From: a virus
DNA length: 44,698 bases
Direction: 5' to 3' (one strand)
IMG/VR virus record: IMGVR_UViG_3300050821_004793
Span: 1 to 44,698 of that record
The position numbers and the translations under genes were made by a program. Each line of letters begins with the position of its first letter. The stretch's first letter is position 1. A model generated the notes under the pieces. That model was not told the origin of the DNA, did no database searches, and worked only from the letters and a program-made list of their open reading frames with translations. Positions 1 through 44,698 of the stretch are shown piece by piece.

Positions 1-97
1 TGGAACCCCGGTAATTCGCCGCGCCGCACCATGCGATAGATGGTGGTCTCGCTGGCCCGCAGATAGGTCGCCAGGTCTTTGACGGTCATGATCGCGC
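1..97. repeat. Terminal redundancy, left copy
   Basis: This stretch is identical, base for base, to 44602-44698. It lies inside a helix-turn-helix gene rather than at a gene boundary, and the reading frame continues correctly across the join. It is therefore best read as the overlap left when a circular or circularly permuted molecule was assembled, not as a T7-style physical terminal repeat. Confidence 0.95.
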
Positions 98-104
98 CGG
101 TCAT
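1..104 (-). CDS. Excisionase-family HTH protein, N-terminal part (continues at the right end)
   Basis: The first 34 codons of a 60-residue protein; the rest is at 44523-44601 once the circle is closed. The start ATG at 104 overlaps the stop of the preceding gene as ATGA. Residues 8-32 (VKDLATYLRASETTIYRM and the following RRGELPGF wing) are the short MerR/AlpA-type helix-turn-helix of the excisionase family, which binds DNA as a recombination directionality factor or small transcription regulator. It lies between a methyltransferase operon and the replication genes, so it may regulate that operon. The other HTH gene (1782-1985) sits closer to the integrase and is the better Xis candidate. Confidence 0.85.
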   Translation of the reverse strand, partial: MTGAIMTVKDLATYLRASETTIYRMVRRGELPGF

Positions 105-283
105 TTCGCCGCTCCAAACCGTATGGGACGCCGGACTGTGATTTGATGTTGGTTGGCGGGAACCATTCCGTGCTTTTTGTCCCAGCGTTCGTCGAAGATC
201 GTGACGATATGGGCCACTTCATCCCCCGCCTGTATGTCTTCGTGGTAGCAGAGAGTCACGACTTCGTAGTCTTCCGTGGTCAT
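101..283 (-). CDS. Small hypothetical protein (60 aa)
   Basis: It is translationally coupled on both sides: its ATG overlaps the methyltransferase stop (ATGA at 280-283) and its stop overlaps the HTH start (101-104). The protein is acidic in its first half (MTTEDYEVVTLCYHEDIQ) and looks beta-rich, with no transmembrane segment or recognisable motif. I do not recognise the family. The coupling makes it a real gene of the methyltransferase-HTH operon. Confidence 0.7.
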   Translation of the reverse strand: MTTEDYEVVTLCYHEDIQAGDEVAHIVTIFDERWDKKHGMVPANQHQITVRRPIRFGAAK

Positions 284-1095
284 CTCGCCGCCCCGAACTG
301 CATCACGCCTTCGCGCTGCTCCACCGCACGGCAGATGGCCTCGCCGATTTCGTAGGGAATTTTCCCCGCTATTGCGGGATCGCCCTTAACAAATTCGCCA
401 TGAATACCGTGGCGCCGTTTCCTTTCGGCTTCCGAGACCATCATCCACGGTCTAATTTGAGGTCGCACTCCGCCGCTCCCGTTGAGCGAACCCCAATTCC
501 CTTTGTGTGGCGCTATATTTGGCAGCAATCCGGGCAGGCGTCCCCAGAGCACATGGCCGGTCGAGTAATACCGCACCGGCCCAAGTAAGGGCGTCAACCA
601 TTCGCGCGCACTGCGGACATTCTCGATCACGTACCAAGTCGGCTGTAAAGATTTAACGATCGACGAACATGCCTTGATGAGCTCCAGTGACGGCGGCCCG
701 AATTTACCGCGAAACCAAGGAAGGGCACGGCGACTAAATTCGGTACACGGCGGACTCGCCCACAGTACATCGACGTGAAACGGTTTGAGGCGATACTTGT
801 GACAACGACATTTGGTGCAAAATTGGCGCTCCGGTGGTGCCAGAGCCGATTTGTTTAACGGCGTGTCAAACCAATGCCAGACCTCGTTGTGTCCGCACCT
901 GCACCTATCCGCAGAAAACGGCAGCGCCCGCACATCCGCCACGATGACAGGCTTGAAGCGCGGGTCGATATCCACGCGGATCACCTTCCAACCACGGTCC
1001 AGCGCCGGCTGACTCGCGCCACCCAGCCCCGAGCATAGGTCCAGCCAGATTAGCTGGCGATTCACGAAATCCACACCAAGGCATACCTGGGGCAT
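280..1095 (-). CDS. C5 cytosine-specific DNA methyltransferase with a Cys/His-rich insert
   Basis: It transfers a methyl group from S-adenosylmethionine to carbon 5 of cytosine in DNA. Motif I for SAM binding is WLDLCSGLGGASQPA at residues 17-31. The catalytic motif IV is SPPCTEF with Cys117. Motif VI is VIENV at 156-160. A C-terminal IPYEIGEAICRAV (247-258) replaces the usual motif X. At 271 residues it is short, with little room for a target-recognition domain. Unusually, residues 65-99 carry C-x-C-x-H and C-x2-C-x-C-H clusters, which look like an inserted zinc-binding knuckle. No cognate restriction enzyme is visible, so protection of phage DNA from host restriction is the likely role. The ATG at 1095 lies inside an integrase arm-like repeat; a GTG at residue 8 is an alternative start. 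Confidence 0.88.
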   Translation of the reverse strand: MPQVCLGVDFVNRQLIWLDLCSGLGGASQPALDRGWKVIRVDIDPRFKPVIVADVRALPFSADRCRCGHNEVWHWFDTPLNKSALAPPERQFCTKCRCHKYRLKPFHVDVLWASPPCTEFSRRALPWFRGKFGPPSLELIKACSSIVKSLQPTWYVIENVRSAREWLTPLLGPVRYYSTGHVLWGRLPGLLPNIAPHKGNWGSLNGSGGVRPQIRPWMMVSEAERKRRHGIHGEFVKGDPAIAGKIPYEIGEAICRAVEQREGVMQFGAAR

Positions 1096-1100
1096 ACCTG
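1080..1100 (+). repeat. Arm-type direct repeat pair, attP left arm
   Basis: GGCATACCTG occurs at 1080-1089 and again at 1091-1100, a spacing of 11 bp or one helical turn. The related GGCATAG pair lies on the other side of the tRNA-Lys fragment at 1319-1336, in the same orientation and with the same 11-bp spacing. Tandem arm sites flanking a crossover core are typical of tyrosine-integrase attachment sites; assigning them to this integrase is inference. Confidence 0.55.
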
Positions 1101-1166
1101 ACGCCGATCACCGATCCCGGAATCCCGGTTTCGGCCCGATTTATGTAGGAAACTAAAGGGAATTGT

Positions 1167-1215
1167 TGGTGGGCCGTTCCGGGCTCGAACCGGAGACCCG
1201 CTGATTAAGAGTGAG
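1167..1215 (-). other. attP: attP core: 3' portion of a tRNA-Lys(CTT) gene
   Basis: On the minus strand this contains an anticodon loop CTCTTAA (1211-1205, anticodon CTT), the 3' anticodon strand TCAGC, a perfect T arm TCCGG-TTCGAGC-CCGGA, the acceptor 3' strand ACGGCCC, the discriminator A and an encoded CCA (1169-1167). The 5' anticodon strand is mismatched (GCTCA against TCAGC), and no D arm or GGGCCGT acceptor strand exists upstream. It is therefore not a working tRNA. It is the identity segment that restores the 3' end of a host tRNA-Lys gene on integration. The upstream limit of the core is uncertain without the host sequence. Confidence 0.8.
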
Positions 1216-1318
1216 CAGCTCTCTAAGCGAGAATCCCAGACTTTCACAGAATACGGCGCGACTGGCGGCTTATTCCCGCTATTGTCGCTGGAGTCTGCGA
1301 AACTCTGTGAAACGCTAG

Positions 1319-1336
1319 GGCATAGTTCTGGCATAG
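1319..1336 (+). repeat. Arm-type direct repeat pair, attP right arm
   Basis: GGCATAG at 1319-1325 and 1330-1336 is spaced by 11 bp, matching the GGCATAC pair at 1080-1100. Both pairs share GGCATA, and together they bracket the tRNA-Lys fragment. Confidence 0.5.
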
Positions 1337-1344
1337 CAACAGGC

Positions 1345-1785
1345 TCACACTTGAGTTTGAACACGGAGCCAATCGATGGCCTCGTTGATATCGTCCGTCA
1401 CCAAACCGAATAGTTTGTACATCAGCTCCGGCTCCCAGCGGCACGGTGTCGGAATTAAGACGGCAACGGGCTTGCCCTGTCCTGCCGCGTAAGCAGCCTC
1501 GACGTGTGCAGAGGCACCGCAGGGTAGTAGGAGCAGTACAGCGTCAGCGCTTTCTAGTGCGTTTCGATCTGAAGCAAACCCCGATTGGGCAATCGGGGTC
1601 GCTAAGGCTATGCGGTATTGTTCGACGGTCCATTTTTGCCAACCGCCGTCGATCTCCTTCCATGAGAAACCATGATCGCCCGGGCGGGGATTACGGAAGT
1701 CATACACATCGAAACCGTGCGCCCGCACCACGTTGACAACGGTCGGCTGTAAATCGTTGCGCCACGAACTAGCTAAATAGATCAT
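1345..1785 (-). CDS. Nucleoside 2-deoxyribosyltransferase-like protein
   Basis: The fold features of the nucleoside deoxyribosyltransferase family are visible in 146 residues: an N-terminal IYLASSWRN strand-loop, SADAVLLLLPCGASAHVEA with Glu96 in the usual catalytic position, and a GKPVAVLIP strand. The family moves or hydrolyses the base of deoxynucleosides or nucleotides in the cytoplasm. Phage members are usually assigned to nucleotide-pool salvage, though defence or counter-defence roles are also discussed. I chose the ATG at 1785 because it overlaps the HTH stop as ATGA, follows AGGAG by nine bases and puts IYLASS at the N terminus; an in-frame ATG at 1806 would add seven residues. It is the last gene before attP, so it would lie at one prophage end and may act as a lysogenic-conversion gene. 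Confidence 0.75.
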   Translation of the reverse strand: MIYLASSWRNDLQPTVVNVVRAHGFDVYDFRNPRPGDHGFSWKEIDGGWQKWTVEQYRIALATPIAQSGFASDRNALESADAVLLLLPCGASAHVEAAYAAGQGKPVAVLIPTPCRWEPELMYKLFGLVTDDINEAIDWLRVQTQV

Positions 1786-1985
1786 CCGTGGAGACTCCTC
1801 AGCCATTTCTCGAATCCTTCCCGGCTATAGGCCTTGACCAGCTTCTGGCCGGGGAACCGGATCGCGAACGACTTCAGCGTGGTCCTGCTGTGATGGTGGA
1901 CCCAGTTCACGTCGCGACCGAGTTCACGGGCCAATTGTTCAGCCGTCAGCAGGCGCCCCTCGTCAGTCTGGGTCGGTTCGTTCAT
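1782..1985 (-). CDS. Helix-turn-helix protein, candidate excisionase
   Basis: A 67-residue basic protein with RLLTAEQLARELGRDVNWV at residues 11-29, an excisionase/AlpA-type HTH, and a C-terminal YSREGFEKWL helix as in that family. It is coupled by ATGA overlaps to both neighbours. Lying between the integrase (2700-3749) and attP (1080-1336), it is the best candidate for the directionality factor that bends attP arms during excision. A small transcription regulator is the alternative. Confidence 0.72.
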   Translation of the reverse strand: MNEPTQTDEGRLLTAEQLARELGRDVNWVHHHSRTTLKSFAIRFPGQKLVKAYSREGFEKWLRSLHG

Positions 1986-2302
1986 CGGCCTATCTCACCC
2001 GGATGCTCGGCGTCGTAGAGGGCGGCTAGGGCGTCAAGCCAAGTATCACCATTCGCTACGCGCTCCCATCCCGGAGTAGAAATACCTACCCAACCGGACA
2101 CTAGCGTTACTTGTATCGCGCCGTACTTCTGGATGAGCCCTTCCAGCGCCTTCATGTAGTTGCGCGGGCGGCTCATGTCGGGGGCGGGCACTTTTCGTCG
2201 ATCTTCGCATTCGGGTTCAAGGCAGCCGTCGCCATGATAGGGGCAAAAAAAGTCGGTAGGTCTCCACCCGATGAACGTCGCCGCCTTCTCGTTCTCGTTC
2301 AT
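1982..2302 (-). CDS. Hypothetical protein (106 aa)
   Basis: It begins with an ATGA overlap at 2299-2302 and ends with an ATGA overlap at 1982-1985, so it belongs to the integrase operon. CPYHGDGCLEPEC near residue 20 gives three Cys and one His in a tight cluster and may bind zinc. The remainder is mixed alpha/beta (YMKALEGLIQKYGAIQVTLV). I do not recognise the family. Confidence 0.65.
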   Translation of the reverse strand: MNENEKAATFIGWRPTDFFCPYHGDGCLEPECEDRRKVPAPDMSRPRNYMKALEGLIQKYGAIQVTLVSGWVGISTPGWERVANGDTWLDALAALYDAEHPGEIGR

Positions 2303-2499
2303 CGAATCACCCGCACCTTGGCGTCGCCCTTGGCCTCCGCGATCGGTTCGTAGCGAATCACCCAAGTTCCCCCACCAATGTGCATCGCGTTCGTCTCTCG
2401 AAATCCTCGCGGCGCACGCTGCGATGGGTTCTTTGCCACCTTGATAATTGGCACGCGGCGGAGCAGATTCGTTAATGATTGCAGTTCCAGGTTACTCAT
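2299..2499 (-). CDS. Small basic hypothetical protein (66 aa)
   Basis: It is coupled at both ends by ATGA overlaps to the zinc-ribbon microprotein upstream and to the 106-residue protein downstream. It has an amphipathic N terminus (LELQSLTNLLRRVPII) followed by a short beta-rich tail (GGGTWVIRYEPI). There are no motifs I recognise. Confidence 0.6.
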   Translation of the reverse strand: MSNLELQSLTNLLRRVPIIKVAKNPSQRAPRGFRETNAMHIGGGTWVIRYEPIAEAKGDAKVRVIR

Positions 2500-2579
2500 C
2501 GGGGCGCCTTACATTGTGGGCAAATATCGGCCTTTATTTTTTTGCCACAAACCGGACAGTGTCCTCGGCTCTTAGTCAT
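2496..2579 (-). CDS. 27-residue zinc-ribbon microprotein
   Basis: The frame reads MTKSRGHCPVCGKKIKADIC and then PQCKAPR. Two CPxC knuckles 12 residues apart match a minimal treble-clef or zinc-ribbon pair. Both ends overlap neighbouring genes: its start lies inside the upstream Cys-rich gene (2572-2703) and its stop overlaps the next ATG as ATGA. Small size limits certainty, but coupling and the paired Cys motifs argue that it is translated. Confidence 0.55.
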   Translation of the reverse strand: MTKSRGHCPVCGKKIKADICPQCKAPR

Positions 2580-2703
2580 CAGTCGCTTTCAACTTCGTGG
2601 TTTCGCATTTATGTGCGCAGTAGGGAATGTGGAACGACCCCTCCCAGCAATCACATCGCTGACCACAGTAAGGGCATTCGTGTTTACAATAGGGACAATT
2701 CAT
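2572..2703 (-). CDS. 43-residue Cys-rich microprotein
   Basis: The start overlaps the integrase stop as ATGA (2700-2703). It contains nine Cys and three His (NCPYCKHECPYCGQRCDCWE, then YCAHKC), enough for two zinc sites. No family is recognised; a protein- or nucleic-acid-binding zinc microprotein is the reasonable reading. Confidence 0.6.
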   Translation of the reverse strand: MNCPYCKHECPYCGQRCDCWEGSFHIPYCAHKCETTKLKATDD

Positions 2704-3749
2704 CGAATCACCTTCACCTTCGGCTCACTGGGCGCTGATTGAATCCGCTCCTGCGTGCGCGTCAGCGCGTCGGTCACGTCCGCCATGTCCTGAATGTCGT
2801 ATCTCCGGAACATGCTCGCCGTCTGATGCCCGGTGATCTGCATCGCCGTGTGCATGCTCACTCCAGGTGTGCGCACTAAGTTGCGTGCCGCACTGCGACG
2901 GAAATCGTGAATCCAAGTATTCGGATAGCCAGCTTCCACTCGCGCTGCGTGCCAGGCTTTACGGAAATCACCAAGACTTTTGCCGTGTCGGTGGAATACG
3001 TATTGACAATCGAGGCGTCGAGCACTTCGCTGACGTTCAATAATGGCACTTAGTTCTCCCACCAGCGGAATCGTCCGCGAGCGTTTCGTCTTGGTGTTCT
3101 CCGCGCGGATCACAACTTCTGAATCGCCGACGTCCCGCCACTGGAGCGAAACCATCTCGTTTTTCCGTCCTCCACATAAATAAAGCCAACGCAGTCCGTC
3201 CCGAAGGTAATCTGGTAAATGCCTTTGGATAGCTTCAAAGTCCGCCGGCTGGAGGAAGTTCTGCCGCACGTTGTTTTCTTGGAGCAGTTCAATAACTGGG
3301 ACACGACTCAACACCTCCTGTTTTTTCGCCAAGCTGAACATCCGCCGCAGCGCCGCCAGTTCCCGGTTGATGCTCGCGTTTTTAAGCCCGTCCGCGAGCC
3401 GTTGCCGGATGTACGCCTGAATCTGCGTCTGGCGGATATCGAGCGCTCTCAGCCCGCCGAAATGCGCGGACAGGGCCTTGACGTTGCGCTGCGCATCCCG
3501 CGTCGAACGATTGCCGCTGACCTCGTAGTCGTACAGATACCCGGCCGCAATTTCCTCGAACATCACCTCCGCTTCGGTCGGCAGGAAACTGCCGGAACCG
3601 ATGCGCTCGATGATCGTCCGCAGCACTTCGCGCGCCTTGCGCTTGTCGGCCGTGCCGGTCGATTTGCGGATGACGCCGTGCGGGGTGGAAATCTTGTACC
3701 ACCAGTATTGGCTGTTCCGCTGCTTGTAGAGGCTGCCGAGGCCGCTCAT
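2700..3749 (-). CDS. int: Tyrosine-family phage integrase
   Basis: It catalyses recombination between attP and a host tRNA-Lys attB through a 3'-phosphotyrosyl intermediate. At 349 residues it is full length. Residues 1-55 form the arm-binding region (SLYKQRNSQYWWYKI), 60-150 the SAM-like core-binding domain, and 165-335 the catalytic domain. The catalytic residues are visible: Arg195 in GGRKNEM, a Lys near 220, His281 and Arg284 in HDFRR, His308 in TGHQ and Tyr317 in RRYDI. It starts by an ATGA overlap with the upstream regulator, so the two are co-expressed. attP is not adjacent but about 1.4 kb downstream, with six small genes between. Confidence 0.96.
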   Translation of the reverse strand: MSGLGSLYKQRNSQYWWYKISTPHGVIRKSTGTADKRKAREVLRTIIERIGSGSFLPTEAEVMFEEIAAGYLYDYEVSGNRSTRDAQRNVKALSAHFGGLRALDIRQTQIQAYIRQRLADGLKNASINRELAALRRMFSLAKKQEVLSRVPVIELLQENNVRQNFLQPADFEAIQRHLPDYLRDGLRWLYLCGGRKNEMVSLQWRDVGDSEVVIRAENTKTKRSRTIPLVGELSAIIERQRSARRLDCQYVFHRHGKSLGDFRKAWHAARVEAGYPNTWIHDFRRSAARNLVRTPGVSMHTAMQITGHQTASMFRRYDIQDMADVTDALTRTQERIQSAPSEPKVKVIR

Positions 3750-4168
3750 TGCTGAGCGCCGTTGAGGTTCCCGACGTTTCCGGCTTCCTCAGCCGTGCGC
3801 ATCAGCATCGCGATCGACACGCCGCTCAACTCCGCCAGGCGTTCAAGAAATTCGCCGTCCCACTTCTTGGTCCCCGCCTGCACCATGCGGTAGAAACGCT
3901 GTCGGTTTATGCCGAGCTTGTCCGCGGTTGCGATCTGGCCGCCGAGCAGTGCGATCGCCACGTCCAACGGAGGACGCCCACGCCGGCCAAGAATTTTGCA
4001 CGCCTCTTCCGGTCCACCGAGTGCCTCAATTGCTTCTCGCATAAGCTTTGAATACCGCGCTGGCCATTCTTCGGCCCGGTTCCTCCGTTTTCTTTTTGCA
4101 ACCAAATCCAGCACTTTTTTAGCTTTTGCGCCCATATGCGTCACCCGCGCGTTCTTTAGGTTACGCAT
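3746..4168 (-). CDS. XRE-like DNA-binding regulator, candidate lysogeny repressor
   Basis: A 140-residue protein with a basic N terminus (AKRKRRNR) and an HTH at residues 78-100 (GQIATADKLGINRQRFYRMV), followed by a FLERLAELSGVS helix resembling the Cro/CI fold. It is the first gene of the leftward integrase operon and faces the rightward early operon across a 160-bp control region, the classic place for an immunity repressor. No peptidase domain is present, so induction cannot be by LexA-type self-cleavage. The first ATG lies five bases after a TATGCT -10-like hexamer, so a leaderless transcript is possible. ATG at 4135 (residue 12) is an alternative start. Confidence 0.72.
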   Translation of the reverse strand: MRNLKNARVTHMGAKAKKVLDLVAKRKRRNRAEEWPARYSKLMREAIEALGGPEEACKILGRRGRPPLDVAIALLGGQIATADKLGINRQRFYRMVQAGTKKWDGEFLERLAELSGVSIAMLMRTAEEAGNVGNLNGAQQ

Positions 4169-4173
4169 AGGAC

Positions 4174-4204
4174 AGCATAATCACGGCTGGAATACTAGCA
4201 TCAA
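4174..4204 (-). promoter_or_regulatory. Candidate leftward promoter for the regulator-integrase operon
   Basis: On the minus strand TTGATG (4204-4199) is followed after 19 bases by TATGCT (4179-4174), five bases before the ATG at 4168. Shifting the -10 by one or two bases gives 17-18 base spacers. A start here would make the regulator mRNA leaderless, as for lambda cI from PRM. This is a sequence match only. Confidence 0.35.
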
Positions 4205-4248
4205 CTTTGTTACATAGTATCCGGTTTTTGATATATCCATGTTCGTTG

Positions 4249-4277
4249 TTGACAGGAAGTTACCAAAACTGTTACAT
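4249..4277 (+). promoter_or_regulatory. Candidate rightward early promoter
   Basis: A perfect -35 TTGACA (4249-4254) is separated by 17 bases from TTACAT (4272-4277), a partial -10. Transcription would start near 4284, inside the palindrome at 4282-4299. The region also has three GTTAC half-sites (4209, 4259, 4271), two of them within the promoter. Confidence 0.5.
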
Positions 4278-4281
4278 CGTT

Positions 4282-4299
4282 GTCAACGTCGGAGTTGAC
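4282..4299. promoter_or_regulatory. Candidate operator palindrome
   Basis: GTCAAC-gtcgga-GTTGAC is a perfect 6+6 inverted repeat with a 6-base centre, overlapping the expected start of the rightward transcript. A third GTTGAC half-site (4248-4253) covers the -35 box. This arrangement would let a dimeric repressor block rightward transcription. Confidence 0.5.
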
Positions 4300-4331
4300 G
4301 ATTTCAGCAAATCATTTACGGACGGCAACAA

Positions 4332-4454
4332 GTGGCTGAGATATGCAAAGGAACCGGCGCTGACGTTAATCGCATCTACCGCCAGTCGTCAAATGCAATC
4401 GCCAGTCGATTTATTTCTACAACCCGTATTTGCGGATTAGGACACATACCATGA
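4332..4454 (+). CDS. Putative Cro-like HTH microprotein
   Basis: The frame is open from 4299 and its TGA overlaps the next ATG as ATGA (4451-4454), the coupling seen throughout this operon. From the GTG at 4332 it encodes 40 residues. VAEICKGTGADVNRIYRQ fits HTH spacing (Ala at position 5, Val at 15, Asn-Arg-Ile after). The start is uncertain: there is no good ribosome binding site and upstream in-frame sequence (IYGRQQ) continues the similarity. First position in the early operon behind the operator fits a Cro-type antirepressor. A competing longer frame (4207-4440) contains the promoter and is less likely. Confidence 0.35.
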   Translation: MAEICKGTGADVNRIYRQSSNAIASRFISTTRICGLGHIP

Positions 4455-4684
4455 TGGACGCTGACCAGTACGCACTGACGAGACACCGGCTGATCACGCT
4501 GGCCGAACTGGCGCGCGAGACCACCGCGCACGCGCAGGAATTCTTCGACGCCACCGCGCTCCACGAACCGGCGCGCACGTCGTCCCAAGTCCGCGCCCTG
4601 ATGATCGCGTGTCGGGAGTTCAGAGAGGAATCAAAAACCCCGCTGGCCGCGCTGCTCGCGGACCGCAATGCGAAGAAAAAATGA
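4451..4684 (+). CDS. Helical hypothetical protein (77 aa)
   Basis: The start is one of two adjacent ATGs at 4451/4454 and the stop overlaps the following gene as ATGA. The sequence is mostly alpha-helical (RHRLITLAELARETTAHAQE and a C-terminal LLADRNAKKK). There are no cysteines, membrane segment or recognised motif. It is an early-operon gene of unknown role. Confidence 0.6.
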   Translation: MMDADQYALTRHRLITLAELARETTAHAQEFFDATALHEPARTSSQVRALMIACREFREESKTPLAALLADRNAKKK

Positions 4685-4788
4685 AAACGCTGCACAAACG
4701 CCACTATTTCAAACTGTGGCGAGACAATGGATTTACGCTTCGTGTCTGTCGATGTGGAGCATGGATTCTCTTAAGGAGTCCACAATGA
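4681..4788 (+). CDS. 35-residue basic microprotein
   Basis: ATGA overlaps at both ends (4681-4684 and 4785-4788) define an intact frame: MKTLHKRHYFKLWRDNG, then FTLRVCRCGAWILLRSPQ. It is strongly basic with a CRCG pair and may bind nucleic acid. Function unknown. Confidence 0.5.
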   Translation: MKTLHKRHYFKLWRDNGFTLRVCRCGAWILLRSPQ

Positions 4789-4916
4789 AACCCTTCGACC
4801 ACGCTGACTACTATCCGCATCCGACGCCGCGACAATGGCGTCGCCTACGGGCCATCGCGTACCTGTCCTTCCTCGGGTCTTACCTCGTGTTTTCGTGGTG
4901 GGCGGGAGTGATTTAG
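4785..4916 (+). CDS. Single-pass membrane microprotein (43 aa)
   Basis: The start is chosen by a strong AAGGAG seven bases upstream and an ATGA overlap. A polar N terminus (PFDHADYYPHPTPRQWRRLR) precedes one transmembrane helix (AIAYLSFLGSYLVFSWWAGV). The basic residues before the helix predict the N terminus inside. It could be a superinfection-exclusion or membrane-anchoring peptide, but no family is recognised. Confidence 0.55.
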   Translation: MKPFDHADYYPHPTPRQWRRLRAIAYLSFLGSYLVFSWWAGVI

Positions 4917-4919
4917 TCG

Positions 4920-5144
4920 ATGAGCGATCGAGAGAAGGCATTCTTTCTGAATGGTGTTGCATTTTTCGCCGCGGCTTTTCCTGAGAGCGATCATGCCGCG
5001 ACGCGACGTTTCATCTCGCTCCAAGGTCGGCTGTTAGAGGCTCTCGGTATTCCAGCGCCGTTAATTAACGAACTAGTCCCCGAGCTTCATCGCACATTAG
5101 ATGCAGGTGGATTTCGCGGGCCGACGAGGGAGGAGCCGCGATGA
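4920..5144 (+). CDS. Hypothetical protein (74 aa)
   Basis: It starts three bases after the previous stop and ends in an ATGA overlap at 5141. It is mainly helical (REKAFFLNGVAFFAAAF, then FISLQGRLLEALGIPAPLIN) with an acidic-basic tail. The family is not recognised. Confidence 0.55.
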   Translation: MSDREKAFFLNGVAFFAAAFPESDHAATRRFISLQGRLLEALGIPAPLINELVPELHRTLDAGGFRGPTREEPR

Positions 5145-5332
5145 AACTAGTCCCGGTCCTGAAGCAGCAAATCATGAAAGCGCTCACCCAGCGCGGGGTG
5201 GTCAAGTTCGAGGAGCCGCCCAGCGATCCCGCCGTGCGCGCGGTCGCCGAACTGATCCAGGAGCGGCGGTGTCGCGATGAATACGATCGTGGCTGCTTGG
5301 TGCTCGTGGTCACGCGCAAGGGGGTCGAATGA
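5141..5332 (+). CDS. Hypothetical protein (63 aa)
   Basis: ATGA overlaps at both ends. It has a basic N-terminal helix (PVLKQQIMKALTQRG), an EEPPSDPAVRAVAELIQE helix and a C-terminal strand (CLVLVVTRK). No recognised motif; early-operon gene of unknown role. Confidence 0.55.
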   Translation: MKLVPVLKQQIMKALTQRGVVKFEEPPSDPAVRAVAELIQERRCRDEYDRGCLVLVVTRKGVE

Positions 5333-5550
5333 TGTCTAAGAAAATGACTAAGGCTGAGTTCGCCGAAAATGAAGCAGGCTATATGTCGGGTTTTCATGCC
5401 GGTCGCATGTCAACCCTCCCATTGATCGAGAAGCTGCGGAACGCTTTGGGCGTTGCGATAGAAGGCGTGAATAAGCAGACACTATTCTACAGACACTGCG
5501 CAAAGCTGATCAAAGCCGCGTCTGACGAACTGCCGGATGATGGATTATGA
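5329..5550 (+). CDS. Hypothetical protein (73 aa)
   Basis: The start is one of the tandem ATGs at 5329/5332, coupled to the preceding stop, and the end is coupled to the next gene (5547-5550). The sequence is helical and begins with charged residues (SKKMTKAEFAENEAGYMSGF). No family recognised. Confidence 0.55.
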   Translation: MMSKKMTKAEFAENEAGYMSGFHAGRMSTLPLIEKLRNALGVAIEGVNKQTLFYRHCAKLIKAASDELPDDGL

Positions 5551-5756
5551 AACGCCCGTCCTACGCGACCATCGACGGCTTTTGTCTCTGCTGCTCCCTG
5601 CCCTGTCAGGTTTCGGCCATGCCGGACCCGGTGACCGAGGAGCTAAAGGCGCTCTCCACCTGCTGTTGGGCGCTTGCGGCCGACGAGCCGGACGGGCGCA
5701 TCTACCAACTCGAAGATCTGCAAGACAGTTATGGAGGAGAACAAGCCGATGGATAA
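5547..5756 (+). CDS. Cys-containing hypothetical protein (69 aa)
   Basis: The start is fixed by an ATGA overlap. Residues 13-20 have three Cys (CLCCSLPC) and two more lie near 38 (STCCWAL). The C terminus is acidic. It may bind a metal ion. A longer overlapping frame at 5537-5803 lacks coupling and was rejected. Confidence 0.5.
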   Translation: MKRPSYATIDGFCLCCSLPCQVSAMPDPVTEELKALSTCCWALAADEPDGRIYQLEDLQDSYGGEQADG

Positions 5757-5904
5757 GGAACTGGCAGAAGCCGCGAAGTACGCCCAAGAGATTGAGCTAC
5801 TGACGCGGGCGATTAGCAATCTCGTCACCTGCGGCATAGACGACATGGGCGACGAACTGAGCGTGCTGGCTCAACGCCTGCGCATCCTGCTGGGTCTGCC
5901 GTGA
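5749..5904 (+). CDS. Helical hypothetical protein (51 aa)
   Basis: The ATG at 5749 follows GGAGGAG by nine bases and overlaps the previous stop. Its own stop overlaps the next gene's GTG (GTGA, 5901-5904). It is almost wholly helical with heptad-like leucines (AQRLRILLGL), so it may form a small coiled-coil dimer. Confidence 0.55.
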   Translation: MDKELAEAAKYAQEIELLTRAISNLVTCGIDDMGDELSVLAQRLRILLGLP

Positions 5905-6113
5905 AGCCGAAATATCACAAAGGTCCGCTGGTTAAGTCGATCGACCTGGTAGCGAACGCGATCGTCGCCGGCAAGTGCCTTTATCTTGGTAGCGGCCGGA
6001 TACCGCTGAACTCGGCGTGGCTGCAAAACATGACGCTGTGGACGCTCAACACCTACGTCGAGCACGGGCGCGTCTGGTACGCGATCGAAAACAAGGAGGA
6101 AGTTAATGGCTGA
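5901..6113 (+). CDS. Hypothetical protein (70 aa)
   Basis: It starts with GTG in a GTGA overlap and ends eight bases inside recT. The content is mixed alpha/beta (LVANAIVAGKCLYLGSGRIP, then TLWTLNTYVEHGRVWYAI). It is conserved in position immediately upstream of recT, but I do not recognise it. Confidence 0.55.
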   Translation: MKPKYHKGPLVKSIDLVANAIVAGKCLYLGSGRIPLNSAWLQNMTLWTLNTYVEHGRVWYAIENKEEVNG

Positions 6114-7122
6114 TTCCAATCAATTTCTTGCACTTTTGGAAAAGGAAGAACCGAAGATCAAGCCGCTCATCGCGCCTTACTTCGACAAAGACCTGTGGTT
6201 TCAAAACGCCAAGGCCATGTGGAAAGCGGTTCAACGCGACGAGAAGCTCCGCGCCTGCTCAACTGAGTCGCTGGTCGGGTGCGTCGAGGAAGCGGCTCGG
6301 CGTGGGCTGGAAATCGGCGGTCCGAATAAGCACTGCGCACCCGTCGCCTTCAAAACGACCGCCATCCTGATCACCCAATGGCAGGGTAAGGTTTTCATCT
6401 GGATGAAATCGGGCGCGATCAAGAAGCTCATGCCGAACGTGGTCTATGTGGGTGATGAGTTTGAGATTTCGAGCGGTGACGACGATCACATCAAGCACGT
6501 ACCTAGTCTCGCGCTCGACGAGCACCCGCCGGAATGGCTCGGCAAGATCGATAACATCGTCGGAGCCTATGCGATTGCAACGCTCTGGTCGGGCGAGAAG
6601 GTCCGTTCATTCGTGACGCGCGCTTATATGAAGCGCCTGATCGAGTGGGTGAAGAAGAAGAACAATGGCGTGCTCGGTTTCGGCTACAACGATTGGATGC
6701 CGGAAATGTTCATGAAGACGGCCGTGCATCGCCTCGATGGCAAGATTCAACCGCCGCCGCACATGGATAAAGACCAGATCGAAGCGTGGGGTCGGGCTGC
6801 TGCGGCAGCCAATATCGACGTCGATTTCACCCGCCTGGGTGAAGATGATCCCGATCCGGATATGCCGACCGCGGCTCGTACCGCCCACGTCGAGGTCGTA
6901 CCGGACAACGGCAAGAAACCGCCTAAGGCGGATCTAACTCAGAGCGATCGCCCGGTCACCATGAGCGAAGCGAACGAACTTTCCGAAATCGCCGAAGCGG
7001 CCGGTCTATCGTTCAAGAAAATCAAGGCGGTGCTCAAGGAATTCGGCGTCGAAGATTTCGAGTTCCTCAAGGCTTCACAAGTGGCAGACGTGGGCAAGGC
7101 GCTCGCCGCGGCTGCGCAATAG
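6106..7122 (+). CDS. recT: RecT-family single-strand annealing protein
   Basis: It anneals complementary single-stranded DNA made by a partner exonuclease, promoting phage recombination and concatemer formation. The RecT core spans about residues 25-225: SLVGCVEEAARRGLEIGG and NKHCAPVAFK, ILITQWQGKVF, GAYAIATLWSGEKV and a basic WMPEMFMKTAVHRL near the end of the core. The tail of about 100 residues is acidic then helical, as in other RecT proteins. At 338 residues it is slightly longer than E. coli RecT. AAGGAGG six bases upstream supports the ATG at 6106. The exonuclease (7264-7803) and RusA follow in the same operon. Confidence 0.94.
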   Translation: MADSNQFLALLEKEEPKIKPLIAPYFDKDLWFQNAKAMWKAVQRDEKLRACSTESLVGCVEEAARRGLEIGGPNKHCAPVAFKTTAILITQWQGKVFIWMKSGAIKKLMPNVVYVGDEFEISSGDDDHIKHVPSLALDEHPPEWLGKIDNIVGAYAIATLWSGEKVRSFVTRAYMKRLIEWVKKKNNGVLGFGYNDWMPEMFMKTAVHRLDGKIQPPPHMDKDQIEAWGRAAAAANIDVDFTRLGEDDPDPDMPTAARTAHVEVVPDNGKKPPKADLTQSDRPVTMSEANELSEIAEAAGLSFKKIKAVLKEFGVEDFEFLKASQVADVGKALAAAAQ

Positions 7123-7130
7123 GAGGGGCC

Positions 7131-7271
7131 GTGCACTCATGTCCAGAATGCGGGCAGGCTTGTTACTGCATGGGCGACGTTGACGACATCGAACTCGAAG
7201 GTGGTGCGGATATCTGCGTTCATAATGAATCAGAGGACTGCGACGCCAATCGGCCGGACGACGATGAATAA
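7131..7271 (+). CDS. 46-residue acidic zinc-binding microprotein
   Basis: It starts with GTG directly after a strong AGGAGGGG, and its TAA overlaps the exonuclease ATG. The N terminus HSCPECGQACYCMGD has five Cys and one His; the rest is very acidic (ESEDCDANRPDDDE). Lying between recT and its nuclease, it may modulate one of them. This is inference only. Confidence 0.6.
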   Translation: MHSCPECGQACYCMGDVDDIELEGGADICVHNESEDCDANRPDDDE

Positions 7272-7803
7272 TTGGCCCTCAGTCACCCAAGTGATCAAAG
7301 AGATGGGCATCTTCGACGATCGCTGGTTCGATGCGCAGGGTGCGCGACGCGGCAAGCTCGTTCATGCTGCCTGTGCGATCATCGCGCAAGGCAACGAGAT
7401 TGCCGGCGACTGGGTATCTCGACATCGAGACATAATGCCCTACGTCGATGGGTTCTTAGCCGCGATAAATGGCCCCCTCAATGGCTTTCGCGCACTGCGC
7501 TGCGAACACGAGATCGTCAATGAAGCCGAGAAGTATGTCGGGCACCCGGACCAGGAAGATGATTCGACGCTGTTAGAGTTGAAAACCGGCGGCTATCCCG
7601 AATGGTCGCGGTTGCAAACGGCCGCGTACTGCATGGGGCGCCGACGCCGGCGGCTGGTAATCAGCCTGCCCGGCGACGGAAAATTCAAACTCGTCGAGCA
7701 CAACGATCCGAGGGATAAAGACCGCTTCGTCTTGCTCGTGAGGGCGTGGCACATCCGCAACGAATTTCGCAAAGTAGAGGAAATCAATGGCACGAGTATA
7801 TGA
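7264..7803 (+). CDS. PD-(D/E)XK exonuclease, RecT partner
   Basis: Predicted to resect double-stranded DNA ends for RecT. The 179-residue protein shows the Cas4/RecB-like nuclease order: His34 in GKLVH, Glu83 in EHEIV, the GHPD motif at 93-96, LELKTG at 104-109 giving the (D/E)XK pair Glu105/Lys107, and the QTAAY motif at 118-122. The exact PD residue assignment is by eye. I chose the ATG at 7264 (MNNWPSVT), which overlaps the previous stop; the longer upstream frame encodes low-quality sequence that overlaps the zinc microprotein. Confidence 0.82.
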   Translation: MNNWPSVTQVIKEMGIFDDRWFDAQGARRGKLVHAACAIIAQGNEIAGDWVSRHRDIMPYVDGFLAAINGPLNGFRALRCEHEIVNEAEKYVGHPDQEDDSTLLELKTGGYPEWSRLQTAAYCMGRRRRRLVISLPGDGKFKLVEHNDPRDKDRFVLLVRAWHIRNEFRKVEEINGTSI

Positions 7804-8086
7804 CGCGAGACAGTGCGACTGTTGTGGCGAACTCTATCGTTACGAAGGCGCAGGTGGTGTGGGCATCTCGTTCGACCAAATTTATATTACCAGCTCAAAG
7901 GACAAGGTGCAGTTTGACGATATCTGCGAGTCTTGTCGCGGGCGCTTTAGGGTCGCGGTCAATGACATGCTGCCCAAATTTGCGAGAGATAAGCGCGACC
8001 TTGTCGATGCAGATTTTCGAGAGGTGGGTGAAACGCCATTGCAACCGCCGGAGCCTCTACCAGCGCTGAAAGAGGAACCATTCTAA
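7787..8086 (+). CDS. Zinc-ribbon hypothetical protein (99 aa)
   Basis: The ATG at 7787 follows GAGGAAA and overlaps the exonuclease end. Two Cys pairs, CDCC near residue 10 and CESC near 48, fit a four-Cys zinc ribbon. A Pro-rich tail follows (PPEPLPALKEEPF). It sits in the recombination operon; a nucleic-acid-binding accessory role is possible. Confidence 0.6.
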   Translation: MARVYDARQCDCCGELYRYEGAGGVGISFDQIYITSSKDKVQFDDICESCRGRFRVAVNDMLPKFARDKRDLVDADFREVGETPLQPPEPLPALKEEPF

Positions 8087-8859
8087 TGCCCGAAACTCAA
8101 CTAACTGTAATCCGCGACGACAACCCCGAAATCGTCCGTGTGCGCCAGCAAGCCGATTCGCTCTCCTCCGACCTCAAAGATGTGTCGGAGATGAAACCGT
8201 CACTGCTCACGATGCGCGCAGGGGCCAAGCTCCGCGAGCGCGTGGACAAGTACATCGCCTTCGTTCATGGTGCGCTCGATCCAGGTATCGCCGAGGCCTA
8301 CGACGTGTGGAAGTCCCGCACGGCGCTGCGTTCCACGCTACTGCGCGTTCCCCTCGACAACGCTTTCGGCAAGCAGCACGGACTCACCGAGGCGGGGAAG
8401 ATCGAAAAGCAGTTGCAGCTCATTCCGAATCGGGCGATCGCCGAGTCCAAGAACCTGATCGAGCGCAAGAAGCAGGAAGAGCGGCGCGAGCAGGAAGAGG
8501 CCCAGCGCAAGGCGCAGGAAGCCGAGCGTGCGAAGGAAGTGGAGCACCTGGAGGAAACCGGCAACGTGGAAGCTGCCCAAGACCTCCAGGCCGCGCCGTT
8601 GCCGCCAGTGGCCGTTCCGGTCGCACCGCCGGTGATGCCCGAAGTGAGCACCACGCAGCGCTATCTTGTGGAAGGGATTGAGGTTACCAGCTACAAAACG
8701 CTGGCCCAATGGATCGGCGAGCAGACCGAAGAGATGGCCGAGCGATTCATCAACCGCTTGAAAAGCAGTGCCGCCGCATATCTGAACGCGACCGCCGGTG
8801 CAGAGATTCCGGGCATCAAGGCGAGCAAGTCAAGCGTAGTAGTGGACCGGAGGAAGTAA
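8086..8859 (+). CDS. Coiled-coil phage protein of the recombination module
   Basis: 257 residues: an N-terminal helical region, a long highly charged coiled coil (ERKKQEERREQEEAQRKAQE region, about 125-165), a Pro-rich hinge (APLPPVAVPVAPP) and a C-terminal domain ending IPGIKASKSSVVVDRRK. This architecture, with a terminal 'IPGV+A-x-K' segment, recurs in phage genomes beside RecT/Erf and exonuclease genes, where the function is still unknown. A one-base overlap with the upstream gene supports coupling. Confidence 0.7.
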   Translation: MPETQLTVIRDDNPEIVRVRQQADSLSSDLKDVSEMKPSLLTMRAGAKLRERVDKYIAFVHGALDPGIAEAYDVWKSRTALRSTLLRVPLDNAFGKQHGLTEAGKIEKQLQLIPNRAIAESKNLIERKKQEERREQEEAQRKAQEAERAKEVEHLEETGNVEAAQDLQAAPLPPVAVPVAPPVMPEVSTTQRYLVEGIEVTSYKTLAQWIGEQTEEMAERFINRLKSSAAAYLNATAGAEIPGIKASKSSVVVDRRK

Positions 8860-8861
8860 CC

Positions 8862-9098
8862 ATGAAACCGTCCCTTACTCCGGCTGAAACCGATGCGATG
8901 GGTGCCATTGCGGAAGTTCTCGATTCCATCGGGCAGACGCTCGAACCGCGCCCACAGTGTCCGAAGTGCCAGCGTCCGTTCTACCTGGAGGACATGGAGG
9001 TCGGCAGCTACAACGAGGGCGAGCCGCGCTACGTCTGCCGCTACTGCCATCCGCGGTCGTGGCGCAAGAAAACTGGGAAGCATGCGAGGAGATGGTGA
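8862..9098 (+). CDS. Zinc-ribbon hypothetical protein (78 aa)
   Basis: The ATG at 8862 follows GGAGGAAGTAACC. CPKCQRPF and CRYCHP about 25 residues apart form a four-Cys ribbon, and a basic tail (WRKKTGKHARRW) could contact nucleic acid. The TGA shares a base with the next ATG (TGATG). Confidence 0.62.
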   Translation: MKPSLTPAETDAMGAIAEVLDSIGQTLEPRPQCPKCQRPFYLEDMEVGSYNEGEPRYVCRYCHPRSWRKKTGKHARRW

Positions 9099-9415
9099 TG
9101 GAAATCTTTATTCGTTGCATAAGTCCGCATCAGGGTCATTGGATTACCCCCGTTGAGGCTAATGGCGCGCTCGCGGTCACCCCTTGGTTGAGCGATTGCG
9201 ATTCTTTCGGCGACGAAACGGACGCCTTTACTATCACGCATATCCCGACCGGCCGCCGACTCAACTTCGCTGGTGGTTATCTGAGCCGGACCGATGCCTT
9301 GCGCCTTTTGCCTGCGCTCGCGGAATTGACCGACTGGGCTTCAATTACCGAGGGCTCAGCATGGCTGCGTGCCGCCGCCGATAAGGTCTATACGTCGCTG
9401 TTCGGCCATGATTGA
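9098..9415 (+). CDS. Hypothetical protein (105 aa)
   Basis: It starts in a TGATG overlap and is overlapped at its end by rusA. Beta-rich first half with DETDAFTITHIPTGRRLNF, then a helical C terminus. No recognised motif. Confidence 0.6.
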   Translation: MEIFIRCISPHQGHWITPVEANGALAVTPWLSDCDSFGDETDAFTITHIPTGRRLNFAGGYLSRTDALRLLPALAELTDWASITEGSAWLRAAADKVYTSLFGHD

Positions 9416-9902
9416 ACCGATCAAAATCGTCGTTCCCGGTCTAGTCGCCTCCTTCGCCAAAAAGGTGCGCACCTGGCACGCCGCTGACGGTCGCTCAGGC
9501 ACCGGTGCCTACAATGCGGCTCCATACGCCAAATGGAAGGACTACGCCCGCATGTGCGCGGCGCACGCAGTCGGCGAGCGCATTCCGTTTCAGGATGCTG
9601 TCGCAGTCGAGATCGATATCTTCAAGGACATCCCGTCCGCGTTCTCGAATAAGAAACGCGCGTTGGCGCTGCAAGGTCTGCTGAGGCCGATTACTACCCC
9701 GGACCTCGACAACCATATGAAGGCAATTGCAGATAGTGTGCTCACCGGAGTAGCTATCCGAGACGATAAGTTCATCGTGTCGGCGCGTATCGATAAATGG
9801 TTCTCCGACAAACCGCGAGTGGAAATTACCGTGCGGGCGTGGGTCGCTCCGGTGATTCAGGTTCCGGCGCAAGACGGACTATTCGGCGTGAAGGAAGGCT
9901 AG
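9408..9902 (+). CDS. rusA: RusA-family Holliday junction resolvase
   Basis: A 164-residue endonuclease that cleaves four-way junctions, resolving recombination or replication intermediates before packaging. The family hallmark TPDLDNHMKAIADSV (98-111) supplies acidic residues Asp99, Asp101 and Asp109, followed by IRDDKFI with Asp119/Asp120. The strand KPRVEITVRA closes the fold. The ATG at 9408 overlaps the previous stop. It is the last rightward gene, and its stop meets the stop of the convergent late operon at 9899-9902 with no terminator hairpin between them. Confidence 0.92.
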   Translation: MIEPIKIVVPGLVASFAKKVRTWHAADGRSGTGAYNAAPYAKWKDYARMCAAHAVGERIPFQDAVAVEIDIFKDIPSAFSNKKRALALQGLLRPITTPDLDNHMKAIADSVLTGVAIRDDKFIVSARIDKWFSDKPRVEITVRAWVAPVIQVPAQDGLFGVKEG

Positions 9903-10039
9903 TCCTCTTCCGGCACGTCCCAGGTCTTGCTCTCCCCGTCGCCGCTGGGCTTGGGCTTGCGGTCGTCGAAGTCCTTGCCGCTGGCCGGCGCATCGGGCGC
10001 TACCGGAACGGTCTTAGGGGAGCCCTCGTCGTCAGCCAT
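9899..10039 (-). CDS. Acidic hypothetical protein (46 aa)
   Basis: It starts in a TGATG overlap with the zincin-like gene and is the last gene of the late operon. Low-complexity, Asp/Pro/Lys-rich (MADDEGSPKTVPVAPDAPAS) and probably disordered. Function unknown. Confidence 0.5.
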   Translation of the reverse strand: MADDEGSPKTVPVAPDAPASGKDFDDRKPKPSGDGESKTWDVPEED

Positions 10040-10752
10040 CAGAACCGATGCTCCGAGAGCTTCCATCCCCCCGTCCGCGTCCGCCGCTCCCGCCTGCTGC
10101 CTTCCTGCGGCTCCAGCACGTGCGCCATCCCTGACGTGCGCGCTCGCTCCCCGTTGACCTGAGTCCAACCGGTTGCCGGATCGTACTTCTGCGCATAACC
10201 GCCCGTCCCCACCGCGAACGCCGCCGTGAGATGCCCTTGGAAGTCGAGCGACCGAGTTCCGGCGTGCGCAAAGCCAAACCATGCGGGTGTCGCGAAGTCG
10301 GTCACTAGAACGCCACCGATATCATAGCCGTAGGAATCTGATTCCACCGGATCCCCCACTTCGTATGCCCAGAATACCCCGGTCGCGTCCTGCGCTGCCA
10401 GATTGATCGTCGGGTCCACGGCCATCTCACACACTTCGTGGCTGGCTCCTACGCTCACGCTCGCCCCATCCGAGATCAGCGTCTTGACGAATACCTTGCT
10501 GATCGGCAGGCCTTCGTTAGTCAGATCGTGATAAGCCAGCGCCCCGGCTTGATCGCTGTTATCCAGAAATACCAGCCACCAGGCGCCCGGTGCCGGTGTA
10601 TGTCCCTTGGGTATCCAATGGAAGGATGCTTTCTCCAACGACCAGATCGGCGCGAGATCGCGGTTGTACTGAACCAGCAGAGCGTTGACGATCTTCGCCA
10701 CGTCGGCGTTGCTGATGGCGGTCGATTCGTTGATGACGGCTATGTTCGGCAT
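10039..10752 (-). CDS. Zincin-like putative metalloprotein
   Basis: 237 residues from an ATG preceded by GGAGAGAA. The central VGASHEVCEMAVDP (102-114) has the HExxE pattern (His105, Glu106, Glu109), followed by FWAYEVGDPVESDSY and a strand-loop with TPAWF. This arrangement of SHEVxEMxxDP, then EVxDPVE, then PAWF recurs in uncharacterised bacterial and phage proteins that look like degenerate zincins. Whether it is an active peptidase is unknown. It is not obviously secreted. Its place in the lysis end suggests a wall- or virion-related role. Confidence 0.6.
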   Translation of the reverse strand: MPNIAVINESTAISNADVAKIVNALLVQYNRDLAPIWSLEKASFHWIPKGHTPAPGAWWLVFLDNSDQAGALAYHDLTNEGLPISKVFVKTLISDGASVSVGASHEVCEMAVDPTINLAAQDATGVFWAYEVGDPVESDSYGYDIGGVLVTDFATPAWFGFAHAGTRSLDFQGHLTAAFAVGTGGYAQKYDPATGWTQVNGERARTSGMAHVLEPQEGSRRERRTRTGGWKLSEHRF

Positions 10753-10759
10753 TTCTCTC

Positions 10760-11137
10760 CTATTTCGCCAGCGCGAACGCACCGAGTCCGGCCGCCGCGA
10801 TCCATGCAAAGAACGTGGTGATATCCGTGCCCCGCACATTCACCACCGTGGTGTCACAGGTAGGCGCAGGTGCCGCCTCCATCATCATGTGTCCCGGATG
10901 GCAATTCTGGCCGTTGGGATCGCAGATTTGGACCGGCGTCGAGACCGCCGGGAAGCTGACGGGCGGGGTTGGCGCCGCGCCGCTGGGCGCTGCGGGCGTA
11001 CAGGCCGCACCGCGCGAGATCGACGCCGCACCATTCATCATCGAGCCGCTAAGGGTGTTGCCGCTGTGGTCATCGAGGCTGTAGCTGGCACACGCGCTCA
11101 GAACGCAGGCCAGCGTGATTGCTAGGATGGTTCTCAC
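10760..11137 (-). CDS. Putative lipoprotein with C-terminal membrane helix
   Basis: GTG at 11137 preceded by AGAGGA gives MRTILAITLACVLSACASY, a classic lipoprotein signal with lipobox LSAC. The middle is Pro/Ala-rich with CDPNGQNCHPGHMMM, and the C terminus has a hydrophobic helix (TFFAWIAAAGLGAFALA). A lipid anchor at one end and a membrane helix at the other in a lysis module suggests a spanin-like protein bridging the two membranes. It does not resemble a known Rz/Rz1, so this is inference. Confidence 0.6.
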   Translation of the reverse strand: MRTILAITLACVLSACASYSLDDHSGNTLSGSMMNGAASISRGAACTPAAPSGAAPTPPVSFPAVSTPVQICDPNGQNCHPGHMMMEAAPAPTCDTTVVNVRGTDITTFFAWIAAAGLGAFALAK

Positions 11138-11148
11138 CAGATTTCCTC

Positions 11149-11250
11149 TCAACAAATGACGGCGCTAATCGCCGCGATTGCAAGGCCGATGCAAGCGATA
11201 ACGCCCGCCAGCGGAATGAGAAATGTCCACGCGGGCGGATACGGATTCAC
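11149..11250 (-). CDS. 33-residue membrane peptide
   Basis: GTG in a GTGA overlap with the double-psi barrel gene opens a frame reading MNPYPPAWTFLIPLAGVIAC and continuing as a single hydrophobic helix to the TGA at 11149. It is one of several tiny single-pass membrane proteins in this genome, and its lysis-module position makes a holin or antiholin partner possible. Confidence 0.5.
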   Translation of the reverse strand: MNPYPPAWTFLIPLAGVIACIGLAIAAISAVIC

Positions 11251-11606
11251 GGCGTTACGAACTCCCACTGAATATCTGAATTGTCAGTCATCCCCAGTTG
11301 CACCCAGACCTTCTCACCAAGGTCGATCCCCGCTCGATTCGTGACTCTACCCGAAGTATCCACGCCAGATTCGGCCTGCGGTTGTAGCTCGCCGAACACA
11401 TAGTCATCGTCGTGAGTGTTCCAGGGGCCGACGTCCATCACGACCGCCAACGCGTGCTTGCCCGTGGCCGGGTTGATGACGCGAACAAACATGCCAAGGG
11501 CGCGCGTCGAGGGCAGGGCGACGAACGGGATGTGCGAATCGATCTTCCAGCCGGAAGCGGTCGTGCTCCCGACTAGGCCTTCCCGCGTCGCGCGTACCGT
11601 CTTCAT
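11247..11606 (-). CDS. RlpA-like double-psi beta-barrel protein, candidate cell-wall enzyme
   Basis: 119 residues with the RlpA/expansin double-psi pattern: MFVRVINPATGKHALAVVMD followed by VGPWNTHDDDYV, then NRAGIDLGEKVWVQLG. In RlpA the corresponding V-x-D-x-GP loop and IDLS strand line the glycan-cleaving cleft. No signal peptide is visible, so export would need the adjacent holin. It is encoded between the holin and the lipoprotein, and no other obvious lysozyme, amidase or endopeptidase lies in this module. It is therefore the best endolysin candidate. Catalysis is unproven because catalytic residues vary in this fold. Confidence 0.62.
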   Translation of the reverse strand: MKTVRATREGLVGSTTASGWKIDSHIPFVALPSTRALGMFVRVINPATGKHALAVVMDVGPWNTHDDDYVFGELQPQAESGVDTSGRVTNRAGIDLGEKVWVQLGMTDNSDIQWEFVTP

Positions 11607-11929
11607 TTGCCCTTCTCGAGAATTTGGCCCTTACTGGTGGAACCGCTGGAGCTTCCGAAGTAATAGTTCAGCACGATCGACACAAACCCGATCTCGGCAC
11701 CCAAGATCATCTGTGTGTCGTCAATCTTTTTGCCGATGTAGATCATGAAGGCGATCAGCACCAGGAATTGCGCGATGACCGCAAAGGCTAGCCATTTGCG
11801 CGCTCGGTCGTCGGCGACGATCGCGAGAGGCGGCGAGACCAGTGCGGCGGCGGAGGCCTCAGTGCTCGCCTTGGTCGTCTCTTTTGTTTCAACCGTCTTT
11901 TCGACGGTCGGCTTGACTTCGTCGGGCAT
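11603..11929 (-). CDS. Holin candidate
   Basis: 108 residues with a charged, Thr/Glu-rich cytosolic N terminus, two hydrophobic helices (WLAFAVIAQFLVLIAFMIYI and ILGAEIGFVSIVLNYYF) and a short polar tail (GSSSGSTSKGQ). The second helix plus NYYFGSSxGS tail is a pattern common in phage holin-like proteins. Coupled by ATGA to the double-psi barrel gene, it would time release of that enzyme. Confidence 0.68.
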   Translation of the reverse strand: MPDEVKPTVEKTVETKETTKASTEASAAALVSPPLAIVADDRARKWLAFAVIAQFLVLIAFMIYIGKKIDDTQMILGAEIGFVSIVLNYYFGSSSGSTSKGQILEKGK

Positions 11930-12154
11930 TTATCTTGTTCCGAAGTTCAAGCCGAAATTCCCATGCCCAGAGCCGCCCAAAAACCCACAGCAGTTCAAAA
12001 ACGCTATAAACACCAGCAACCCGACCAATAGGCGGATGAGCACGAATACCTGCGACGGCAGCGCGATAAACATCGCGACCACGTACTCGAAGATATAGAG
12101 AAAGATGATCGCGACGATCGCGTAAACGAGTAAGTAAACCAGACATCCGAGCAT
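11930..12154 (-). CDS. Small membrane protein (74 aa)
   Basis: Two hydrophobic segments (LVYLLVYAIVAIIFLYIFEY and VFVLIRLLVGLLVFIAFL) separated by ALPSQ, with a Gly/Phe-rich tail. GGAGAC precedes the ATG. Directly upstream of the holin candidate, it may be a second holin or antiholin. The LPxQVFxLIRLLVGL segment resembles small membrane proteins near other phage lysis genes. Confidence 0.6.
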   Translation of the reverse strand: MLGCLVYLLVYAIVAIIFLYIFEYVVAMFIALPSQVFVLIRLLVGLLVFIAFLNCCGFLGGSGHGNFGLNFGTR

Positions 12155-12174
12155 GGGTGTCTCCTTAGTTTGGC

Positions 12175-12239
12175 CCCTCTCGCTTGGGCGCTTGCGGTCT
12201 GGTAGTGGGCCGTTTGCGGGTCTATCGACCGCGAGAGGG
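12175..12239 (-). repeat. Inverted repeat between late genes
   Basis: CCCTCTCGC (12175-12183) and GCGAGAGGG (12231-12239) pair perfectly over nine bases and enclose a 47-base loop. On the minus strand a smaller GGTC-GATA-GACC hairpin lies next to the 5' arm. The structure falls just after the stop of 12250-12645 and could attenuate transcription into the membrane genes. No U-run follows. Confidence 0.45.
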
Positions 12240-12249
12240 ATACGTTCGT

Positions 12250-12645
12250 TTACTGTGCAACCGGCGGATCAACCGTACCCGCCAACGACAGATCCGCCGC
12301 CGACGGATTCAGCGTGATATGAAACCCGAAATCGTCCTCGGGGATGGTTCCGTCCGCGTTGGCGGGCAGCGTGACCTTGATGGTGGTATCCGCGGCTACG
12401 CCCTTTACGGCCTTGGCGACGGCTGCTAGCGGGTCAGTATTCGGAGTTACGCCATCGATGCCCATCGTCGCATCCACAGTAATGTTCGCGTCCGCCGGTG
12501 CCCAGGTAAGGCTCATTCCAGCCGGGAGGCTCGGCAGCGCGACGCCGCCCTTGCTGACGGTGACGTGCATCAGCGCCTTTTCGGTATCCATCATGTTCGT
12601 GATGGGGATCGCCGCGTGCAGTTTGAAGTTGTCCTTTGCAGCCAT
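12250..12645 (-). CDS. Hypothetical protein with C-terminal DLxLxGxVDxPVxQ tail (131 aa)
   Basis: AAGGAG precedes the ATG. It is rich in beta residues and Ala/Thr (SLPAGMSLTWAPADANITVD), resembling a small Ig-like or decoration domain. It ends in AADLSLAGTVDPPVAQ, a tail matched by the next gene's GDDLTLGGSVDQPVKQ. No enzyme motif or membrane segment. A virion or secreted accessory protein is possible. Confidence 0.6.
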   Translation of the reverse strand: MAAKDNFKLHAAIPITNMMDTEKALMHVTVSKGGVALPSLPAGMSLTWAPADANITVDATMGIDGVTPNTDPLAAVAKAVKGVAADTTIKVTLPANADGTIPEDDFGFHITLNPSAADLSLAGTVDPPVAQ

Positions 12646-12657
12646 GTTCGTTGCTCC

Positions 12658-12864
12658 TTACTGTTTCACTGGTTGATCGACCGACCCGCCCAAAGTTAAA
12701 TCGTCACCGGGCGCGGGCGGCCCAGTGCTAAGCTCGTCTTTGATTGCTGCTACGTCCGCCTTGATCTGCGCGATATCGGCGGCCATTTGTGGGTCAGTAC
12801 CGCTCTTCCGGATCTCGAGCAGCAGATTGTAGATCGCCATCAGCCAGCCGAATATCACTTTCAT
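12658..12864 (-). CDS. Hydrophobic-anchor/coiled-coil protein with the same C-terminal tail (68 aa)
   Basis: A short hydrophobic N terminus (VIFGWLMAIYNLLLEI), a coiled coil (MAADIAQIKADVAAIKDEL), a Pro hinge and the tail GDDLTLGGSVDQPVKQ. It follows a coding gap of 54 bases (12865-12918) that contains one of the genome's eight GTTAAC palindromes. Function unknown. Confidence 0.55.
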   Translation of the reverse strand: MKVIFGWLMAIYNLLLEIRKSGTDPQMAADIAQIKADVAAIKDELSTGPPAPGDDLTLGGSVDQPVKQ

Positions 12865-12918
12865 AATTCTTCTATCCTACACCCGTTCTACACCGAGTTA
12901 ACGTCCCGAAGGTTACGA

Positions 12919-13182
12919 TCAGGTGTCTTTTTTGCCTGCTGCCTTGGCTTCACCCTGAACGAGACCTAACGCGAGTCCCTTGGCCTCGGCCGCCTGACGG
13001 GTCGCCTCGACCAGTGCGTCTTTCATCGAATTAGTCGATTTCTCCACCTTTAGGGTTAGCTCGGTGTTTTGCTTTAGCAGGGTGGCGGCGCGCCTCTCAG
13101 CCCGCGCAGCTAAAACCCGATTAACGATGGACGTGATCGTCGGCACCAGCGATGCGATGATTATGGCCGTTCCATTGTCCAT
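12919..13182 (-). CDS. Membrane-anchored coiled-coil protein (87 aa)
   Basis: An N-terminal helix (AIIIASLVPTITSIVNRVLA) is followed by a long charged coiled coil (LLKQNTELTLKVEKSTNSMK and onward). This topology is shared by inner-membrane spanins and small structural chaperones. The ATG lies one base after the preceding zinc microprotein's stop. Confidence 0.58.
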   Translation of the reverse strand: MDNGTAIIIASLVPTITSIVNRVLAARAERRAATLLKQNTELTLKVEKSTNSMKDALVEATRQAAEAKGLALGLVQGEAKAAGKKDT

Positions 13183-13183
13183 C

Positions 13184-13306
13184 TCACTTATCCTTCTTCG
13201 GCGGCTCCGGTCGCTTCATTCCGCACTTCGGGCACTCCTTCCAGGCCCGCGACATCAGCCGTGGGCACTTGCAGGTCCATGCCGTGGCTTTCCAGTTCTC
13301 AGGCAT
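13184..13306 (-). CDS. 40-residue basic zinc microprotein
   Basis: The frame begins MPENWKATAWTCKCP and ends in KECPKCGMKRPEPPKKDK. C-x-C and C-x2-C about 12 residues apart form a plausible zinc site, with many Lys/Arg. The ATG overlaps the upstream gene by eight bases and the next ATG follows after one base, so it fits the operon exactly. Confidence 0.58.
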   Translation of the reverse strand: MPENWKATAWTCKCPRLMSRAWKECPKCGMKRPEPPKKDK

Positions 13307-13487
13307 CCAGCAGTCGCTTCAAGGCTTCGTCGTCCAAGTCCATCACGCTCGGCTGCTTGACCGCCTCGGGCGCTTTGGCCGTTAGCCGCTCCGGCAGAAT
13401 CTCTTTGCGGCCGTACTGCTGGCGATACCGGGTCGCTAAATCCTCAGCCTCTTCCCGCTCTGTTGGCATTGTCGTTAATGCCTCCAT
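13299..13487 (-). CDS. Charged hypothetical protein (62 aa)
   Basis: The start at 13487 lies inside the upstream membrane gene. The sequence is highly charged and helical (MPTEREEAEDLATRYRQQYG) and ends VMDLDDEALKRLLDA. Function unknown. An upstream in-frame ATG (13577) would create a large overlap and was not used. Confidence 0.52.
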   Translation of the reverse strand: MEALTTMPTEREEAEDLATRYRQQYGRKEILPERLTAKAPEAVKQPSVMDLDDEALKRLLDA

Positions 13488-13666
13488 CCGTTTATCCCTC
13501 GCAGACAGTCGATGCACGTCGCCGCGTCGATCGATCTGAACCGCACGGCGATAGCCCCGAAACACGAGGCCGCCCATGCCGCGAAAATGATCAAGACGAT
13601 GATGCCGGTGAGGATCAGCGGCGCGAAGTAAGGGCGCGTGGGCTTGTTGTATTCGGAGGGATTCAT
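13475..13666 (-). CDS. Single-pass membrane protein (63 aa)
   Basis: One clear transmembrane helix (FAPLILTGIIVLIIFAAWAA) near the N terminus and a Cys-containing basic tail (RSIDAATCIDCLRGINGWRH). The start overlaps the upstream stop (13663-13666, ATGA). No family recognised. Confidence 0.55.
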   Translation of the reverse strand: MNPSEYNKPTRPYFAPLILTGIIVLIIFAAWAASCFGAIAVRFRSIDAATCIDCLRGINGWRH

Positions 13667-14592
13667 TGCAGAGTGATCGTCTGGTAGAGCGCCGTAATCA
13701 CAGCGGTCCCGTCCCCAGTAGTCACGTCCGTCACGTTCAAGGTCAAGGCGTTGTCGCCCGCTCCACTTGTATGCACAGTCGGATAAGGGCCACTAGCGAT
13801 GTTCGCGGTTGTCAGCAGATACGATACCCCCGGAATATCGATAGCAACGCCTGTGACGCTTCCGCCCGCACCAATCGAAGTAACGTGCCCAGTTGCATCG
13901 TTCGTATCGTTAAAAAACCCGACGGGATCGATATTGAGGGCATCGTTCACGGCGTATCCACTACCTGGGACAGCAATCGTAGCCGATATGATTGGGCCGG
14001 CGTTATAGCTTTCACTTGTAGGGCCAAACACTATCGGCTGGTTCGCAAGGGCGGGTGCTCCAAACAAGGCACTGATGGCATTCACCGACGTTGCCGCCGC
14101 GAACACTGGTAGTGAAGGCGGAAAATTAGCCGCAAAAGCAGTATCTCTAATTCCCGCTACATTTAATTGTATATTGGAGCTTACAGAGCCATAGTTAAAT
14201 CCCAGCCCTGTACCACCTCCAAGAGGACCACCCGCGGTGTATTGTATCGTTCCAAATTTGTACTGAATGAAGGGTGGAGCGATTAATTGAATGGCCTTAC
14301 CTGCACCCGGCGCCGCGACAATAATTCTCGGCGTCAAGTCGGCCGCTTTGATTTGCGCCGAGGACAACGTCACGGTCGCGACGCTGATCGGGCCAGCCGA
14401 CGTGACCGCCAGCACCGCCCCAGCCTGCGTACAACCCGACAGCGCCCCCGTGCAACTGGTGATCGGTGTGCCGCCGCCTCCGCCACCTCCTCCATTGTTG
14501 CCGCCGCCAAAGCCCGCACCCGGATTGCTCCCTGCTGCTGCTGCAAGGGAAGCGCAAAAAATTATTACCAACAGAAATCGTAAAATCTTCAT
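13663..14592 (-). CDS. Exported fibre-like protein with Gly-rich linker
   Basis: 309 residues from the ATG at 14592 (ATGA overlap, AGGA upstream). KILRFLLVIIFCASLAAAAG is a Sec signal peptide. A Gly/Asn linker (about residues 28-46) leads into a Thr/Ala/Gly-rich beta structure. ATIAVPGSGYAVNDALNI and a later PGVSYL resemble the GxGYxxGD repeats of phage tail fibres. It follows other signal-peptide proteins and the large terminase. A tail spike or a surface-displayed adhesin are both possible; a true signal peptide is unusual for a virion fibre. Confidence 0.62.
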   Translation of the reverse strand: MKILRFLLVIIFCASLAAAAGSNPGAGFGGGNNGGGGGGGGTPITSCTGALSGCTQAGAVLAVTSAGPISVATVTLSSAQIKAADLTPRIIVAAPGAGKAIQLIAPPFIQYKFGTIQYTAGGPLGGGTGLGFNYGSVSSNIQLNVAGIRDTAFAANFPPSLPVFAAATSVNAISALFGAPALANQPIVFGPTSESYNAGPIISATIAVPGSGYAVNDALNIDPVGFFNDTNDATGHVTSIGAGGSVTGVAIDIPGVSYLLTTANIASGPYPTVHTSGAGDNALTLNVTDVTTGDGTAVITALYQTITLQ

Positions 14593-15056
14593 TTCCATCC
14601 TATCCCGAAGAAACAGTTGCCGCCCGAGGTCGTATCAGTGGTCAAAGTCTGGCCCGTAGTCGAACATGCGCAGGTGAGTCCCTTGCTCAGGGGCAGCCCA
14701 TCGAAAGGCAGCGCAAAGCTGCATGAGGACGGAGCCGGAGTACTAGCCGCAGGAGCCAACGGACATGCCGCGATCGGTATGGCACCCGTAGCTGGCAAGG
14801 TCGCGGAGTCGAAGCACATCGCCACCTCCGCGGCGGCACCATAGCCCAATGCTGAGAGCATGAGGAAATGGCGACTACCGGCGGCACCAAGGTTGGCGGC
14901 GCTGATGATGATCGCTGAGTTCTCCATCCCAGTCGTGGAGGCATTCGCTCCGTTCGCGTCCTTGTTCCCGGTGTGGTAATAGCCGATACCTTGCGCGTGC
15001 GCCGAGGCTGCCAGCAGCATCAGCGCACCGATAGTAGCCAGGATTCGTAGCTTCAT
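14589..15056 (-). CDS. Exported hypothetical protein (155 aa)
   Basis: KLRILATIGALMLLAASAHA followed by Q is a textbook signal peptide with an AHA cleavage site; AAGGAG precedes the ATG. The mature part is small and beta-rich with several Cys (CFDSATLP, ACPLAP, CSFALPF, CACSTTG, NCFFG) that could form disulfides outside the cytoplasm. No family recognised. It shares context with the neighbouring exported proteins. Confidence 0.62.
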   Translation of the reverse strand: MKLRILATIGALMLLAASAHAQGIGYYHTGNKDANGANASTTGMENSAIIISAANLGAAGSRHFLMLSALGYGAAAEVAMCFDSATLPATGAIPIAACPLAPAASTPAPSSCSFALPFDGLPLSKGLTCACSTTGQTLTTDTTSGGNCFFGIGWK

Positions 15057-15068
15057 AGGTCTCCTTTT

Positions 15069-16727
15069 TCAGTTCACCGGCGGCACCGGCGTACCGCTGA
15101 AATAGATCGATATCCAGTCCTTGGATGTAATATGGTTATAGACGCTGGTGGTATAAGTGCCCGCGCCGGTCACCGTCCCGCTGAACCAGACCTGAATACA
15201 CGCTCCAATATCACCTACCGGGCACGCATCGTAAGATGGGGTCATCCCGCGCCAGGCTGCGTACAAATGACCCGCATAGAAGTCCGCGTTGAAGCAGTTA
15301 TTCTCGCGGGACAGATTTAAGCCCGCGCCCGCGAAGCCGGGAAACGTGTGACTTGGTTGTTGCACCGTGTTGCGATCGGCGAGCTGAAGTACACCGGAAC
15401 TCGCGCCGTTATCGCCTAGCGTGGTCTGATCCCAACCGCCTTCTTGAGTAGCTTCCGCGTACATCAGGATCGGGTTGATGCCCCATTTAGCGGCGGCCCA
15501 TTGTAAGGTCATCGCGGTCGTTGGCGGGCTGGTAAAGCGACATGCTCCATCAATCCGGTCTGCCGAGCTTTGCCAACTGCTACCTACGAAAGCAGCATAA
15601 AAACTGTTCACCTGGGTCATGTAGTCGCTTGGGTTAGCCTGTGAATAGGACGCGAAGTAGTTGGCTGTGTACGCGTTGCTAGCTGCTATCGTCGAGCCAT
15701 AACAAGCCGCAGTTATGGACGAAGTGCAGGTGGCAGCGCTATTTTCGACGCTCGATTTCTGTGCCGTTACCACCTTAGCCAACGCTTGCGCGTCGGTCAG
15801 CAGGGGACCGCCGATTAGTCCATATCCAACGCCGAAAGACGTATAGGTTCCATAAGTTGCAGGATTGGTATTCGCTCCGGGAATTGCGCTCGGATCGCCA
15901 AGCAGAACATCCGTCGGGTTGGGTGTCGGGTTTGGCGTGGGCGTCGAACTTGTATTCGCTACCGTCACGGACTCCGATGCTGCCGCGAGCAGCACGCCTC
16001 CTACCGCAAAGGCCTTGACCGAAATGGTGTGCGAGCCGTTCGTCACGGTCGTCGTATTCCACGCCTGAGTGTAGGGCGGCGACGATACCAGATAGACGCC
16101 ATCGACGTAAAAATTAACCCAACTCACAGACCCGGTAAAAGTTACGGTGATATTTGTCGCCGTCCCGCTTACCGTCGCACCATTGGCGGGCGCGGTTATG
16201 GTCACGGTGCCCATCGCCGGCGTAGGCGTTGGTGAGGACGTGGGCGAAGGAGTTGGGGTTGGTACAGGCGTAGGAGTCGGGGTATTCGAGACCGTCACAT
16301 TGGCTGAAGCCGAGCCGACTTGCACCGCGTTGGTGTCGTAGGCCTTAGTCGAAACCGTGTGCGCCCCGTTCGGAACGGTGGCCGAATTCCATGAGTAAGT
16401 GTAGGGCGGCGACGAGGCCAGATAGATGCCGTCGATATACCAGTTGACCCAGCTTACCGAGCCGGTGATCACATCCGTGAGATTGGTCGGGCCAGTGACC
16501 GTTGAGCCATTTGTCGGGGCTGAAAGGACGACCGAAGGGGTCGGCGAAGGCGATGGCGTGGTCGTCGGAGTAGGGGTCGGGGTTGGCATTGGCGTTCCGG
16601 TAGTAGTAGCCGTTGCCGCCAGCGACATTACCGCGCCGCGTGCCGCGATCGAGGGCGGCTTCAGCAATCCGAAGGCCATCAGAAGGCCCATCACCAGCGC
16701 GATCAGGATGTGGGTGCGATCCTTCAC
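15069..16727 (-). CDS. Membrane-anchored or exported protein with two Ig-like domains and a lytic-transglycosylase-like C terminus
   Basis: 552 residues from GTG in a GTGA overlap. Order: hydrophobic signal or anchor (HILIALVMGLLMAFGLL), Thr/Pro linker (41-65), Ig-like domain 1 (66-147), Thr/Pro linker, Ig-like domain 2 (174-257), Thr/Pro/Asn linker, then a helical domain. Both Ig repeats share GSVSWVNxYxDGxYLxSSPP and look like a recent duplication of a bacterial Ig domain. In the C-terminal domain, MYAEATQEGGWD with Glu429 and then ASSGVLQL mirrors the E...GxxQ core of SLT-type transglycosylases. It would bind and cut peptidoglycan outside the cytoplasm. Whether it is a virion part or a lysogen surface enzyme is unresolved. 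Confidence 0.68.
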   Translation of the reverse strand: MKDRTHILIALVMGLLMAFGLLKPPSIAARGAVMSLAATATTTGTPMPTPTPTPTTTPSPSPTPSVVLSAPTNGSTVTGPTNLTDVITGSVSWVNWYIDGIYLASSPPYTYSWNSATVPNGAHTVSTKAYDTNAVQVGSASANVTVSNTPTPTPVPTPTPSPTSSPTPTPAMGTVTITAPANGATVSGTATNITVTFTGSVSWVNFYVDGVYLVSSPPYTQAWNTTTVTNGSHTISVKAFAVGGVLLAAASESVTVANTSSTPTPNPTPNPTDVLLGDPSAIPGANTNPATYGTYTSFGVGYGLIGGPLLTDAQALAKVVTAQKSSVENSAATCTSSITAACYGSTIAASNAYTANYFASYSQANPSDYMTQVNSFYAAFVGSSWQSSADRIDGACRFTSPPTTAMTLQWAAAKWGINPILMYAEATQEGGWDQTTLGDNGASSGVLQLADRNTVQQPSHTFPGFAGAGLNLSRENNCFNADFYAGHLYAAWRGMTPSYDACPVGDIGACIQVWFSGTVTGAGTYTTSVYNHITSKDWISIYFSGTPVPPVN

Positions 16728-18082
16728 TGGTTCAATAAGCACCCATGAGAGAAAGCCACGTTAGTTGCTGGATAGCTGAACGTACAAATGTCGCACTTGC
16801 TTGCCGTCGTGGTGAAGGTCGGGGGAGTAAAGTGCAAGGTCAGGCCGGGAGCGGTGAACGTCGGGAGCCGACTACCCGTCGCGTCTTGGCAAATATCCAT
16901 CGTCTCAGTTTGGCCCGCCCACTGCCCTGGAGGGATGGTGATAAGAGTGTTGCTTGTGAGCGTCAGCAAATGCTCCGCGTGGCCACCTGCGGGCATCACG
17001 ATCGTGTACGTACCGCTGATGGTCGCCGTGGTCACAGTCGTGTCGAGGAGCTGCGCACCGAACGCGAGCGAATTGGGCAGGTTACCGTTTATCTTCGTGC
17101 AGGTGGTCGCGACCGCTCCTGCTGAGGTTGTGCAATCTCCAGTAAAGGCAGGCATCCGTGCCGCAGCGACAGTTCCTGTCAGATTAGCGGCGGTCAGTGA
17201 GGTTAGCGCTGCGGCATTCAGCGCCGGAAGCGTACCAGTGAAATTCGTGACCGCGAGAGTTGGCGACCCCGTGACCCCCGTGGGCATGGCCGCCGCGCTC
17301 AGCTTGGTCGTGTCGAGCGTCGAAGCTGCTGTTAGCGGAGCGGTCGCCAGAGAGGCGTTCGGGATTGACCCGGCCCCATAGGTAACCCCCGCTGGTATCT
17401 GCGCGCTACTGAGTTTTGTCGTATCGATGGTGCTGGCTGCCGTCAGGGGCGCGGTTCCCAGCGCGGCATTGGGGATCGACGCGACAACGAAATTCGATCC
17501 GATCAAGGCCGGGCTGTTATTACAACTGAACTGATGGGTCGTTGTCGAATAATTAAGCGAGGTCGCGCAATTCCCGACCGGTACAGCTTGCGGAATGGTC
17601 GCAGAACCTTGAAGCAGCGTATCGGCGCCGAGCGCGACGCCGCCGAAATTGCTGCTTCCCGCATTGTACTGAACGCTGTTGGTTGCGCCCCCGGGGATAC
17701 CGCTGCTCGAACCGCTAGCGCCTTGCGGTCCCTGTGGTCCGGTTGCCCCAGTTGCGCCGGTAGGTCCGGGTGGTCCAATAGAGCCGGTTGGGCCTGCTGG
17801 TCCTTGGAGTCCGGCGCCTAGCGCGCCTGCGACGCAACTCCATTGCCCAGCGATGTGATTCGCCCACGCTCCTTTCGGAGAACGGCTAGATACATCCTGC
17901 GTACACGGGAGGGTTTGCGCGCAATCCAGGCAATACCCCTCGGTGCCGTCCGCCTGCGAAGGAATCGTGAGCAGATTGACGAAGGTAGTCGGCTTGAAGG
18001 TCAGAGATACTGAAGGCTGCGCCGCGAACGCTGACGTGGACAAGAGAATCAGAAGCGCCGCGATTCGGGTGATTAGTTTCAT
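16724..18082 (-). CDS. Tail-fibre-like protein with collagen segment and signal peptide
   Basis: 452 residues from the ATG at 18082. [20 protein letters not shown] is a Sec signal. A Cys-containing region (about 50-85) leads to a collagen-like GxY stretch (about 91-124). [11 protein letters not shown] and [15 protein letters not shown] are typical of phage fibres. Two near-identical blocks ([17 protein letters not shown], residues 202-218 and 239-256) suggest a trimeric beta-helix shaft. It follows the adaptor-like gene next to the terminase, the usual T7-type fibre position, so receptor binding is likely. The signal peptide is unexpected for a virion fibre. Confidence 0.72.
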
Positions 18083-18084
18083 CG

Positions 18085-18477
18085 TTAACCCCTGGTAAAG
18101 GCCGCCCATAATTCCTGGAGGGAGAGCATCTGGCGATCGAGCTGCGCCTCGAAGCTCCCGGACTCGAACGGGTCTTGCGGTTCAAATACGGCCGGCTGAA
18201 TCAGCGGCGTTTGCCGGATGATCAGCAAAGTTCCCGCCGCGGCCAGGGGCACCGCGAATACCACGGTCCCACCGTTCGCGTAGGTGTTGAGATGCGGATC
18301 GAGCGTGCCTTGTACGGTGTACGCGGAGTTAAAAAGCGGATTCGTCACGTTGCCCAGAGAATCGGTGTATTGGACAAAGAGATCCGTCTTCGCGCAGAAG
18401 TAGTACGGAAAGGCGTAAGAGGTCGCAATCCCATCGGTGGAGTAGCTGATTGAAACCGGCTGGCTGCTAACTGCCAT
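18085..18477 (-). CDS. Fibre N-terminal/adaptor-like virion protein
   Basis: About 130 residues. QPVSISYSTDGIATSYAFPY and a later QTPLIQPAVFEPQDPFES match the particle-binding N-terminal domain of T7-type tail fibres, ending in an EAQLDRQMLSLQEL helix. Here that domain is a stand-alone protein with the fibre body in the next gene, as in phages that use a separate adaptor. GTG at 18480 or ATG at 18477 could start it; both overlap the terminase stop. Confidence 0.75.
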   Translation of the reverse strand: MAVSSQPVSISYSTDGIATSYAFPYYFCAKTDLFVQYTDSLGNVTNPLFNSAYTVQGTLDPHLNTYANGGTVVFAVPLAAAGTLLIIRQTPLIQPAVFEPQDPFESGSFEAQLDRQMLSLQELWAAFTRG

Positions 18478-18479
18478 CA

Positions 18480-20009
18480 CTATACCTCGAACGGATTGCG
18501 GTCGTAGCCGTCGGCGAACTGCTGCCGCTTCCGGGTGAGTTCGGGACTTGCGCGCAGGGCCGTGCGCGCCTCGCCCGCGCCTAAGAGCATGTATTGAGCG
18601 GCTTCGGCGACGTGCGAGAACATGTCCTTACTAGGTACGTCGTGATAACGCTCCGCGCCCGCGACCCGCACCCGTTTGTAGTGATAACCGCCGGCCAGCG
18701 CCTTGCGGAGCTTCTGGCAGTTGGGATGGATGATCATCCCCGGCTCACCTTCCGTCATCTTGTTCAGGAAGTAGGCGAAGGTCTCGCGCCGCTTGGTCGG
18801 GTCGTTGGTCGATGCGGGTAGAGCCTGAATCCCGGCCGCGCGAAGCACTTGGAAGGGTGTGCCCTTGTCGGTCTGCGCTCGCGTGTCGCCCGCCGGATCG
18901 CCGGTTATCGTCGCGATCTTGTAGTCCGAGAACTCCTCGCGAATCGTGCGCCCGAGGAGGTTACCAAACTCAAGTGCTCCCATGTCCTCGGTAACGATTT
19001 CCTTATAGATTCGCCACGCCCCCATAACTGTACGCTGAGCGAAAGTGGCGGCTGGCGTAAGTCCGAAATCGATGCCGATATGGATAGGGAGCCCGCGATT
19101 AAGAGCAAATTCTCGACAGTGCATGTTGTCGCGGTATTCTGGGTAAACTGGTTTTCCATCGAGTACAAAGCCATATTCGCCATCGACGTACACCTTGATC
19201 CATTCGATCGATTTGCCCGACATCAGGCGCTCGTAATAGCCGGGAGTCAGGTTATCCAGATTTTCCGCCCCTTCGCCGCGACCGCTGGGCTGCGCATAGA
19301 AGCGTTCCAAACGCTGCCCCTCGGCGAGTACGCCGCGCTCCCGCAGCTTTTCCGCCAACTCTTCGTTGCGCGCGGCAATCTCCGGGTCGGGGAAGTCGGC
19401 CATCTTCGCCCACCAATGATCCGTATCGGGTGAGTTAGTATCCATGACGATCTGCGGTGCCGCACAGCCGTGGAGCACCTTGCCGGTCTTGGGATCGCGC
19501 ACCGTGCGCGGGAAGCGGCCGACGCGGGCGGTCAAGCCGTCGAGAATTGCCTTGGGCAGCTCGCGCGCCTCGTTGATCCACGCATCGCTCAATTCGAGTG
19601 ACAGCAGGTGGCGCAAGTCGTCAGGCTGATCAAGCGCTAAAAAGATCACTTCCCAATCGACCTTCGGGTTCTCGGTCACGATGCGGTGCATCGGCGGTCC
19701 CTTCTCGCGCCAGCGCCCGACATTCGGCGGCACCCACATCTGCCACGTCTTGATCGTGGTGGTCGTGAGTTCGGGATAGGTATTGCGGATGATCGCGGTG
19801 CGGCGGCGGATGACGCCATCGGGGCCGGGCCGCTGGAGCGTGAAGTTGCGGAGGAGCTTTGCGATACAGGCGGTGCTCTTGCCCGAGCCAAAAGGTCCGC
19901 GGATACCGCAAAGCAAAGCGTCGCTACGCACGAACTTCGCCGTAATCGGCCCTGGCGGATTCCAGGTGAAGTTGATCGGCTGCTCGACTTGTTTGACGGT
20001 TGCTTTCAT
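18480..20009 (-). CDS. terL: Terminase large subunit
   Basis: The ATP-driven motor and nuclease that packages DNA into the prohead. 509 residues, normal length. Walker A is GPFGSGKST (38-46). The Walker B region is LELSDAWINEARE with Asp142 and Glu147. The RNase H-like nuclease begins with HIGIDFG (Asp314), then TGDPAG (Asp371) and SKDMFSHVAEA near the end. The start overlaps the ejection protein's stop as ATGA. It lies about 19 kb from terS, at the other end of the late operon, roughly as in T7 where gene 19 follows gene 16. Confidence 0.95.
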   Translation of the reverse strand: MKATVKQVEQPINFTWNPPGPITAKFVRSDALLCGIRGPFGSGKSTACIAKLLRNFTLQRPGPDGVIRRRTAIIRNTYPELTTTTIKTWQMWVPPNVGRWREKGPPMHRIVTENPKVDWEVIFLALDQPDDLRHLLSLELSDAWINEARELPKAILDGLTARVGRFPRTVRDPKTGKVLHGCAAPQIVMDTNSPDTDHWWAKMADFPDPEIAARNEELAEKLRERGVLAEGQRLERFYAQPSGRGEGAENLDNLTPGYYERLMSGKSIEWIKVYVDGEYGFVLDGKPVYPEYRDNMHCREFALNRGLPIHIGIDFGLTPAATFAQRTVMGAWRIYKEIVTEDMGALEFGNLLGRTIREEFSDYKIATITGDPAGDTRAQTDKGTPFQVLRAAGIQALPASTNDPTKRRETFAYFLNKMTEGEPGMIIHPNCQKLRKALAGGYHYKRVRVAGAERYHDVPSKDMFSHVAEAAQYMLLGAGEARTALRASPELTRKRQQFADGYDRNPFEV

Positions 20010-23000
20010 TGGATTGCCGGTACGCTGGTTTGTGCCGGTCCCGCCTCGCCGAACTCGTTAGTCACCGGTTGCGGCGCACCGGGCGCCATGTCAGGCGAGT
20101 AGCCTTTCAAGGCGTCCCTGTGGGCCTCCATCGCGGCGGCGAGCTTGGGATCGGCCGATAGTCCCGTGTTGGCGTAACGCGCGGCGCTCGCAAGGATGTG
20201 TTCCATCTGCGTCTTGCGCATCAGGTCGCTATCGTTCTTGTAATCCCTGCTGTTAAGATATTCCGCCAAATCGTCGTGCAGGCCGTCCGCGCGGTCTTTG
20301 ATCCATTGCTCCTTGGCTTTCGGATAGTTGTCGAGAAAGGCCGGGACATGAACTGGCTGAATACCAAGGCGCGCGATCTCGTTGACTACCGGGTCCTTCG
20401 TCGGTTCGGTGACGTTGACTGGGTAGAGCAGGTTCTTCGGAAAGCCCATAATCGGGTTAGGCACCGGCTGGTCGAAGATGTCCTTGTCGGGCGGTACGCT
20501 CTGACGCCCATTCGGACCCGGAATACTCATGGACATGTCTTGGCCCACGGTCTGCGGGTTGCGCTTGAGCACGTCCTGGCCCGAAGCAACCGCGTGTAGT
20601 AGCGATGACCACGGAATCAGGCCCGAGGCTTCCTGACCGATGAATTTCTTGAGCGCGGTCTTAATCGAGGCACCGCCCGCGACGTCGGTCATCAGCCGCT
20701 TGATATTGACCATGCTCTGAACGATGGAGTCATTCGCGAAGCTGGTTCCGACTGCCTTGACGTAGGCGCCAACCTTATCCATCGCGTCGGGATCGGTCAT
20801 CGCATCGCGATTCTGCATGTAGTTGCCGATGATGCCGTATGGAACATCGAGGATGGGCGGCACCTGTACGCGGTGATCGCCGATGACAAATTCCGGCTCG
20901 CCGTACTGGTTAAGCTGGACGTTGCCTTGGTGGTACTGATGCGCGATCGCCGCGCCGAACATCGCCGTCATGGCAGCTCGCCCAACCGCCGATGCGCGTT
21001 GGCCCGGATCGCCCGAGACGATCCCCGGAATCTGGCTTAGCGTTCCTATCGTCGGATCAAGGCTTGCACCCATCTTCTTGACGTTGTAGGCGACGCGGAA
21101 GAAGGGCATTAGCTGGCGCAGAAACGGCGCCTGAAAGGCTTGCTGAACGTGGTAGGGCACGTTCGCCAGCGATGGCGGAGCGTCATCGGCTGGCTTCTCG
21201 ATGGCGTTAGCGAACGTCGCAATATCGGCGCCTTTACCGGCCGCTAATCGAAGGTCGGCGGGCGGGTCGCTCAGAATCATCTTGTTAATGGCCTGCGCCC
21301 GCTGGTAGCCCTCTAACCCGCTAAGGCCTTCGCCTTGCGCCTGATTCACCGCCTGCCGCCACGCGCCCGCATGAAGCTCCATCGAGCTCGCAACCGCATG
21401 CGTGAACTGATGGACGGCGGTAATCCCGCGTCCCGGCAGTCGGAGCACGTTGCCGAGGTAGTCGATGCCCGTGCCGATGCCAGTGCCATCGAGTCCGAAG
21501 GCCTGCCCCGAGATGGCCTTATTGTTATCGACGAACGGACTGACGGTGCCGCCTTCGATCTGCGAGACTCGCTCACCCGTCTTGGCCGCTTGGCTGAACA
21601 CATCGACCGCGTGCCAGAAGCCGTTCATCATGCCCTGAATGCGCGCCAGCGGTTCCCCCATCTTCACTTGGGAGCCGGGAATCAGCGATTCGATTTGCGC
21701 GCGGGGAATCGTCAAGGCCGTCGAGATGACGTTAGATAAGCCGATGCGGCTGCCAGTCCGCCCCACGTCGCTCAAGAGGTTGTTGACGTAATACTCATGG
21801 AGCGCGTGATAGACGTTCCGCCCGAGGCTGGAATCTTCGCCCATCTGCCGCGCGACGCGGGCTGTCGTCTCGGGCGGGAGCGCATGGAGCAAGTCCGATA
21901 GCTTCTGCCAGCCGTCCTGCTCGGCGTTGAACTGCTGAGCAATTTTCGCCGTGCCCGCGACGAAGGCGTTGTTCGGCTTGTTGGGATCGAGGATCTGGAG
22001 TGAGCGGCCGACATCGGAGCGCGTGCCGGCCAGCGTCGAATAGTTCTCCGCAAGCGCCGACCACCGATTCAGTAGCTGCTGACCGTCGGCGCTTACATCT
22101 TCGCCCGCTGCGGCTCTCGTCCGCAGATCCGCATTGAGCGCGTGGATACCGAGATTTTCTTCGTGATAAGTGCTCGCGAGCGCCTGGATGTTCGCTGCCA
22201 GCTTCGGAGGCGTGGAACCTTGCGCATAGTAAGATTCGAGGTTCTGGCGAAGTCCCTGAGACTCCTGCATGGTGAGGGCTTCGGGAACCGTCGTGGCGAT
22301 GTCGGGGCGGCCAAACTCGGTCGCGATTTCCTTGCCGACGCGGGTAGCCTGGAGGTTGGCGATCTGGCGCTGGGCAAGCGATTGGGCGGCAGTTTCAGGA
22401 GTCGCCACAGCAGCCCCAGCTGCCGCGCCACGCCGTTCCGCATCTGCCTCGGGATATCCTTGAGCAGTATTAAAGGTGCCCGTCAGTCCGCGGTCATAGA
22501 TAGCCTTTTGCGCGACATGAGTTATCTCATGCTCGATAGTGTTAGCGATTTGCGCCTGCTGTTCTGCTGCAGGAATGTTGGCATGAGGACGGAATAATTC
22601 AGCATTCAGTTCAAGTGAATTATTCTCAGGATCAAACTTCGCAAAAGCATCCGACTCGGGATTGTGAACGACATCGATGCCGCCTTTAAGCGTGCCCACT
22701 AATCGCGGATGCTTTTGCGCTGCATCATCGATTGCGCCCTTGACAGAAGATTGAATTGTGCTGGCTTCCTCGGGCGTATAATCAGATTCCGGTAGGTTAA
22801 TCCGTATCGCTGGCTTGCCCGTCGGAGCATTTGCATAGCCGATCGGTGCGATGCCTTTTTGTCCATCCGCGAGCCACGCTGCGCGATCCGCTTCAAGATT
22901 CGGTGGTGACAGCAGATTGCCCTGACGGTCGACTGTGGCCTTTACGGGAGCGGCCGGTGTTGCGCCGCCCCCTTCAGCGGTCGGGGCAGCAGCTCCCGCC

Positions 23001-24382
23001 GCCGGTTCTCCTGCGGTCTGCGCCGCGATGAGATGGTCATGCGTCTGCTGGCGGGTCATATAATCGCCGTCGGCACCCACGAAGCCGGTATCAAGCTTTT
23101 GCTTGGCCGCTACTTCGGGCGGCAGTGAATCGTAGACTTGCGCATGGGCGGTCGCATCAGGTGCGGTATAGACCTTGCCGGTTTCAGGGTCGCGGACGGC
23201 CGGCTTCAGTCCATTAACCGCAGCCTTCAGATTGGGGCTAGCGCCCTCCATCTCGGCGAGCGGTTTGATCTGCTCCGTCGATGGCAGCGCTTCTTTGACT
23301 GCGTTAGTGGCGTCCGGTTTATCGTTGGCAACATCGGTTATTCCGCTAGGATAGGCATGCAATTCTTGAGCGCCGACAGCCTTTGATGCTTCGGCTCTTG
23401 TGAGGTATTTCCCTGCTTTATTGACGAATCCTAATTGGTCGTCGCCTAGCGGACCCGCAGCATCTAACATCTTTTCGGGGATACGTTCAGAGATATCGCC
23501 GTGCGTCTCTCCGGGCTTTCCCGCGAATACCGTCTGCGCACCACCGTCGCCCTTGATTCTAATGGCTGGGGCCAGCCCTTCAGCGCCCTCCGTCGCCTCA
23601 CCGGCCTTACCGCCCATCCCGAATAGCGCCTTGATGGCCGGGACGACGCCGCCGAAGGTCGCCGAATCGGCCGCCATCGCCTTACCGAACCCGAGCGCAA
23701 TCGGCGCAAGTTGCACGCCGTATTTGGCGACCTTTCCCGCAGTCGGAGAGCCGGTTAATTCAGTGACTGGCTTTTCGACGAACTTATGCGTCAAGTCCTC
23801 GAGCGCGCCGCCGCCCATGCTGTCGCCAGCGCCTTGACCTTCAACCGCGGTCGCCTGCTGCTGTGCTTCGGCTGGCGACTTCGGCGGCTGCATACCCGCA
23901 GTGGCGTCGGCACGTCCGGTCTGCTTGAGCCAATTCTGAAACGCAGCCGGGTCGGCGGCGATCGCGTTACGGCCGTCGGTGGTGTCCTGTTCGTCCTGCT
24001 TGCGCGCCGCATAGGCGTTGTCGATCGCATCGGTGCTCGGCAGCTTCACGCTGGCGCGCGAAAGAATGCTATCGGCATATTCCTGTGAGCCCGGAGCAAT
24101 CTTGCCCGCATCGAATGACTTAGTACCCTGCCGGTAGGCCATCAGCGCAGCGCGTTCGTTGCCGTGGTAGCGGCCGATGAGGTCGCCCATGATCTTCGAG
24201 CCGAGTGGCACGTTGACCGCCGGGTCGTTCAGCGTGGCCGGATCTGCGCCGTAGAGTTTGGCCGTCGAAGGCATCACCTGCATGGGACCGATCGCGCCGG
24301 CTGAGCTGGTCGCGTTCGGATCGCCGCTCGGATCTTCGTAATGCTGCATTGCGGACAGCAGTTCTGCGCGTGGTTCAGGCAT
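20006..24382 (-). CDS. gp16-like ejection protein: transglycosylase, zincin and other domains
   Basis: 1458 residues, the size class of T7 gp16, which is ejected to form a channel through the envelope. Residues 1-100 are an SLT transglycosylase: Glu16 in QHYEDPSGDP and GAIGPMQVMPSTA. Residues 280-350 and 400-455 each carry a GFVxxxGxYxTR segment, a repeated module seen in large phage polyvalent proteins. Residues 611-622 include IEHEITH, an HExxH zinc-peptidase signature. The helical C-terminal half would form the channel. It follows the gp14- and gp15-like genes in T7 order. Confidence 0.85.
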   Translation of the reverse strand: MPEPRAELLSAMQHYEDPSGDPNATSSAGAIGPMQVMPSTAKLYGADPATLNDPAVNVPLGSKIMGDLIGRYHGNERAALMAYRQGTKSFDAGKIAPGSQEYADSILSRASVKLPSTDAIDNAYAARKQDEQDTTDGRNAIAADPAAFQNWLKQTGRADATAGMQPPKSPAEAQQQATAVEGQGAGDSMGGGALEDLTHKFVEKPVTELTGSPTAGKVAKYGVQLAPIALGFGKAMAADSATFGGVVPAIKALFGMGGKAGEATEGAEGLAPAIRIKGDGGAQTVFAGKPGETHGDISERIPEKMLDAAGPLGDDQLGFVNKAGKYLTRAEASKAVGAQELHAYPSGITDVANDKPDATNAVKEALPSTEQIKPLAEMEGASPNLKAAVNGLKPAVRDPETGKVYTAPDATAHAQVYDSLPPEVAAKQKLDTGFVGADGDYMTRQQTHDHLIAAQTAGEPAAGAAAPTAEGGGATPAAPVKATVDRQGNLLSPPNLEADRAAWLADGQKGIAPIGYANAPTGKPAIRINLPESDYTPEEASTIQSSVKGAIDDAAQKHPRLVGTLKGGIDVVHNPESDAFAKFDPENNSLELNAELFRPHANIPAAEQQAQIANTIEHEITHVAQKAIYDRGLTGTFNTAQGYPEADAERRGAAAGAAVATPETAAQSLAQRQIANLQATRVGKEIATEFGRPDIATTVPEALTMQESQGLRQNLESYYAQGSTPPKLAANIQALASTYHEENLGIHALNADLRTRAAAGEDVSADGQQLLNRWSALAENYSTLAGTRSDVGRSLQILDPNKPNNAFVAGTAKIAQQFNAEQDGWQKLSDLLHALPPETTARVARQMGEDSSLGRNVYHALHEYYVNNLLSDVGRTGSRIGLSNVISTALTIPRAQIESLIPGSQVKMGEPLARIQGMMNGFWHAVDVFSQAAKTGERVSQIEGGTVSPFVDNNKAISGQAFGLDGTGIGTGIDYLGNVLRLPGRGITAVHQFTHAVASSMELHAGAWRQAVNQAQGEGLSGLEGYQRAQAINKMILSDPPADLRLAAGKGADIATFANAIEKPADDAPPSLANVPYHVQQAFQAPFLRQLMPFFRVAYNVKKMGASLDPTIGTLSQIPGIVSGDPGQRASAVGRAAMTAMFGAAIAHQYHQGNVQLNQYGEPEFVIGDHRVQVPPILDVPYGIIGNYMQNRDAMTDPDAMDKVGAYVKAVGTSFANDSIVQSMVNIKRLMTDVAGGASIKTALKKFIGQEASGLIPWSSLLHAVASGQDVLKRNPQTVGQDMSMSIPGPNGRQSVPPDKDIFDQPVPNPIMGFPKNLLYPVNVTEPTKDPVVNEIARLGIQPVHVPAFLDNYPKAKEQWIKDRADGLHDDLAEYLNSRDYKNDSDLMRKTQMEHILASAARYANTGLSADPKLAAAMEAHRDALKGYSPDMAPGAPQPVTNEFGEAGPAQTSVPAIQ

Positions 24383-24388
24383 TATTCA

Positions 24389-25864
24389 TCACCATCCCCA
24401 CGCCGGATCGCCCGGATGCTTTAGCCGCTCTGCCTGCCATTCTTTCGCTACCGCATCAGGGACCGCCGGCGGCAGCCCCGTAGGCTTCGGCGTGGCGGGC
24501 GCTCCTTCGCCGGGACGTGGAACTGCTTTGAGCGCCGCTTGCATCTTGTCGAAATAGAATTGCGGCGGCTCGGCTGGATGGCCGTAGATGGATGCTTGGT
24601 AGATGCCAATTGCCTTTGCCGCTGCTTGTGCAAAAGCTCCTTTATGGTGGTCTTCGTAACGCACGTCTTCGTGGCTGGTTACAAAGTAGTTTTGTTTAAG
24701 TTGATTGCCTGCGGTGATTCGCGCCTGTCCGGCGGGTGTCTTCATCTGCTCGATCGCTTTGTCGATCGTCGCCCCATACCGATCCTTATCGGCTGGACTC
24801 AAATTCTTGTTGGCCTCTTCGGCGGCTAGGTCGGCCTTGAGCGTGCGCGCGTCGTCAAGGCTGCTGAGATTCTTAATCTTGTTCTCGATAAGTCCTTGCG
24901 TTGCGGGCGACGTTTGCACTTCGTAGGGTCGTCCGGTGATATGCGCGAACCACTCGTTACCAAGTACTCCCGCCTCGTGGTCCTTCACGGCTTGAGCCAT
25001 ATCCGCCTGCCCGTGTTGCTGGATGTACTGCTGCTGGTAAGCGACCGCCTTTGCCTCAGCGGCGCCCGAGGCGATGTCGAGCTGCTTGTGCGCCTGACTC
25101 ATCGTATTGTTCGCGAGGCTAATTGCTGCCATCTGCTGTTGGCCATCGATCATCCCCGGCGGCAGCGACTTGATGTAATTGCCGATCTGGGCTGGATCGT
25201 TTACCGCGACCGACTGCATTCGCTTTTCGAGCTTGGCCTGCTGATAACCAGCTAGGATTTCATTCGCGACGTTCGGATTCTTGCCGTAGATCGAGTTGAC
25301 CTGAGTGACGAAATTCTGCTCGGCCGCTTGTGCGGTTGGGCCATCGGTGAAATTGCCCTTCGCATCGATCGTGTAGTTCGCGCCCGACAGGTTCGCCGCC
25401 TGCTTGCCGTTGAACACCACCTGCTGATGGTGCTCCACCATCGTCTGCGCAGCCCCGGCCTTGAGCGCTTCGTCCTGATACAAGCCGACCTGCTTCGGCA
25501 ATTCGGATTGGAGGTAACCCGCAATGTGCGCGTTCTGCGGGTCCTTGAGCGCCGCCTGAAGAATCTCGTTGCTCTTGAGTTTGAAGGCGTCGGCCTGCTG
25601 GTCGCCGGGAAGTTGCTTGACGTCGACGAGCGCCTGAGTGAGCCCTTGTCGCACTCCATTAGTGACGGTGTCCGCGTCAAGAATCTGCTTGTGCTGATAC
25701 TGAACGGCGAGGATTTTGCCGAGTTCACCGAGTCCTTCACCGACTTGGGCTTGCTCCTTTGCCAAAGGCGCGGGAATCTGCGGCGCGGTGCGGGCATAGC
25801 GCGGGGGAACGTCCTGCACCGGGACGGTCTGCTCGATCTGTGGGATTTGCGCGAAGCCGCCCAT
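24389..25864 (-). CDS. gp15-like internal virion (ejection) protein
   Basis: About 491 residues, helical, Gln/Ala-rich (LGKILAVQYQHKQILDADTV, later MVEHHQQVVFNGKQAANLSG). In T7 gp15 lies in the same gene position and forms the middle ring of the internal core, extending into the periplasm on infection. No catalytic motif is seen. The N terminus is Pro-rich. ATG at 25864 (TGATG) or GTG at 25867 could be the start. The call rests on position, length and composition. Confidence 0.72.
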   Translation of the reverse strand: MGGFAQIPQIEQTVPVQDVPPRYARTAPQIPAPLAKEQAQVGEGLGELGKILAVQYQHKQILDADTVTNGVRQGLTQALVDVKQLPGDQQADAFKLKSNEILQAALKDPQNAHIAGYLQSELPKQVGLYQDEALKAGAAQTMVEHHQQVVFNGKQAANLSGANYTIDAKGNFTDGPTAQAAEQNFVTQVNSIYGKNPNVANEILAGYQQAKLEKRMQSVAVNDPAQIGNYIKSLPPGMIDGQQQMAAISLANNTMSQAHKQLDIASGAAEAKAVAYQQQYIQQHGQADMAQAVKDHEAGVLGNEWFAHITGRPYEVQTSPATQGLIENKIKNLSSLDDARTLKADLAAEEANKNLSPADKDRYGATIDKAIEQMKTPAGQARITAGNQLKQNYFVTSHEDVRYEDHHKGAFAQAAAKAIGIYQASIYGHPAEPPQFYFDKMQAALKAVPRPGEGAPATPKPTGLPPAVPDAVAKEWQAERLKHPGDPAWGW

Positions 25865-26391
25865 CACCAGAGCCCGTCCATCGAAGTGCCGCCGCTATAG
25901 TTACTGTTGCTGCCGTAACCTCCCGTTCTTCCCAGCAGGAGCCTAGTGCCGATGCCGCCGAAGGATGAGATGGCGCTGCCAACGCCGCCTAAGATGCCCT
26001 CCTGCGTCGGATGAATCTGATTCGCCTGCCACTGCTGGAAATTCGCCTGGTTCTTGAGGCTCGACGATTCCAGCTCGCCCGCATACCAGGTATTGAGTTC
26101 GTTCATGCGCGCGTTGGTCGCGCTCTGCCGGATGATGTGCTGGGTGCTGCCGCCTTGGCCGATATTGGCGCCCGCGATGCCCGCCGCTTGCTCGCCGAGT
26201 AGCGCCGTGTTTTTACGGATCTGCTCAGCCTCATTCGCCGCGCCCGCGTCCGAGGCCTGCTTAGCCTCCTGATTGAGCGCCGTCGCGTTGTATTCGGCGA
26301 TATTCTTCTGCTGCTGGGCCTGCGACGAGCCGGAAAGTCCCTGCATCGCGGCCGACGCGGCAGTGAGCCCAACGATGGCGGCGACTTCCAT
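25864..26391 (-). CDS. gp14-like internal virion protein
   Basis: 175 residues starting MEVAAIVGLTAASAAMQGLS, a hydrophobic N-terminal helix, then QAQQQKNIAEYNATALNQEA and a Gly/Ser-rich tail. This is the size and pattern of T7 gp14-type proteins, the first to enter the outer membrane during ejection. It is coupled upstream by TGATG to the GNAT-like gene. An upstream frame giving 230 residues overlaps that gene and was rejected. Confidence 0.75.
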   Translation of the reverse strand: MEVAAIVGLTAASAAMQGLSGSSQAQQQKNIAEYNATALNQEAKQASDAGAANEAEQIRKNTALLGEQAAGIAGANIGQGGSTQHIIRQSATNARMNELNTWYAGELESSSLKNQANFQQWQANQIHPTQEGILGGVGSAISSFGGIGTRLLLGRTGGYGSNSNYSGGTSMDGLW

Positions 26392-26810
26392 CAGCGGGTC
26401 ACCCGCGCGTAAAGGCACGCGTCGTAGCCTTGATAGAAGTTGAACATCACGCCTTCCATCTCGAAGCCGAGCAGTTCCGTCACCCAGCGATGGCCCGCGA
26501 TGTTGCCCTTGAGCACCGTCGTCTCGATCCGCGGGATGCGCTGCTCGGCAAACCATGCGCGCATCGCTTTGTTGAGGCTGAGGAAGTGCTTAGGCGCGAG
26601 CACCGGATCGGTAAGCGCCCAGCAGCGATAGACGCCGGGACTAAGGCACATGAGACCGACACAGGCCACCACGCCTTCATCGACCCAACCCACAAAGGAT
26701 GGCCCTGATTCCTTCATGCGCTCGCAGAACTTGACAGCATCGTGCGCCTCGCTGACGCCCTGTCGCCCGAGCTTCTCAAGATGCCACGGCTGTAGTTCTT
26801 CAATCTTCAC
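26391..26810 (-). CDS. GNAT-fold virion protein (gp13 position)
   Basis: 139 residues with a GNAT acetyltransferase pattern: N-terminal IEELQPWHLEKL, central FVGWVDEGVVACVGLMCL, then AMRAWFAEQRIPRIETTVLK and AGHRWVTELLGFEMEGV. Proteins of this kind commonly occupy the slot between the tail tube genes and gp14 in podoviruses, as T7 gp13 does. The R/Q-x-x-G-x-G/A acetyl-CoA loop is not clear, so enzymatic activity is doubtful. The start is a GTG inside the upstream gene's end. Confidence 0.7.
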   Translation of the reverse strand: MKIEELQPWHLEKLGRQGVSEAHDAVKFCERMKESGPSFVGWVDEGVVACVGLMCLSPGVYRCWALTDPVLAPKHFLSLNKAMRAWFAEQRIPRIETTVLKGNIAGHRWVTELLGFEMEGVMFNFYQGYDACLYARVTR

Positions 26811-28704
26811 TGTCTAAATTGGGATAGATCCCCACGATCGTCACCGGGAACGGTTCGTCGTTGATGTAAGTCAGCCGTCCTTCCACTTCGTAACCGCCGG
26901 GCCAGTTGAAGGCATAGGTCTCCTCGGGCCAGAGGCCGTTATAGACGGTGAGCGCCTGGTCCATCGGATCGTCGGGGTCGCGAAACTCCAAGTCGTCCAT
27001 CACCGTCTCGGGCGGGTCGCTCAGCTCCTTGTCGGGGTCCTCGCGTCCGGCTTTGCCGCCGAGTGTGTTGAGAAAACGGAAAGTGATATCGGTGATGCGC
27101 TTGACCTTGCCCTGCGAAGTACCGAGCGCGCCGCCCGCCTCCAGCGGCATCGTGGTGAGGCGGCAAGTCTGCGGCAAGCCAACTTGGACGATCTTGGCTG
27201 GCCATTGGAGCTTGATCGTGCCGCCGGTCACGGTGCAGTCGGGATGGCGCGCGCCGTCGGTGAGCACCTTCACGGTCATCCCTTCGAGGTAGCCGAGTCC
27301 GGTTATGGTTTGTGTCGACGCGCCGTTGTAGGTCGATCCCGAATCCGAATAGAAGGCGTCGGTCGCGAGATTGCCGCCGGTCAGAAAATGCGGCCCCAGA
27401 TACTCGACGTAGCGCCTGGTGACGCTGTTGATGGTGCGGTTGACGATCAGCCAGAGGTCGTCCTGATTCTTGGCCGGCGCCGGAATGCAGGCGATCGATT
27501 CGGGTGAACCGACCATCGGATGGCGATGCCACGCCGTAACCTGCTGTTCTTCGTTGAAGGTAAAGCCGATCAGATCGCCGCTAGGTGGAGGCGGTGCGGG
27601 CGGCGTGAATAGGTGCAAACTTAGGATGCCCTCGACTGACTCATCGTCGCGCTTGGTGAAGGTGAGCAGATCGGGACTGGTGAAGATGGCGCTATCGAAC
27701 GTCGGCGTTCCGGCGTCGCCGAGCGTCACGAAAAGAGCGCCGGTCCACACGAAGTTGGTGCCAACATCCGGCGCCGGTATCGGTCCTACTACCGACCAGG
27801 TGGCGCCGTTATCGGTTGATGTATAAGGCTGTCCGGTAGGCGTCCCGACCCAGGCGAATAAGTTGCCCCCAGCCCCACGGATTACCGATTGGGTCTGGCC
27901 GCTGCCGGGAGCAACGCCCAAATCGAGGCGCGTGGTCCACGCTGCCCCGATGGGCGAAGTAGCAATCCCTAGATGGCCATTGGCTAATTCCCCAGCGACG
28001 ATCCATTGGTTGCTCTGGATGTCCCACAGCACCTGTCGGCGCTCTTGTGAGATTAGGATGCCGCTGGCGTTTTCGGTCCATGTAAGCCCGTCTGCTGAGT
28101 AAGCATTGACAGGATGCTGCGTCGAAAACGCAATGAAACCGGAACCGTTAGTTCCTATCCAGGCATATTCAATTTCGGTGGCGCTGGTGAAACGCAGGTT
28201 CCACGGACCAAGCGGACTCGTTGCCGAGTAAATCCTACTCTTCTGCCCCGCAACGAATGCGCGCCAGTCAATCGCGACATAGGTCGTACCATTAAACGCA
28301 ATCCCGACCGCTTTAAAACTGTCTGCCAGGTTGGCCCACGTCCAAGTAACTCCATCGGCAGAGGTTCCTACGACGCCTTGCGTATTCGGCGAACCAGATA
28401 TACTTCCGACGGCGACAAATTGCGCGCCGTCCCAAATCACGGAATTGAGGCCCCCGCTTTCGCCGAGAACTGTCAAAACACCAAAGTTCGTTGTGCTCGG
28501 CAAACTCCGTGAGATGAAGGTGACACCGCCGTCCACCGAGGAAAATAATTGACTCTCGCCTACCACTACATAGGTCCGATTCCCGTCCCAGGCCACGTCG
28601 GTGAGTATGTTGCCGCTGTTATCGCCCGGATTAGCGATCGTCCAGGTGATGCCGTCGGGCGAGGTCAGAATCAGGTTGTCGGTGCCGGTCGCGATAAGCA
28701 GCAT
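26800..28704 (-). CDS. Beta-propeller fused to the C-terminal part of a gp12-like tail nozzle protein
   Basis: 634 residues. Residues 1-365 contain eight Asp-box-like turns (such as TSPDGITW at 14, TSADGVTW at 114, YSADGLTW at 202 and TSTDNGATW at 295), consistent with a sialidase/BNR-type propeller. A Pro hinge (TPPAPPPPSG, 367-376) follows. From 377, DLIGFTFNEEQQVTAWHRH and DDLWLIVNRTINSVTRRYVE are what normally follows the '...IWMIR' segment inside one intact nozzle protein. The upstream gene ends exactly at IIWMIRQ. So this gene is the second half of the nozzle with a propeller attached. The ATG is four bases past the upstream stop and in the +1 frame relative to it. Confidence 0.78.
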   Translation of the reverse strand: MLLIATGTDNLILTSPDGITWTIANPGDNSGNILTDVAWDGNRTYVVVGESQLFSSVDGGVTFISRSLPSTTNFGVLTVLGESGGLNSVIWDGAQFVAVGSISGSPNTQGVVGTSADGVTWTWANLADSFKAVGIAFNGTTYVAIDWRAFVAGQKSRIYSATSPLGPWNLRFTSATEIEYAWIGTNGSGFIAFSTQHPVNAYSADGLTWTENASGILISQERRQVLWDIQSNQWIVAGELANGHLGIATSPIGAAWTTRLDLGVAPGSGQTQSVIRGAGGNLFAWVGTPTGQPYTSTDNGATWSVVGPIPAPDVGTNFVWTGALFVTLGDAGTPTFDSAIFTSPDLLTFTKRDDESVEGILSLHLFTPPAPPPPSGDLIGFTFNEEQQVTAWHRHPMVGSPESIACIPAPAKNQDDLWLIVNRTINSVTRRYVEYLGPHFLTGGNLATDAFYSDSGSTYNGASTQTITGLGYLEGMTVKVLTDGARHPDCTVTGGTIKLQWPAKIVQVGLPQTCRLTTMPLEAGGALGTSQGKVKRITDITFRFLNTLGGKAGREDPDKELSDPPETVMDDLEFRDPDDPMDQALTVYNGLWPEETYAFNWPGGYEVEGRLTYINDEPFPVTIVGIYPNLDSED

Positions 28705-28708
28705 ATGA

Positions 28709-30886
28709 CTATTGCCTGATCATCCAGATGATGCTGTCGGGTTCCTGCTGGAAGGCCAGCGCTTTGCACCCGTTCTTCTCGAAAATGTGATTCGCCAGCG
28801 CCGCCAAATCCTCGGACTGATACTGGTCGGTAAAGAATTGATACTTCATGATGCGGAGCTTCTGGCCGCTGGTCTGAATCCAGAGCAGCGAATAGCCGAT
28901 CAGCACCGGCTTGATCGGGCGCGAGCCGTGGCGCATCTGCGCCTTGCTGGCGATATTGCCGGGGCCAAACGGCTGTCCGGTGTTGATCTCCTGGATGACG
29001 TGCTCCGCGCCCTCGGTGCCAACGACCAGCACGCGGCCCTCGATCAGCCATTCGATGTCGTCCTGGGTCGGAAGCTGGATCGCGATTCCCATGTCGGCGG
29101 TGGCGACGCCGCCGGGGGTGAGCGCGCTGAAGTTCTCGAAATCGGCCGCCACCGAGGTAAAGACGTAGCCCTGCCGCGCGAAGCACAGCCGCCCGCGAAA
29201 GAACGAGGTGGTCTGCGGGTAGCCATCGCGATTGTTGAAGGCGCCGACCGCCCAATTTGAGGTGGCGTTCTGGGAAAAGACGACGGCTTTCGGCAGGCGA
29301 TTTACGGTGCCTGCCGCGTCCTGAATGATGACGTCGGCGGTCGCCGTCCACAGGCGGTTATCGGCCGTGCCGCCCGAGACGTAGGGATCCCACGAGGTGC
29401 CATCGACTGCGCCCCCCGTACCGTCGCCGTCGACGTCGTCCTGAAAGAGCGCGAAGGTGTTACCGGACTTGGTATTGACCCGATAAAAGGCATCGTTGAC
29501 CTCAGGCATGCCCTGCACGTCTTTGATAAAAATCAGGTCGCCATTATTCGCGGTGGTGGCAACGTCCGTCGTTACCACTGGCGGCTTGGCGGCCGAAATC
29601 GCGGTGATGTTCACGGCCGCACCAAGGGGATCGGGATTGCGCGCGGTGAGTCGCACGAAGCCCGAACCGTTGTCGCGATATTCCCAGAGAATCCCGTTAT
29701 TGCCGCCGCTATCGTAAGCCTGACCACTTAGATGCGTCGGCGGAATGCTGCCGGTCACGGGCGCTGGTGGACTGCTGCCGGCCACCGTTCCGTTCAAGGC
29801 TTCATAGGTGACGCCATTAAATCGCCGCCGCGCGCCTTTCTTGATGCTGACGCCGACCTCCCAGGGCCGAATCGTGCGAATGTTCTGCTGCGTAAGCTGG
29901 AAGAGCGATCCGATCAGCCCCGGATCGAAAATATCGGCGCTCGCGGTCAGCGTGATGCCGAGGCCGGTTTGCGCGCTGGCAAAGACCATCGGATCTGTGC
30001 CGGGGTTGGCGGTGGCGAAAGGACCGCCTATAAAGTTGACCGGCGCGAGCGTCCAATGCGTCGGGCCAAAATGCGACAGCTTGTAGGCCGGAATCGTGGC
30101 GCTGCGATGCGTGAGATAGAGCACGTCCGCCGATTGCGTGTAATCGAGCTGGAACATGCCGTTGGCGTCGAAGAGCGAGGCGGCGGCGTAAGGCGACGCA
30201 ATCTCGAAGGGCGTCGCGATACCCGCGCCACTCAGGCCATTGCCGAGCGTCACCTGCTGAAGGCCGACGCCCGAATACACGGTCGAGCTCACTGCATAAT
30301 AAGAGTTGGGCGCCCACATCGGCCGCTGCAGGCACTGCCACGTCACGGTGCCGTCGGGCGGGCTGAACTGGCCGTAGGTGGTGCCAAATAGAGACGCCCA
30401 GACCGCGTTGGAGGCGCTGTTCGTGGTGCCGGTGGTGCGCGCGATTTGCACGTTGCCGTTGGGGTCAAGAATGATCGTGCCGATGCTGACGGGGGTTGAG
30501 GGCGCACGGGCCGGAAAGCCGAGATTGGTCCAGGTCAGCGGCCCGTCGATTGTGGTGCCTCCAACTACCGGGTTGAAATTCAGCGAGACGAGACTTACCT
30601 GCGCGTGGTTCTGATAAAACCGCATGTAAAAATCGCCGACCTCGATGATGAAGGCCTGGGCAACGCTGCGGATAAATGGAATCAGCGCGGTCGGCTTATT
30701 GGAGAATTTGACTTCGGCAACGAAGCGCGTGCCCGGACGGCGACGCGCCGGACCCTGCACCATCGGGATAAAGTTCTCGAGGCGAAAGCACGCGGTCTGG
30801 TAGCCCTTCTGATCGGTGCGGCTCTCCATCGCGGGCGACCATTCGCCCGAATTGAAGGCCGGCAGTCCGGGTGAGGCTTTAGCCAT
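28709..30886 (-). CDS. gp12-like tail tubular (nozzle) protein, N-terminal part
   Basis: 725 residues. The N terminus PAFNSGEWSPAMESRTDQKG and ARRRPGTRFVAEVK are family hallmarks, as are FFRGRLCFAR, then TQDDIEWLIEGRVLVVGTEG and SGQKLRIMKYQ. T7 gp12 forms a hexameric nozzle at the tail tip. Here the sequence stops at QQEPDSIIWMIRQ, where homologues continue into a strand and the AWHRH segment; that missing part is encoded by the next gene. The start overlaps the gp11-like stop as TAATG. Confidence 0.88.
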   Translation of the reverse strand: MAKASPGLPAFNSGEWSPAMESRTDQKGYQTACFRLENFIPMVQGPARRRPGTRFVAEVKFSNKPTALIPFIRSVAQAFIIEVGDFYMRFYQNHAQVSLVSLNFNPVVGGTTIDGPLTWTNLGFPARAPSTPVSIGTIILDPNGNVQIARTTGTTNSASNAVWASLFGTTYGQFSPPDGTVTWQCLQRPMWAPNSYYAVSSTVYSGVGLQQVTLGNGLSGAGIATPFEIASPYAAASLFDANGMFQLDYTQSADVLYLTHRSATIPAYKLSHFGPTHWTLAPVNFIGGPFATANPGTDPMVFASAQTGLGITLTASADIFDPGLIGSLFQLTQQNIRTIRPWEVGVSIKKGARRRFNGVTYEALNGTVAGSSPPAPVTGSIPPTHLSGQAYDSGGNNGILWEYRDNGSGFVRLTARNPDPLGAAVNITAISAAKPPVVTTDVATTANNGDLIFIKDVQGMPEVNDAFYRVNTKSGNTFALFQDDVDGDGTGGAVDGTSWDPYVSGGTADNRLWTATADVIIQDAAGTVNRLPKAVVFSQNATSNWAVGAFNNRDGYPQTTSFFRGRLCFARQGYVFTSVAADFENFSALTPGGVATADMGIAIQLPTQDDIEWLIEGRVLVVGTEGAEHVIQEINTGQPFGPGNIASKAQMRHGSRPIKPVLIGYSLLWIQTSGQKLRIMKYQFFTDQYQSEDLAALANHIFEKNGCKALAFQQEPDSIIWMIRQ

Positions 30887-31521
30887 TAGCCGGGCAACCT
30901 CGATAGCAACCAGGAATTATCGGGCAGCGGATCGGGCGGCAGTTCGATCGAGTCCGCGCGGATCGCTGCGATGATGGCCTTTTGATATTGCGCATTCGCA
31001 CGATCGCGCTTATCCCCCATTTGCGTCATGTCCTCAGCCAGTTTCGCAGCTAATCGACACCCGAACGCCTCCACAAAGCCCGGATCGAACATGGTCGGAT
31101 CGGTGATGCGTGCGATGTAGCGCAGCGGCAGTGGACCTAGCGGCGTGCTCGTGCCAAAGCCCGTCACCTGATTGCTGACGATGGTCTTGCCTTCAATCTT
31201 CCAATCAGCCGCTTCGCTGGTAACGACACCGAGCCAACGCTGCGTGCCGGGAGACCAGCGCCCCGCCTGAATTACGCGGATATTATCGTCAGGGAGTTGA
31301 TAGGCAGCGAAGTAGCCAAACGCGGGCGGCGTAGTGAGCGCGGGCAACAGGACACGCTTGACCGCGAAATTCCAGATGTGCTCGCGCAGCTCTGCGTCGC
31401 GCTCGATCTCATAGATGGCGAGTGCCGAGCGCGCCGCCTTCACGTTATCGTTGAGCGTCGTGATGCGCTGTTGGCCCAACAGGGTCAGGGCCACGTTGAC
31501 GATTTCGACATCCGAAGGCAT
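30886..31521 (-). CDS. gp11-like tail tubular protein A (gatekeeper)
   Basis: 211 residues. EIVNVALTLLGQQRITTLND followed by ARSALAIYEIERDAELREH is the signature N terminus of T7 gp11-type proteins. These form a dodecameric adaptor ring between portal and nozzle and help close the channel. KLAEDMTQMGDKRDRANAQY gives the C-terminal helices. Gene order with the nozzle is as in T7. Confidence 0.9.
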   Translation of the reverse strand: MPSDVEIVNVALTLLGQQRITTLNDNVKAARSALAIYEIERDAELREHIWNFAVKRVLLPALTTPPAFGYFAAYQLPDDNIRVIQAGRWSPGTQRWLGVVTSEAADWKIEGKTIVSNQVTGFGTSTPLGPLPLRYIARITDPTMFDPGFVEAFGCRLAAKLAEDMTQMGDKRDRANAQYQKAIIAAIRADSIELPPDPLPDNSWLLSRLPG

Positions 31522-32403
31522 TTATTCAATCCGTTCGAGTGAAAATGTCGCTGTGCGACCACCACCAAGCGACAGCGCAAGAGAGCCGCCGGAGTTTTGA
31601 AACGCTATCAACTCCAAGTAATCGCCACTATTGAGCGCGACGAGAGCACTAGATGATATGATGGTGGTATCCCCTGGATTAGCGCCGATGTCGATTTGAC
31701 CCGCCCCTGTGAGTGTGGTGCCGTTCAATTTGAAGAGTAGATAACGAACGCCAGTAGCGTTGCTTGCATAACTGATGCTTCCCGACACTCGATATTTTCC
31801 TGTGGCCGGCGCTGTAAGCCGTGTCGGGTTAGCATTGTTGTAATAACTCGTGTCATCCCACTCGACGGAACCACCAGAGGCGGTTACGAAGGTGACGGCC
31901 GTGAGCGTGTTATTCGCGAGACTTTGAGCATTGGTTGTCTTTATCGACGCGCTACCAAGCGATCCGCCAGACCCCGCGGCTCCGGTTGGTCCTGTACTCC
32001 CGGTCGCTCCCGTGGCGCCGGTAGAACCCGTTGGGCCTACAGCGCCAGCCGCCCCAGTGGCACCTGTAGCTCCCGTCGACCCGGTTGGACCCACTGATCC
32101 GGCGCCACCTGGGCCAGTCGGCCCAACTGCACCCGTAGCTCCAGTTGCTCCAGTAGGACCAACTGCCCCAACACTCCCAGTAGACCCGGTTGCTCCTGTT
32201 GGCCCTATCGCGCCTGCGCCTCCAATTGGTCCGGTCGGCCCAGCCGCCCCCGCCGACCCAGTTGCCCCGGTATTTCCGGTCGCGCCGGTAGGCCCGGCCG
32301 TTCCAGTTCCCCCGGTCGGACCCGGAGTGCGACGCTGTAGCGCTAACTCGTAGTTGATGAGATCCTGTCCGGTCAGCGCGACCTGCTGAGGGTTATTAGC
32401 CAA
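31522..32403 (-). CDS. Collagen-like fibre protein with C1q/TNF-like head
   Basis: 293 residues. Residues 28-147 are about 40 Gly-X-Y triplets rich in GPTGATG, which would form a triple-helical stalk. The C terminus (about 150-293) is a compact beta domain with [18 protein letters not shown] and [19 protein letters not shown], resembling C1q/BclA trimeric heads. Located between the capsid and tail-tube genes, it is likely a virion surface fibre. It starts with TTG overlapping the previous stop, so expression may be low. Confidence 0.78.
31963..32322 (-). repeat. Coding collagen-type Gly-X-Y repeat tract
   Basis: About 360 bases of imperfect 9-base units encoding G-x-T/G-A-T/G-P-T triplets. 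Such tracts expand and contract by slippage, so length polymorphism between phage copies is expected. Confidence 0.8.
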
Positions 32404-32611
32404 CCTTGAGGCCCTTGCCGCTCAAGTAGTTCTTGAACATATCGAGAATGTCCTGAACGCGGACGTTGCCGGCACCAGAGCCGCCCGAGATGGTCGGAAT
32501 GGTCGCGAGATCAATCCTCAACTCGACGTTACCGGCACCAGGAGCGCTCGTTCCCTCGACGATTTGAAATTCGGTCTGCCCAAAAGACAGACTTAGAGAC
32601 ACAGAGGCCAT
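32396..32611 (-). CDS. Small hypothetical virion protein (71 aa)
   Basis: GAGGTAACTC precedes the ATG. The protein is beta-rich ([18 protein letters not shown]) with a C-terminal helix ([19 protein letters not shown]). Placed between the decoration candidate and the collagen-like fibre, it may be an adaptor for the fibre. No family recognised. Confidence 0.55.
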
Positions 32612-32629
32612 GAGTTACCTCGGAAAGGA

Positions 32630-32645
32630 GGGGGCCGAAGCCCCC
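32630..32645 (-). terminator. UUCG-capped hairpin, terminator or attenuator
   Basis: On the minus strand GGGGGC-UUCG-GCCCCC is a perfect six-pair stem with the very stable UUCG loop, a few bases after the stop of 32652-33197. It is followed by UCCUUUCC rather than a pure U-run, so partial termination that boosts capsid genes over downstream genes is likely. Confidence 0.65.
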
Positions 32646-32651
32646 ATCCGG

Positions 32652-33197
32652 TTACGGCATTTTGTAGCTAATTTCGACCAGGATGGCGCCGCCAGTGGTG
32701 ACCGCTGCCGTGAGCGTCAGCACCACGTCGTACTCGGTCGAGCCGATCGGCGTCCCTTGCGGCGGGTCGGTCGTCAGTCCAAGCATCTTCCAGATTGTTT
32801 GATCGGCGTTGGCGACCGTCCAGAACGTCGCGTTGGCGAAGGCCTGTTGGGCCTTGGTGGACGCGGCCACGAGCGAGAGCGCGGCGACGAAGAACTGCTT
32901 CGCGTTGGCTACAGATCCCGCCTGAGTCACAGGAAGGAAGGGACTCGACACTTCCCACAATCCGAGATCGCCGGCGGTGGCGCCGCCTTGTGCGGGCGTG
33001 CTCACCTCGCACGAGACGAGTACGGCTTCGGCTGGGAGCCGAAAGAACCCGTAGTGTGAGGCGATCGAATCGCCAGCGACGGCGGTTACGATACCGCGCT
33101 TCTGGAAGTTGCGGCCGGCGGTGCGCGCATCGTTCACCTTCGGTGGCGAACTCGTGATGTTGGTGAGAACCGCGGATGCGGTGTTTACTACAGCCAT
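32652..33197 (-). CDS. Capsid-associated virion protein, decoration candidate
   Basis: 181 residues, beta-rich and Ala/Thr-rich (VTAVAGDSIASHYGFFRLPA, later VVLTLTAAVTTGGAILVEI). It lies two genes downstream of the major capsid gene and is followed by a strong hairpin, a combination typical of abundant virion proteins. Small capsid-neighbour proteins of this kind are often head decorations. I do not recognise a named family. Confidence 0.6.
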   Translation of the reverse strand: MAVVNTASAVLTNITSSPPKVNDARTAGRNFQKRGIVTAVAGDSIASHYGFFRLPAEAVLVSCEVSTPAQGGATAGDLGLWEVSSPFLPVTQAGSVANAKQFFVAALSLVAASTKAQQAFANATFWTVANADQTIWKMLGLTTDPPQGTPIGSTEYDVVLTLTAAVTTGGAILVEISYKMP

Positions 33198-33234
33198 GTT
33201 CTTTTACCTCCGTCCCCGCCAGGGCAACGGTTTG

Positions 33235-33531
33235 TTAGGCGCCTTTCGGCGCGGGTTTCTTCGGTTCCGCGAGACGCTTCTTGTAATCGGCGTCAGTCTC
33301 GTGCTCGTACTGCGCATCCGGCGCCGGTGGCGGCGGCGGTAACGGATCGATCACCTCGACACGTCCCTGTTTTTCCATCGCGTGGAGATGGCGCTTAAGC
33401 TGCGGATCGAAGCTGGTATCGACCGCCGCATCGCCGGGGAAATCCTTGGCCGTGCGGTTGACTGGCGTTGCGGCTTCGCCCGTTGAGACCGGCCCTTGGA
33501 CGGACTTGGGGCCAAACTGTTTCTCTTCCAT
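33235..33531 (-). CDS. Pro-rich hypothetical protein (98 aa)
   Basis: Highly charged and Pro-rich (VIDPLPPPPPAPDAQYEHE, then DYKKRLAEPKKPAPKGA), likely disordered. Between capsid and decoration genes. It may be a head-assembly accessory. Confidence 0.58.
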   Translation of the reverse strand: MEEKQFGPKSVQGPVSTGEAATPVNRTAKDFPGDAAVDTSFDPQLKRHLHAMEKQGRVEVIDPLPPPPPAPDAQYEHETDADYKKRLAEPKKPAPKGA

Positions 33532-33549
33532 TGCGCAATTTCTCCCTGC

Positions 33550-34455
33550 CTATTTGAGGCAGTTGATCTGGAACACCTTCTTCTCTTGCAGGCGGCAGGC
33601 GCCGAAACCGGCCCAGATACCGACCTGCCACGGCGCCATCTCCAGCCAGTCGGCCTGCACGATCTTGGTCGTGATGCCTTCCCACGTCCCGAAGTGCATG
33701 CCGCTCGCCGCGTACACCGGCACCATCCGGTAAGTCCCGGTCGACTCGAGCTGCAGCAGTTCCGAGTGAATGAAGTTCATGCCGAGGAAGCGCGTGACTC
33801 TGCCTTCCTGGAGCACCGGAGCGTCGGGCTGGTTAAAGTCGCGGTTGATGACCTGCGCTTCGGCCAAGAGGTTGTCGAGCTGGGTCGCCTGCGCGATGAC
33901 GTGAATCGTGTCCATCTCCAGGTCGACTTCGTTCTGGAGCAATTGACGCCGTGCTTCACGCAGCTTCGCCACCGTCAGGCCGGTATCGGCCGACGCGCCA
34001 AAGTTCGAGGCGATGATGTTGCCGGCGGGAAAGGCGGTCGTGTCGTTGCCGAGCTGGCCGGTCTTGCTGGTCTCGAAGAACGCGCGGATACACTCGGCGT
34101 CGTGCTGGCGGTTCATGCCCGCCATCAGCGATTCCACGTAAGTGCCGCGCGGGTCGGCCTGCGTCATCAATTCATCGAATTTGTCAAAGAGGACGTATTC
34201 GTTGAAGAGATTGGGTACGACCCACCGATCGTCGTGGAACACATCGGCATACGAGACCGGCTGCCCGCGCGTAGTGCGCCGCGTGGGAGTCAGCAAGCCG
34301 ATTTGTTTGACGGCCTGGGCCTGCTGCGAGCCGGTATGCACGCCCTGCCGGAAGCTCTGAACGATGCGGGCGGTGCGCTGCTGGGCTAGGAGTTCAAAGA
34401 GTTGGGTGAATTTATATTCGTAAAGTGCGACAACCGAGGTGTCGACGGTAGCCAT
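33550..34455 (-). CDS. Major capsid protein
   Basis: 301 residues. ALYEYKFTQLFELLAQQRTA at the N terminus and FNEYVLFDKFDELMTQADPR, then LREARRQLLQNEVDLE and a C-terminal FGACRLQEKKVFQINCLK match the podovirus HK97-fold capsid family found directly after a scaffold gene. It follows the scaffold and portal genes, has AGG upstream of the ATG and a hairpin-rich leader, as expected for the most expressed late gene. Confidence 0.85.
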   Translation of the reverse strand: MATVDTSVVALYEYKFTQLFELLAQQRTARIVQSFRQGVHTGSQQAQAVKQIGLLTPTRRTTRGQPVSYADVFHDDRWVVPNLFNEYVLFDKFDELMTQADPRGTYVESLMAGMNRQHDAECIRAFFETSKTGQLGNDTTAFPAGNIIASNFGASADTGLTVAKLREARRQLLQNEVDLEMDTIHVIAQATQLDNLLAEAQVINRDFNQPDAPVLQEGRVTRFLGMNFIHSELLQLESTGTYRMVPVYAASGMHFGTWEGITTKIVQADWLEMAPWQVGIWAGFGACRLQEKKVFQINCLK

Positions 34456-34600
34456 CTAGGGAGCCTCCAGAAAGTTAAGGCGGTCACTTTCGTGTCGGCA
34501 TCCCCGGCTAACCGGAACCTTCACTCACTCAGGGCGGCTGAGTTACCCGGCCGGTCTTTCCCGGCTGGTCAGCGGACGATTGCTCGATACCCGCTGATAC
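34456..34600 (-). promoter_or_regulatory. Hairpin-rich 5' leader of the major capsid gene
   Basis: 145 non-coding bases fold into successive short stems: 34569-34575 with 34591-34597 (7 bp), 34550-34554 with 34561-34565 (5 bp, GAAAGA loop in the RNA), 34527-34532 with 34538-34543 (6 bp), 34504-34507 with 34512-34515 (4 bp), then the ribosome binding site and ATG. Coding density elsewhere is near total, so a retained structured leader suggests mRNA stabilisation, processing or translational control of the capsid gene. No known riboswitch is recognised. Confidence 0.5.
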
Positions 34601-34601
34601 T

Positions 34602-34724
34602 TTATAGCTTTTCGATACGGCTGACTTCTGGTGCGCAATCGGTGAAGAAAATCACATCATCGATTGATGCACACTCAAACCACCAACCGTTGTAATGCCA
34701 TACTCGATAAAGACTTCGTTTCAC
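34602..34724 (-). CDS. 40-residue hypothetical protein
   Basis: GTG in a GTGA overlap with the upstream zinc-ribbon gene. The protein is aromatic-rich (SLYRVWHYNGWWFECASIDD) and ends VSRIEKL. The fold suggests a small beta hairpin. Unknown function; translation is supported by the coupling. Confidence 0.5.
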   Translation of the reverse strand: MKRSLYRVWHYNGWWFECASIDDVIFFTDCAPEVSRIEKL

Positions 34725-34903
34725 CCGGCCCTCGGCGGCGTATAGACCGGGACTGGCGGCGGCGCGGCCGAACCGTGCTTGTCCTCCCAATCCGCGATAC
34801 AGAGCCAGTCTCCATTGTTCGTGCCGCGCATCTCCTTGCGCGGATACTTGTTACCACAAGTAGCGCATTTCTCCTCGCGGTCCAAATCTTTGCGGCTGTT
34901 CAT
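34721..34903 (-). CDS. Zinc-ribbon hypothetical protein (60 aa)
   Basis: EEKCATCGNKYPRKEMRGTN and a following WLCIADWEDKH give a CxxC plus Cys/His set for one zinc ion, with a Pro-rich tail. It is coupled to the scaffold gene by ATGA. Unknown role in head assembly. Confidence 0.6.
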   Translation of the reverse strand: MNSRKDLDREEKCATCGNKYPRKEMRGTNNGDWLCIADWEDKHGSAAPPPVPVYTPPRAG

Positions 34904-35790
34904 CGTGGCGCGCTTCCAGTGGCGATACGGCTCAGGCGGTCAAACTCCTGCGCCTCGGGGCCTTTGGGATTGTTGAGATAGCGTGTGCGCCATTCGCGGT
35001 CGCCGGTTTTTTCCTTGAGCGCGGCGTCGGCCTGCGCAGGTGTCATACCGAATCCCTGACTCGGCTTGTCGCCGCCGACGAAGCTGCCTTCGCCCACTTT
35101 CTCACCTATACCGGAAAAGAGCTTCAGAAAGGTCGCGGTGCCTACGGCGTCTTCGATCTTGCCGAGCACTTCTTCGGCCTTGGCGCGATCGCCGCCGACC
35201 GTCGGCATGACAAATTGGCTGACCGCTCGCCGCGCCATTTCCTGCCGCTGGTTGAAGGTCTCGCCCGGCCATTCGCGGTGAAGCTGGGCGACTTCGACTT
35301 GCTCCTGCTGAGCTTGCGCGGCGTTCTGCGCTTCCACCGCCTTGTTCATAAAGGCCGTATAGCCTTCGGCAATTTTGGTCGCCTGCGCCTGGCTCAGACC
35401 GGCCGCATGAAGGACCGGCGCCATCGCGCCCGCAAACTCCTCACCACCCTCCACCACCGGGAGCTTATAATCTGTTGGCGCGGCGGGGCGTCCGAGACGA
35501 GTGTACAGGGCGTCGAGTTCTTCGGGCTTCGCCGCACTGAGGTCTTTGGGTAGCCGGAGCAATTCGTCCTTGGGCACGCCGACGAACTTCTCGGTGTCGC
35601 GAGCATACTTGATAGCATCTTCGGGCGATTTGAGCGCCTTCAGGTCGGCCCAGCCCTTGAGGTCGGCGTCCTTAAGTTCGCCGTACCAGGGCGCAGGGGC
35701 CGCAGACGAAGCGGTTGCGGTCGCTCCGCCTGCGGGCTGAACCCCCTGTCCCTGAACTGGCTCGGTTGCTGCTGCCGGTGTGCCAGCCAT
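34900..35790 (-). CDS. Scaffolding protein
   Basis: 296 residues, mostly helical, with a disordered Pro/Ala-rich N terminus. LPKDLSAAKPEELDALYTRL and RPAAPTDYKLP are typical of podovirus scaffolds, followed by coiled coil (EAQNAAQAQQEQVEVAQLHR) and a polar C-terminal tail. Located between portal and capsid as in T7 (gene 9). It guides prohead assembly and is then expelled. Confidence 0.8.
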   Translation of the reverse strand: MAGTPAAATEPVQGQGVQPAGGATATASSAAPAPWYGELKDADLKGWADLKALKSPEDAIKYARDTEKFVGVPKDELLRLPKDLSAAKPEELDALYTRLGRPAAPTDYKLPVVEGGEEFAGAMAPVLHAAGLSQAQATKIAEGYTAFMNKAVEAQNAAQAQQEQVEVAQLHREWPGETFNQRQEMARRAVSQFVMPTVGGDRAKAEEVLGKIEDAVGTATFLKLFSGIGEKVGEGSFVGGDKPSQGFGMTPAQADAALKEKTGDREWRTRYLNNPKGPEAQEFDRLSRIATGSAPR

Positions 35791-35791
35791 G

Positions 35792-36121
35792 CTAAACCTC
35801 CAATCTGTCGTTCATCCGCAAGCCGCTCTCGCGTGCGAACAACCGATCAGCCTCGATCAGTTCGCTCGGATGCACGTTCAAGTAAAAGTTGATCTGCCGC
35901 CAGACTTCATCGCGGCCGGCGGCGACCGCGCTCGCTAGCGCGTCGATTCGTCCGCTACGATCATATTGGACCGTGGTGGCAGCGTCGGCGCGGCAGAAAT
36001 GCCGAATCGCCGCTATTACCAGTTTGCCGTCGCCGGTCAGCTTCCGATCGTTATCCAGCATGAGGCGCGCGAAGGCTTCGGCAAAAACACGGCGCCGCCA
36101 GATATAGGTGAGGGCGTTCAC
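35792..36121 (-). CDS. Bbp19-like phage protein (109 aa)
   Basis: A GTG start overlaps the upstream stop (GTGA). The sequence shows FAEAFARLMLDND, then a DGKLVIAAIRHFCRAD core and GRDEVWRQINFYLNV, the pattern of the small Bbp19-like domain found next to portal and scaffold genes of Bordetella BPP-1-type podoviruses. Its function is not established; the position suggests a head-assembly role. Confidence 0.65.
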   Translation of the reverse strand: MNALTYIWRRRVFAEAFARLMLDNDRKLTGDGKLVIAAIRHFCRADAATTVQYDRSGRIDALASAVAAGRDEVWRQINFYLNVHPSELIEADRLFARESGLRMNDRLEV

Positions 36122-36249
36122 TTAGGATGCCCCCGGTTATAGACGCTCGATTCGCCCATCGCGCTCGCGAACTTCTTCGAGCTATTCGCCTTGGCGTAGA
36201 ACACCGACTTACCTTTCTTGGCGCCATATTCTTTCACGAACTTGCTCAT
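36118..36249 (-). CDS. 43-residue basic phage microprotein
   Basis: The frame begins MSKFVKEYGAKKGKSVFYAK and stops at the GTGA overlap with the Bbp19-like gene. Small Lys/Tyr-rich proteins starting this way are common upstream of Bbp19-like genes, supporting a real gene of unknown function. Confidence 0.62.
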   Translation of the reverse strand: MSKFVKEYGAKKGKSVFYAKANSSKKFASAMGESSVYNRGHPK

Positions 36250-36256
36250 GACCGTG

Positions 36257-36349
36257 CTACCGGTGGCGGTCTGCGGCATGGGCCACCCCCAAAAGAAGTA
36301 TCATCGCGAGCACGCCCATGCCGACTCCGAGCGCAAGTAAGATATCCAT
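36257..36349 (-). CDS. 30-residue membrane microprotein
   Basis: It starts in a TGATG overlap. MDILLALGVGMGVLAMILLL and a short tail ending DRHR form one transmembrane helix with a basic end. Unknown role. Confidence 0.45.
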   Translation of the reverse strand: MDILLALGVGMGVLAMILLLGVAHAADRHR

Positions 36350-36651
36350 CAGTTACCCCCTACGATAATCTTGCCCGCTTCCAAGTCTTTCACTGAAGTC
36401 ACCATGCCCGACCGATGGCCGATGCTCTTACCTTTGAGGCTGCGCACCCAGCTATTATAGATGGCCGCATAGGCGCGTGTAGTACCTGCGGGCATGTTCT
36501 CGTTCTGTTCGATCGATAATTGGACGTCGAGCACGATGCTCGTTTGGCAGTCGTGGCAAAGCACGAAGCGGCCCTGGCCGATCAGTTCCCTACTATCTGT
36601 AGTTGCCAGCTTGAGACAGCCGCGAATTGCGCAGGCTACGGTGGTGGTCAT
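36349..36651 (-). CDS. Zinc-ribbon hypothetical protein (100 aa)
   Basis: The ATG at 36651 is coupled by ATGA to the upstream membrane microprotein. CAIRGC and, about 20 residues later, CHDC form a zinc site; the rest is mixed alpha/beta (NMPAGTTRAYAAIYNSWVRS). Located between portal and scaffold. Function unknown. Confidence 0.58.
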   Translation of the reverse strand: MTTTVACAIRGCLKLATTDSRELIGQGRFVLCHDCQTSIVLDVQLSIEQNENMPAGTTRAYAAIYNSWVRSLKGKSIGHRSGMVTSVKDLEAGKIIVGGN

Positions 36652-36755
36652 AATCCGGCCTGCTTTTCTAGCCGTCTGACTCGCTGTCCAAGTACAAAAG
36701 CTACCGCTAGAATCATCGGCCACGTCAGCGCGATTATTTGAAAACCGAGTATCAT
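36648..36755 (-). CDS. 35-residue membrane microprotein
   Basis: ATGA overlaps at both ends: with the portal stop at 36752-36755 and the next start at 36648-36651. MILGFQIIALTWPMILAVAF followed by VLGQRVRRLEKQ is one membrane helix with a basic cytosolic tail. Unknown role. Confidence 0.5.
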   Translation of the reverse strand: MILGFQIIALTWPMILAVAFVLGQRVRRLEKQAGL

Positions 36756-38446
36756 CCCTGTTGCGCTCCCTGCTGTTGTGGCGCGCTGGTCGCGATCTGC
36801 TGCGCCTGCGCCAGATTTTTCGCCGCCCCCGCCGCCTGCGGCGCCGCCTGCACCAGCGCCTGCGCGTTAGCCTGCTGCGCCTTCTGATCCTGCAACGACT
36901 TCATCTGCTCGGGACTTAGGAGCAAGTCGGACCTTAGACCGTTCACGTCGCTCACTTCGCGCGCCATTTTCTCCCAGTCGAACACGTCGAGAATTTCGGG
37001 ATGGCCCGCTTCGGCGACCGGGATCAACTGCTCCAGCGTCCGCTGGATGGCAATGACATCTTGGGCGCGTTGCAGCCGGTTAAGTGGCGACTGGTACTCC
37101 ACCTTTATAAGACCGCCGGTACGTGCCAGCGAGTCGGGCATAGGGCCTAGAGAATCAAGCACGCCAGCGTGAAATAGAATATCGATTTCTCGATTAATGA
37201 CATTGCCTAAGAACTCGCTTTGCTGGCGGCCCATCGCTGGAGTCAGTAGTATCCCGCGCTCTTCCGCGATCTGGAGGACTTGCGTAGCGGTCATGTTCGG
37301 ATTCTCCAGCAGCATCTCGAACACGTTGCCATACGCTGCTTCCTTGATGGCCTTGCGCCGGTACTCCATCTTCTCTTCGGTGATGTCTACCTTGGCACCG
37401 GAAATGTAAGGTATAGCCAGAGGCTTACCATCGTCGGATACCATTCCATAATTGAGAGCACCAGGACGAACACTGAAAGCATTGCCAGATTCAGGTAACA
37501 GAACAGGGGGGTCTGCGGCTCTCTGCGCATTGTTCAGGTCCGTCCTACTCATCTCATTGAGCATCTTCACATCGGCCAGCGCAATAAAGAATGGACTCCG
37601 TCCATAGACCTCCCTGGGTCCGACCGTGAACCGGCTCGTCGCATAGGGATTCATCCGGTAGCCGCCCTCATCTACTATCTGTATAGGATTGACGCACAGG
37701 TAGCATTCCTCCCACGGCATCCCCCGCCAGTCCTTCCTGCCGTACTCGGGGTTTCTTCGCGGCTTGACGACGTGCAACCACTCATAGACGCGATGGCTCT
37801 GCGCCGGATTGTCGTAGCTCGCCTTTACTCCCGGCGGCACCTGGTCCGCGCCCCACTTATCCACCGCTTGCGTTGCCGTGAACTCAAACTTCCGAAATAC
37901 AGTATCTATGACGCCGACGTGATTTTCGGCGAAGTAGAGATCCTGAAGGGGCACCGCTCGATACCGCAGAGTTGACCCCAGCGCGTCATCGACGAACACA
38001 CTGCCCGTTCCAAAGGCGATAAGGCCAAGCATGTTCTCGTGAGCCTGTGAAGCAAAATTCGCCCTAGGCGAGTACCGTGCTGCGAACAAGATGTCGTTGA
38101 GATTTTCAAGATAGGCTCGCGCCTCCCGATCGTCCTTAAGACTCGGGTCAGTCGGCGTTAGCTGGTGCCACTTCTGCGTTCGCGGAAATAGCATGCTCTC
38201 GAACAGCGCCGCACAGTTCTCAAGAGCCTGAGGAGCAGTTGAGTCGAAAATATATTCCGTCCTTCGCTCAGCCTGACTCACCCCCAACACCGCCCGCTGA
38301 AACACGTTCTGATGCGGCAATACCCTTCTCGCGATGTCCGCCCAGTAACTCTCCCAGTTCCACCTTAGATCCTGTAGCTGCTGAAACTCCCGCAGATACG
38401 CCCGCGCCCGCTCGTTCTGCTCTGTGCTCGGTTCAGCCATCGACAT
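36752..38446 (-). CDS. Portal (head-to-tail connector) protein
   Basis: 564 residues of the T7 gp8-like family. WNWESYWADIARRVLPHQNV near the N terminus, FPRTQKWHQLTP, then a C-terminal Gln/Ala-rich tail. It forms the dodecameric ring at one capsid vertex through which DNA is packaged and ejected. The ATG at 38446 overlaps the small upstream gene. It is followed by scaffold and capsid genes in the usual order. Confidence 0.92.
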   Translation of the reverse strand: MSMAEPSTEQNERARAYLREFQQLQDLRWNWESYWADIARRVLPHQNVFQRAVLGVSQAERRTEYIFDSTAPQALENCAALFESMLFPRTQKWHQLTPTDPSLKDDREARAYLENLNDILFAARYSPRANFASQAHENMLGLIAFGTGSVFVDDALGSTLRYRAVPLQDLYFAENHVGVIDTVFRKFEFTATQAVDKWGADQVPPGVKASYDNPAQSHRVYEWLHVVKPRRNPEYGRKDWRGMPWEECYLCVNPIQIVDEGGYRMNPYATSRFTVGPREVYGRSPFFIALADVKMLNEMSRTDLNNAQRAADPPVLLPESGNAFSVRPGALNYGMVSDDGKPLAIPYISGAKVDITEEKMEYRRKAIKEAAYGNVFEMLLENPNMTATQVLQIAEERGILLTPAMGRQQSEFLGNVINREIDILFHAGVLDSLGPMPDSLARTGGLIKVEYQSPLNRLQRAQDVIAIQRTLEQLIPVAEAGHPEILDVFDWEKMAREVSDVNGLRSDLLLSPEQMKSLQDQKAQQANAQALVQAAPQAAGAAKNLAQAQQIATSAPQQQGAQQG

Positions 38447-38552
38447 TTAGCCAGGGGTAGAAAACTCGCATATGCGCGTCCACAAGATTCTCGGCAAATC
38501 CCAACGTCCTAAGTTGCGCCCTATACCATTCTTCAAAGAATCGATGAAACAT
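38433..38552 (-). CDS. Small hypothetical protein (39 aa)
   Basis: From ATG at 38552: MFHRFFEEWYRAQLRTLGFA, ending RVFYPWLNVDG, with the stop inside the portal start. Aromatic and helical. No clear ribosome binding site, but an A-rich tract (TTCAAAAAAAATAAA) precedes it and may enhance initiation. Confidence 0.48.
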   Translation of the reverse strand: MFHRFFEEWYRAQLRTLGFAENLVDAHMRVFYPWLNVDG

Positions 38553-38640
38553 TTTATTTTTTTTGAACTTTTTCTGATGGGGAGAGGAGAGCAAAACGCG
38601 GTCTCGCGAGCGGCCGTGATTTTCCCCCCCACCGGGTCGG

Positions 38641-38844
38641 CTAGCCATTCAGCCCAATCCCCGCCTGGCTGCCGAGCACGCTCTTAGTGCCGGTGCGCGT
38701 AGCCGGGCTGTCCTGCGGTAGCACGGTGGCGGCGTAGCCACGACGACGCCTGATGGCATCGTTGACATCCGCCTGCTGCGCAGCTTGATCTAATGTCGGA
38801 GGTTTAGGCGGCGGAGCTGGCGGAGGCGGAGCTTTCGGCGTCAT
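38641..38844 (-). CDS. Small Pro-rich phage protein upstream of portal (67 aa)
   Basis: AAGGAG precedes the ATG. A Pro-rich N terminus (PKAPPPPAPPPKPP) is followed by DVNDAIRRRRGYAATVL and SVLGSQAGIGLNG. The RRRG-x-AATxL motif with a terminal LLG-like segment recurs in small proteins next to portal genes in many phages. Role unknown; an early head-assembly factor is plausible. Confidence 0.65.
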   Translation of the reverse strand: MTPKAPPPPAPPPKPPTLDQAAQQADVNDAIRRRRGYAATVLPQDSPATRTGTKSVLGSQAGIGLNG

Positions 38845-38922
38845 TTAGCATACTCCTTGGCATACTCCGTCAGTGAAGGGATGAATTAGCTAGTAAATGC
38901 AAGGGTTATTTGTCGAAGAGCG

Positions 38923-38939
38923 GCTGATAAGAAATCAGC
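38923..38939 (-). terminator. Stem-loop after terS (possible attenuator)
   Basis: GCTGAT-aagaa-ATCAGC is a perfect six-pair stem with a five-base loop, beginning four bases after the terS stop codon on the transcribed strand. No U-run follows, so it is more likely an mRNA-processing or attenuation element than a full terminator. The gap 38845-38943 otherwise holds a tandem GGAGTATGC repeat. Confidence 0.4.
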
Positions 38940-38943
38940 GGGT

Positions 38944-39336
38944 CTAGTCATCCGTCACGTTGCCGAGGTTGATCTGAATGGCGAATGCCGCTGCAGAACC
39001 GGATTCGGACGCATACGCACCGTAGTGTTTGCCGAGCATGTCAGCAGCGCGCAGTTTATGGTCATATTTGAACTCATCAGTAGGCACGTTAACAAAGGCT
39101 AAAGTCTGCAATTCCTTGCGCCACAAGGACAATTCATCGATGTCTTTAGCGGCGATGCGGTTCTCCATCTCATCGATGGCAGCACGAATGTTAACATTTG
39201 CGGTTAACCTCGAGGCGATGACGCGGGATGTATGCGCAGAGTAGCCGGCACGGATTGCAGCCTGAGAACCGTTACGATCCTTGAGGTATTCGCGAATGAA
39301 CGCTTGATGCTTAGGAATTAGGCTGTCGATGAGCAC
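38944..39336 (-). CDS. terS: Terminase small subunit
   Basis: 130 residues. LIPKHQAFIREYLKDRNGSQ followed by AAIRAGYSAHTSRVIAS is the DNA-binding N-terminal domain of the Terminase_2 family, which recognises the packaging site and recruits TerL. ADMLGKHYGAY in the C-terminal half is also typical. It starts with GTG, and a candidate promoter ends a few bases upstream, so the mRNA may be leaderless. The gene contains three of the genome's eight GTTAAC palindromes, possible pac-site elements. Confidence 0.88.
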   Translation of the reverse strand: MLIDSLIPKHQAFIREYLKDRNGSQAAIRAGYSAHTSRVIASRLTANVNIRAAIDEMENRIAAKDIDELSLWRKELQTLAFVNVPTDEFKYDHKLRAADMLGKHYGAYASESGSAAAFAIQINLGNVTDD

Positions 39337-39343
39337 AACCGAT

Positions 39344-39372
39344 GTTAACCACAGTTGGTTAACCTAGGTCAA
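39344..39372 (-). promoter_or_regulatory. Candidate late promoter with GTTAAC operators
   Basis: On the minus strand TTGACC (39372-39367) is followed after 17 bases by GTTAAC (39349-39344), or after 19 by TAACAT. GTTAAC palindromes at 39344 and 39358 overlap these elements. A start here would give a leaderless or nearly leaderless terS transcript. The -10 match is weak, so a phage activator may be needed. Confidence 0.35.
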
Positions 39373-39443
39373 GTAGTCGACCACAGTAGGAGAAGATTGC
39401 GTTCTTAGGGGGACGAGACGCGATTTGCCAAGCGCAACAATCG

Positions 39444-39738
39444 TTGTCACGCGGCGATGTCTGGAATAAGCCCAAAGCATCGACCTATTGCAAGTTCGGC
39501 GGCGCGATGTATCTCGATGACGAAGATCACGTTCAATGGTCGGGCCTGCACGAGTATATGGACGATGCGCAGGTAATCGCATGGTCTGAACAATTCGGCT
39601 CAGCCAATCACCCCCGACGCGGTTAAAATCGCCGAGGACTGGATCCGCGCTAAGCAAACCTATCGCATTGCGCGTGATAAGGGCTTATCCATCGCCGACG
39701 CCGTGAGAGCGGTCGCACTTGAGGCAGCAAAGCGCTAG
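39444..39738 (+). CDS. Small gene interrupted by a +1 frameshift
   Basis: The first frame (39444-39626) encodes NKPKASTYCKFGGAMYLDDE and HEYMDDAQVIAWSEQFG, then runs off at CCC CGA. Skipping one C at 39615 joins it to a second frame that encodes DAVKIAEDWIRAKQTYRIAR and a helical end (SIADAVRAVALEAAKR), stopping at 39738. The second frame has no ATG, GTG or TTG start, so it is unlikely to be an independent gene. Either this is a programmed +1 site (CCC followed by the slow CGA codon), a mutation, or a consensus error in a C5 run. The start is uncertain (TTG 39444, ATG 39507). Function unknown. Confidence 0.5.
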
Positions 39739-39756
39739 GAGAGCGTTGGGGCTCTC
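39739..39756 (+). terminator. Stem-loop after the rightward frameshifted gene
   Basis: GAGAGC-gttggg-GCTCTC begins immediately after the TAG at 39736-39738. A six-pair stem with a six-base loop; no U-run. It may end the short rightward transcript and the long leftward operon, which converge here. Confidence 0.45.
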
Positions 39757-39834
39757 ACCTTGGCCGCGCAAGTCTCAACGCCGGGTACTGGCTTAATTTG
39801 GGCTTGAGTGTCTGAATTTGGAATGTCGAGTGGC

Positions 39835-40164
39835 TTAATTTGCTTTGAGACGTGGGTCGTCGGACGCGATGCACTGTGCCAATAGGGGCGCCGTGAATTT
39901 GAGAGATTTAAATTGATCTGGCGGCTTTGACGGATCAAGATGGCTCATCGCCAACATGTGCTTCGCAGACTCGATATCCATCATTCGTCGCCCATCGCAC
40001 TTCTGCACAGAATCGAAACTGCCAAAGTTCGACCATTCACTGAAGGGCAATGACGAGGCAATCGTATAGCCTGCTTGCCCGTTGGTGAGCGTCCCGAGCC
40101 TTATTGGCGGCATCATCAGATACCAGCCCACAAGCGCGAGCGCAGCGGCGTGGCGGGGCTTCAT
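39835..40164 (-). CDS. Exported hypothetical protein (109 aa)
   Basis: The N terminus MKPRHAAALALVGWYLMMPP is a signal or anchor. The mature part has FGSFDSVQKCD and ends LLAQCIASDDPRLKAN. Two Cys may form a disulfide. Similar 'GWYLMxPP ... CxASDDPRL' proteins occur in bacterial chromosomes, so this looks host-derived. ATGA-coupled to the gene upstream. The last gene of the leftward operon. Confidence 0.6.
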   Translation of the reverse strand: MKPRHAAALALVGWYLMMPPIRLGTLTNGQAGYTIASSLPFSEWSNFGSFDSVQKCDGRRMMDIESAKHMLAMSHLDPSKPPDQFKSLKFTAPLLAQCIASDDPRLKAN

Positions 40165-40352
40165 TCTTTGACTTTGTAGAGTTTATCAACGGTACGCAAA
40201 AACACTCGCGCCCATAAATCATGCTCATCGCGGGTCCATTCGCCACTTGGCGGCAGATCCTCGATCAGAGCGGCAATCAAAGGATTGATTTCGCCCGTCT
40301 GAGAAAGTCTCAACGCCGGCCGGGAGACGCGGATCTCTCCCGGCCACCTCAC
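40161..40352 (-). CDS. Small hypothetical protein (63 aa)
   Basis: GTG in a GTGA overlap at 40349-40352. NPLIAALIEDLPPSGEWTRD followed by EHDLWARVFLRTVDKLYKV resembles small conserved bacterial proteins of unknown function (a 'LIxxLPxxGxW ... R/W...F...DxLY' pattern). It may act in regulation; no DNA-binding motif is visible. Confidence 0.6.
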   Translation of the reverse strand: MRWPGEIRVSRPALRLSQTGEINPLIAALIEDLPPSGEWTRDEHDLWARVFLRTVDKLYKVKE

Positions 40353-40609
40353 CTCGACGGGACGCACAGCATGAATCCCCGGACGTCGACGGCAGAAGTG
40401 TCGTGTTCTGCACGCGCAAACTCTTCCGTCAGGAGCTGGCCGGCCTTGTTGCAGCTCTCCAAGGTGGCGAAAGGACCGATCTGGCTCAGCGAGAGATTTA
40501 CCTTATCGGGATTCTCATTGACCAGGTAATAGCTCTTCGCGGGCGTGAAAATGCTTATGGCCAGAATGAGCGCCAGCGCCAAGATAGCGAACCACATTGA
40601 CTTCGACAT
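40349..40609 (-). CDS. Membrane-anchored hypothetical protein (86 aa)
   Basis: SKSMWFAILALALILAISIF is an uncleaved anchor or signal. The outer part has IGPFATLESCNKAGQLLTEE and a C-terminal GFMLCVPSR. The GPFATLESC segment parallels GSFDSVQKC in the gene at 39835, suggesting the two exported proteins share a fold. Start ATG at 40609 chosen; upstream in-frame starts exist. Confidence 0.55.
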   Translation of the reverse strand: MSKSMWFAILALALILAISIFTPAKSYYLVNENPDKVNLSLSQIGPFATLESCNKAGQLLTEEFARAEHDTSAVDVRGFMLCVPSR

Positions 40610-40628
40610 ACAGACACTCTTGCCATAA

Positions 40629-42479
40629 CTAATCCTTATATCCAAACCGTCCCGAGTTGCGGTCGTCGTCGGGATTCATATTTATGGCAGTGTCGTTGAC
40701 TGCCATATTTCCAGATTCTCCCAAGTCATTAGCGCCGCTAATAATCTTCGAGTAGACGAAAGGCCGCCTTTTCTTTCCATCGCCCCGCCTTCCGACCAGT
40801 CCTTGCTTGTACAAAAGAGACAGACATTTCGAGGCAATTTGGTATGAGATATCGAGCGCCTGAGCCATATCGGTTGCGGTGTATTCCGAGCCGTCTTCGC
40901 CGTCGAGAATGTCCATAACTCGCTCGGCATAAACCTCTGCCAACATGTAGTTTTTGAAGGCGCCGCCGAGGACGACTGAGCCATCCTCGTTCCTTAGCAA
41001 GCGCGATTCGACGAGAGCTTGGCCACGCGGGTCTCGGACACCCGTACTTGAAATAGAGTGAACGCCAGGGCCGAATCGGCGCACCAAGATGATCGGGCTG
41101 ACCCTAGCTGCCAAGCCTTGCGAGCCGAGCGCCGCAACGGTCGCATCACCGATTTGCGCGTTCTTTGGCGCGTGGTGAATCGGCAGCATGTGCGCCCCCG
41201 ACAGACTCGCAACGTTCTGAATCTTCCCAAGCGCTGCCCGAGTGCCCGCATAACTCATCTCATCCGCAATCCGCACGAAATCGAAAAGCATATCGAGCAC
41301 AACAAAAATCACCCTGTAGCGCCGGATCTCGTCAGCGAGACGCCCAAGAAATTTGTCCGGGTCATCCACGTTTGTTGCTGGAAAGAAACGCAGGGGGTCG
41401 TCTTTCCGCCAGCCGAGCCGAATCAGCTCTTGCCTAGCGGCCATCGTCTCGTCCTCGCTCGCGATGTAGAAAACCGGCCCTTGCGTCACTTCGCGCCCGA
41501 GCACTGGCCAGCCCTTCGCGACGCAGACCGCCATCCAACGCGCCAGCGTCGATTTGCCGGCGTGCTTACCGCCCGTGATAAGGCTGACCGCGTGTGAATA
41601 ACAGAGCTTGTCGATAACCGGCGTGCGCTTTAGGTATTCGTCGTTGGCGAGAACCGCATCATCAAATCCTTCCCAACCTATGTCTTGTATCGTCGCGACT
41701 TCAGATGTTCGCGAAGCGATCGACTGCAATTCCCCAATCAACGCATCCGCGGTCACACCGTTGTATGCGAGCGAGACCAGCTCCGCTGCCCGCTCTGCGA
41801 CTTGGCGCTTGATGCTCATGTCGCGCACGATCGCCGCGTAGTGCTCGATGTTGCTCGAGCCGGGCACGAACACGAGAATCTCGGCAAGATATTGAGGACT
41901 GACAAATCCCCACTTTCCTGCTCGCTCCAACACCGCGCGCATCGTCACGATGTCGATCGGTTTGGCGCTCGACCGCAGAGTCAACATCGCCTTGTAAATC
42001 TCGCGGTGAACCTCCCGATAGAACATCTCGACGGTGAGCCAAGGAATGCGCCCGATCGCCTCATCCTCAAGAAAGATCGCGCCTAAGACGGCCTTTTCAG
42101 CATCTTCGCTGTTTGGCGGCATGCGGCGCAGAAAGTCATCGTTAGCTACTTGCGCGTTACCGTTGCGTCCGGCAGAATAAGAATCGTCAGGCTCGTCTTT
42201 GGCGCGCTGCCCCCCATCGCGCCCCGCATGCCCAGCCCCGTCCTGACCAGGCGGGGCTTTTTCTTGTCGGACTTCCTGTTTTGCTCCCTCATCCTGAGGG
42301 GAAGAAATAGGAAGCCCTCTCTCAATCGCATCCAGCACGGGTTGCAGCGCCTCTGGCGGGCACTTCCGGCAGTACGCATACGCATGCCAGCCGTCCGCCC
42401 GCAGCGTCGCGTTGACCCGCTCCCCGTGCGTGCAGAGGAACTGCCAAGCCCCTGAAGTGGTGCGATGGACGTCAGTCAT
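40629..42479 (-). CDS. Replicative helicase: DnaB N-terminal domain joined to a RepA-like RecA ATPase
   Basis: 616 residues. The N terminus has a small Cys set (FLCTHGE and YCRKC, residues 14-40). After a polar linker comes a DnaB-N domain (about 119-240; MPPNSEDAEKAVLGAIFLED and SSNIEHYAAIVRDMSIKRQV). The motor has Walker A GGKHAGKST (303-311), FYIASEDE (337-344) and Walker B VIFVVLDML with Asp396, closer to RepA/AAA_25 helicases than to DnaB. A winged-helix segment follows near 530-590 (YTATDMAQALDISYQIASKC). It would unwind the phage origin. ATG at 42479 follows GAGGG; starts farther upstream are possible. Confidence 0.85.
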   Translation of the reverse strand: MTDVHRTTSGAWQFLCTHGERVNATLRADGWHAYAYCRKCPPEALQPVLDAIERGLPISSPQDEGAKQEVRQEKAPPGQDGAGHAGRDGGQRAKDEPDDSYSAGRNGNAQVANDDFLRRMPPNSEDAEKAVLGAIFLEDEAIGRIPWLTVEMFYREVHREIYKAMLTLRSSAKPIDIVTMRAVLERAGKWGFVSPQYLAEILVFVPGSSNIEHYAAIVRDMSIKRQVAERAAELVSLAYNGVTADALIGELQSIASRTSEVATIQDIGWEGFDDAVLANDEYLKRTPVIDKLCYSHAVSLITGGKHAGKSTLARWMAVCVAKGWPVLGREVTQGPVFYIASEDETMAARQELIRLGWRKDDPLRFFPATNVDDPDKFLGRLADEIRRYRVIFVVLDMLFDFVRIADEMSYAGTRAALGKIQNVASLSGAHMLPIHHAPKNAQIGDATVAALGSQGLAARVSPIILVRRFGPGVHSISSTGVRDPRGQALVESRLLRNEDGSVVLGGAFKNYMLAEVYAERVMDILDGEDGSEYTATDMAQALDISYQIASKCLSLLYKQGLVGRRGDGKKRRPFVYSKIISGANDLGESGNMAVNDTAINMNPDDDRNSGRFGYKD

Positions 42480-42567
42480 CCCTGCGCCCTCGAATGGATA
42501 ATCGCGGGTCGCACCCAGCGCCGTTGAAAGCCGCGCCATTGAGGTCCGGGCGCATACTTGGGCGCAT
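42472..42567 (-). CDS. Possible leader peptide before the helicase (31 aa)
   Basis: ATG at 42567 has a strong GGAGGGG upstream. The frame starts MRPSMRPDLNGAAFNGAGCD, is basic, and its TGA overlaps the helicase ATG by eight bases. It may couple translation to the helicase rather than encode a functional protein. Confidence 0.35.
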   Translation of the reverse strand: MRPSMRPDLNGAAFNGAGCDPRLSIRGRRDD

Positions 42568-42598
42568 AAGTCCCCTCCGGGGTTAACGATTGACACAG

Positions 42599-42638
42599 GC
42601 AATATCGGCAGGCAGGCGGGAGCCGGCAGGGATATTGC
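42599..42638. repeat. Inverted repeat upstream of the helicase gene
   Basis: GCAATATC (42599-42606) and GATATTGC (42631-42638) form a perfect 8-bp inverted repeat around a GGCAGGCAGGC-rich, 24-base centre. It lies in an intergenic gap with a GTTAAC palindrome (42582-42587) just downstream. Candidate operator or replication element. Confidence 0.45.
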
Positions 42639-42651
42639 GCGGGTGAGAGTT

Positions 42652-42969
42652 CTACAAAGTGTCGAGAAAATCCGCGATCTTCTCGCGCGTCATCCGGTGA
42701 ATGTCGTTCAGGTGCGGGAGGACGTTGTCATAAGAACCTTCCCGGCAAACCGGGCAGCCGCCAATCTCTTTCAATATCGGATGCCGAGGAAAAGAGCCGC
42801 CGCCCAACCTTGCCGCATAGAGCGCGCAAGCCGAGTCCCGTCCTTCGGTGAATGAGCCGAAGCACTGCACCGGGCGCAGCTTGCAGCCCTTCCGGATCGC
42901 CTCAGCCAACTTCGACCATTTGCCGGTTTTGGCCGGTGCGCTAACCAGTTCTTTCGATGGTAGATACAT
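42652..42969 (-). CDS. Zinc-finger-like hypothetical protein (105 aa)
   Basis: CPVCREGSYDNVLPHLNDIH near the C terminus gives Cys-x2-Cys and two His in C2H2-like spacing, followed by a helix. The N-terminal part has Lys-rich helices and CFGSFTEG. It starts four bases after the metallopeptidase stop. A DNA-binding role near the helicase is plausible. Confidence 0.6.
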   Translation of the reverse strand: MYLPSKELVSAPAKTGKWSKLAEAIRKGCKLRPVQCFGSFTEGRDSACALYAARLGGGSFPRHPILKEIGGCPVCREGSYDNVLPHLNDIHRMTREKIADFLDTL

Positions 42970-42972
42970 CGC

Positions 42973-43617
42973 TTAGGCCTCCTCGGGTTTGTGGTAGAGA
43001 ACTTCGCCAGTAGCCGTGTCGGTCAGCGTCACGCCTGTTTTGTCCTTTCGCATCGCCTTGTCGAAGTTCGAGCCGGGGCCAGATCTTTTCTTGATGGCGT
43101 CGTTGAACGTCTCGGGCAAATCCTTGAACAAACTCAGCTGCCGGAAATGATCCGCCGCATCGTAAAACGCGATGTAATCCGGCGCGAATTCTTTGTAGCG
43201 CTCGACGATGGAGTCAAAGCCCCACACCATCCAATCGTGCTCTTTCAGCTTGAGCTTGGGTCTGCCGAGATCGTCCGGCTCGCCCTCATCCTTGAGCATC
43301 ACATGGGTGAGTTCGTGATCCAGAATCGCGGCTCGAGTCTCCGGCTTGGCGACCTCCCACTGATAGCGGTCGATGACGATCTTCACGTCGGCAACGCCGC
43401 GGGCCCGGTCCTCCAGCGACGTAATCTTGACCTTCGCTGAAGCCGCTACGCCGTGCAGCTTGACCGCTGGCAATGAGTTGCCCTCCTTGTCCTCTTTGGC
43501 GGCGAATACCAGATCGAAGGTGACTTCCGCCTCCTTAATCGGTGAGTGGTATTTGCCGATTAGCTGCTGCAAGAGTTGATTCGTCGCGCCGTCGCATTTC
43601 TCGTAAGTCGTCGTCAT
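42973..43617 (-). CDS. Putative phage metallopeptidase
   Basis: 214 residues. ILDHELTHVMLKDEG (98-112) has an HExxH zinc signature, with a third ligand in KLKLKEHDW (His127). This resembles the putative phage metallopeptidase family, whose substrates are unknown; regulation or counter-defence are possibilities. It is coupled by ATGA to the upstream LAGLIDADG-like gene. Confidence 0.78.
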   Translation of the reverse strand: MTTTYEKCDGATNQLLQQLIGKYHSPIKEAEVTFDLVFAAKEDKEGNSLPAVKLHGVAASAKVKITSLEDRARGVADVKIVIDRYQWEVAKPETRAAILDHELTHVMLKDEGEPDDLGRPKLKLKEHDWMVWGFDSIVERYKEFAPDYIAFYDAADHFRQLSLFKDLPETFNDAIKKRSGPGSNFDKAMRKDKTGVTLTDTATGEVLYHKPEEA

Positions 43618-44069
43618 TTTCCCCTCCTGAATTCGTCCGCCTTCGGACAGATGGGGTTGCCGCGCTTGTTCATCACTTTCATGGCGTCATAGAAGCTCCA
43701 TTGGCGCTGAATATAGGTTGCTGTGCGATTGATGGTTTGGTCTCTAGTTTTTTGCGCTTGAAACATCAGACCCCATTGTGCGCGGGTCCACATTCGTTCT
43801 CCCAGATATGGAAGAACTGCGACAAGAAACACTTCGGCCTTACGCGCGGCTACGTTCCAGACCCAAGCTGGCTTTTGGTCGGGACGTAAACCCGTCGCGG
43901 GTTTCATATATCCAGGCCACCACTCGTTAAATTGTTCGACGAGTTCCCGTTCCGTATTCACCATCGAACATACCAAATACGCCTGATTTCGCTTTGTCGG
44001 CTTGGCGATACGCACTGTCCCTTCTCCAGTGAATAGACCGCCAGCCCAAGCCAAAGACACATCCCTCAT
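43614..44069 (-). CDS. LAGLIDADG-type homing endonuclease-like protein
   Basis: 151 residues from the ATGA-coupled ATG at 44069. LAWAGGLFTGEGTVRI matches the single LAGLIDADG helix and following strand (LAGLFDGEGx), with one acidic residue for metal binding. A second motif is not seen, so it would act as a dimer. Not inside an intron or intein; a free-standing homing enzyme or a co-opted DNA-binding protein. Confidence 0.72.
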   Translation of the reverse strand: MRDVSLAWAGGLFTGEGTVRIAKPTKRNQAYLVCSMVNTERELVEQFNEWWPGYMKPATGLRPDQKPAWVWNVAARKAEVFLVAVLPYLGERMWTRAQWGLMFQAQKTRDQTINRTATYIQRQWSFYDAMKVMNKRGNPICPKADEFRRGK

Positions 44070-44278
44070 TGTCGTGGTTTCCTGAACTGTTCTGGACATG
44101 AACACGTTGCATGGTGTGGCACGTAGGTTCGCCGATGCGCAACCACGGGCGATCCGGTGTCGCTCTCGCCGACCTGAACCATGCGCATCTCACTTACCGG
44201 GTTGAGCGGAATCCGCGCGTTGTTCTTTTCCGTGACCGCCCAGATGATTTCCGCTCCGCACCCGCGACAATTAGCCAT
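44066..44278 (-). CDS. Zinc-ribbon hypothetical protein (70 aa)
   Basis: CRGCGAEIIWAVTEKNNARI and PLNP near the N terminus, and ATCSCPEQFRKPR at the end, give four Cys for one zinc site. The 'CxxCGAxIxWAxT ... P' start is common in small phage zinc proteins. GGAGGAATGAGGCGG precedes the ATG at 44278. Confidence 0.68.
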   Translation of the reverse strand: MANCRGCGAEIIWAVTEKNNARIPLNPVSEMRMVQVGESDTGSPVVAHRRTYVPHHATCSCPEQFRKPRQ

Positions 44279-44283
44279 CCGCC

Positions 44284-44526
44284 TCATTCCTCCGTAACTT
44301 CCCCGTCCGCCTCTTGCGCTTCCTCCGGATCCGAAAGGCCCAAGTACCAAGGCACGGGATAATCTTTGAGAGATAATCCAGTTGCGTCTGGCCAGAGCTT
44401 TTTCACGGCAACAGCGAGCAGAGCCCGCCGATCCTCGGACGCGACCTGTCGGATTCCCTGCCCGGCGCCTCGCGCACCTTCACACGCCTGTTCGATCACG
44501 ATGTTTAACGCCTGTCGTTTAGTCAC
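44284..44526 (-). CDS. Hypothetical protein (80 aa)
   Basis: GTG in a GTGA overlap with the HTH stop. Helical, with TKRQALNIVIEQACEGARGA and a basic VAVKKLWPD, then an acidic tail. No recognised motif; a longer upstream start would overlap the HTH gene and was rejected. Confidence 0.6.
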   Translation of the reverse strand: MTKRQALNIVIEQACEGARGAGQGIRQVASEDRRALLAVAVKKLWPDATGLSLKDYPVPWYLGLSDPEEAQEADGEVTEE

Positions 44527-44698
44527 TTGCGCCGCTGCTCCTTGGCCTTCATCCAGGCGTCGATCGACTCCCGCTTGAAGCGCCACGAAAATCCGCCGAG
44601 CTGGAACCCCGGTAATTCGCCGCGCCGCACCATGCGATAGATGGTGGTCTCGCTGGCCCGCAGATAGGTCGCCAGGTCTTTGACGGTCATGATCGCGC
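44523..44698 (-). CDS. Excisionase-family HTH protein (C-terminal part plus repeated N-terminal part)
   Basis: This is the same gene as at 1-104, entered from the other end of the window. An internal in-frame ATG at 44690 gives 55 residues (MTVKDLATYLRASETTIYRM ... KEQRRK). The full 60-residue start lies beyond the window edge at circle position 104. It is followed by the 80-residue gene through a GTGA overlap. Confidence 0.85.
   Translation of the reverse strand, partial: AIMTVKDLATYLRASETTIYRMVRRGELPGFQLGGFSWRFKRESIDAWMKAKEQRRK
44602..44698. repeat. Terminal redundancy, right copy
   Basis: Exact copy of 1-97. Removing one copy closes a 44,601-bp circle with an unbroken HTH gene across the join. 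Confidence 0.95.

Follow-up and report, generated by a model that had tools for sequence, protein, structure and literature searches.

A short-tailed phage nozzle encoded in two genes, with a variable domain at the cut

The window, a 44,698-base IMG/VR virus record of a short-tailed phage analysed here at its full length, encodes its tail nozzle in two adjacent genes, and a foreign domain sits at the start of the second half. We consider it fairly probable, at roughly 0.7, that this is a two-chain nozzle arisen by gene fission inside a propeller blade, where the former hairpin tip would act as a port that holds exchangeable, probably surface-binding domains on one tether. Few parts of short-tailed phages are as conserved as the nozzle, and the solved examples are, to our knowledge, single chains; a nozzle cut inside a propeller blade and carrying an exchangeable domain there represents a new form.

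Results and Discussion

Two adjacent genes encode one nozzle

The nozzle genes, their parts and the neighbouring genes referred to below are located as follows.

26391..26810 (-): small protein at the acetyltransferase position; PHROG_4177, 1.9e-12; placed as after intact nozzles (synteny)
26800-28704 (-): second gene, chain 2, 634 aa
26800..27579 (-): nozzle C half, chain 2 residues 376-634; from PHROG_376, 8ck1 and BcepC6B gp12
27580..27606 (-): Pro-rich linker TPPAPPPPS, chain 2 residues 367-375; from sequence, with low AlphaFold2 (AF2) confidence from residue 369
27607..28704 (-): predicted Asp-box beta-propeller, chain 2 residues 1-366; from motif count, AF2, Foldseek and weak Pfam scores
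28705..28708 (-): junction; TAG stop, then TCAT, then ATG of the second gene
28709..30886 (-): nozzle N half, chain 1, 725 aa, ending in SIIWMIRQ; from PHROG_376, 8ck1 and alignment to intact nozzles
30886..31521 (-): adaptor (T7 gp11-like); PHROG_394, 5.4e-51; directly upstream of the nozzle as in intact podoviruses
31522-32403 (-): collagen-like gene, 293 aa, just upstream of the adaptor
33550-34455 (-): capsid
36752-38446 (-): portal, Head-tail_con
18085-18480: fibre anchor, 131 aa; similar to tail fibre families in their N-terminal anchor only
2700-3749: tyrosine integrase
6106-7122: RecT

Chain 1 is the 725-residue gp12-like protein stopping at IIWMIRQ that an earlier note on this DNA had described, and, as was also stated there, the two genes lie in different frames with four bases between them. 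The junction reads CAGGCAATAGTCATATGCTG, in which ribosomes could bind at an AGG about 10 bases 5' of the second ATG. Profile comparisons likewise bear out the proposal that the nozzle continues in the next gene from residue 377. The 712-position profile PHROG_376 matches gene 1 from its position 1 (5.1e-117), and its positions 470-711 are matched by gene 2 residues 376-634 (3.5e-62). The sole PDB sequence match of either protein is the Carin1 tail nozzle 8ck1, of which residues 305-501 correspond to gene 1 residues 527-724 (5.8e-50) and residues 503-823 to gene 2 residues 375-629. Both halves are collinear with the profile and with 8ck1, congruent with the earlier view of one nozzle encoded in two genes, and the C half is 48% identical to that of BcepC6B gp12. 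Assembly from two chains is strongly implied by these matches. Chain 1 comprises the N-terminal platform strands, the tip-domain region and the propeller blades as far as the opening strands of the blade that the break interrupts, and the C half of chain 2 supplies the remaining strands of that blade, the last blade and the C-terminal platform region. Modelled alone with AF2, the C half reached pLDDT values mostly below 50 at residues 369-455 and 512-612, as would be expected if it needs chain 1, though a shallow alignment would account for these values equally well.

The break coincides with the two-residue turn of a beta-hairpin in aligned intact homologues. HTVC204P, an intact relative, runs continuously across this position (IVWCVRTDGQLLGFTYQREQQVTAWHRH), and the aligned turn is IVWCVR-TDG-QLLGFTY in HTVC204P, VVWLVR-SDG-ALLSMTY in Carin1 and IIWMIRQ, stop, PPPPSG-DLIGFTF in the window. 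T7 gp12, a hexameric gate protein, combines a platform, a propeller of seven blades, a tip and a fibre dock; its C504 lies in blade 7 and its C554 in blade 1 (PMC6702177). Profile comparison with it is confident for residues 337-462 only; a weak, forced alignment past Carin1 column 448 places the break at about T7 517-524, after C504 and before C554, from which we infer that the cut hairpin would belong to blade 7 of the nozzle propeller. The T7 gate-2 loop (D478) was considered as its counterpart and dropped, the hairpin falling after C504 in this alignment.

The nozzle pair also occupies the expected genomic place, right after the adaptor and ahead of small internal-virion genes (PHROG_418), within a minus-strand tail operon ordered portal, capsid, collagen-like gene, adaptor, nozzle pair, small gene at the acetyltransferase position and internal virion genes. 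Further features of the window were observed alongside. A stretch of about 125 aa in the tip region of chain 1 (30215-30592, residues ~99-224) carries a repeated W..LG.P.WAP-like motif and is missing from the related locus L001 and from several intact nozzles, representing a second variable place. The listed frame at 25864-26556, a PHROG_418 protein, overlaps the previous gene in another frame with its first ~50 residues and probably has an internal true start. Other members carry several collagen-like stretches, and the tyrosine integrase together with RecT suggests that the phage is probably temperate.

The split is shared by related phages

Relatives were retrieved by IMG/VR scans, keeping the best 80 loci per scan; many of the contigs are fragments, and all split members are metagenomic. 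The same break was found in L001-L005, L008, L010, L006/L014 and L012, comprising four related phage types. L001-L005 have a common junction, WMIRGDVT, with the stop overlapping the ATG as TGATG, and over 3.6 kb no difference separates L001, L002, L004 and L005, which come from separate samples. L008 and L010 read WMIRGDNT and TAATG. In L006 and L012, WMIRNGNLK is followed by a 136-138-aa PHROG_644 gene (L006:3102-3518; L012:3343-3753) and then by a 747-752-aa protein ending in the nozzle C half; thus, the cut also takes whole genes. The N half of these two ends in MIRNGNL and the C half starts with GMRDGNL, so that a copy of the ancestral turn is retained in both, and the split may plausibly have begun with a small duplication. 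The second frame stands at +1 to the first in the window, and at -1 in L001 and L008.

An HMM test of the N tail and C start was used to classify 157 loci, including the best 80 by the window C half, which gives intact genes no advantage, and the best 80 by an intact query, which does give them one. Intact nozzles accounted for 151, all with a gap of at most 25 residues as for a tight turn, and six were split. None of the 151 intact loci has a large insert at the hairpin, and split and domain always occurred there together, neither being seen alone. The split nozzles and the window form a single clade (support 100) in a tree of 134 sequences, nested among intact nozzles beside BcepC6B-like ones. 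On these comparisons, the split is real, inherited and of single origin. Since the stop and the frame change interrupt what would be a single continuous polypeptide and are kept in relatives, we class the window nozzle as a two-gene variant rather than as an ordinary PHROG_376 member.

The same data bear on whether the break is an artefact. A one-base change in TCAGGCAA could fuse the open frames of the window, as expected if a sequencing or assembly error, or decay to a pseudogene, had broken a gene that is really one frame, and the earlier note had named a single fused frame in raw reads as the finding that would overturn it. That objection fails, given that the break recurs in related assemblies with differing frame relations. 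It is common to four phage types, with an extra gene in L006 and L012, its junction is identical across repeated assemblies, and the N halves of L008 and L010 differ by 56 synonymous codon changes and one nonsynonymous change, pointing to strong purifying selection on the nozzle halves. An error is accordingly rejected for the clade, its probability being negligible. Programmed ribosomal frameshifting, joining both halves into one nozzle chain or doing so in a minority of products, would be allowed by the overlap of the window's open frames by a few codons. The frame relation is however not constant among relatives, no common slippery site was seen in them, a whole gene lies between the halves of L006 and L012, and an ATG directly after the stop (TGATG, TAATG, TAGTCATATG) fits translational coupling instead. 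We rejected frameshifting too, as very improbable; with differing frame relations, neither a one-base error nor a shared frameshift explains the split.

The domain at the break is variable

A strict pattern recovers six Asp-box-like motifs in chain 2, compared to 0.36 in shuffled sequences (maximum 3 in 1000), and with two degenerate motifs the total is eight. Residues 1-366 were predicted by AF2 as an all-beta repeated fold (mean pLDDT ~77), and Foldseek matched it to the Asp-box propellers of GH74, sortilin and YCF48 (TM 0.56 to YCF48 by target length). The eight-motif Asp-box propeller of the earlier note, separate from the nozzle and spanning the first ~366 residues, is thereby upheld as a prediction. 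Pfam gathering scores were not reached (Sortilin-Vps10 17.1 versus 33 bits, BNR 12.7 versus 27), and a PDB sequence search with the propeller profile gave no match. The structural relatives include many viral proteins, and propellers akin to it are part of further phage proteins, some of which begin, as judged by eye, with a tail-collar-like N-terminus.

As a general rule, a propeller at the break does not hold. It is present in the window, but the corresponding domain of L006 and L012 has no detected propeller homology and no PHROG, Pfam or phage-collection match, and AF2 of the 752-aa protein of L006 gave a mean pLDDT of 31; the break domain need thus not be a propeller. The sequence between the conserved halves varies far more than they do. 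L001 and L008 share 96% of the adaptor, 85% of the N half, 28% of the domain and 79% of the C half, the window and L008 share 80, 75, 34 and 72%, respectively, and L006 and L012 share 88% of the N half, 67% of the domain and 93% of the C half; terminase and portal are at 72-86% between these phages. Judged by these identities, the break domain is replaced or hyperdivergent.

A conserved anchor with a variable head is typical of receptor binders, and the split nozzle displays such a pattern, with a conserved virion-anchoring part and a hypervariable, exchanged outer domain, from which we infer that the break domain may bind a receptor or glycans. An enzymatic role, as a GH74- or sialidase-type glycosidase degrading host polysaccharide, is suggested by the Foldseek ranking, where GH74 xyloglucanases come next after 8ck1. 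GH74 enzymes have however two propellers and the window one, neither RIP nor RLP (the sialidase RIP motif) is present in chain 2, no Pfam enzyme family is matched, and something else takes the same place in L006 and L012, leaving an enzyme a poor candidate.

Alternatively, one nozzle from two genes could carry the variable domain as an added dock for fibres or spikes, changing with the fibres exchanged and not itself binding the host. In the T7 and SU10 nozzles, fibre docks sit close to where this propeller ends (PMC6702177, PMC9509320), and a fibre-anchor-like protein of 131 aa, whose neighbours vary, is encoded separately in the window. Yet replacement of the domain contrasts with conservation of the anchor (54-67%), so that a matching partner would lie elsewhere, and related propellers are found inside other, partly fibre-like, proteins. 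We regard a dock as unlikely, albeit a better candidate than an enzyme. The anchor is encoded apart from the fibre, followed by a collagen-like 461-aa protein and then a Big_7 protein of 557 aa. Having fibre genes of its own (the anchor and collagen-like fibres), the phage need not use the propeller as its main receptor binder.

Proposed architecture and meaning

Returning to the two-chain nozzle with a single-tether port, an ancestral single-chain gene would have been cut once, at a hairpin turn in the central seven-bladed propeller; both halves are kept in order, and the Pro-rich linker attaches a foreign domain to the N-terminus that the cut created on the second half. The second gene would be translated by coupling or re-initiation straight after the first, presumably giving about 1:1 chains that complete the interrupted blade by strand complementation and assemble into the usual hexamer. 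The extra domain would then be suspended by a single tether where the hairpin tip used to be, in six copies per tail, and may contact the host surface or glycans. We propose that such contact is why the domain is replaced and diverges fast, and that one tether rather than two permits a large domain to be carried and exchanged with the nozzle undisturbed. A more specific form, where strand complementation completes the cut blade and the port swaps unrelated host-binding domains by recombination, tying the ejection gate to six receptor binders, is tentative, with odds slightly below even.

A conserved fission of single origin with an exchangeable domain would represent a new route to evolve host recognition, with the cut hairpin as a site tolerant of domain display on the tail, and would connect a surface-binding domain to the DNA gate in a testable way. 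As a warning, annotation will label the nozzle halves as two proteins.

Comparison with known systems

The single-chain PHROG_376 nozzles (BcepC6B gp12, Carin1 gp36/8ck1 and epsilon15 gp12) are homologous to both window halves, in the same order and at the same operon place after the adaptor; the window differs by the cut at one hairpin turn and by the foreign domain on the second half. T7 gp12 is likewise a single chain, whose corresponding hairpin (~517-524 by the forced alignment) has no extra domain (PMC6702177). Propeller blades of the SU10 nozzle extend into accessory domains and a fibre-dock loop, which resemble the extra domain of the window; however, these insertions leave the chain continuous and the gene unsplit (PMC9509320).

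Two-gene nozzles as such are not unique to the window type. In Xanthomonas phages CP2, Olaya and others (10 records), the nozzle lies in two adjacent overlapping genes, matching PHROG_376 3-271 and 282-707; for CP2 these span L023:2983-6086 (AB720064 15292-18395), where PHROG families 20269 and 15566 match the halves nearly end to end. Unlike in the window, the cut falls near the tip domain, the first gene has a Gly-rich end, and there is no swapped propeller, so that the CP2-type split is, by this comparison, an independent event. The literature searched yielded no description of a two-gene nozzle of either type. The earlier claim of no described nozzle arranged this way stands as regards the literature searched, and is qualified by the two genes of CP2-type phages. 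Two further candidates were set aside. The halves in Pseudomonas phage UFJF_PfDIW6 (L028:1530-3999, OM418631) overlap in the profile and the first ends in out-of-frame-looking residues, the two overlapping 'tail tubular B' genes probably reflecting a frameshift in the record, and L045:2562-2762, a nozzle C-half fragment on a Myxococcota MAG contig, lies in a broken and recombined stretch and was uninformative.

Finally, the window domain resembles the Asp-box propellers of sortilin Vps10p, GH74 and YCF48 in its repeated S-x-D-G-x-T-W motif and predicted fold, and differs from them in lacking a catalytic family match and in being attached to half of a phage nozzle.
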